Below, piece after piece: positions 1 through 34,856 of a stretch of DNA of 34,856 nt; position 1 is the first letter of the stretch; the number at the start of each line of letters is the position of its first letter. The notes beneath the pieces are model-generated. The model was not told the origin of the DNA and did no database searches. It saw only the letters and a list, made by a program, of their open reading frames with translations. Origin of the DNA: Elainella saxicola E1 (GTDB lineage Bacteria; Cyanobacteriota; Cyanobacteriia; Elainellales; Elainellaceae); contig LUGL01000098.1 in assembly GCA_002796835.1 (NCBI GenBank), forward strand, positions 1-34,856, given 5' to 3'. The position numbers and the translations under genes were made by a program.

Positions 1-2
1 TC

Positions 3-704
3 TCTGGCTTCGATGTCCCCAACGATGACCAGCCTCGCTTCTTCTCTTCTGATAATATCCTCTCTCCTTCTGACCTCGATATCCTCATTGAGGCTGCTTA
101 TCGTCAAATCTTTTTCCATGCTTTCGCTGCTGACCGCGAACCCTTCCTTGAGTCTCAACTCCGCTCTGGTCAAATTACTGTTCGCGATTTCATTCGCGGT
201 CTCTTACTCTCTAATACTTATAAACGCAGTTTCTATGACCTCAATAGCAATTATCGCTTCGTAGAACAAACCGTCCAGCGCGTCCTTGGCCGTGATACCT
301 TTAATCAACAAGAAAAAATCGCTTGGTCTATCGTCGTCGCCACTAAAGGTATTCAAGGCTTTGTCGACCAACTCCTCAACTCTCCTGAATATCTCCAAAA
401 TTTCGGCGATGCAACCGTCCCTTTCCAACGTCGCCGCAATCTCCCTTCTCAATCCCTCGGCCAAACTCCCTTTAATCTCAAATCCCCCAGATACGATGAA
501 TATTATCGTCGTAAACTCGGCTTCCCTCAAATCGTTTGGCAGGCCGCTCCTCGCTCTTTCAAAGCCCAATCTTCCCAATCTAACCCCGGTGACCCTAAAA
601 ATTTCCTCGATATGGCCCGCTCCATTAACCCAACCGTTAATCCTCCTCAAAAACTAGCCGCCGCTAACGTCGATTTCATTAACTCAGTCCCCTACAAAAA
701 GTAG
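3..704 (+). CDS. cpcG: Phycobilisome rod-core linker polypeptide CpcG (5' end off the window)
   Basis: This is the C-terminal 233 residues of a PBS linker protein; the reading frame is open from the left edge and ends at TAG 702-704. CpcG attaches phycocyanin rods to the allophycocyanin core of the phycobilisome on the thylakoid surface. The visible part begins inside the PBS-linker domain ([14 protein letters not shown], then [50 protein letters not shown]) and continues into the tail typical of CpcG ([30 protein letters not shown], ending SVPYKK). Perhaps 15-25 N-terminal residues are missing, judging from the usual CpcG length of about 250. Codon third positions are almost always C or T wherever the code permits, as expected of a very highly expressed gene and unlike the rest of the window. 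A terminator follows 37 bp downstream. Confidence 0.96.
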
Positions 705-741
705 AAAGCACTTGTTAAGCAAGAATCAATATATTATTACA

Positions 742-776
742 AGCCCTTTTAGCTGTAAGAGGGCTATTTTTTATTT
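742..776 (+). terminator. Rho-independent terminator of cpcG
   Basis: Arms AGCCCTTTTA (742-751) and TAAGAGGGCT (756-765) form a 10-bp stem with one G-U pair and a GCTG loop, followed by ATTTTTTATTT. The tail overlaps the stop codon of the convergent gene at 764, so the two transcripts meet here. Confidence 0.88.
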
Positions 777-1474
777 GTATTTTTATCAATGTTATAGACC
801 CATATTTTGCCTTCACTATAAAAATCATCTTCTGGCTCCAAAATATAGTTACCTAAAAGTAGAGCCAACCACACTTTCACCAATGATAAATTCGTATTAT
901 TAGTTAGTTCGATCAGAGAGACTTTTTGTTTATCCTGACTTTGTAACCATCGATGAATTGTAGTAATCCAAAAACTTACATTTTCATCATGGGCGACGCT
1001 GAGCGCACTTCGCTTAGTTTCTTCCTCAGTTTCAATTGCCTCCACCATTTCCAAGACTTTCTTCTTCTCAACTGTCCCCACCACAGACTGATTAGGGTTA
1101 TTTCTGGCAGGTCTCTTTTCCTTCGTTCTTACTAAATCTGTTAAATCCAAATGCATCGTTCGCTGCACAAGACCTTGTAACCAGTCAACTTCCGTTACAG
1201 GGCCTTCATCACTATGGTGATCCTGCCAATCTGCCAATAATCGATCGGCCTTCATTGTATAAAGCTCTGCCAATTGGACAATTACAAAAGATACAAAGCG
1301 CAACTGTTCGGCATCAGATAGATGCTTTAAGTGAGGTTCAACTAACTGCCAAAGTTTGCTGAGGCTAACAGATTCAGGTTGAACAGAAGCATCTTGCCAT
1401 TCAGCAGAAAACATTTGTTCTAATCCATTTATTGGAGAAGAGGTTATTTCTACCGAATCATCACAATCATCCAT
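764..1474 (-). CDS. Hypothetical protein, 236 aa
   Basis: I do not recognise the family. The protein is acidic at the N-terminus (MDDCDDSVEITS) with a helical, Leu- and Trp-rich body (LSKLWQLVEPHLKHLSDAEQ). A charged, probably disordered middle stretch runs around residues 115-150 (KEKRPARNNPNQ, then Lys/Glu-rich). The C-terminus (residues about 165-225) looks like a winged-helix-sized module: a helix, TNNTNLSLVKVWLALLLGN, and a short beta-like end GKIWVYNID. No signal peptide or membrane segment is seen. It lies 20 bp downstream of the Cys-rich gene on the same strand, so the two are probably co-transcribed. A start at ATG 1472-1474 lacks a clear Shine-Dalgarno sequence. Confidence 0.75.
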   Translation of the reverse strand: MDDCDDSVEITSSPINGLEQMFSAEWQDASVQPESVSLSKLWQLVEPHLKHLSDAEQLRFVSFVIVQLAELYTMKADRLLADWQDHHSDEGPVTEVDWLQGLVQRTMHLDLTDLVRTKEKRPARNNPNQSVVGTVEKKKVLEMVEAIETEEETKRSALSVAHDENVSFWITTIHRWLQSQDKQKVSLIELTNNTNLSLVKVWLALLLGNYILEPEDDFYSEGKIWVYNIDKNTNKK

Positions 1475-1494
1475 CGATCGCTATCACGCTTTCA

Positions 1495-2001
1495 CTATAA
1501 GGTCTTTAAAGGGCAAGGGTGGATCGGACAAAAGCAAGGATCATAACGAATTTCAGGTTCAAAGGTTTTAATCCCGTAGCGTTGGTTTAAGTCTTGCAGT
1601 ACAGTTTCCAGATACTTGCGAACCTGACTGTTCGTCATTCCCATACAGTGCTTTGCTGGAATCTCTTCAAGTTTAGTATCTCCCTGCCAGATTGCAATTG
1701 CTAGGGCATGAAGATGAGCATCCTTGCGCGGTTCTCGATAAAGGTAAAGTAGCGCGACGGGAGTCGTTTTTAGCTTTGTAGCAATTTCACTTTTGATTTC
1801 AGCCTTTCGCTGTGCCTTGATCGAAAAATACTGTCCCTTCCGTTTTTGATTGTTATCTGCTCGATTCCGATAGTGCGATCGCTTGCGATGACAAGTTTTC
1901 TCATTCCAGCAACCGTCGCCTGTTTCACCATGCAACTCGCGTGCGGCCTCGACTGAAAGTTGGCTACAATGCCAGCATTTTCCATTCACGGGTCGCGCCA
2001 T
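1495..2001 (-). CDS. Cys/His-rich hypothetical protein, 168 aa, probable zinc binder
   Basis: I cannot name the family. The N-terminus has a CxxC pair (C9, C12) and then C31, C37 and H38 in the pattern CWHC ... GCWNEKTCHRKRSHY, which looks like a treble-clef or zinc-knuckle site followed by a basic patch (KRSHYRNRADNNQKRKGQ). The middle is basic and helical, and the last residues carry a second cluster (CFCPIHPCPL, C156, C158, C163). This suggests a metal-stabilised nucleic-acid-binding protein, but that is inference. It is the first gene of a probable two-gene minus-strand unit with the 236-aa protein. An AGGAG stands about 13 bases upstream of the ATG. Confidence 0.75.
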   Translation of the reverse strand: MARPVNGKCWHCSQLSVEAARELHGETGDGCWNEKTCHRKRSHYRNRADNNQKRKGQYFSIKAQRKAEIKSEIATKLKTTPVALLYLYREPRKDAHLHALAIAIWQGDTKLEEIPAKHCMGMTNSQVRKYLETVLQDLNQRYGIKTFEPEIRYDPCFCPIHPCPLKTL

Positions 2002-2171
2002 CGATCGCTCAATCTCCTACTTCAAACCCAGCACATCTCTATTTGTCCTGCCTATTTTAGTGTAATTTTTGTCTTTAGCCATCCAAAAGTGCTGCCTGCT
2101 CTCTGTCCATCTCGCCGATTTCAAAACCATTGGCTTGCAGGAAGAAGCGCGATCGCACCAAAAATCGTACC

Positions 2172-2214
2172 AAAATAAAATCAGCTCAGGATGAATCAAT
2201 CAAATCTGAGCTGA
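2172..2214 (-). terminator. Rho-independent terminator of desC
   Basis: Nine-bp perfect arms TCAGCTCAG (2181-2189) and CTGAGCTGA (2206-2214) are followed, in the minus-strand direction, by TTTTATTTTG. It starts 30 bp after the desC stop codon. The rest of the 2002-2243 gap shows no gene. Confidence 0.8.
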
Positions 2215-2243
2215 ACCAAAATTATTCATTTGGCGATTAAGGT

Positions 2244-3089
2244 CTAGCCTTGCTGAGGCGGCAACACAACCTTTTGAGCCAAACCAAATTGTTTGAGGAG
2301 AAGAATCGCCCACCAGGTCATATCTACCTCCCACCATTTCCATCCAGCTTTAGCCACATTGGGATAGGCATGATGATTATTGTGCCAACCCTCGCCATAG
2401 GTTAGAACAGCCGCCCACCAGAGGTTGCGAGAATTATCATCAGAAAAGTGACTGCGGTAGCCAAACAGATGCGTTGCAGAGTTGATCAGCCATGTACTGT
2501 GCCAGAGCAAAACTGTGCGAACAAATAATCCGTAAACCACAAACGACCATCCACCCAACAGGTAAAGCACCAAACCGAGCGGAATCTGAAGCAGCAGAAA
2601 GTTACGATCCAACCAACGGTAGAAGGGTTGACGATCTAAATCGGGTGCAAACTGCCGATAGGACTCTCGGTTAAAAAACTCCCGACGTTTGTAGAACAAC
2701 CACAGCATATGACTCCACCAAAATCCTCGACGGGCAGAGTAGGGATCTTTATCTACATCTTCGGTGTAAAGGTGGTGCATTCGGTGTCCGGCAACCCAAA
2801 AGATCGGGCCGCCTTGCAAAGCCAACGCTCCGATGATGGCGATCGCATATTCTAGCGGCTTAGGAACCTGCAAGCTGCGATGAGTCAATAAGCGATGATA
2901 TCCCAGGCAAATCCCAATGCTGCCAAATAGCCAATGCAGGAAAAGCACCATCACTAGCGCTGACCAAGAGAAAAACCAGGGAGCGAGTAGAGCAAGGGCA
3001 TGGACTGCTCCAAAAAATAGGGCATTCGTCCAGTTAAATGGGATCGGCTGGATGCCTTTTGGGGCAATGGGAATTGAATTAGAAGTCAT
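2244..3089 (-). CDS. desC: Acyl-lipid delta-9 fatty acid desaturase (DesC-type)
   Basis: This membrane di-iron desaturase introduces the first double bond (delta-9) into stearoyl or palmitoyl chains on membrane lipids, using ferredoxin as electron donor. All three histidine boxes are visible: HRLLTHR (H65-H70), HRMHH (H102, H105, H106) and HNNHH (H236-H240), along with GYHRLLTHRS and YGEGWHNNHH, which are typical of the DesC/stearoyl-desaturase group. Hydrophobic segments sit at about 23-55, 80-100 and 165-195. The length of 281 aa is usual for cyanobacterial DesC. AAGGA at 3095-3099 lies well placed before the ATG. It is divergent from a TetR-type regulator, and the shared intergenic region carries two palindromic operators, so repression by that regulator is likely. 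Confidence 0.93.
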   Translation of the reverse strand: MTSNSIPIAPKGIQPIPFNWTNALFFGAVHALALLAPWFFSWSALVMVLFLHWLFGSIGICLGYHRLLTHRSLQVPKPLEYAIAIIGALALQGGPIFWVAGHRMHHLYTEDVDKDPYSARRGFWWSHMLWLFYKRREFFNRESYRQFAPDLDRQPFYRWLDRNFLLLQIPLGLVLYLLGGWSFVVYGLFVRTVLLWHSTWLINSATHLFGYRSHFSDDNSRNLWWAAVLTYGEGWHNNHHAYPNVAKAGWKWWEVDMTWWAILLLKQFGLAQKVVLPPQQG

Positions 3090-3254
3090 GAAATTCCTTG
3101 TTGAGAGATTTAGGGATAACTCAGTTACAGTCGCTCACTCATTCCCTGGATGAATCAGCAACTCAATCGTGAAGCACCTCGTCGGCAAACAAAACGCCAT
3201 CAAACCGGAAATGGAGAGCCACTTTTGCAAGAATGACGTTAAAGTAGAACAGTT

Positions 3255-3269
3255 GCAAGTGCCACTTAC
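3255..3269. promoter_or_regulatory. Palindromic operator copy 1 (TetR-type), desC/regulator intergenic
   Basis: GCAAGTGCCACTTAC differs by two bases from the perfect palindrome 46 bp away. It lies between the divergent desC and TetR-fusion genes, the usual place for an autoregulated TetR operator. Binding by the neighbouring regulator is inferred. Confidence 0.65.
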
Positions 3270-3300
3270 ATACCGAGCCTAACACCGATCGTTTTTTTCT

Positions 3301-3315
3301 GCAAGTGTCACTTGC
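3301..3315. promoter_or_regulatory. Palindromic operator copy 2 (TetR-type)
   Basis: GCAAGTGTCACTTGC is a perfect 7-1-7 palindrome ending nine bases before the ATG of the TetR-fusion gene, so a bound repressor would cover its promoter or ribosome-binding region. The centres of the two copies are 46 bp apart, close to four and a half helical turns. Confidence 0.72.
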
Positions 3316-3324
3316 ATTTTGCCC

Positions 3325-4566
3325 ATGCCTGCTCAACGAAATCCTACGCGGCAGCGCTTAATCCATGCTGCACTTAGACTATTTACAGCTCAAGGAGTAA
3401 CGGATACCACGACAAAACAAATCGCAGAACTGGCAGGGGTGAATGAAGTCACTCTATTTCGTCATTTTGGTAATAAACATGGATTGCTGCTAGCAGTGAT
3501 TGAAGAAGCAGCTGTATTCAGCCAATTAGGCCAAACCTTAATTCAGCAAGCCAGTCAGGCTGACAGTATTCACCAGGCTCTCAAAGACTATGCAACAGCG
3601 TGCTTACAGGCGATCGAGCGAGTTCCAGAAGTTGTGCGATCGGTAGTTGGAGAAGCAGGGCAATTTCCTTCTGAAAATCGAGAAGCATTGGGGCGTGGCT
3701 TTACCCAGGCCAATCATTATGTGGCCGAGTACTTTCAGACTGTAATTGACCATGGAAAATTGCAAACCCATCTGCCTGCTGACAAATTGGCCAGTCTTTT
3801 GAATGGCATGCTATTAGGCTATGCCGTGATCGAATTCACAAGTGAATTTCACAATCTTTGGCAAAATCGAGATGATTTTTTAGAAAATCTGGTTACCCTA
3901 TTTCTACATGGTGCAGTCTCTTCTCCAGATTCTCAGAACTCTTTGCTGCTCCAGCAATCCAATGCTACTACCCCAGAAACAAGTATTCCATTTGTGACTG
4001 ATCTGCCTGCAGATATCGTGCATCAAATTCTGCAACAGGGCAAAAAGACAGGTCTTCAGGAATATGCACTAATTTACGTGCTATTTGGTGCTGGATTAAA
4101 GTCATCCGAAGTAGTTCGATTACAACGATCGCACTACATTAACGATAGCCAGCATCAGATTTTACGCATCATCAATGGGCAAAATCGTCATGTTCCGATT
4201 AATCAGTGGATTATGGGGAAACGCTATGGCTCTTACACTCGCAACCCTTTAACCCAATGGCTGAAAGCGCGCAAAGATGAGCAACCTGCGTTATTTCTAA
4301 ACTCTGTTGGGGAACCACTTTCAGAACCCGAATTATGCCAGCAGTGGCAGATATGGACCGCAGAGTTTTCTACTTCTGATGGCCAACCGATCGCCATTGA
4401 GCAAACTCAGCAAACCTGGTGTGTGGAAATGCTGGGCCGAGGCATCACAGTAGATGAACTGTCTGTTTTAACAGGCTATGATGCTACTCAACTCCAGCCC
4501 TATGCAGCGAGGGCAAAAGAAAAAGCCGTTTTAGAACAAGCCATGCGTCTCGATCGCAAAGCTTGA
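3325..4566 (+). CDS. TetR-family regulator fused to a degenerate tyrosine-recombinase-like domain
   Basis: The 413-aa protein has two parts. Residues about 8-55 are a TetR_N helix-turn-helix (RLIHAALRLFTAQGVTDTTT, then IAELAGVNEVTLFRHFGNK), followed by a helical ligand/dimer domain to about 200. After a Ser/Thr/Gln linker, residues about 225-405 resemble the catalytic domain of phage integrases/XerC (LIYVLFGAGLKSSEVVRLQR; later ITVDELSVLTGYDATQLQPY). The first catalytic Arg is replaced by Lys in GLKSSEV and no HxLRH box is recognisable (the place reads EQTQQTWCVEML), so DNA strand transfer is unlikely. I start at ATG 3325; an in-frame TTG at 3319 is also possible, and neither has a good Shine-Dalgarno. 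It is divergent from desC with shared operators, so it probably represses itself and desC. Confidence 0.85.
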   Translation: MPAQRNPTRQRLIHAALRLFTAQGVTDTTTKQIAELAGVNEVTLFRHFGNKHGLLLAVIEEAAVFSQLGQTLIQQASQADSIHQALKDYATACLQAIERVPEVVRSVVGEAGQFPSENREALGRGFTQANHYVAEYFQTVIDHGKLQTHLPADKLASLLNGMLLGYAVIEFTSEFHNLWQNRDDFLENLVTLFLHGAVSSPDSQNSLLLQQSNATTPETSIPFVTDLPADIVHQILQQGKKTGLQEYALIYVLFGAGLKSSEVVRLQRSHYINDSQHQILRIINGQNRHVPINQWIMGKRYGSYTRNPLTQWLKARKDEQPALFLNSVGEPLSEPELCQQWQIWTAEFSTSDGQPIAIEQTQQTWCVEMLGRGITVDELSVLTGYDATQLQPYAARAKEKAVLEQAMRLDRKA

Positions 4567-4919
4567 TTGTTCTGGCGACCCAGTCCTGTTCGACTCCAAT
4601 TCTCGATTTCACTGGATCCGTTCATGAGAATCGGATACCTGGCTGCTGGGGATAAGATTCCTGCGGATAACGTTATCCGCAAATTGAGGCATTATCCAAA
4701 CACTGTTCGGCAGCGATCATACGTTCCCGAATAGAGGCTAGCTTGAGGATTGGGCCTAGCCACTGAAGGGGAGCTGAATTTTCAGGAGGGGACAGGTTGA
4801 TTAATTACACTAAAAGTTACACTAAAGTTTTACAGCGCCAAAAAACCCTCAACTATGACAGTCGAGGGAGGAAGCAGCACTAGTCGCAAGAGAGGCACAG
4901 TCTTACCAAGGGGGCAAAT
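4567..4919. other. Intergenic gap with a 20-bp perfect palindrome
   Basis: No credible gene is seen in these 353 bp. They contain TGCGGATAACGTTATCCGCA (4662-4681), a perfect 20-bp palindrome; a tandem TTACACTAAA at 4805-4814 and 4817-4826; and the minus-strand terminator at 4840-4868. The palindrome lacks a T-run and so is not a terminator. It could be an operator or a recombination site. Each half (TTATCCGCA) is also one base from the DnaA box TTATCCACA. Confidence 0.6.
4840..4868 (-). terminator. Rho-independent terminator of the 172-aa membrane-protein gene
   Basis: Read on the minus strand, CCCTC GACTGTCATAGTT GAGGG folds with extra ACT/AGT pairing inside and runs straight into TTTTTT (4840-4845 on the plus strand). 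It lies about 50 bp past the stop of the 4920-5438 gene. Confidence 0.85.
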
Positions 4920-5438
4920 TTACATCACCTTCGTTTCAGTAGGTTCTGCATAACCCTGGATGCTTTCAGGTTCAAACTGGCGCAAGATCGAAGTTGCTTG
5001 ACGAGTCAATTCTTCTGTTCCTCTCACGACAACCAAATACTTTCCAGCATCCAGACGGTTGCGATAGGGTAAAGCATCTCCGCTTCCCAAAGCCAAGCCC
5101 AGTCCGCCGCCCACAAAGTAAGCTCCCAATCCACCCGCTGCCGCGCCTAACAGACCTCCTATCAGATGATTTCCAAAGGGACCGATCGTCGAAAAGAGTT
5201 CGATGCCTGTTAAGACATTGAAGGCATACCCCGCACCAAAGCCAAACGGAATGAGCCAGGAAAAGCGGTTTTGACCCCGTTGGAACTGCTGATTGGGATC
5301 AATGAGCCCGTACTCATCTGCACTTTTATAGCCACTGCCCAAAATATCAACTTGATGGCCCGGCAACCTTTCTTCCAGTGCTGAGTAAGCAGCTTCCGCC
5401 TGTATGCGATCGGGCAAAACAGCAATTAAATAATTCAT
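4920..5438 (-). CDS. Conserved-type small membrane protein, 172 aa, function unknown
   Basis: The protein has an N-terminal alpha/beta segment (MNYLIAVLPDRIQAEAAYSA, then LPGHQVDILGSG), a glycine-rich hydrophobic middle at about 62-120 (LIPFGFGAGYAFNVLTG; GGLLGAAAGGLGAYFVGGG) that should form two membrane hairpin helices, and a C-terminal alpha/beta segment (KYLVVVRGTEELTRQATSIL). This resembles small stress-associated membrane proteins of the general-stress-protein-17M/DUF1269 kind, in which two ferredoxin-like halves flank a glycine-zipper region; the assignment is tentative. A good AAGGATC precedes the ATG. It lies 62 bp downstream of the copper-storage gene on the same strand, so the two may be co-transcribed, and it has its own terminator. 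Confidence 0.8.
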   Translation of the reverse strand: MNYLIAVLPDRIQAEAAYSALEERLPGHQVDILGSGYKSADEYGLIDPNQQFQRGQNRFSWLIPFGFGAGYAFNVLTGIELFSTIGPFGNHLIGGLLGAAAGGLGAYFVGGGLGLALGSGDALPYRNRLDAGKYLVVVRGTEELTRQATSILRQFEPESIQGYAEPTETKVM

Positions 5439-5500
5439 GATCCTTGGTTATCAATTACGCAACAAATGAATGAAAATCAATATCTTCCTGCGGCGTAATA

Positions 5501-5878
5501 CTAGATAGCAGCTACCGCCATTTGCCGACAGGATTCTGCACAGCGACGACATATCTGAGCACAAGCTTGCATCTGGGCATCGTCTGTAAATCGTTGACAA
5601 TCCATTGCACACATATCACAAACTTCGGCACAAACACCGCAGGTCCGTCGATGCAACGCCGAATTGCGCAGCATGAAATTAGCACTCGTTTGGCAAATTT
5701 CAGCACAATCTAGCATCAAAGCAACATGGCTGGATACTGTATGTTGTCCTCCTTGCTCCAAGCAATAAGCAACAGTACTCAGACAAGTGCTGTGACAATT
5801 AAGGCAGTTTTGGATGCACTGCTCCATTTCTGACTGCTGCATCTCCGAATTTAGACGTAAATCAGCATGATGAGTCAT
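5501..5878 (-). CDS. Four-helix-bundle copper-storage protein (Csp/DUF326-like)
   Basis: The 125-aa protein contains 16 cysteines spaced as CxxxC and CxxC along predicted helices: C21, 25, 28, 32, 39, 58, 62, 80, 83, 87, 90, 94, 106, 110, 113 and 117. Csp proteins fill the core of a four-helix bundle with Cys thiolates that bind many Cu(I) ions. No signal peptide is seen, so it should be cytosolic like Csp3. The His residues near the N-terminus and in ALHRRTCGVC may help metal entry. GAGGGA stands nine bases before the ATG. In a cyanobacterium it would buffer copper needed for plastocyanin and cytochrome oxidase. The family call is firm from the Cys pattern; metal identity and capacity are inferred. 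Confidence 0.9.
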   Translation of the reverse strand: MTHHADLRLNSEMQQSEMEQCIQNCLNCHSTCLSTVAYCLEQGGQHTVSSHVALMLDCAEICQTSANFMLRNSALHRRTCGVCAEVCDMCAMDCQRFTDDAQMQACAQICRRCAESCRQMAVAAI

Positions 5879-6110
5879 GAGCGTCGTCCCTCTGTTACAA
5901 CCCTCATCCTAGAGAAATAGCCAATCTAGTGCTTCTTGCTAACGAAAGGTTTTAGTCGATCGCCCCACTCCCCTGATCGAGAGATTTAATATTAAGAGAA
6001 GCTGTTCATCCAGAGTTCGAATAACATAACTTGTCAATACGCATTAGCCTATCTCGCTTAAGCCAATCTATTTATTCTTTTATAGTTGCTTTATACAAAA
6101 TATTTATTAT

Positions 6111-8996
6111 TTAGTTATTATCTTGCGATAGCTGTTGAGTGATAATTTCCAGGAGCTGTTTAAGTCTGACAGGTTTTGCCAAGTATTGATTTGCCCCTGC
6201 CTCTAAACAGCGTTCTGAATCACCAGGCATGGCTAAAGCCGTTACAGCAATAATGGGAATCGATTCGGTTGGAGAATGGGCGCGGATTTGACGGATCGCC
6301 TCTAAGCCGTCCATTTCAGGCATCTGAATATCCATAATAATCAGATTGGGTAGATGCTGTTTTGCCATTTGCACAGCTTCTAATCCATTCCGAGCCAGCA
6401 CGACCTGAAAATCATGGGCTTCTAGATAACTCATGATCGTCATGATGTTCGCTTCATTGTCTTCTGCCAGCAAGATTTTGGGCATATGAGATATCTCCAT
6501 AGCAGCAATGATTAAGGCAGTTTGTGCGCTAGGGGCCTGGATATTGGAATAAATTCGGCTGAGTGCCTGATGAAACTTTTGACGCGACAAGGGTTTTAGA
6601 ATATGTTCGGTGGCACCTAACTCCAAACTCCGCAGTCGTTCATCAACTACCGAAACCACGACAATCGGAATATTGCAAGTTTCGGGATGAGCTTTTAACT
6701 CCCGTAACACTTCCCAGCCAGAACAGTCTGGCAGCAGAAGATCCAGGACGATCACATCAGGTCGCACACGCAGCGCCACATTCACGGCTCCTTCCCCAAC
6801 CGGATGAATGACGCTAGTTGCCCCGAGTTCAGCTAAATAGCGCTTAATTTGACTAGCCGCCGCACTTGAATCTTCCACCACTAAAGCCTGATGGATTTTA
6901 CGCTCGCTTTCCGGTATCTCAGGCCGAGCAGTATCCTCCTGATGGAAAAGGGGATGCCAGGGTAATATCACAGTAAAGCAACTGCCCCGATCGACCTCAC
7001 TCTCGACATGAACGCTGCCGCCATGTAAATCCACAATGCGTTGTACAATCGATAATCCCAGTCCAGTTCCTTCATAGCGTCGGGAGAGCGTACTGTCTAC
7101 TTGGACAAAGGGCTGAAAGATTTGAGTCAAGTCGTTTGTAGCAATACCAATACCTGTGTCTGTGACTTTCAGTCGAACGGTCTGCTGAGGCACATCCATC
7201 ACCACTTCAAGCCTGACTTGGCCTCCCTCAGGGGTAAACTTTACCGCATTGGTTAACAAATTGACCAACACCTGCAATAATCGCCGCTCATCAGCTTGGA
7301 TCTCGGAGATCGTTGGATCAATGGCACAGGTAACCTGAATTCGTTTTTGCTGCGCTTGTTGTTTAACAAAGTTGAGGCTGGACTCACAAACTAAAGGAAG
7401 CGAGACCGACTGGTAATCAAGCTCCATCTTGCCTGACTCAATCTTAGAGAGGTCTAACACATCATTAATCAATGACAGCAGATGTTGACCGCTCTGTTCG
7501 ATCGTTTGTAGAAACTGGCGTTGCTTCGCAGTGAGACTACCAAACACTTCTTCTAACAAAGTTTCAGATAATCCCAAAATTGAATTGAGTGGAGTCCGCA
7601 GCTCATGACTCATGTTCGCCAGAAACTCATCCTTGAGGCGGGCAGCTCTAGCTAATTCAGCATTAGCTAAACTTATCCGCTGGCTACTCTGGAGCAGTTG
7701 GGCTTCAGCCTCCTTAAGTTGGGTAATATCTCGTCCTACCGCTTGAAATTCGGTACATTGTCCCTGTTCATTTAAGATCATGTGGTTGATCCATTGAGTC
7801 CAGCGGATCTCTCCGTTAACCACCACCCGGTTTTCAATCACAACAGTAGGATTTTCAACACCCATAGAAGATACTAGTCGCTCAACCCGTTCTTGATCCT
7901 CTTCAAAGATCACAGGTTCGTAACTTTTACCCAAAACCTCTTCTGGTTTCAACCCAAAATAGCGACAGTAGGCACCATTGACAAACAAAACTGTGCGATC
8001 AGGTAAAAACCGGGCAATTAAATCAGTTTGATCCTCCACAATCGCCCGATAACGCGCTTCACTTTGCTGTTCTAGCTGGGTGTAAGCATTGGATTGTCGC
8101 AGCGCAATTCCTAAATGAATCGCAAGCTGTTGCAGTAATTCCAGCTCTGTCGATTGCCAATCTCTTGCAGATGTACAATGGTGCGCAATCAGCAGACCCC
8201 AGAGATGATCGCCTTGTAGAATTGGTACAACCAGATTCGCCCTCACCTGAAACTGAGCCAAAAATTCCACATGGCAGGGCTCAAGACTACCATCATAAAT
8301 ATCAGATTTCGTCATCACCCGCCCTTGCCGATAGCGTTCAGTGTAGCCCTCAGCAAAACAAGGATCAGAAATTTGGGAATAGAGAACCGATCGCCATCCC
8401 TCAACGACTGATTCAGCCACAACAGTATGCTGCCCATCTGGGGCTAATCGAAACACCAGAACGCGATCGGTTTGCAGCACCTGACGCACTTCAGTCACCG
8501 TTGTATGAAGAATTTCATCGAGCTCTAGAGATTGGTGAATTTGTTGACTGATATGCCTGATCAGCCGCTCTCGTTCAATTTGCTGTTGGAACTGAATTTG
8601 GAGTTGCACGGTTGTAATGGTGCGGCGTACTTCCACACGCAAACTCTCCGGGGTGATCAACTCCTTCACCAGATACCCTTGTGCTCCCGCCCGGATCGCC
8701 CGCAGCGCCACTCCTTCATTTCCCTGCCCAGTCACCAATATAACCGGCAAGGAAGGCTGCTGAGTCAAGGATTGTAGCCGAGTTAAAAAATCGAGACCAT
8801 CCAGGTCAGGTAAACGGTAGTCTAACAAGACGACATCTGGTCGATGTTGTTGCCAGAGGGTTAATCCAACTTGCGCCAAAGGGGCTTCCAGGATGATATA
8901 GGAATATTCCTGATCCCGCATCAGATAGCGCCGATAAAGCTCCCGGTCCTCAGGAGAATCATCGACAATTAAGAGAGTTAACCCAACTCGATTCAT
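6111..8996 (-). CDS. Hybrid histidine kinase with DXCF-type cyanobacteriochrome GAF domain
   Basis: The 961-aa protein reads REC (about 5-125, phospho-acceptor D59), GAF (about 155-300), PAS (311-430), HisKA (H464 in NMSHELRTPL), HATPase (N-box NLLTNAVKF; DTGIGI; GTGLGLSIV), REC2 (D752) and REC3 (D889). The GAF domain carries DPCF at 211-214 and CH at 241-242 in LEPCHVEFLAQFQVRANLVV, then LWGLLIAHHCTSARDWQ. These are marks of bilin-binding cyanobacteriochromes. The two Cys (C213, C241) are 28 residues apart, as I recall for TePixJ, a DXCF photoreceptor. It should therefore bind phycocyanobilin or phycoviolobilin and sense blue/green-type light; the colour is inferred. It is the last gene of a phytochrome operon, starting two bases after the Rcp-type regulator gene ends. 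No clear terminator is seen in the 232-bp gap that follows. Confidence 0.93.
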   Translation of the reverse strand: MNRVGLTLLIVDDSPEDRELYRRYLMRDQEYSYIILEAPLAQVGLTLWQQHRPDVVLLDYRLPDLDGLDFLTRLQSLTQQPSLPVILVTGQGNEGVALRAIRAGAQGYLVKELITPESLRVEVRRTITTVQLQIQFQQQIERERLIRHISQQIHQSLELDEILHTTVTEVRQVLQTDRVLVFRLAPDGQHTVVAESVVEGWRSVLYSQISDPCFAEGYTERYRQGRVMTKSDIYDGSLEPCHVEFLAQFQVRANLVVPILQGDHLWGLLIAHHCTSARDWQSTELELLQQLAIHLGIALRQSNAYTQLEQQSEARYRAIVEDQTDLIARFLPDRTVLFVNGAYCRYFGLKPEEVLGKSYEPVIFEEDQERVERLVSSMGVENPTVVIENRVVVNGEIRWTQWINHMILNEQGQCTEFQAVGRDITQLKEAEAQLLQSSQRISLANAELARAARLKDEFLANMSHELRTPLNSILGLSETLLEEVFGSLTAKQRQFLQTIEQSGQHLLSLINDVLDLSKIESGKMELDYQSVSLPLVCESSLNFVKQQAQQKRIQVTCAIDPTISEIQADERRLLQVLVNLLTNAVKFTPEGGQVRLEVVMDVPQQTVRLKVTDTGIGIATNDLTQIFQPFVQVDSTLSRRYEGTGLGLSIVQRIVDLHGGSVHVESEVDRGSCFTVILPWHPLFHQEDTARPEIPESERKIHQALVVEDSSAAASQIKRYLAELGATSVIHPVGEGAVNVALRVRPDVIVLDLLLPDCSGWEVLRELKAHPETCNIPIVVVSVVDERLRSLELGATEHILKPLSRQKFHQALSRIYSNIQAPSAQTALIIAAMEISHMPKILLAEDNEANIMTIMSYLEAHDFQVVLARNGLEAVQMAKQHLPNLIIMDIQMPEMDGLEAIRQIRAHSPTESIPIIAVTALAMPGDSERCLEAGANQYLAKPVRLKQLLEIITQQLSQDNN

Positions 8997-8998
8997 AA

Positions 8999-9472
8999 CT
9001 AATTTTTCGGCTGATCAGGGAGTACGGCTACTTCAAACCAATAATCTACTAGAACTTGGATATCCCGTTTGAGCTGAGCAAAATCGATCGGTTTAACGAT
9101 GTAGCTATTGGCTCCGTACTGGTAGCACTCCTCAATATCTTTTGGATTACTGGAGGTAGTAAACACAATGACCGGGATAGTTTTCAGATTATCATCCTGC
9201 TTGATCCGACGCAAAACTTCTCTGCCGTCAGTTCCCGGTAAATTCAAGTCAAGCACGATCAGAACAGGACGCGACATATAATCCTGATCGCGATAAGAAC
9301 CCGTTCGGTAAAGAAACGCCAGCGCCTGTTCACCGTTCACACAACGCTGAATTGGCACGGTCATAGACGATCGCTTCAGAAATCGTTGCAGTACTTCAAA
9401 GTCTTCATTGCTGTCTTCCACAACCAACAGGGGAGATGTTCGCTTGCCAGAAGAAGTTGAGAGAAGAATCAT
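8999..9472 (-). CDS. Rcp1-type phytochrome response regulator
   Basis: This 157-aa single-domain receiver receives phosphate from the adjacent phytochrome kinase. It has the acidic pair E19/D20 (VVEDSNED), the phospho-acceptor D75 (LIVLDLNLPG), the TT of VIVFTTSS and the conserved Lys in YIVKPIDF. FLYRTGSYRDQ and the Leu-rich C-terminal helix (LVDYWFEVAVLP) are typical of cyanobacterial Rcp1 proteins, which have no output domain. Its ATG overlaps the phytochrome stop codon (ATGA, 9469-9472), so the two are translationally coupled. The hybrid kinase begins two bases after its TAG. Confidence 0.93.
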   Translation of the reverse strand: MILLSTSSGKRTSPLLVVEDSNEDFEVLQRFLKRSSMTVPIQRCVNGEQALAFLYRTGSYRDQDYMSRPVLIVLDLNLPGTDGREVLRRIKQDDNLKTIPVIVFTTSSNPKDIEECYQYGANSYIVKPIDFAQLKRDIQVLVDYWFEVAVLPDQPKN

Positions 9473-11745
9473 AGAGTGACCTCTGGCGATAAAGTAAAGT
9501 AAAAAGTACTACCTTGATTGGGAATCGACTCTATCCAGATTCTACCACCATGCCGCTCTACAATCTTGCGAGCGATCGTCAACCCGACACCAGTCCCACC
9601 ACTGAAATCGTCTCGGCCATGCAGACGGCGGAAAATCTGAAAAACTTTGTCAAAATGCTCTTTTGAAATTCCAATCCCATTATCACGAACATAAAATGTA
9701 AACGTATCAGGGAGAAGTTCACCAACGCTATCTTGTATTTGCGATTCGCCTTCCTCAACATAACCAATTTCAACCCATTTTTCCGCTTGGTTATTGTACT
9801 TAATTGCATTGCTAATCAAGTTAGTGAATAGCTCATTCATTTGGGCGCGATCGCAGGCAACGGTGGGAAGCGATCGAGGAACACGAAACTCCACCGCACT
9901 CTGGGGTCGAGCCATGATCAGGGTTGTAATCACCTGCTGCACTAACTCATGCAAATTTACGGGTTGTCGAACTAACTCGGCCCGTCCTAGACGAGAAAAA
10001 TGGAGGAGTGAATTGATCAGATCTTCCATGCGTTGGGTTAGCCGCACCAACGTTTGCAGTTTTGCCACGCCATCTTCGTCCAGGGCTGCTTCATAGTCCT
10101 CCATGAGAAAATTGGCATAGTTATGAATGCCGCGTAGGGGTTCCTTCAAATCATGCGAAGCGATGTAGGCAAAAGAATCGAGATCTTCATTACTCCGCTG
10201 CAATTCAAAATTCATCAATGCCAGTTCATCAGCCTGTCGTAACACCACTCCGACAATCAGGCTACGTAGCTCGCTAGCAGCCTCAATCTCAGCCGCTTTC
10301 CAGGGCAATGAGCATCCATGCACTGTTTCCTGCCATGCTTCAAAAGATTGGCGCGGCGACATCCGTAAACTGCCATCCTCTAAGACTTCTACCGGCTTGT
10401 TTGGATTTCCTCCCCAATTGACTGTTTGAATCACTTCTGGACGAAACCACAGAATATAGTTTTGGTGAACTTTAGAAATCTCCAGGGCCAATAAACCGCT
10501 GGCGATCGTCTTAAATGACTCTGCGGCAGGATACTGTTTCGACAGGGATTGGGTGGCAAACAGACTATGCTGTAAGTGAGATTTAATCCAACTGAGCAAG
10601 GTACCTACTTCTGTTTCTGAAGGGGTTTCACCCACTTGAATACACTGATTGCCGCTATATATCACTGCTCCGGTTGCGCCAACCAGATCGAGCAGTTGAG
10701 CACCTAGCTGCATCATCCCATCTAAAAAATATTCAGACTGAGACAACGCTTCAATAAATTGAGTTTGCAACGATTTCAATTGCCGCTTATAGTCAATATC
10801 CTCATTGTTCTCTTTATTGTAGAGTTCAATCGACATTACCTGTCCAACAAACTCACATATTGTTCGAATGTTGCAAGGAACATATTTAGGGGACGAATGA
10901 TGGCAGGCAATCAATCCCCAGAGCTTTTGATCTTGAATCAGAGAAATGGACATGGAGGCAGTAACCTCCATATTTTGCAGGTACTCCAAATGCATTGGAG
11001 AAACACTCCGCAACACCGATAAACTGAGATCAAGCGGGGCGTTCGTTAAGGGATAATCCACTGGCATCAAGGCAACGGGCTGATAGCGTGATGTTGGAAT
11101 TAACCGCAGCCAGTTTAGGGTATAGAGTTGTTTGGCTTGGAGGGGAATGTCAGTAGAGGGATACCGTAAGTTGAGATAGGAAGTTGCTTGATCCGTATCT
11201 TCAGCAATCACGCTGCCTGCACCATCTTGATCAAATCGATAAACCATCACCCGATCGAAACCCGTAATTCTGCGAATTTCCTTCACCACAACCTCGCACA
11301 TCTCTAATAAACTAGCCGCTTTTTGAATGCGCGTGATAGTTCCTTTCGTCTGTTGATAAAAGTCAAAAAAGTCTGTCTTGCCCTTTGCTTTTTTAGGCTC
11401 TAACTCTAGAACAATCGCCGACCCCGAACGGTGAATAATCCCATCACAATGAAGTAGTTTATCTGAGCATTTGATCGACAAATCTAGAGGATTGATGCTC
11501 TCAAAATCCTCTGATAAACATTGATGAATTAGCTTGATTTGCTTAGCAGACAGCAAATCCGATAGACGCTTGCTTAATAAATCTTCAGGCAAATAGCCAA
11601 TTATTTCCTGAGTATTAACACTTAATTGGACAATTTCCAGGGTAGGCTCTTGGAGGACTAACAAAATTCCATGCGGTTGAATTGAACCTGGAATGTGGAT
11701 TGGTTCACGATCGCAGTTAGTGAGATCAATTGTTTTGTCAGTCAT
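9469..11745 (-). CDS. Bacteriophytochrome histidine kinase (biliverdin-type)
   Basis: With the ATG at 11745 the protein has 758 residues; a TTG 15 bases upstream is an alternative. Domain order is PAS (about 8-115), GAF (about 140-305), PHY (about 315-500), HisKA (H531 in ASHDLKEPLRGI) and HATPase (YVRDNGIGI, GGTGVGLTIARKI). C11 in TNCDREPIHIPGSIQPHG is at the position where bacteriophytochromes bind biliverdin. The GAF cysteine used by plant and Cph1-type phytochromes is Met here (RSVSPMHLEYLQNM), so this is a BphP and should sense red/far-red light with biliverdin. The PSTDIP segment (196-201) and the PHY-tongue PRQSF (464-468) are present. It is co-transcribed with, and overlaps by four bases, the Rcp1-type regulator. 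A PadR-type gene lies 54 bp upstream on the same strand. Confidence 0.95.
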   Translation of the reverse strand: MTDKTIDLTNCDREPIHIPGSIQPHGILLVLQEPTLEIVQLSVNTQEIIGYLPEDLLSKRLSDLLSAKQIKLIHQCLSEDFESINPLDLSIKCSDKLLHCDGIIHRSGSAIVLELEPKKAKGKTDFFDFYQQTKGTITRIQKAASLLEMCEVVVKEIRRITGFDRVMVYRFDQDGAGSVIAEDTDQATSYLNLRYPSTDIPLQAKQLYTLNWLRLIPTSRYQPVALMPVDYPLTNAPLDLSLSVLRSVSPMHLEYLQNMEVTASMSISLIQDQKLWGLIACHHSSPKYVPCNIRTICEFVGQVMSIELYNKENNEDIDYKRQLKSLQTQFIEALSQSEYFLDGMMQLGAQLLDLVGATGAVIYSGNQCIQVGETPSETEVGTLLSWIKSHLQHSLFATQSLSKQYPAAESFKTIASGLLALEISKVHQNYILWFRPEVIQTVNWGGNPNKPVEVLEDGSLRMSPRQSFEAWQETVHGCSLPWKAAEIEAASELRSLIVGVVLRQADELALMNFELQRSNEDLDSFAYIASHDLKEPLRGIHNYANFLMEDYEAALDEDGVAKLQTLVRLTQRMEDLINSLLHFSRLGRAELVRQPVNLHELVQQVITTLIMARPQSAVEFRVPRSLPTVACDRAQMNELFTNLISNAIKYNNQAEKWVEIGYVEEGESQIQDSVGELLPDTFTFYVRDNGIGISKEHFDKVFQIFRRLHGRDDFSGGTGVGLTIARKIVERHGGRIWIESIPNQGSTFYFTLSPEVTL

Positions 11746-11799
11746 CCTCAGCTTTCCCAAATCCTTACTACTTTGATAATGCCACCAGGAAATATTAAG

Positions 11800-12348
11800 T
11801 CAACTTGAATTCTGCAAGCCCTCGATCGTCTCTTTCAACCAATCAATATAGGTTTGTTCGCGACGCATTACCAGTTCCAGAACCCGTTGATGCAGTTTTG
11901 GGTTCCGAGCGGTCACCTGCTCCTCTGGAAGATCGATCGCCTCACATTCAGCCAGCTTATCGCGTCGTGCCATTAACTCTTGTTGCAACAAATAGACGAT
12001 CGCCCGATCCGACAATTGATCGGCTGGTAATTGACTGGCGAGATAGAGCTGCACCAGCAATGGTTCTCGCAAAATGGGTGAAGGCTGATGGGACTGGAGC
12101 CACCGAATTAGCTCTGCCTCCCCTGCTGCAGTTACCTGATAAACCTTGCGATTGGGTCGATCGTGCTGAATTTCGATCGTGCAAGCAATCCAGCCCTGCG
12201 CTTCGAGTTTGTCTAGCGTCCGATAGATTTGAGCCTGATCGGCTGGCCACAAATGGGCAATGCACTGATCAAAGCACTCAGTTTTAAGGTCATAACCAGT
12301 CCGCTGCTGTTGCTGGAGCAGACCAAGAATTACATATGCAAGAGACAT
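11800..12348 (-). CDS. PadR-family transcriptional regulator
   Basis: This 182-aa protein starts with the PadR winged helix (MSLAYVILGLLQQQQRTGYD, then AQIYRTLDKLEAQGWI and RKVYQVTAAGEAEL) and continues with the C-terminal Vir_act_alpha_C-like helical domain (residues about 90-180), which mediates dimerisation and ligand sensing. The N-terminus is conserved to the first Met. It is divergent from pirin across 154 bp that contain a 19-bp inverted repeat. It also lies immediately upstream of the phytochrome operon on the same strand, so it may be the first gene of that operon or may regulate pirin. Confidence 0.93.
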   Translation of the reverse strand: MSLAYVILGLLQQQQRTGYDLKTECFDQCIAHLWPADQAQIYRTLDKLEAQGWIACTIEIQHDRPNRKVYQVTAAGEAELIRWLQSHQPSPILREPLLVQLYLASQLPADQLSDRAIVYLLQQELMARRDKLAECEAIDLPEEQVTARNPKLHQRVLELVMRREQTYIDWLKETIEGLQNSS

Positions 12349-12371
12349 AGCGGGTTTACCGATCCAACTGT

Positions 12372-12390
12372 AGGGGTAAGCCCTACCCCT
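12372..12390. promoter_or_regulatory. Inverted repeat between PadR-type gene and pirin, candidate operator
   Basis: AGGGGTA-agccc-TACCCCT is a perfect inverted repeat with 7-bp arms and a 5-bp spacer. It lies 23 bp upstream of the PadR ATG in the divergent intergenic region. PadR autoregulation is common; the link to this site is inferred, and the sequence is not the classic ATGT-N8-ACAT. Confidence 0.45.
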
Positions 12391-12502
12391 GAAATCAATA
12401 TACTCCTATGCTATTATAAGATTAATCATATATGGGACGAGTTGAAGCGGAAGTTCGTCTGAGTACCAATCTGTCCTATTGCCAACCTGAGGAGGCAATC
12501 CG

Positions 12503-13396
12503 ATGACCTCACAAACTCACCTATTTCGAACGGTTGCAGGAATCATCAATAGCGTTGAGACGTTTGAAGGGGCAGGCTTTCTAGTCCGCCGTCCTTTTCC
12601 AAAAAGCAGTTTCTCAGAGTTCGATCCCTTTCTCCTGCTTGATGAGCTGGGACCGATCCATCTCAAACCAGGGCAAGCAAAAGGGGCACCCGATCACCCC
12701 CATCGTGGGTTCGAAACTGTTACCTATATTTTGGCAGGTCGGTTAGAACATCGAGATTCCGAAGGCCATAGCGGTTTGCTGCATCCGGGTGATGTGCAAT
12801 GGATGACCGCAGGGGCAGGTGTGGTGCATTCGGAAATGCCTGAGGCAGAATTTACTCGAACTGGCGGAAGGCTCCATGGGATTCAACTCTGGGTCAACTT
12901 GCCTCAATCGGATAAAATGTCACCTCCTCGCTATCAAGAAATTCCAGCCGATCAGATTCCGTCAGCCCAAACAGAAGATGGATCGGTTCAGGTGCGAGTC
13001 ATTGCTGGAGAAGCCCTGGGAGCAAAAGCGCTGATTGAAACCCGTACCCCGATCATCTATCTCCACTTCACTCTTCAGCCAGGAGCGACGATCGTTCAAA
13101 CCGTACCGCAAGCTTATAACGCTTTTGCCTATGTGCTGGATGGATCGGGTGAATTTGGGAGCGACCAGGAATCTGGAAACGACGGACAGATGGTGCTCTT
13201 TGCCCAGGATGGAGAAGAAGTTATCATAACCAACCCTGCTGAGGCACAACAACCTCTAGATCTGCTCCTGATTGCTGGCGTGCCACTGAATGAGCCTGTC
13301 GTGCGCTATGGTCCTTTTGTAATGAACACCAAAACCGAAATTCAACAGGCAATCGACGATTACCGCAATGGAAGGATGGGAAAAATCCATGCTTAA
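12503..13396 (+). CDS. Pirin family protein
   Basis: This 297-aa bicupin has the pirin N-terminal hallmark (DPFLLLDELGP, then PDHPHRGFETVTYIL). The metal ligands can be read directly as H65, H67, H109 and E111, matching the spacing of human pirin His56/His58/His101/Glu103. The C-terminal cupin begins at about 180. Pirins bind iron; some act as quercetin 2,3-dioxygenases, others as regulators, and the substrate here cannot be told. A strong GAGGAGG lies at 12489-12495, seven bases before the ATG. The next gene overlaps its stop codon by eight bases. Confidence 0.94.
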   Translation: MTSQTHLFRTVAGIINSVETFEGAGFLVRRPFPKSSFSEFDPFLLLDELGPIHLKPGQAKGAPDHPHRGFETVTYILAGRLEHRDSEGHSGLLHPGDVQWMTAGAGVVHSEMPEAEFTRTGGRLHGIQLWVNLPQSDKMSPPRYQEIPADQIPSAQTEDGSVQVRVIAGEALGAKALIETRTPIIYLHFTLQPGATIVQTVPQAYNAFAYVLDGSGEFGSDQESGNDGQMVLFAQDGEEVIITNPAEAQQPLDLLLIAGVPLNEPVVRYGPFVMNTKTEIQQAIDDYRNGRMGKIHA

Positions 13397-13799
13397 CACA
13401 CTACAAATTCGGATTCATCAGCATCAATTTCTCAGCACTCTACGGAACAAGCTATTGCACTTGCATAAAGTCCTGCTGGACATGGAACAAATTACCTATG
13501 AGCAAGTACGGGGAAAGGTTTCCAGAGGCGAACTTTTACAGTTGGTGATCGACCACGATCAATTTGCCTGGTTGCACCAAATCTCAGAACGCATTGTGCA
13601 AATCGATGAAATGCTGCGGGCCGACGAGCCATTAACGCTAGACAAGATGATGGCGATCGCCAGAGATGTTCAAGCACTGCTGACTCCCGACGATCAAGGT
13701 GATGATTTTGCGGTTAAATATTATGCCGCATTTCAACATAATCCTGATGTTGTGTTGGCTCATGCTGATGTCGTAAAACTGCTAGTCGAGCCAGTTTAG
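13389..13799 (+). CDS. Hypothetical helical protein, 136 aa, co-translated with pirin
   Basis: I do not recognise a named family. From ATG 13389, which overlaps the pirin stop codon, the protein reads as an all-helical, His- and Leu-rich cytosolic protein (RNKLLHLHKVLLDMEQITYE, DHDQFAWLHQISERIVQIDE), with a C-terminal stretch FAVKYYAAFQHNPDVVLAHAD. An upstream in-frame ATG at 13368 would add seven residues, but it lies deeper in pirin. The overlap suggests translational coupling and a role linked to pirin. Confidence 0.78.
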   Translation: MLNTLQIRIHQHQFLSTLRNKLLHLHKVLLDMEQITYEQVRGKVSRGELLQLVIDHDQFAWLHQISERIVQIDEMLRADEPLTLDKMMAIARDVQALLTPDDQGDDFAVKYYAAFQHNPDVVLAHADVVKLLVEPV

Positions 13800-13840
13800 C
13801 AGCCGCTAGTTTCACAGGCTCCGCTATTAGCTATAAGCCG

Positions 13841-14311
13841 CTAGCAAACCTCAGCCGCTTTTCCTGGATGACGCATGAGCGTGACCGGAATAAATGGAAA
13901 TAGCGTAGACATTAGCTTCGTCAAACCAAACTTCCATTTGAGAGCGTGGGGCAGTTGTTGCCAGCCGATCGGAATAAAACCCAATCTCGTATAAAACTGG
14001 ACTAATCGACTGCCCACGCATTCTAGATAAAGCGGCTGAGTAGCCTGCTGAATTAAATATTGAGCTAAATAGGTTCCTAAACCCTGGTGACGCCAAGCTG
14101 ATCTAACAACCAGGCTACCGAGTTCCTGAGCTGCTTCAAAACAGCGCAACTGCCCACAAGCAATAATCTGGTTCTCGAATTCGATTACCCAAAACTGCGA
14201 CCAGCGTAATTGAGTCGGATCGAGCTTTGCTGCCAGCACTAGCTTCCGAATTACCCAAATATCTTGAGCGCGAGCGGGGCGAAGATCGTAGCCTGGTAAA
14301 AGATGAGCCAT
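13841..14311 (-). CDS. GNAT-family N-acetyltransferase
   Basis: This 156-aa GNAT has the acetyl-CoA-binding segment GSLVVRSAWRHQGLGTYLAQ (R-x-x-G-x-G type loop), the N-terminal YDLRPARAQDIWVIRKLV strand-helix, and FYTRLGFIPIG near the end. A basic, hydrophobic C-terminus (KWKFGLTKLMSTLFPFIPVT) may be membrane-associated. The substrate is unknown. It lies 44 bp downstream of parB on the same strand and may be read through from the parAB operon. Confidence 0.9.
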   Translation of the reverse strand: MAHLLPGYDLRPARAQDIWVIRKLVLAAKLDPTQLRWSQFWVIEFENQIIACGQLRCFEAAQELGSLVVRSAWRHQGLGTYLAQYLIQQATQPLYLECVGSRLVQFYTRLGFIPIGWQQLPHALKWKFGLTKLMSTLFPFIPVTLMRHPGKAAEVC

Positions 14312-14355
14312 TGATTAAACCAAGTTTGTCAATAAGAGTTCTGTTAATCAAGCAA

Positions 14356-15312
14356 CTAATCCAGCAAAGATTCAAGCTGTCCTACCAGCTTTTCCAAAAG
14401 CTTAGCTTTTTTAGGATCCTCCCACACCTTGGCCTGCTTTAGCTTGCGATAAACAACCTGCATTCGATCGGGCAATTTCACCACTTCAGAACTCACAGGC
14501 TGATTTCGTAAAGTTTGCAGGCGCTTTTTGATCTCTCGGACTGAAAGATTCGTTTGCACCGTTTCCTGTAGAAGCTGCGATCGTTGCTCCTGATCCCGCA
14601 ATTGAGCGATCGTCCTAGCTTTTGTGTATTCAATTTCACCCTGGCGCAGCGAATCCAGAACTTCTCCAGGCAAATTCAATAACGGCAAGCGGTGGCTGCG
14701 AAAGCTATCTGGAGTGAGTCGGCCAATTACAGAAAAGACATGTTCGATCGTCTGCCACTGACTACGAACAACGTTGTTCGTAATTTCAGTTCCCTGTTTT
14801 TGCAGGTTAGCCACATGATTTAGCAGCGAAATAACTTCAGCCGGAGAACATTCGAGTCGCACAGAAAGCAGCTGAAGGATCGCTTCTGTCTCTTCAACCG
14901 GATTCAGATCCTCCCGTTGCAAGTTCTCCAGAATCGAAACCTGGACAGCATCCTGATCATCCAAATCGCGAATCACGACTGGCACTTTATCCAGTTTCAG
15001 ATCTTGAGCCGCCCGATAGCGACGTTCCCCCGCAACCAGCTCGTATTCCCCAGAAGGAAGCGGTCGCACGAGCAGGGGTTGAAGAATGCCATGTTCTTGA
15101 ATCGAGACAATCAGACTTTCCATCGCCTGAGCAGAAAAATAGCGTCGGGGCTGTTGAGCTGGGAGATGGAGCTGATCCAACGGCAAATACTGCTCGGCCA
15201 ACTCTGTTCCAGTGACCTGACTGCCACGAGTCACGCCAACAAAATCTAAAAACTGCTTCGTCTTGTTGGGAAATTCCACCTCATCTGCCATCGAGGGACG
15301 ACGCTTAGACAT
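14356..15312 (-). CDS. parB: ParB-type partition protein
   Basis: The 318-aa protein contains the ParB/Srx CTPase domain at about 43-145 with GERRYR (95-100) and ENLQRED (129-135), the CTP- and DNA-binding signatures. The following helix-turn-helix region (about 145-240) is less canonical, and the C-terminal tail is basic and helical (IKKRLQTLRNQ ... KLLEKLVGQLESLLD) for dimerisation. It loads onto parS and works with ParA to segregate the replicon. I prefer ATG 15312, two bases after the ParA stop; an in-frame TTG at 15318 would overlap. Its coding sequence contains a perfect 20-bp palindrome (14763-14782), a candidate parS. The gene belongs to a plasmid-type replication block. Confidence 0.93.
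   Translation of the reverse strand: MSKRRPSMADEVEFPNKTKQFLDFVGVTRGSQVTGTELAEQYLPLDQLHLPAQQPRRYFSAQAMESLIVSIQEHGILQPLLVRPLPSGEYELVAGERRYRAAQDLKLDKVPVVIRDLDDQDAVQVSILENLQREDLNPVEETEAILQLLSVRLECSPAEVISLLNHVANLQKQGTEITNNVVRSQWQTIEHVFSVIGRLTPDSFRSHRLPLLNLPGEVLDSLRQGEIEYTKARTIAQLRDQEQRSQLLQETVQTNLSVREIKKRLQTLRNQPVSSEVVKLPDRMQVVYRKLKQAKVWEDPKKAKLLEKLVGQLESLLD
14763..14782. repeat. Perfect 20-bp palindrome inside parB, candidate parS
   Basis: TACGAACAACGTTGTTCGTA is fully self-complementary over 20 bp and lies within the parB coding region. ParB proteins load at palindromic parS sites, usually within or near parAB. The sequence is unlike the chromosomal consensus TGTTTCACGTGAAACA, so a replicon-specific parS is the inference. 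Confidence 0.5.
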
Positions 15313-15314
15313 AC

Positions 15315-16067
15315 TCAAACTCGCTCCGCAATCAAGTTCGCAATGGTTTGATAGGGCTGAACCAACTTCTTCTCACTGCTGTATTGATGAATTGGCTCGC
15401 GGGCCAGATTCGATTCAGGAAATCGTACAGATTTGGGCACCGGGTCAAAGATTTTAATATCTGTAAGTTTGGTGCGCAAAGTTTTCAGGGCATCTTGAGT
15501 CGTAATCGTTCGATCGGCCATGGTCGGCAGGACTCCCAAAATTTGCAGATGGGGATGAGTATCTTCATCTCGCAATCCATCGATCGTTTCCAAAAGCTGT
15601 CGCAATCCCTCCAGAGCAAAAAACTGGCACTGCACCGGAATTAAAACTGCATCTGCCGCCATCAGGGCATTCAGGGTAAGCATCCCCAAGCTAGGAGGAC
15701 AATCCACCAAAATAAACGGAAACATCTGGCGGAGCGGATTTAGCTTCTTCCGTAAAATTCGGCTATTGTCAGCAACCGTCAGGATTTGTTTCTCGCCGGT
15801 TGCTAAAGAGATATCAGCAGGCAATAAATGAATGCCTGAATCAGTCTCAATCACTGCGGCTAAAGCCGTTTGTTTCCGATCGATCAAAACCTCATAAGCT
15901 GTCGTTTGGCCAGAGGCAATCCGGACACCCAGGCCAGTGGTCAAATTTCCCTGCGGATCAAAATCTACTAAAAGACAGGGGCCACGCTTCGCTAACAACC
16001 CACCCAACGCGATCGTAGAGGTTGTTTTTGCGACTCCACCCTTCTGATTGGCGATCGCGATGATCAT
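15315..16067 (-). CDS. parA: ParA-type partition ATPase
   Basis: This 250-aa Walker-type cytoskeletal ATPase has the deviant Walker A KGGVAKTT (residues 9-16) at the very N-terminus, the A' motif LLVDFDPQGN, and Walker B FILVDCPPSLG. Having no N-terminal DNA-binding extension, it is like the chromosomal/type Ib short ParA proteins. It forms nucleoid-bound gradients that move ParB-parS complexes. It is followed directly by parB and preceded by an EamA transporter gene (90 bp gap) downstream of the replication gene. Confidence 0.95.
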   Translation of the reverse strand: MIIAIANQKGGVAKTTSTIALGGLLAKRGPCLLVDFDPQGNLTTGLGVRIASGQTTAYEVLIDRKQTALAAVIETDSGIHLLPADISLATGEKQILTVADNSRILRKKLNPLRQMFPFILVDCPPSLGMLTLNALMAADAVLIPVQCQFFALEGLRQLLETIDGLRDEDTHPHLQILGVLPTMADRTITTQDALKTLRTKLTDIKIFDPVPKSVRFPESNLAREPIHQYSSEKKLVQPYQTIANLIAERV

Positions 16068-16157
16068 GTTTCACCCGATAACAGCGTTTTTTCAAAAATA
16101 AGATCTGCTCACTGGACTGATTTTATGCCAGATATAAGGAATTGCACACTACACACC

Positions 16158-17141
16158 TTACTCTTTTACAGAACTTCCCTTTCTACTCAGCAAAGCAATG
16201 CTAAACGTCACTAAAACAACCCCAAAAATCTGTAAAGCCCCCAGCGTCTCTTGAATCGTGAACCAGGCTAATACCACCGTTAAAGCAGGATTACTGGCTC
16301 CAATCATGGAAGCAGTCGTCGCTCCAATTAAACGAATGCCAAAATTGTTGAGCAAATGTCCTGTGAACGTGACAAAGGCGGAGAGAAATCCTCCAATCCA
16401 CAGCGGTTGCCAAGCCAGATTCTCATGCCCATGCCAAAACAGCAAAGTGATGCCAGAGAGCACGAGCGTCGTCGCAAAGCTAATCCAGGTAAAAGGAACG
16501 GGGTGCAATCGTTCAAAACTGCGTTGGGCAACCACTGTATAGAAAGCATAGGCGACTCCCGATGCCAAACCAGTAACCATCCCCATCCCATAGTTATGGT
16601 TACCCACCGAATGGGTCAGAGGCAATGTCAAAAAACTACCCAAGAGGACCAACCCCATAATCACCCATCGAAAAAGAGTGGGCCGATCGCCAAACCACCG
16701 CCACGATAGCAATGCTGTAAAAACAGGGTAGGTAAAAAATAGGGTGAGCGCAATCCCCGTTGGAATCAAACCAATGGAAACATAGAGCAAGGCCAGATAA
16801 AGAAACATTAGCAGCCCACAAATCAATGCCTGCCAGCACACTCGTCGATTCTCTACCTTTAAAAGATTAGAAATATCTTGCCAAATTGGTGGGTAAAGCC
16901 TGGACGCTAAACCTGCCATTAAGGGAACTCCCAGCAGCATTCTCATAAACATCAGGAGGAAAGAATGCTGAAGCGACGGAGTGACAAAGCCTCCAGTCTG
17001 AAAGACACCTAGGACCATCTGCTCGTGAAACAAAATCCGGACGATCACGTTTTGAAAGCAGAAGAAAATTGAAGAGAGCAGAACAATGAAAAGACCTAAC
17101 ACAATCAATACAGGCTGCAAAAACTTCTTGATTCTAGCCAA
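16158..17141 (-). CDS. DMT/EamA-family transporter
   Basis: The 327-aa inner-membrane protein contains two EamA repeats and about ten hydrophobic helices. LTLFFTYPVFTALLSWRWFGD closes the first repeat and SMIGASNPALTVVLAWFTIQE the second, as is typical. These transporters export or import small metabolites; the substrate cannot be deduced. The only reasonable start is TTG at 17141 (no upstream ATG/GTG; the next Met is inside the first loop). It sits between the small basic-protein gene and parA, as a passenger in the replicon block. Confidence 0.88.
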   Translation of the reverse strand: MARIKKFLQPVLIVLGLFIVLLSSIFFCFQNVIVRILFHEQMVLGVFQTGGFVTPSLQHSFLLMFMRMLLGVPLMAGLASRLYPPIWQDISNLLKVENRRVCWQALICGLLMFLYLALLYVSIGLIPTGIALTLFFTYPVFTALLSWRWFGDRPTLFRWVIMGLVLLGSFLTLPLTHSVGNHNYGMGMVTGLASGVAYAFYTVVAQRSFERLHPVPFTWISFATTLVLSGITLLFWHGHENLAWQPLWIGGFLSAFVTFTGHLLNNFGIRLIGATTASMIGASNPALTVVLAWFTIQETLGALQIFGVVLVTFSIALLSRKGSSVKE

Positions 17142-17187
17142 AAAAGAAACGGAGAACCGTTCGATGAGTGAGCAGTTTTAAATCGTG

Positions 17188-17204
17188 GGTTAGGGGCTAC
17201 TTAA
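17188..17204 (+). repeat. 17-bp inverted-repeat copy downstream of the small basic-protein gene
   Basis: GGTTAGGGGCTACTTAA matches the reverse complement of 17634-17650 at 16 of 17 positions. Together the two copies flank the small gene at 17256-17570. A weaker third copy (GTTAGGGTCCACT) starts at 17591. Confidence 0.65.
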
Positions 17205-17255
17205 AGCCTTAACGGCTCATAAAACTGAATTAAATGTACCCTAATTTAGACAGAC

Positions 17256-17570
17256 TCAGGACTCCAGATCCGACTTCTTCACCTTGCCAAGATAAACACT
17301 TTTGTGGGTTCTACCATACCAATATCTCAGATAGCGGTAGGGGCCATATCCCCGAATGTATTTATCTTCAAAGCTGCCTTTTCCACCTCGAATCCCACGA
17401 CGATTTAACGCTTCCTCTTTTTGCTTCCTCCGATCGCTTGCCTTTTTTGCCATTTCTGTTTCTGCCTGATCAAAAGCCTGCAGGATCGCAATTAGCTCCA
17501 ACCGATCGAATCTGGAAAGTTGAACTGCCTGTGCAGCAATGATTTGTAAATCAGAAGAGGAACTTGTCAT
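17256..17570 (-). CDS. Small basic protein, 104 aa, probably nucleic-acid binding
   Basis: From ATG 17570 (GGATGGAAGT upstream; a TTG at 17582 is less likely) the protein has a short helical N-terminus (SRFDRLELIAILQAFDQAET), a highly charged linker (KKASDRRKQKEEALNRRGIR), and a C-terminal module GPYRYLRYWYGRTHKSVYLG. The GxGPYxYxRxx...S.YLGK pattern recalls the DUF6788-like domain found in small mobile-element proteins; this is a tentative likeness. It lies directly downstream of the CyRepA1-type gene and is bracketed by 17-bp inverted repeats, so a role in copy control or replication is possible. Confidence 0.72.
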   Translation of the reverse strand: MTSSSSDLQIIAAQAVQLSRFDRLELIAILQAFDQAETEMAKKASDRRKQKEEALNRRGIRGGKGSFEDKYIRGYGPYRYLRYWYGRTHKSVYLGKVKKSDLES

Positions 17571-17633
17571 ACTTCCATCCAAAAATTTTAGTTAGGGTCC
17601 ACTAAAAATCAAGCTCAATCGTTTCTCTGGGGA

Positions 17634-17650
17634 TTAAATAGCCCCTAACC
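17634..17650 (-). repeat. 17-bp inverted-repeat copy at the 3' end of the replication gene
   Basis: TTAAATAGCCCCTAACC overlaps the replication-protein stop codon. On the minus strand its GTTAGGG can pair with CCCTAAC (complement of 17591-17597), and a T-rich run follows, so this segment could also act as an attenuator or weak terminator between the rep gene and the small gene. Confidence 0.6.
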
Positions 17651-20600
17651 AGATTCAGTTTTAGGCGAGCAATCTGGAAAGCCTATTCCAGACAGGTCAA
17701 ATTTTTCATTTACAGTAGCAATCTGAGAAATGTATTTTTGCCAATGGCTGAATACATAATGTTTAGATTCAGTGAGCTGCTTCAGGATATTCTGCTGGTC
17801 CGAGCGGATAACTTCAGCATAATATCTAGAAATGCCTGTTTCAGCCGACTTAGCAACTGGATTAACTCCTAGCTCCTTTGTGCTTACAGAAGGGTTTTCA
17901 ACAGGTTGGCTATCTGAAACGGAAGTGAATGTTTTTCCAGGGTGCTCTGATCCAGCCGCAGAGAAATATAGATCTACTATATCTGGGGGTGGATCAATAA
18001 CAGAATCAATACTATTAGCGTCTAATGTTAAAATATGCTTCTCAGAAGTTTTTCGATCGCTTTTTTGCCATTCTTTGAAGATCATTTCTCGATCATCTTG
18101 AGGAGGTTGAAATTGATAAACTCGTAAACCGCCTCGTCTTCCATCCTCTGCTCGATCGCGACGGATACAATTTAATTTGAGCCCAAGTTTACTCAGTAGT
18201 GCTTGAACAATCTCGATCGGCGACATTCGCTCTGAGACAGTCAGATTGAACAGTGTCTTAATGTCCTGCTTGTACTGGAGACAATAAGACATGACTTGCT
18301 GGACATCTGAATCTGTTGCGCGGACCTGACGTTGCAGATCAAGAAAATTCAAAATTCCTAACCCTTTCAAGGCTTCTACCTGAGCCGTGAGCAAACGGAT
18401 ATCCTGGAGAACAACCTTCCCATTGCCTCGATTCAGGTGAAGCTGCCATTCCTGGCGATCCTGTAACTTTACCCATTCAGAATTGTGGATTAGGTAATAA
18501 TGCAGCCTGAGTTTTTGAAACCACCCTTCATCATCTTTCATCTTTAAATCCGAGGTGACTGGAATGGCGTAGCGTTTCTTCAGCTCATGTTTTTGAATGG
18601 CACATCGCTCCAGCCAGGTTTTCGATCGTTGATCTTTCAGTAACTCATAATCAAAGTTCTGAATTTCTGGTGCCGATGAGACGGCGATTGCATCGTGAAC
18701 CCGACAATCGTTGCGGACCTGGCTCATTTCTACAAAGATCGCCTGACTGACCAACTCAGGGCAGGCTTCTGTCCCAACCACTGTTAGATTATGACCTTCG
18801 AGTTCTAAACCTTCAATCAGGCGCTGGCGAAATTTCCAAAGGGAAGCATTAACTCGGGCAGCCATTCTGGCCCAGGTTCTTAACGTAATTGGATCGGTTT
18901 GGCGATCGATATCAAAATCGACATCTTTTAATAGCGCAATGTTGTATTTCACAAACCTTGTTGTGGAATTGGCAATCTCTTGGTAATTACAGCTACCGTT
19001 CCCTACCTTGCCAGGACCGAAGGGGGCTGCCCAAATATAACGAGGAACCGCAGAACGAACGCGAGCTAAAGCTTGACGAGCCTCAGAATCAGGAATGACT
19101 CCCTGAAAGATGCCGAAAACCGCTTTAAAGTGAGTTTTATGGTCAATGCTGATACCTGTACCGATCGTAGGTGTGGCAATTACGATGTCATACCGAATGA
19201 TTGCTGCATTGAGGTGTTCTGCAATTTGGTGAGCTGGATGGCTTGGATCGGTAACCGTTTCTGAATCGATACGTAGGATTCGTTTGTGGGGAAGCTGCTT
19301 TTTCAGGTAGGTTTCTAGGGTTTTAGAACTCCAGCGACCCTGTGATTTTTGCGAATCAACACAAACGTATACGGCACTGTCCTCTGCGATCCTGATAAGT
19401 TGGGAGATTAGTGGAGCAGGATTGGGGGTTTCATAAAAATGAACCTGCCATGCCTGTTGTGGCTGCCACTCATTCAGAACGATCCATGGAACTGTGAATT
19501 GCTCAGCCAGTCCCAGGATGTAATCTAGCCCTACATTCGATAGGTCGGCGTCTTGGGCAATCAGTAACCCTTGTGTGGTGAGAACAGTTTGGACGAGCTG
19601 ACGCAATGTTTCCAGAATTTTGACTCGATGTTCGTAGCAGGTGGCGGAATTTAATACATGCCAAATCACCTGTTCGAATTCGTCTATGACAACAATTGCC
19701 CCTTGCCAATATTGAGGATTAAACCTGGCCTGGGAAAGCGAGTGCAGCGAATCAATACAAAGTCCATAACTGAATTGATCAGTAGTTTCAGACTGAATCT
19801 CTTCGATCCAGTGAATGCCAACGTTCCGACAAATCGCGCGCCCAAGCTGAATTCGATGGGTGATAACTAGAACCTTACGGCCCGTTTGAGTGGCTTGCTG
19901 AATCAGCTGCTGCAACGCAGTAGTTTTACCCGTTCCTTTCGGACTTTTAATACAAACCAGTCCTGTGTTGGGATAAGAGAGCTGGCTGAGATAGGGTTGG
20001 TTGAGTTTGACTGCGATCGGATAAGTTAAGGCCCATTGTTGTTCTGCCTGCCAATGTCTAAAACTCAAGGCTTGCTGATACAAAGCATCGAATGCTTCTG
20101 CCCCTTGGGAAAGGATGTAATCATCAACACCTTTTTCAGGACCCGGTAGGCAAATAATATGGGTTGAACAGCCTTCTGTTTGTAATAGTTGTCCTAGTCT
20201 GGTTAGAGCGAGTTGAATGTTTTGTAGGGTTGTTGGCCGAATATCGAAATCAAAGCAAAGATAGACAGCTCGATTGGGGGTGGCAAAAACCTGTAGCTCT
20301 GGGATCAGCTGACCAGTTTGCCTGCGATAGCCTGTGAAGATTCCAGGTAGGGCAATTGCCGCATAACCTAAGCTGAGTAGACACCCAGCTTTCTTCTCGC
20401 CTTCTGTAATCACGACAGGGATTTGCTGCTGTTTCACCCAATGCCAGAATCCCTCTGATCGATCGATCGGCAGGGCCACCTGATAGCGTTGCGCAACCCG
20501 TTGCCAGATCAGAGCAGGAACATCCAGTAAGACCAGCCGACTAGACCCTGGTCCCAAAGCAGGGCTGAGATATTTTGCAGGCTGTTGCTTTTCCCGATCT

Positions 20601-20980
20601 AAGACAGGTGTCGCTGCATCAGGCTTGAATCGGCCCCATGTCATCCGTCGCCCAGTGAAAGGGTCGATTCCACTCACCCACCATCCTCGCAGCGCTGTTC
20701 TAGTCTGTTGGCCAAATCGCGTCAGGTTCCAATTGAGCCGTTCGGCGATCGGAAATAAGCTGTCCTCGCTGGGCTGGCTGGCAGTGTCAGTCAAGGTCTC
20801 TACGTTCAAACCGATGATGCCGGGGTCAACCCCGCTTTTTAACCACTCCTGGGCATGATCAGGGGCAGCTTTGCCGATCCATCTCTGAACAGGCTCACCT
20901 TGATTGCACGGGTTCACCTGCCGATATGAGTCGATCGTTGTTATTTCAGAAACAGACATGGGACGACCCCAATAAACCAT
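17645..20980 (-). CDS. Plasmid replication protein, CyRepA1 family
   Basis: The 1111-aa protein combines an N-terminal DUF3854/Toprim-like primase region (residues about 185-290: IPVVITEGEKKAGCLLSLGY with E193, then VYLCFDFDIRPTT) with a P-loop helicase-like ATPase (Walker A PKGTGKTT at 347-354, then VLVITHRIQLG; Walker B IVVIDEFEQ). This is the architecture of cyanobacterial CyRepA1 plasmid initiators, which open and prime the origin. The C-terminal 250 residues are poorly conserved, ending in a Ser-rich stretch. The start is at ATG 20980; M8 (20959) is an alternative with a better-spaced G-rich sequence upstream. It lies next to an iteron-bearing non-coding region and upstream of parA/parB on the same strand. 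Confidence 0.87.
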   Translation of the reverse strand: MVYWGRPMSVSEITTIDSYRQVNPCNQGEPVQRWIGKAAPDHAQEWLKSGVDPGIIGLNVETLTDTASQPSEDSLFPIAERLNWNLTRFGQQTRTALRGWWVSGIDPFTGRRMTWGRFKPDAATPVLDREKQQPAKYLSPALGPGSSRLVLLDVPALIWQRVAQRYQVALPIDRSEGFWHWVKQQQIPVVITEGEKKAGCLLSLGYAAIALPGIFTGYRRQTGQLIPELQVFATPNRAVYLCFDFDIRPTTLQNIQLALTRLGQLLQTEGCSTHIICLPGPEKGVDDYILSQGAEAFDALYQQALSFRHWQAEQQWALTYPIAVKLNQPYLSQLSYPNTGLVCIKSPKGTGKTTALQQLIQQATQTGRKVLVITHRIQLGRAICRNVGIHWIEEIQSETTDQFSYGLCIDSLHSLSQARFNPQYWQGAIVVIDEFEQVIWHVLNSATCYEHRVKILETLRQLVQTVLTTQGLLIAQDADLSNVGLDYILGLAEQFTVPWIVLNEWQPQQAWQVHFYETPNPAPLISQLIRIAEDSAVYVCVDSQKSQGRWSSKTLETYLKKQLPHKRILRIDSETVTDPSHPAHQIAEHLNAAIIRYDIVIATPTIGTGISIDHKTHFKAVFGIFQGVIPDSEARQALARVRSAVPRYIWAAPFGPGKVGNGSCNYQEIANSTTRFVKYNIALLKDVDFDIDRQTDPITLRTWARMAARVNASLWKFRQRLIEGLELEGHNLTVVGTEACPELVSQAIFVEMSQVRNDCRVHDAIAVSSAPEIQNFDYELLKDQRSKTWLERCAIQKHELKKRYAIPVTSDLKMKDDEGWFQKLRLHYYLIHNSEWVKLQDRQEWQLHLNRGNGKVVLQDIRLLTAQVEALKGLGILNFLDLQRQVRATDSDVQQVMSYCLQYKQDIKTLFNLTVSERMSPIEIVQALLSKLGLKLNCIRRDRAEDGRRGGLRVYQFQPPQDDREMIFKEWQKSDRKTSEKHILTLDANSIDSVIDPPPDIVDLYFSAAGSEHPGKTFTSVSDSQPVENPSVSTKELGVNPVAKSAETGISRYYAEVIRSDQQNILKQLTESKHYVFSHWQKYISQIATVNEKFDLSGIGFPDCSPKTESG

Positions 20981-21034
20981 TTCCTGGTTATATCAGGCGC
21001 GTTTCAGCCACTTTGGCCTCTATGGGTAGCCGTT

Positions 21035-21713
21035 TGTAATCAACTTGATAACAGTAATTTGTAATCACTTCAGGTGCAGCTTCTGGTTAAATCCGGTCAG
21101 CACGGGATCTAGAAACTTTATCTTGGGGGCAGGGGTCTAGAGTGTTTGGGAAGTCCCTCTAGAAAGGGATGGGGTTTGGGGTCTAGAAAGTTTGATTTGG
21201 GGGGTCTAGAAGGGGTTGGGAGTGGGTTCTAGAAAGCTTAGGGTCGAGGGTCTAGAGGGGGAATCTCAATAGCTTGGGGGGTAGGTTTTAGAGTGATCTG
21301 TAATCGGAGCGTCCATTTGGGGTTCAGGCTCTAGAGTGATTTTGGGCTTCAATGACCGTAAAACCTGGCTTGTATGGACCAATCGTTGTAATCACCCCAA
21401 AACGGTGAAGTCACTGATTACGCAAGTTTGCGGCAAAACCATCCCAAAACGGACGATCGCTCAGGAGTTGATTACAGGCTTTGTCTAGACCCTGACCCCC
21501 AACCCATGATTACAGATCCTGGTTCTAGAGGCTAACCCCATGATTGACAAATTTGTAAGCGCTTGAATCGATAAAAGCCTTGCTATAACTGACTTAAAGC
21601 AATTACTGCTCTAGGCTAACAAGTTTGAGTTGTAATCACTTTCTGTAATCACTCGGCTCCTAGAGCGAATGAGCCAGCTTTGATTACACTCCCTGTAATC
21701 ACTTCTGTAATCA
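21035..21713. repeat. TGTAATCA box family, ten exact copies and two near copies
   Basis: Exact copies start at 21035, 21060, 21387, 21631, 21644, 21694 and 21706 (plus) and at 21469, 21507 and 21681 (minus). One-mismatch copies lie at 21299 and 21415. Several extend to TGTAATCACTT. By chance an 8-mer would be expected about 0.02 times in this length, so this is a genuine repeat family, perhaps binding sites of a second origin or copy-control protein. The last copy overlaps the cry-DASH stop codon. Confidence 0.82.
21108..21335. repeat. TCTAGA-cored iteron array
   Basis: TCTAGA occurs at 21108, 21136, 21158, 21182, 21205, 21228, 21251 and 21330, with TTTAGA at 21287; two more exact copies follow at 21484 and 21524. 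Copies 2 to 7 are spaced 22, 24, 23, 23 and 23 bp, about two helical turns, each followed by an A/G-rich then G-rich segment on the plus strand. Regular phasing on one DNA face is typical of initiator-binding iterons. Confidence 0.8.
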
Positions 21714-23183
21714 GGCTTTAGCCCGTCGAACAGCGGCATTGTAGCGTTTCTCCTGAGCCGCTGCCGATTGGAACAAGTCCACCATTGGATAGGGATAATC
21801 AATACCGAGTTGCACCCCATACTGCTTTTGTTCAACCGTGGTCAGCTTCCAGGGTTCATGGACTTTTTCAGCGGGAAGGGCTGCTAACTCTGGCAACCAG
21901 TGTTTGACATATTCCCCCTGGCGATCGTAATCCTGCGCTTGTTTTGTAATATTGAAGAATCGAAACCCGCGTGCATCGTTCCCGACTCCGGCTGAGTAAT
22001 TCCAGTTTCCCCAATTGCTGCATACGTCGTAGTCAATCAGCTGCGACTCAAACCATTCTGCACCCATCCGCCAGTCAATCCCAAGATTTTTGGTCAAGAA
22101 ACTGGCTACATTCTGGCGTCCCCGATTAGACATGAATCCGGTGGCTGCCAATTCCTTCATGTTGGCATCGATTAAGGGGTAGCCTGTCTTTCCCTTCTGC
22201 CATTGTTCGAACTGTTGCCAGTCCTGTTGCCAGTTCATTGAGAGGCCTTGTATGCCCGATCGGAGAAAGATGCGGTTCCCATGCTTTGCACCAATGAACC
22301 GAAAATAATCTCGCCAGAGCAGCTCAAAAATTAACCAGTAGGTTGAATCGTTGCGTACTCTTGTGTCTTCATACTGCAATACCTGGTTGTAGATGTAGCG
22401 GGGCGATAAACAGCCGGTAGCTAACCAGGCAGAGAATTTAGAAGAATAGTTAGCCCCTAACATACCATTGCGGGTTTCTTTATAGGTTTTTAAGAGATCT
22501 TGTTGCCAGAAATATTCGTGCAGTCTGGCCAGTCCAGCTGTTTCACCTCCCTGAAAGACCAAAGCAGCACCTGAATTTGGCTGAGTATGTTGTAGGCCCA
22601 GGTGGGTTAATGGAGGGATTTCTCCTGGGTCTACTTCTGACGGAAATGGCGGTAGCTGCTGGGGAGGCGGCAATGAGGGGCGGACAAGTGATTGCTTTTC
22701 AACCTGTTTACGAAAAGTTGTAAATAATTCTGGGATGTTTGACCGATCGAAAGGCAAATCATCGGGGTGGTAGAGGGTCTGCCCCCAGAACGTTTTGATT
22801 ACAATATGGCGATCATCTAAGGCTTGTTTAACAGCTGTTTCAACAGCTACCTCTTCTGTGGTGACTTCTTGGTAGTAATAGATTTCGGTAATATTAAGTT
22901 GCTCGACCAGTTGTGGAATAACTTGCTCAGGTTTACCCAAGCGAATAATCAAATTGCTATCCAGCGCTTGAAACGAGTGCTGTAGGTTGCTCACGCATTC
23001 CACGAGAAATTGGGCACGAATCGCTCCGGTCTTAGGAAACCCGAAAGAAGTGGTGTTGAATTGGCGTGGATCAAAGCAGTAGACTGGAATGGTAACTGCG
23101 TTTTTCCGAAGGGCTGCATCAAGCGGGGTATGATCATGCAGGCGCAGATCGTTACGGTGCCAAATAAGAATACGGTTTTTCAA
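21711..23183 (-). CDS. cry: Cryptochrome DASH / photolyase-family flavoprotein
   Basis: This 490-aa protein has a photolyase alpha/beta N-terminal domain (RILIWHRNDLRLHDHTPLDA), in which CRY-DASH proteins bind an antenna cofactor, and an FAD-binding C-terminal domain (ELLWRDYFRF; GYPLIDANMKELAATGFMSN; SNWGNWNYSAGVGNDARGFR; YVKHWLPEL). NYSAGVGNDARGFRFF and the overall length are diagnostic of CRY-DASH rather than class I CPD photolyase. These proteins repair CPDs in single-stranded DNA and may signal blue light. The start must be TTG 23183: an in-frame stop lies 13 codons upstream with no ATG or GTG between, and the next Met is far inside. Its stop codon touches the origin repeats. Confidence 0.92.
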   Translation of the reverse strand: MKNRILIWHRNDLRLHDHTPLDAALRKNAVTIPVYCFDPRQFNTTSFGFPKTGAIRAQFLVECVSNLQHSFQALDSNLIIRLGKPEQVIPQLVEQLNITEIYYYQEVTTEEVAVETAVKQALDDRHIVIKTFWGQTLYHPDDLPFDRSNIPELFTTFRKQVEKQSLVRPSLPPPQQLPPFPSEVDPGEIPPLTHLGLQHTQPNSGAALVFQGGETAGLARLHEYFWQQDLLKTYKETRNGMLGANYSSKFSAWLATGCLSPRYIYNQVLQYEDTRVRNDSTYWLIFELLWRDYFRFIGAKHGNRIFLRSGIQGLSMNWQQDWQQFEQWQKGKTGYPLIDANMKELAATGFMSNRGRQNVASFLTKNLGIDWRMGAEWFESQLIDYDVCSNWGNWNYSAGVGNDARGFRFFNITKQAQDYDRQGEYVKHWLPELAALPAEKVHEPWKLTTVEQKQYGVQLGIDYPYPMVDLFQSAAAQEKRYNAAVRRAKA

Positions 23184-23580
23184 GCGATCGGCTGACTTTA
23201 ATATTTTTTTACAATTTTATTGTGGCAGCGATGTTGTAATTCAGCAATACTGCCGAAAATTTTACATCTTCTGACAGAATCGGCCACTCAATTTTTACGG
23301 TAGTGAAGGTAAAAGGTAGAAAGCATCACCATTTCAAGCCGAGACTTGTGAAAGAATTAAAGGGCTGTAATGTCATAAAGATATAGAGGCGAACGCTTTC
23401 AATTGATCAAATTGGGTCAGCTAGCCGCTCGACAACATGCGATCAAGGGGGTTAAGGGCGTAAAAAGTGGTTACCTGAGAGACCAAGTGAGTAATTGAGG
23501 CTGTAAATGTGAAACTTAATTTGAACTTTTTGGGAATAAGTAAGATAGTATTGAATTCAAACGAGTCAGTTTCTTGAACA
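23184..23580. other. Intergenic region between divergent cry-DASH and the DNA-binding protein gene
   Basis: No gene is seen in these 397 bp. They should hold the two divergent promoters. A weak candidate for the rightward gene is TTGAAC (23521-23526) with TAGTAT (23546-23551), at a long 19-bp spacing. No strong palindrome was found. Confidence 0.5.
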
Positions 23581-24087
23581 ATGATTTCAACTACCAGACG
23601 TTCGCCTAATGCTACGCTTGTTACGAAAGATGCAATTGATCAGGCCTCTGATGCATTGCAAGACCTGCCCGAAAAAACTAAAGAAAAACTCTCCTTGAGA
23701 GAGGCAGTTGATGTTTTGAGAGACCACATCACGGCTGCCCTTGACAAAGGGTATTCCTATGATGACATTGCAGTAATGCTCGCAAAACAGGGTGTAACGA
23801 TCGCTCCTTCTTCGCTGAAACATTATCTTGCACGCAGCAATCGACAGCTAAAGGCTAAAGGCGGGCAGACTCGGCGTAGACGGACAATGAAGTCCGTAGA
23901 GGAGCCTGTAGAAGAACTGCAAGTTTCAGAACCTGAAGTGATTGAGGCTCCAAAACGTGGCAGGAAAGCAGCAGCCAAGACAACAACGGCTGCTCCAAAA
24001 ACAACAGCTCGATCGACTTCAACCCGGGCTAAAGCTGTGCCTGCTTCAACTGCAACCCGTAAACGTCGGGGTAAAGCTGGTTCCTAG
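23581..24087 (+). CDS. HTH DNA-binding protein with a histone-like basic tail
   Basis: The 168-aa protein has an N-terminal helical domain (residues about 35-88) with DHITAALDKGYSYDDIAVML followed by GVTIAPSSLKHYLARSNRQL. This is a helix-turn-helix arrangement seen in small plasmid mobilisation/regulatory proteins. It is followed by a disordered Lys/Arg/Ala/Thr-rich tail (KRGRKAAAKTTTAAPKTTAR, ending RKRRGKAGS) resembling histone H1-like tails. The name is inferred, not recognised. It lies about 400 bp from the origin, on the far side of cry-DASH, so it may be a nucleoid-associated or accessory protein of the replicon. A strong terminator follows 37 bp after the stop. Confidence 0.8.
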   Translation: MISTTRRSPNATLVTKDAIDQASDALQDLPEKTKEKLSLREAVDVLRDHITAALDKGYSYDDIAVMLAKQGVTIAPSSLKHYLARSNRQLKAKGGQTRRRRTMKSVEEPVEELQVSEPEVIEAPKRGRKAAAKTTTAAPKTTARSTSTRAKAVPASTATRKRRGKAGS

Positions 24088-24124
24088 ACCAGTCTGGTTT
24101 CTGAACAAGTTATTTGTCTATCTA

Positions 24125-24194
24125 TCCCCAACTTTGCTCACTTCTGTTTACTGCAGGAAAATGAGATGAAAGTTGGGGAAATTTTTAAAAATTT
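24125..24194 (+). terminator. Long-hairpin terminator of the HTH protein gene
   Basis: TCCCCAACTTT (24125-24135) and AAAGTTGGGGA (24169-24179) form a perfect 11-bp stem, with CTCA/TGAG pairing inside the 33-base loop. The tail is A/T-rich (AATTTTTAAAAATTT). Confidence 0.75.
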
Positions 24195-24524
24195 AGCGAT
24201 TCTTTAAAGCTGGCTGGGTAGCCCCTTCGCAACATCTAGTTAGGTCTATTCTGTAACAGAGTGGCGGGCTCAACTATTGCTGAGCAGAATTAAAAAAATA
24301 AAACTATCGGGATCTACTGAAACAGGAGATCCCTCATCATGGTATAAATGTAAAGGTTTTTTAAGCTCCCTCCATGGAATTTTACAGATTCTGGTGTGCT
24401 TAGAGGCCGAATTGCTCACTGGGATATGCAGGAGCCTCCTGTCTGGTGGGCATTTGTGGCAGTTTCACTTGGGTTGTGTACTGTACATGGCCCGCTTCTA
24501 GATGTGGAGAGTTAATCGAAATAC
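24195..24524. other. Intergenic region upstream of desA
   Basis: No gene is seen in these 330 bp. A 7-bp-arm hairpin (GGGATCT 24309-24315, AGATCCC 24327-24333) has no T-run on the plus strand. It could be a regulatory stem in a long desA leader, but that is speculation. Confidence 0.45.
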
Positions 24525-25568
24525 ATGACGGCAACGACAGATCACCCTGTAAATTCCTTGCCTGTTTCAGGCAGTGCCAATATTCAACTGAAAGATATTG
24601 TCAAATCTTTGCCACGAGAATGCTTCCAAAAAAGCTCTTTTAAGGCCTGGCGGTCAGTTTTGTTAAGTGTGTCTGCGGTAACGCTTGGCTACGTGGCGAT
24701 CGCCCAAGCTCCCTGGTTTCTGCTTCCCTTCGCCTGGATATTTACGGGAACTGCATTGACCGGCTGTTTTGTGGTGGCTCATGACTGTGGGCATCGATCG
24801 TTCGCAAAGCGCCGTTGGGTCAATGACTGGGTTGGGCACATCATGATGCTGCCATTAATTTACCCATTCCACAGTTGGCGTATTCTCCATGATTATCATC
24901 ATGTGCATACGAATGAACTCCATGTTGATAACGCCTGGCAGCCCTGGACTGTAGAAGCCTTTGAAGGTGCATCTCCGGCGCTGCAAGCATTCTATCAAGC
25001 TTTGCGAGGACGCTTGTGGTGGTTAGCCTCGATCGCGCATTGGGCTAAAATTCACTTCGATCTGTCCCAATTTGCAGTTCGTGATCATGCCAAGGTCAAA
25101 GTATCGATCGCAGCAGTTGTGATTTTCGCGGCAGTTGCATTTCCGCTGTTGATTGCGACAACAGGCATCTGGGGCTTTGTTAAGTTTTGGCTCTTGCCCT
25201 GGTTGGTCTATCACTTCTGGATGAGTACATTTACATTGGTGCATCATACTGCCCCTGATATTCAATTTCACCCGACTGAAACCTGGGATGCAGCCATGGC
25301 TCAGTTAGCTGGGACGGTGCACTGCAGCTATCCGCGCTGGGTTGAAATTTTATGTCATGACATCAATGTGCATGTCCCCCACCATATCTCAGTTTCTATT
25401 CCATCCTATCAATTGCGGATGGCTCATCAGAGCTTGCTAGAAAATTGGGGTCAGTATATTCGCCAACAGAAATTTTCCTGGGAAATGATGAAGGAGATTG
25501 TAGACCACTGTCACCTTTATGACCCGGAAGTGGCTTATCAGTCGTTTACCCAAGTGAAAAAAGGCTAA
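24525..25568 (+). CDS. desA: Acyl-lipid delta-12 fatty acid desaturase (DesA-type)
   Basis: This 347-aa membrane di-iron desaturase converts oleoyl to linoleoyl groups on thylakoid lipids using ferredoxin. The histidine boxes are HDCGH (H86-H90), HDYHH (H122, H125, H126) and HVPHH (H283, H286, H287), matching cyanobacterial DesA in sequence and length. Hydrophobic segments lie near 45-80 and 190-235. GGAG in the leader is somewhat far from the ATG. DesC elsewhere in the window supplies its delta-9 substrate. Expression is likely cold-responsive as in other cyanobacteria; this is known for the family and not shown here. A strong terminator follows 35 bp after the stop. Confidence 0.95.
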
Positions 25569-25603
25569 CGTTACATCTCGTCTGTTTTCAATAGAATCAT
25601 TTC

Positions 25604-25660
25604 AACAAGGGTTAGAAGTGCTGCTTTCGTGAGTAGAATCTAACCCTTGTTCTATTTTTC
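25604..25660 (+). terminator. Terminator of desA (13-bp perfect stem)
   Basis: AACAAGGGTTAGA (25604-25616) and TCTAACCCTTGTT (25639-25651) pair perfectly over 13 bp, followed by CTATTTTTC. The tail overlaps the stop codon of the opposing 80-aa gene, so the hairpin may serve both strands. Confidence 0.88.
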
Positions 25661-25894
25661 AGTATTATTAGGTTTTTCACAGACCGTGACCCCTTGTTCA
25701 GTAACCAGGTAGGTTTTGTCGGAATATTCTAAAAGCACCTCAACATGCTCACCCGGTTTGTCATCAATGATTTCGTAATCCGTGGTTTGCATGTCGCTCA
25801 ACGCAGCAATTGCGTCTTCATCTCCTTGTTGAGACAGGATAGTCAACAGGTTGGTCAAGGTTTGATGGACAGAACGGTAGATTGGTTCAGGCAT
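25652..25894 (-). CDS. Small hypothetical protein, 80 aa
   Basis: I do not recognise this family. From ATG 25894 (the TTG at 25900 is a poorer start) it reads as an N-terminal helix (YRSVHQTLTNLLTILSQQGD) and a short beta-rich C-terminus (EHVEVLLEYSDKTYLVTEQG), acidic overall, with no membrane segment. AAGG lies upstream. It stands alone between desA and the GH1 gene, 63 bp downstream of the latter on the same strand. Confidence 0.65.
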   Translation of the reverse strand: MPEPIYRSVHQTLTNLLTILSQQGDEDAIAALSDMQTTDYEIIDDKPGEHVEVLLEYSDKTYLVTEQGVTVCEKPNNTEK

Positions 25895-25957
25895 AGTCAA
25901 GCTTGATTAACCTTTTGGAGGAGTATTCTATCGCAACTTTGTCTATTCAGCATTAGT

Positions 25958-27487
25958 CTATTCAACACTATGCATTTGACGAATGAGACGGGCATAAGTT
26001 TCAGCAGGGCGATCGCCCAAATGGTCCTCAACCAGCCGATCAGTGCCTTTCGCAAAGTCGATCGAAAACAAGCCAAATCGGGGGGTGTAGGAGCCCCACT
26101 CATAGTTGTCAGTCAGCGACCAGTGCAGATAGCCCAACATGGCAACGCCTTCTTGCAGTAAACGCTTGATTTGCTGCACATGAGCCTCTAAGAATTGGCT
26201 GCGTCGTAGCTGATCGGTTCGACGGGTGGCAATGCTGTTATCGGGCTTACGGCGAAGTGCCATGCCGTTTTCCGCAATCAGGATGGGACGATTCAATGTT
26301 TCGGCATAAAACTTACAGAAGAAATGGAGACCCTCTGGTAAACTGCGCCAGTCCCACCATTTGCTGGTAATACCACTCATCAGCCAGCCCCGAAAGTCTT
26401 TGGTTTTGAACTCGAAATCGGTGAATGCAGGCAGGCGGAAGAGGTGAGCAATAAACGGATCGTAGTAATCGATCGCTACAAAATCGACCACAGAATCCCG
26501 AGGCGATCGATCCAGCTCTCGGAAAAACAGATCGAGCTGATTAACCTCAAATAAGCGATACCCTAACTGATTGGTGATCCAGTGGGTGAGTCGGCCTAAC
26601 TGATAGGGAATATCATGCTGGAAAGGCAGAGTGGCTTTCCGCAGTGCCTTTTCCAATTGCTTGGCCTGCTCATGGATGTAGTCTTTCAGCTGCCTGGGTT
26701 TAATTTGCTGTTGTCGAAGTTCCAGCAGGTCCCAAATCACCTTTTCCGACCAGTAAAGATCGCTGCAATAGGTATTAAGTGAAACTTGGGGTTTGGACCA
26801 CCCGGCGGCATTATAGCAATCATGAATTAGGTTATAAGCTCGCACATGAGCGGCCAGCATGTGGTTATATGCTTGCAAGATGGCCCGAACGCCCATAGCA
26901 GGGCCCGCCGGGAATTGCCGATTCAAATAGCTGTTGGGAACCAGAATGTTAGGTTCATTGATGGTAATATACCAGCCGATCGGTGGCAGCTGGTAATGCT
27001 CGGTCAGGCGACGATTCAGCCGAGTAACGGTCACTTGAACATATTGAATAAACAAATCGATCGTCTCTTCTTGCAACCAGGCGTCCAGTCCTAACCAAGC
27101 CGGATGGGTGAAGTGATGCAGGGTAATAATCGGCTCCAGGCCATAGCGGCGACAGGCGGCAATCCGATCGGCATAGGCATCGATCGCGCTGTAATCAAAC
27201 TCAGGAGCAGGACCGGGGTGGGGATAGGGAGAAGGTTGAATCCGCGCCCATTCCAGGCTCATCCGAAAGGAATTTAGCCCTATTTGATGGCAGCGCTGAA
27301 AATCTTCTTCATAGCGGGTCCAAAACTCAGCGGCCTGGTGGGTTGGCATCACGCTTTTATGGGCCTCGCTGAGAGACCAGTTGTTTTGAGGTTGGGCCGC
27401 ACCGTTATAGCCGCCCTCACTTTGATAGCCAGACGTTGCGACTCCCCAAAAGAAAGGCTTCTTAGGGGTTATGGAAGGATGGGTCAT
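25958..27487 (-). CDS. Glycoside hydrolase family 1 protein
   Basis: The 509-aa protein is a GH1 beta-glycosidase fold: FFWGVATSGYQSEGG at the N-terminus, WYITINEPN with acid/base E178, LIAENG with nucleophile E406, and GYLHWSLTDNYEWGSYTPRF near the end. Both catalytic Glu are present, so it should be active as a retaining glycosidase or transglycosidase. No signal peptide is seen, so it is probably cytosolic or peripheral. It lies six bases after the GT28 glycosyltransferase gene and is surely co-transcribed. The pairing suggests a shared glycolipid substrate rather than cellobiose degradation. Plant SFR2, a galactolipid-remodelling GH1 enzyme, is a precedent, but orthology is not shown. Confidence 0.92.
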   Translation of the reverse strand: MTHPSITPKKPFFWGVATSGYQSEGGYNGAAQPQNNWSLSEAHKSVMPTHQAAEFWTRYEEDFQRCHQIGLNSFRMSLEWARIQPSPYPHPGPAPEFDYSAIDAYADRIAACRRYGLEPIITLHHFTHPAWLGLDAWLQEETIDLFIQYVQVTVTRLNRRLTEHYQLPPIGWYITINEPNILVPNSYLNRQFPAGPAMGVRAILQAYNHMLAAHVRAYNLIHDCYNAAGWSKPQVSLNTYCSDLYWSEKVIWDLLELRQQQIKPRQLKDYIHEQAKQLEKALRKATLPFQHDIPYQLGRLTHWITNQLGYRLFEVNQLDLFFRELDRSPRDSVVDFVAIDYYDPFIAHLFRLPAFTDFEFKTKDFRGWLMSGITSKWWDWRSLPEGLHFFCKFYAETLNRPILIAENGMALRRKPDNSIATRRTDQLRRSQFLEAHVQQIKRLLQEGVAMLGYLHWSLTDNYEWGSYTPRFGLFSIDFAKGTDRLVEDHLGDRPAETYARLIRQMHSVE

Positions 27488-27493
27488 ACGATT

Positions 27494-28648
27494 CTAGTTG
27501 TTCGATCGGGGAAGACGGTGAGATTGCCAGGTGTTGAGAATATGTTCCGCAATGTTTAAGGCAGCGCGAGGCTGACCAATCTCCAGTGCGGCCTGCGTCA
27601 TTTCAGTTAATCGCTCTGGGTGGTTGAGCAGATATTGCACTGCAGGAGTTACCATTTCGAGCAATCGGAGCTGCACCCCAGCACCAGCGGCTGCAATCAC
27701 ATCAGCGTTTTGTTCTTCTTGACCAGGAATTGGATCGACGATCACCATGGGCGTGCCGCGGGCCAGAATTTCGCTGGTAATCAGTCCGCCTGCTTTAGTG
27801 ATAATCAGGTCACTGGCGACGACCAAATCATCAACATAATCAATAGTGCCCAATTTCAATAACTTAGCGGTTGGACTGTCTGTGAGATCGGACATGGCTT
27901 CCAACAAATCCTGATTGCGGCCAGCGGCGACAATCACAGTGCTGCCATGCAGATGCTCCAACAGATTGGTCACCATAAAGCGGACCCGACGAGGGTTCAA
28001 GCCACCCCCAAAGACCGTAATCACCGGACTATCCAGTGGCAAATGACGCCGCGATCGCACTTCCGCTTTCGATTTGGGTTTCATGATTTCCAGATTGACT
28101 GGAATGCCGGTGATATGCAGGAGGGTCGGATCGATGCCTCGCTGGATCAGAAAATTGGCACTCAGGTCATTGGGAAGATAGTAGCCGTTGACGCCATAGT
28201 TAATCCAGGTGCTATGGGCGATCGTGTCAGTTACAACCACGTACTGAGGTTTAGAAACTTCATCTTCCTGATCAAGTAATTGCAGTAACCGGCTGGGAAT
28301 CTGCTGAACACAAACCACAACATCCGGATTAACTTGCCGAATAAATTGGCCTAGCTTACGAAAAAAAGGTCGTTCCAGTCTGGCCCAGGTCAGGTTACTG
28401 TCGAGCGATCGTTCCAGGTCGCCTACATCACTGCCTTCATAAAAAGCTTTGTAAAGTTGAGGTACCTTCTCACTCAACTGCTCATAGATTTGAACCACCG
28501 TACCCCGATAGACTGAACTTGCGTAGGCCAGCGCATCTTCAGTTTGAACTTCCACTTCCGGAAATTGGCGAAATGCCTCAGTCAGTGCCTTAGCCGCGCT
28601 AACATGTCCCGAACCGAGTGAAGAATAGAGAATCAAAATTTTGATCAT
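27494..28648 (-). CDS. GT28 glycosyltransferase, MGDG-synthase-like
   Basis: This 384-aa GT-B enzyme has the N-terminal acceptor-side motif LYSSLGSGHVSAAKAL typical of MGDG synthases and processive diacylglycerol glycosyltransferases, and the C-terminal nucleotide-sugar site SDLIITKAGGLITSEILARG followed by PGQEEQNAD. It should transfer galactose or glucose from a UDP-sugar to diacylglycerol or a related lipid at the membrane. Most cyanobacteria make MGDG through a different enzyme (GT2-type MgdA plus an epimerase), so this is either an extra glycolipid synthase or an enzyme with another lipid acceptor. It is the first gene of the operon with GH1. Confidence 0.9.
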   Translation of the reverse strand: MIKILILYSSLGSGHVSAAKALTEAFRQFPEVEVQTEDALAYASSVYRGTVVQIYEQLSEKVPQLYKAFYEGSDVGDLERSLDSNLTWARLERPFFRKLGQFIRQVNPDVVVCVQQIPSRLLQLLDQEDEVSKPQYVVVTDTIAHSTWINYGVNGYYLPNDLSANFLIQRGIDPTLLHITGIPVNLEIMKPKSKAEVRSRRHLPLDSPVITVFGGGLNPRRVRFMVTNLLEHLHGSTVIVAAGRNQDLLEAMSDLTDSPTAKLLKLGTIDYVDDLVVASDLIITKAGGLITSEILARGTPMVIVDPIPGQEEQNADVIAAAGAGVQLRLLEMVTPAVQYLLNHPERLTEMTQAALEIGQPRAALNIAEHILNTWQSHRLPRSNN

Positions 28649-28775
28649 GGGCGCTCATGCTGAAAAACGCAAGTTGCATCTATATCATAGGTAACAGTCG
28701 GGGTGATCAATCAGCAAAACCCATAAGGTAGAGAATTTTCCTTTTCCAGCAGGTTTTCTAGCCAAGCCGCATCGA

Positions 28776-28802
28776 TTGCTTCCAGCGAAAACATGCTATC
28801 TT
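28776..28802 (+). promoter_or_regulatory. Candidate promoter of the cobalamin-riboswitch transcript
   Basis: TTGCTT (28776-28781) and an extended -10 TGCTATCTT (hexamer 28797-28802) are 15 bp apart, placing transcription start near 28809, just before the riboswitch P1 stem. The rest of 28649-28775 holds no visible gene. Confidence 0.4.
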
Positions 28803-28811
28803 TGAAAGCTA

Positions 28812-29022
28812 ATCGGTTCTAATGGGGAGCAGCCATTAGACGCAAGGGGGAAAGTGCAGTGCAAATCTGCCGCTGTCCCGCAACTGTGAGCCAATTTGAG
28901 ATTGCCGATTTGAAATTTTAGATCAAGTTGCTTCGCTGAATCAGGCTTCGATCAGCTTAGCCACCCAGTCCAAAATCGAAAATCAAAAATCGAAAATTGC
29001 GCCAGCCAGGATGCCCGCCGAT
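28812..29022 (+). promoter_or_regulatory. Cobalamin (adenosylcobalamin) riboswitch
   Basis: The conserved core is plain: GGGGGAAAGTGCAGTGCAAA, then GCTGTCCCGCAACTGTGAG (about 28845-28889), and the 3' element GCCAGGATGCCCGCC. The ends pair as P1: ATCGG (28812-28816) with CCGAT (29018-29022). A peripheral arm carries an A-rich tandem stretch (CAAAATCGAAAATCAAAAAT at 28971-28990, and on). It controls the downstream DUF1636-like and cobW genes. The first ribosome-binding site is 27 bases past P1 and no T-run is seen, so translational control is the likelier mode. The rest of the 28649-29059 gap holds only the candidate promoter. Confidence 0.93.
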
Positions 29023-29059
29023 CGCAGCAGCTCTACTATTCTTTCTGCGAGGTACAGAA

Positions 29060-29527
29060 GTGAGTCATACGTTATTTGTTTGCACGACCTGTGCGAAGGT
29101 CTGTGTAAATGGTGTTTCTTCTGGTCAGAAATCTGCTGGCCAAACCGTGGCTCCTCCGAGTGGCGGACAACAGCTTTTTGAACAATTAACCCAGCTTTCT
29201 CAACAGTGGGAACTGGCCGATCGCTTTTCGATTCAGCCGGTTGCCTGCATGTTTGTTTGTGAAAAGTCTTGTGCAATTTCGTTCTCCGCACCCGGCAAGT
29301 ATACTTATTTATTTGGCAATTTGGGCCTGCATGATCCATTACCTGCGATCCTCGATTGTGCAGCTAGCTATTATCGCCACCCGGAAGGATTACTCCCCTA
29401 TGGCAGCCGCCCCGAACCGCTGAAGACAACGGTACTGGCTCGAATTCCGCCTCATCCCGAATTGCGATCGTCCGCTCAGTCCGATTCCATTCCAGTTTCT
29501 CTCCAAACGGTATCCCATCATGCATAA
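29060..29527 (+). CDS. DUF1636-type Cys-rich metal-binding protein under the B12 riboswitch
   Basis: I start at GTG 29060, eight bases after GAGG; the longer open frame from 28997 would read through the riboswitch. The 155-aa protein opens with SHTLFVCTTCAKVCVNG and later has CMFVCEKSCAISFSAPGKYT, giving four or more cysteines in the layout of thioredoxin-like ferredoxin proteins of the DUF1636 kind. FGNLGLHDPLPAILDCAASY follows, and the C-terminus is Pro-rich (LARIPPHPELR). It overlaps cobW by eight bases, and the riboswitch ties it to cobalamin or cobalt handling. The metal centre is inferred. Confidence 0.85.
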   Translation: MSHTLFVCTTCAKVCVNGVSSGQKSAGQTVAPPSGGQQLFEQLTQLSQQWELADRFSIQPVACMFVCEKSCAISFSAPGKYTYLFGNLGLHDPLPAILDCAASYYRHPEGLLPYGSRPEPLKTTVLARIPPHPELRSSAQSDSIPVSLQTVSHHA

Positions 29528-30554
29528 AATTCCTGTTACAGTCATTACCGGTTTTTTAGGGGCAGGCAAAACCACGCTCGTGCGTCATTTGTTGCAGAAC
29601 AATCAAGGACGACGGATTGCGGTCCTGGTGAACGAATTTGGGGAGATTGGCATCGATGGAGAATTGTTGCGATCCTGCCAGGTTTGCGATGAGGATGAAG
29701 ATCCCAACCGCAACATCCTGGAACTGACGAACGGTTGTCTCTGCTGTACGGTCCAGGAAGAGTTTTTGCCAACGATGCAGGAACTCTTGAAACGGCGCGA
29801 TCGGATTGACAGCATTTTGATCGAAACTTCTGGTTTAGCTTTACCGAAACCCCTGGTGCAAGCCTTTCGCTGGCCAGAAATTCGCACTGGAGCTACGGTG
29901 GATGGGGTCGTGACGGTAGTGGATTGCGAAGCCCTGGCCAACGGACAGTTTGTGGGAGATCTGGAAGCGCTGGAGGCTCAACGTCAGGCCGACGACAGTC
30001 TGGAGCATGAAACGCCGATCGAAGAGTTATTTGAAGATCAGTTGGCCTGTGCTGATCTGGTGTTGTTGACCAAGAGTGACTGTGTCGATGCAGAGGCGCG
30101 CAGCAAGGTGCAGCAATGGTTGCAGCAAGCAGTTCCAACGGGCGTGAAAATTGTCCCCTGTCAGCAAGGGCAGATCAATCCCGATGTGCTGCTAGGCTTC
30201 AATGCGGCAGTGGAAGACAACCTGGACAGTCGACCCAGCCATCACGACACGGAAGAGGAGCATGAGCACGACGACAACATCAACTCGGTGCATCTGGTGC
30301 TCGATCGTGCTTTTGAGCCTTCTGAGTTAGTTGGCCGCCTGGAAAACTTAGTGCAGCAGCAAGAAATTTACCGGATTAAAGGCTTTGTCTCGGTGCCCAA
30401 CAAGGCAATGCGATTAGTGTTGCAAGGGGTCGGCAAACGATTTGATTACTTTTACGATCGGCCCTGGCAACCCAGTGAAACCCGGCAAACGAAGCTGGTA
30501 TTAATTGGTGAAGCGCTGGACGAGCAGCAGGTTCAAGCCGCGCTGGCGGAATAG
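29520..30554 (+). CDS. cobW: CobW-type GTP-dependent metal chaperone
   Basis: This 344-aa G3E-family GTPase has Walker A GFLGAGKTT at 11-19, NEFGEIGIDGELL, the metal-site CLCC in LTNGCLCCTVQEEF, the ETSGLALPKP switch, and the TKSD guanine motif. An acidic His-rich loop (PSHHDTEEEHEHDDN, about 239-253) separates it from the C-terminal CobW_C domain. CobW proteins deliver a divalent metal, probably cobalt when controlled by a B12 riboswitch. Its ATG overlaps the DUF1636-like stop by eight bases. It converges on the cbiG-cobJ gene 52 bp away. Confidence 0.94.
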   Translation: MHKIPVTVITGFLGAGKTTLVRHLLQNNQGRRIAVLVNEFGEIGIDGELLRSCQVCDEDEDPNRNILELTNGCLCCTVQEEFLPTMQELLKRRDRIDSILIETSGLALPKPLVQAFRWPEIRTGATVDGVVTVVDCEALANGQFVGDLEALEAQRQADDSLEHETPIEELFEDQLACADLVLLTKSDCVDAEARSKVQQWLQQAVPTGVKIVPCQQGQINPDVLLGFNAAVEDNLDSRPSHHDTEEEHEHDDNINSVHLVLDRAFEPSELVGRLENLVQQQEIYRIKGFVSVPNKAMRLVLQGVGKRFDYFYDRPWQPSETRQTKLVLIGEALDEQQVQAALAE

Positions 30555-30606
30555 GTTTGAATAGTGCCAGCGTCTCGCTCGCAGACAAGATCTCCGCTGA
30601 GACCTT

Positions 30607-32307
30607 CTAATCGTAGTGGCGAGGTGTGTAGACCCAGGGTTGGGAGTTCGATCGTTGAATCACTCGGGTCTGACTCGACCCAATTAAAATCACGGTACGC
30701 ATGTCGGCGGATTCGGGTTCCAGGTCTTTCAGCGTAGTCACAGTGACAGTTTGGCCCGATCGGCCTAAATTACGAGCCAGCACAACCGGCGTTTGGGGCG
30801 ATCGATGTTGCAACAGCACGTCTTTCGCCTTTTCGAGCTGCCAGCGACGCTGTTTGGAAATGGGGTTGTAGAAGGCGATCGCAAAGTCGGCCTGGGCGGC
30901 AGCAGCAATCCGCTGTTCAATCACCGTCCAGGGTTTGAGCAGATCGGACAGGGAAATCGCGCAAAAATCATGTCCCAATGGTGCCCCAACCTGAGCGGCA
31001 GCGGCCTGCATGGCAGAAATGCCGGGACAGACCTGAATTTCAATAATGGACCAGTTAGGATTGTTGTCTCGATCGATCACTTCGAACACGGCGGCAGCCA
31101 TCGCAAAAATTCCTGGGTCACCGGAAGAAATGACTGCAACCGATCGACCCGTGGCGGCTAAATCTAAGGCAGCTCTTGCCCGATCGAGTTCTTCCCGATT
31201 ATCGGATTCGTGGCGGTTTTGCTGCGTTCGCCAGGGTTCCGCTAAATCCAGGTAGGTTTTGTAGCCGACCCAATCGGTGGTCTTCTGCAATGCAGCCTTT
31301 ACTTCTGGCGAGATCCAGTTGGGTCCGCCCGGTCCAGTCCCAATGATCACCAATTTTCCCGGAGCCCGTCCGATTTGCTCGACTTCAATTGGAGTGTCGG
31401 CAACGGCGATCGCCCAATCTGTCTGATCGATCAACAATCTGCCTTCAGGACCAGCCGCAGTGAGAGCCAGCAGGGCTGCTGTGGATTCTGGACTCTCCAG
31501 ATCAGTCGCCTTGAAAAAGCGAATCGGGATTTGAAAATGTTGGGCGATCGCCTGAATTTCGGGTTGTCCAGCCTCAGACTGCAAAACAAATAAACCGGCC
31601 AGGGATTGAGTCGCTAATCCTGCTTCTGTTAAAAGCATCTGAATGCGATCGCCGGAAACTGAGGAGGAAGCGAGGCCGATCGCCAGCGTTTTGGGATGAT
31701 AAACCAAACAGGTTGGAGAAGGTTCCCCAATGCGTTCTGAAACCTGAAGCGTATGAGTTGCACTGTCCTGTAATGGCAACTGACTGGCTGTAATCCAGGG
31801 GGCATGGCCTTGCAGCTGCACGGATTTTCCGGCCAGCAGATCGGCAATGAAGGTTTTGGCATCTTCTGGATTTGCCAACACATAGCCAGAGGGCGGCGAC
31901 AATAATGCTGTTCTAAACCGGATATCCCCAGTAGTTGTAATTGCAGCCTGCACTTCGAATCCAGCGGCAATTTGGCGGGCCAGATCGTTCACGCCCTGTA
32001 GTCCACCCAGCAGCGGCACCACAGCACTGCCATCTTCAGCGATCGCAATTACAGGCGGCTCTTGCCATTTGTTTGTTAGGGCTGGCGCAAGGGTGCGAAT
32101 CAGAATCCCGGCGGCACAAATGCCAATGATGGGTGTACCCTGAGCAAACAGTTCCCGTAAGGTATCGCCAAAATTCTCAAAGGTGATATCAACAGTAGTA
32201 GTGCGATCAGTCAGACCATAGAGTGTTGCGTTGGGTAAAATGGCCTGAATGCGTCGGCCTAAGTTGGCACTGGTTTGATTAAGAGCAATGATGGCGGCAG
32301 GGGACAT
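30607..32307 (-). CDS. cobJ: CbiG / precorrin-3B C17-methyltransferase (CobJ) fusion
   Basis: I start at ATG 32307 (MSPAAIIALNQTSANLG); the longer open frame to 32448 would overlap cobI and does not look conserved. Residues about 1-305 are CbiG (GDTLRELFAQGTPIIGICAA; VVPLLGGLQGVNDLARQIA; C-terminal ATDLESPESTAALLAL region). In the anaerobic route CbiG opens the ring-A delta-lactone and expels acetaldehyde. Residues about 318-566 are the CobJ/CbiH SAM methyltransferase that contracts the ring (KLVIIGTGPGGPNWISPEVK; SSGDPGIFAMAAAVFE; GHDFCAISLSDLL). The CbiG-CobJ fusion is known in cyanobacteria. It is the last gene of a cob operon, 16 bp after cobI. Confidence 0.93.
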   Translation of the reverse strand: MSPAAIIALNQTSANLGRRIQAILPNATLYGLTDRTTTVDITFENFGDTLRELFAQGTPIIGICAAGILIRTLAPALTNKWQEPPVIAIAEDGSAVVPLLGGLQGVNDLARQIAAGFEVQAAITTTGDIRFRTALLSPPSGYVLANPEDAKTFIADLLAGKSVQLQGHAPWITASQLPLQDSATHTLQVSERIGEPSPTCLVYHPKTLAIGLASSSVSGDRIQMLLTEAGLATQSLAGLFVLQSEAGQPEIQAIAQHFQIPIRFFKATDLESPESTAALLALTAAGPEGRLLIDQTDWAIAVADTPIEVEQIGRAPGKLVIIGTGPGGPNWISPEVKAALQKTTDWVGYKTYLDLAEPWRTQQNRHESDNREELDRARAALDLAATGRSVAVISSGDPGIFAMAAAVFEVIDRDNNPNWSIIEIQVCPGISAMQAAAAQVGAPLGHDFCAISLSDLLKPWTVIEQRIAAAAQADFAIAFYNPISKQRRWQLEKAKDVLLQHRSPQTPVVLARNLGRSGQTVTVTTLKDLEPESADMRTVILIGSSQTRVIQRSNSQPWVYTPRHYD

Positions 32308-32323
32308 GGGATTGGCGAAATGC

Positions 32324-33037
32324 TTAAATTTCTGTTTCGTTAGGCTGCCATTGACTGGGAATGACAATGATCGAGAAATAGGGCACGGTGGCTGGATCGA
32401 CTTGATCGATCGGTACAATTCGTTGTTGAGCGCTGGTGGCCCGTTCAATATAGCGAGCCCGTTTGTCGAGTCCGAGTTGCTTTAGCACCCCATAGACTTT
32501 GGGAAAATTACGCCCCATTTTCAAAATCACTGCTGCATGAGCAACGGCCAGTTTTTCGGCTAAAACTTCAGCGGGCAAAATGCCCGATAGGACCATGAAC
32601 ACGTCGTTTCGATAGGTCAACGGGGTTCCTAAAGCAGCAGCGCTGGCCATAACCGAGGAGATACCAGGAACCACTTCAGTCGGAAAGCGATCGACCAATC
32701 GGTTAAAGATGTACATGAATGTGCCATAGAAAAAAGGATCGCCCTCACAAAGCACGGCAACGTCCCGACCGGCCTGAAGGTGTTCAGCTAACATTTCGGC
32801 GGCTTTATCGTAATAGGGATGGGAAGATTGCTCTAATTTGAAGGGGAAATACATCGGCACTTCAATTTGTTCCGGCAGCAAATATTCCGCCACGATCGAT
32901 CGAGCCAAACATTTGCCGCCATCCGACATGGGATAGGCCACGACTGGGACCGATCGCAACACACGAAAAGCCTTCAGCGTCAGTAATTCCGGATCACCCG
33001 GACCGAGTCCCAAACCATAAAGTTTTCCAGTCTGCAT
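32324..33037 (-). CDS. cobI: Precorrin-2 C20-methyltransferase (CobI/CbiL)
   Basis: The 237-aa SAM-dependent tetrapyrrole methylase adds a methyl at C20 of (cobalt-)precorrin-2. It begins GKLYGLGLGPGDPELLTLKA and has LCEGDPFFYGTFMYIFNRLV, VVPGISSVMASAAALGTPLT and AVILKMGRN, which fit CobI. I start at ATG 33037, with GGAGGA well placed; the longer open frame to 33304 would run through cobH and carries Arg/Cys-rich non-conserved sequence. It follows the cobH stop by two bases. Confidence 0.95.
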   Translation of the reverse strand: MQTGKLYGLGLGPGDPELLTLKAFRVLRSVPVVAYPMSDGGKCLARSIVAEYLLPEQIEVPMYFPFKLEQSSHPYYDKAAEMLAEHLQAGRDVAVLCEGDPFFYGTFMYIFNRLVDRFPTEVVPGISSVMASAAALGTPLTYRNDVFMVLSGILPAEVLAEKLAVAHAAVILKMGRNFPKVYGVLKQLGLDKRARYIERATSAQQRIVPIDQVDPATVPYFSIIVIPSQWQPNETEI

Positions 33038-33039
33038 CG

Positions 33040-33666
33040 TTATTCCTCCTCTTTCGCAAGTGCATTCACAGCAGCAGCAGCGATCGCACTGCCACCCCGT
33101 CGTCCGTGCAGCGTAATAAATGGCACGCCTCGACTGTTGACTGCCAATTCGGCTTTCGACTCCGCAGCGCCCACGAATCCGACGGGTAATCCTAAAATCA
33201 AAGCGGGTTTGGGTGCTCCCTGATCCAGCAGTTCCAGTAGGCGAAATAAAGCAGTTGGAGCATTGCCGATCGCTACGATCGATCCAGCGAGATGGGGTTG
33301 CCACAGTTCCAATGCCGCAGCCGATCGGGTGTTGTTAATCTGAGCCGCAATGGTTGGAACCTCAGCAGCCTGTAGTGTACAAATCACCTCGTTGTTGGCT
33401 GGCAGACGGCTACGAGTCACGCCTTCGGCAACCATGCGTGCATCACATAAAATAGGTGCACCGTTCTGTAGGGCCGATCGACCTTTCAAAGCAGCTTCGG
33501 GTGAGGCTTCGAGGTCTTTAACGATATCAACCATGCCACAAGCGTGGATCATCCGCACAGCAACAGAAACGAGATCCGCCGGTAGATGAGACAGATCAGC
33601 CTCGGCCCGAATTGTGGCGAACGATTGCCGATAAATTTCATTGCCATTACGGATATAGTCGATCAT
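33040..33666 (-). CDS. cobH: Precorrin-8X methylmutase (CobH/CbiC)
   Basis: This 208-aa enzyme moves the C11 methyl to C12, making hydrogenobyrinic or cobyrinic acid. The catalytic His is H41 in VAVRMIHACGMVD. Other marks are GAPILCDARMVAEGVTRSRL, GNAPTALFRLLEL, GLPVGFVGAAESK and FITLHGRRGGSAIAAAAVNA. Its ATG overlaps the cobG stop codon (ATGA, 33663-33666), so cobG and cobH are coupled. Confidence 0.95.
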   Translation of the reverse strand: MIDYIRNGNEIYRQSFATIRAEADLSHLPADLVSVAVRMIHACGMVDIVKDLEASPEAALKGRSALQNGAPILCDARMVAEGVTRSRLPANNEVICTLQAAEVPTIAAQINNTRSAAALELWQPHLAGSIVAIGNAPTALFRLLELLDQGAPKPALILGLPVGFVGAAESKAELAVNSRGVPFITLHGRRGGSAIAAAAVNALAKEEE

Positions 33667-34856
33667 AGAGCAGCCGCATCCTGGAATAACCGTTGCAAGT
33701 CTAAACGGTCGAACTGCCCGACGAATGTTTGAAACGAATCTTGCGATCGGTCTTGATAAATCTTCAGGATCTTTTGGATCAGGTTAGGAACTTCATCGGC
33801 AGGAACATCTGAGAATAGTTTTCTGCCAAAGGGTGACTCTCCTGCACCAACATAGACATGGTACGCTTCAATCGCTTGGTTCGATGCGGCTTGAGCGGAC
33901 TCAACCACTGTTCCCAACAAGGCAATATCGCTCTGATGATGCTGGGCGCAAGATTTTGGACAACCGCTAAAGTAAATGTTGATCGGATGCGGAAGTTGGG
34001 TCGCTTTAATGGTTTTCAGCAGTTGCAAAGCATGCGTTTGAGTCTGAGTCGCCGAAGCCGCGCAGCCCGGTTTTCCAGCACAGGCGACTAAAGCACCGCC
34101 GGGATGGGTTGGCTGACTGGAGAGGCCAATTTGTTCGATCGCCTGCTGAAGGGTAACAACCTGATGTTCAGCCACATTTGGGATCAGCAAATTTTGCCAG
34201 GGAGTCAAGCGTAAAGTGCCATCGCCGTATGTGGTGGCTAATGTAGACAGCCTGTACATTTGCTCGGCAGTTAAAATGCCCAGGGGAACGACCAGACCCA
34301 AATAAAACAGACCGGGTTGTTGTTGAGGATGAACTCCCAAATGCTCATAGGACGCGGGTTTTTGAGTAATCGATCGAATAGAGGCGGGTTGAGTTGATTC
34401 GATCGCACTCCGGCATCGGACTTGCTGCAAAAACTCATCCCCAAACTCATGCAGAATTTGACGCAACCGGGGCTTCTTGCAAGAACCTTGGATTCTGGGC
34501 AAATACTCTAGATAGGTTTGGGCCAATACTGAGACGATCGCTACACCCTGTTCAACTGGCACCCAAATGCCAGGGTCTAATTCTTGCCCTGCTCCCAGGC
34601 TCAAATAGACCTGAAATCCCATTTGCCCCAGTGGATTAGCTCTTGCGACGAGCCAGATATCGTTAGGCCGATCGCGCACCGAAGCTGATTCGCCGCCATC
34701 TAAGCCAATGCTGAACTTAGGAGAGAGCGCGGCCAGTGCAGGCTGATCAGAAATCTCAGCATCTAGGGCATGAATCCAGGGACGAGTATCGAGTTGGGCG
34801 ATGGGATCGAGTCCAGCAGTTGGACTGGCCATCACATTGCGGAGGTGATCTAAGTT
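33663..34856 (-). CDS. cobG: Precorrin-3B synthase CobG (5' end off the window)
   Basis: The visible 398 residues are the C-terminal part of a sulfite-reductase-like enzyme. The frame stays open to the right edge with HLRNVMASPTAGLDP, which matches the conserved LRNV region well inside the protein, so perhaps 100 or more N-terminal residues are missing and the apparent first Met is internal. The second ferredoxin-like half follows (LGVVPLGILTA-like region, YGDGTLRLTPWQNLLIPNV), then the 4Fe-4S/siroheme-type cysteines CAGKPGC ... CPKSC (CxxxxxC, CxxxC). CobG uses O2 and a 4Fe-4S cluster to make the C20-hydroxy-lactone of precorrin-3B. That is the aerobic route, here next to cbiG of the anaerobic route. 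It is the first visible gene of the cob operon. Confidence 0.9.
   Translation of the reverse strand, partial: NLDHLRNVMASPTAGLDPIAQLDTRPWIHALDAEISDQPALAALSPKFSIGLDGGESASVRDRPNDIWLVARANPLGQMGFQVYLSLGAGQELDPGIWVPVEQGVAIVSVLAQTYLEYLPRIQGSCKKPRLRQILHEFGDEFLQQVRCRSAIESTQPASIRSITQKPASYEHLGVHPQQQPGLFYLGLVVPLGILTAEQMYRLSTLATTYGDGTLRLTPWQNLLIPNVAEHQVVTLQQAIEQIGLSSQPTHPGGALVACAGKPGCAASATQTQTHALQLLKTIKATQLPHPINIYFSGCPKSCAQHHQSDIALLGTVVESAQAASNQAIEAYHVYVGAGESPFGRKLFSDVPADEVPNLIQKILKIYQDRSQDSFQTFVGQFDRLDLQRLFQDAAAL

Follow-up and report, generated by a model that had tools for sequence, protein, structure and literature searches.

An asymmetric, phased repeat array ahead of cyanobacterial replication genes and an XRE/HTH protein as its candidate reader

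A phased array of asymmetric, G-rich TCTAGA sites lies directly upstream of a CyRepA1-family replication gene in the 34,856-nucleotide stretch of DNA analysed here (the window). Its distribution suggests that the array's constant companion, which we named XHP (about 500 aa, with an XRE/HTH domain at the C-terminus), and not the replication enzyme, would be the reader of these tags. We put at about 0.68 the probability that XHP reads the array within a modular origin and copy-control region with interchangeable replicative enzymes. The array, its grammar, its conservation and its independence of the type of Rep were computed from the genomes, and the association with XHP led to three further arrays.

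The window comprises bases 1-34856 of contig C39 (92198 bp), from a genome of 8.7 Mb in 284 contigs. A 730-bp gap (20981-21710) separates the CyRepA1 gene (17645..20980, minus strand, 1111 aa; NF042913, 442 bits against a curated cut-off of 200) from a DASH cryptochrome (cryDASH) gene (21711-23183, minus strand). Since both genes are on the minus strand, this gap, which contains all the repeats, lies past the stop of the cryptochrome gene and upstream of rep. The replication protein carries DUF3854 at residues 178-296 (4e-42), followed by an SF2 helicase from about residue 320 (fold matches cover the model range 319-764). The partition genes parB (14356-15318) and parA (15315-16067), both minus strand, lie on the same segment about 5 kb from the array. 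In the whole genome there are nine CyRepA1 matches, seven of them above the curated cut-off. Elsewhere in the window we noted a cobalamin riboswitch (58 bits, 28799-29036) near cobW and cbiG-type genes, and a 415-aa ORF (3319-4566), possibly a fusion, that begins with TetR_N and TetR_C_7 matches and ends in a Phage_integrase match.

Ten TCTAGA sequences occur in the gap, starting at 21108, 21136, 21158, 21182, 21205, 21228, 21251, 21330, 21484 and 21524, that is, with successive spacings of 28, 22, 24, 23, 23, 23, 79, 154 and 40 bp. The initial annotation had described six copies spaced 22, 24, 23, 23 and 23 bp in a region (21108-21335) that is G-rich on one strand, and in this it was right: six phased copies occupy 21136-21256, the copy at 21108 stands 28 bp off, and the plus strand has a G skew of +0.548 across 21108-21335. 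The copies at 21484 and 21524 fall outside that range. In 20000 dinucleotide shuffles of the gap the count never exceeded 3 (none equalled the observed 10), and the longest chain at 22-24 bp, six copies in the gap, reached at most 3. TCTAGA is found 19 times in the window (6.35 expected), and this locus is the only one in the 8.7-Mb genome with three TCTAGA at 20-26 bp start-to-start.

An alignment of 33 sites from four loci, in which TCTAGA was the anchor and is therefore invariant by construction, yields an asymmetric 19-bp unit, TTGGGGnnAGGGkTCTAGA. The palindromic 6-mer that had been proposed as the core was accordingly rejected; the conserved part is the longer, asymmetric site. A further element that had escaped description, the TGTAATCA/TGATTACA box, occurs all through the gap (nine boxes), and the recurrent composite is a G element, six bases and TGTAATCA. 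Considering all pairs of TCTAGA-like and TGTAAT sequences within 0-20 bp in eight loci, the spacer is exactly 6 in 16 of 23; seven of the eight loci have such pairs, with none at L297.

Reading away from rep, the gap begins with an operator-like inverted pair, TGTAATCA-N3-TGATAACA (21035..21053), which has counterparts upstream of rep in all four loci; its second half is degenerate in the window and is TGATTACA in L082, L097 and L090. A TGTAATCA box (21060..21067, plus strand) and the weak G element of the first TCTAGA (21108..21113, plus, PWM 9.5) precede the phased array proper, whose six units extend over 21123..21256 on the plus strand, the one at 21158 being weak (PWM 13.4). Behind it are a composite of a degenerate G element (TTTAGA), 6 bp and TGTAATCG (21287..21306, plus), matched by equivalents behind the arrays of L082 and L097, an isolated G element (TCTAGA at 21330..21335, plus, PWM 22.8) and another TGTAATCA box (21387..21394, plus). 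The two distal TCTAGA adjoin TGATTACA boxes in the inverted sense, and are clearly G-oriented at 21484 and weakly so at 21524. The first belongs to an inverted composite TGATTACA-N7-TCTAGA(CCC) (21469..21489, minus), whose spacer is N6 in L082 and L097; the second, TGATTACA-N9-TCTAGA (21507..21529, minus), has a G element that is weak in either sense (PWM 10.9 and 13.3) and equivalents in L082 (N9) and L097 (N8, GCTAGA). Four TGTAATCA/TGATTACA boxes at 21631+, 21644+, 21681- and 21694+ (21631..21701) complete the series, with 5-bp gaps within pairs that are the same in L082 and L097.

The array is also present upstream of CyRepA1 orthologs at L082, L097 and L090 (54-65% identity for the Rep orthologs compared). 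The window, L082, L097 and L090 have 10, 9, 8 and 6 TCTAGA, where shuffles gave 3-4 at most, and 22-24-bp chains of 6, 6, 6 and 3 copies, where shuffles gave at most 2-3. As the initial annotation had it, this is an iteron-like array upstream of the CyRepA1 gene: the repeats are phased in tandem next to a replication gene and recur in relatives, with steps of 23, 24, 23, 23 and 23 bp in L082 and 22, 23, 23, 23 and 23 bp in L097. These two loci are collinear with the window around rep, and L090 has just the Rep in common. Across the three collinear loci, columns are identical at 111 of 130 motif positions versus 185 of 600 others, in an alignment itself partly anchored by motifs, and degenerate and inverted copies hold their positions as well. 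Boxes and spacing have been kept while the remaining intergenic DNA diverged.

Searching 36 family genomes, we found three phased TCTAGA in 12; five of these, by eye, have G-rich arrays of the window type, and among the other seven that of G018 is upstream of a PrimPol-like gene. The fifth, G015, with sites scoring 20.7, 13.0, 18.2 and 26.5, is the one array away from any CyRepA1, yet it stands beside a PrimPol-like gene. The initial annotation had held that the same array far from rep genes in many genomes would speak against it; phylum-wide, three phased TCTAGA turned up in 11 of 386 genomes and, by eye, a G-rich array of the window type in the window genome alone. A search of the 36 genomes for the composite gave single matches elsewhere in G011, G023, G026:C19 and G029. 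In a viral collection the composite pattern occurred in at least 120 stretches, with one match each in the 80 listed, which we put down to chance, the pattern having just 14 fixed bases; a Rep match was not found in that collection.

The type of array is independent of the kind of replication gene, be it CyRepA1, PrimPol-like or DUF3987. Among CyRepA1 genes, the array accompanies rep at L090 although the other neighbours differ from those of the window, and the L090 Rep groups (100/100) with the Reps of L095, L096 and L099. These three loci have a similar architecture in other letters: next to rep, GTATCn5GTGGA recurs every 22 bp, often with AGTACT 8 bp beyond. The AU test rejects the four TCTAGA Reps as a single clade (p-AU 0.0005) but not the three AGTACT Reps (p-AU 0.28). 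Rep residues explaining the repeat type were considered and rejected, as three columns separate the two groups versus 21 in which L090 sides with the AGTACT Reps; besides the unconserved tail, no segment of the L090 Rep is nearer to the TCTAGA Reps.

The array of G015 lies ahead of the gene for a 636-aa protein that has AEP-like motifs and whose Prim-Pol match is only weak (E 0.064, below cut-off). This PrimPol-like family is matched in 34 of the 36 genomes (in G030 and G033 only in the C-terminal part), and repeats of the same kinds, TCTAGA-N6-TGTCAA composites among them, also stand upstream of its members. The loci with these composites have in common a divergent gene of 646-678 aa (five of seven wider stretches compared), with a C-terminal HTH_3 in the two tested, and a related HTH gene is found upstream of rep at two AGTACT loci (L096, L099) and on pOSC7112.01. 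The latter, a 300-kb conjugative plasmid, has a perfect 21-bp tandem repeat in 2.9 copies between the HTH gene and CyRepA1 (L265, 2593-2653). TCTAGA-N6-TGTCAA composites with PrimPol-like genes were also seen on megabase contigs (L360, G025:C6, 4.26 Mb; L361, G029:C1, 5.8 Mb), so that these modules are probably chromosomal or integrated as well. Upstream of other PrimPol-like genes the repeats of L322 and L325 have the same spacing (24, 25, 31, 25, 75, 25, 31, 25, 34). L313 departs from this series by no more than 1 bp, L308 and L311 have similar ones, and the letters differ between genomes: in these five loci, geometry is kept and sequence drifts.

Deeper CyRepA1 relatives carry ACGCnnnAGTTACAG repeats, which track another divergent gene, of about 370 aa, whether rep is CyRepA1 or PrimPol-like. 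This gene is present at 15 of 53 CyRepA1 loci, nine of which match the ACGCnnnAGTTACAG (class-1) motif, in an expression so strict that it gives zero at the gene-bearing L085, L092, L093, L098, L100 and L101; it is also present at 12 of 30 PrimPol-like loci (L298-L327), 11 of which match (zero at L301). The motif occurs once without the gene (L266). Four loci with the gene (L086, L087, L335, L356) have 3-4 TCTAGA and no composites, and nine PrimPol-like loci without it (L299, L300, L302, L309, L314, L315, L323, L326, L327) show no clear repeat type. The gene was not found at TCTAGA-array, composite or AGTACT loci within the stretches examined, those of PrimPol-like loci being mostly 1.5-kb flanks. 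It diverges from the replication gene across the repeat array (examples are L087:4176-5282 and G000:C108:6629-7693) and is matched in 27 of the 36 family genomes, mostly at about 70% identity. Among the matches listed, its best were at E 0.06 in Pfam and 0.017 in the PDB, with none in NCBIfam, and a relative may exist.

Repeats as a general trait of CyRepA1 genes were rejected. In a 10-mer test, which required a count exceeding that of the best of 12 shuffles by 2 or more, 9 of 43 upstream regions passed; the 20 distant ones (from L104 on) all failed. None of nine further regions passed (pSYSA, pAQ1, pMIC7113.04, Gloeocapsopsis, pOSC7112.01 and four paralogs from the window genome, whose three other matches on C187, C69 and C82, over or near the cut-off, were outside this test). 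The test is conservative, since pOSC7112.01 failed despite its perfect 21-bp repeat.

XHP orthologs (458-510 aa, 63-85% mutual identity) are present in all five array genomes. Nine genomes, hand-picked from the 36 as five with the array and four controls, were searched for the family, and the ortholog group was found in exactly the five. With the XHP of the window genome as query, the best relatives in the controls were at 41% (G019), 40% (G025), 39% (G001) and 27% (G035) identity, G001 being a genus-mate of G000, G002 and G003, and G025 of G026. No neighbouring gene is common to more than two of the five orthologs, so XHP does not behave as a mere core gene at a constant position. All five proteins have an HTH_3 domain (33.5-45.8 bits, Pfam cut-off 23); the remaining 400 or so residues exceed no Pfam cut-off and match nothing in the PDB by sequence at better than E 0.3. 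The segment SQGLIS[LM]IEN, presumably the recognition helix from what is known of XRE domains, is common to all eight XHPs, and the three HTH relatives compared from beside other array types differ in it.

In the window genome the XHP gene is on contig C203, not C39, and no XHP was seen beside the array on C39 or in the examined stretches of the other four genome array loci; likewise, within 8.6-13 kb around XHP in the five genomes there were no array elements scoring 15 or more. The two do occur together on plasmids. A tblastn of XHP against 72,556 plasmids gave 42 records, three of them at 59.9-64.7% identity, and in all three the XHP gene is directly upstream of, and on the same strand as, a replication gene, with the array in between. 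The downstream gene is PrimPol-like in Leptolyngbya NIES-3755 plasmid3, CyRepA1 in Synechococcus PCC 7502 pSYN7502.01 and a DUF3987 gene in Gloeocapsa pGLO7428.02, the last presumed from its position to act in replication. The gaps of NIES-3755, pGLO7428.02 and pSYN7502.01 contain 11, 5 and 0 exact TCTAGA, in 23-bp steps in the first two and with TCTAGT instead in the third (L380), and 11, 0 and 8 TGTAATCA on either strand, with TGTAATA in pGLO7428.02 (L379). Within these gaps 10, 4 and 5 sites score 15 or more; the rest of the three 11-kb stretches has none, and the background is 6 in 585 kb. The fourth match (44% identity, with a different helix) had no adjoining replication gene and no site in its 33-bp gap; the XHP relatives of the other 38 records, beyond these four, are below 44% identity.

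The simplest account of these observations would have XHP read the array, with the enzyme encoded next door loaded or regulated by it. The region would then be the origin and copy-control segment of a plasmid-type replicon, in which the phased TTGGGGnnAGGGkTCTAGA sites, many of them 6 bp from TGTAATCA, may serve as iteron-like sites to which XHP would bind co-operatively along the 23-bp period. The TGTAATCA inverted pair near the start of rep would be a likely autoregulatory or rep-control operator, and bound XHP may direct whichever enzyme is encoded beside the array, CyRepA1 here and PrimPol-like or DUF3987 elsewhere. As C39 has no XHP, that of the window genome would have to act in trans from C203 or through an unassembled link. 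The genome has two further XHP paralogs (40% and 38%), and another member of the family could also be the binder.

The initial annotation had looked to the adjacent Rep as the reader. That CyRepA1 itself binds the array as classical iterons, with XHP only a passenger or modulator, strikes us as quite improbable. It would account for the position directly upstream of rep, kept at L090, and finds some backing in the protein itself. At E 0.01 or better, the CyRepA1 profile matched only replication origin-binding protein chains in the PDB (four sequences, the best being HSV-1 9hgj at 2.8e-6), and Foldseek returned the HSV-1 origin-binding protein (OBP), a box-binding SF2 initiator, as the best match of the full model (pLDDT 73; 1e-14). 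By profile and fold, the CyRepA1 helicase is homologous to this herpesvirus protein, UL9; we found no paper joining the two among the matches listed. By VIA, the two structures align over 547 residues with Z 20.8 and an rmsd of 16.5, which implies that their domains are differently placed, and DEAD-box helicases come next among the fold matches (about 315 residues at a Z of about 19); much of the likeness is therefore due to the SF2 core. The C-terminal domain of CyRepA1 is confidently predicted, helical with a beta-hairpin, and its model gave no significant fold match among those listed (the best, at E 0.56, was a replication terminator protein). Relatives of Rep are also found in 14 phage records, by the helicase part only in the best 10 of the 14, a relationship that presumably leads to N15-like phages. 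Against CyRepA1 as the reader stand the same array ahead of PrimPol-like (L297, L378) and DUF3987 (L379) genes, where it tracks XHP; the grouping of the L090 Rep with Reps that have wholly different repeats; and the CyRepA1 genes with ACGCnnnAGTTACAG repeats, which go with another divergent gene.

XRE proteins are usually regulators, and PDB sequence matches of XHP up to E 0.1 are all in the HTH part, mostly to controllers, repressors and antitoxins. Together with the operator-like pair upstream of rep in four loci, this would fit an array that is purely a transcriptional operator, with XHP as repressor or activator of rep and replication starting elsewhere, a reading that we consider unlikely. 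About 20 sites spread over some 700 bp, the distal inverted composites standing roughly 550 bp away from the start codon, exceed the needs of an operator, and GC skew would in part fit replication from here. The cumulative skew minimum of C39, at 19012, is inside rep, where the left-right step is the strongest of 145 points; in G002 the minimum is 1.3 kb from rep (step 8th of 67) and in G019 a local minimum is 2 kb away, the contig-wide one being elsewhere (step 10th of 121), both steps being moderate. G026 has no step at rep (281st of 315), and the rep of G003 is too near a contig end for this analysis. DnaA boxes, allowing up to one mismatch to two consensus forms, were absent from the window, L097 and L090, with one in L082; to our knowledge, not all iteron origins need DnaA. 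The AT-richest 50-mers of the array loci reach 0.64-0.74, with no strongly AT-rich stretch. A functional G-quadruplex on the plus strand, which the G-runs had brought to mind, is very hard to credit: G4Hunter maxima are 1.64-2.12 in the four loci, but a canonical G3+N1-7 motif lies within the array in the window alone, is absent from L082 and L097 and falls outside the array in L090, and what is kept is the register and the TCTAGA and TGTAATCA letters. Hardly more plausible is a parS-like partition centromere for the ParAB encoded 5 kb away. ParA/ParB relatives do adjoin the array of L097 too, but within 20 kb around that of L090 there are none at E 0.01, the arrays are upstream of rep genes and not of parAB, and the window ParB has ParB_N and HTH_ParB, a type that we take to use short palindromic parS sites.

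With XHP as the reader, a broader and tentative view, to which we give slightly less than even odds, is that origin recognition in cyanobacteria forms a layer separate from the replicase, so that code and enzyme evolve and recombine independently. A few families of DNA-binding proteins (the XHPs; the unclassified gene of about 370 aa), each with its own repeat code and acting in cis or in trans, would load whichever primase or helicase adjoins. None of the CyRepA papers PMC10899382, PMC10079941 and PMC9978351 uses the word 'iteron' in its main text, and among the matches listed in a search of titles and abstracts of the open-licence literature we recognised no paper describing the array. If the reading holds, large cyanobacterial plasmids would have a concrete origin code and a replicon family a recognition protein open to test, and there would be a possible reason why many plasmids with related Reps coexist in one cell (the window genome has seven CyRepA1 matches over cut-off); recognition split from the replicase could also yield orthogonal, compatible vectors for cyanobacterial engineering.

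Iteron-regulated theta origins, of the R6K, pSC101, P1 and F type, are the nearest point of comparison. The window resembles them in its phased direct repeats, about one site per two turns, beside a replication gene, and in the operator-like inverted pair near the start of rep; it differs in that the likely binder is a separate XRE protein and not Rep, in its two box types with a fixed 6-bp grammar, in the sharing of one array type by three kinds of replication gene, and in having no clear DnaA box in the array region. The CyRepA1 replicon pSYSA has the same Rep family and a control region directly upstream of rep, where a sense/antisense RNA pair is described (PMC9978351); unlike the window, the 800 bp upstream of its rep contain no significant repeats. 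HSV-1 UL9 (9hgi/9hgj), the closest PDB match of the CyRepA1 helicase part by both profile and fold, recognises its origin sequence-specifically (PMC12543377), whereas CyRepA1 has an added DUF3854, a likeness seen in the helicase core and an array that tracks another protein. Finally, XHP shares with XRE/Cro-CI regulators its C-terminal HTH_3, above the Pfam cut-off, and differs from them in its 400 or so extra residues and in adjoining replication genes on three plasmids.
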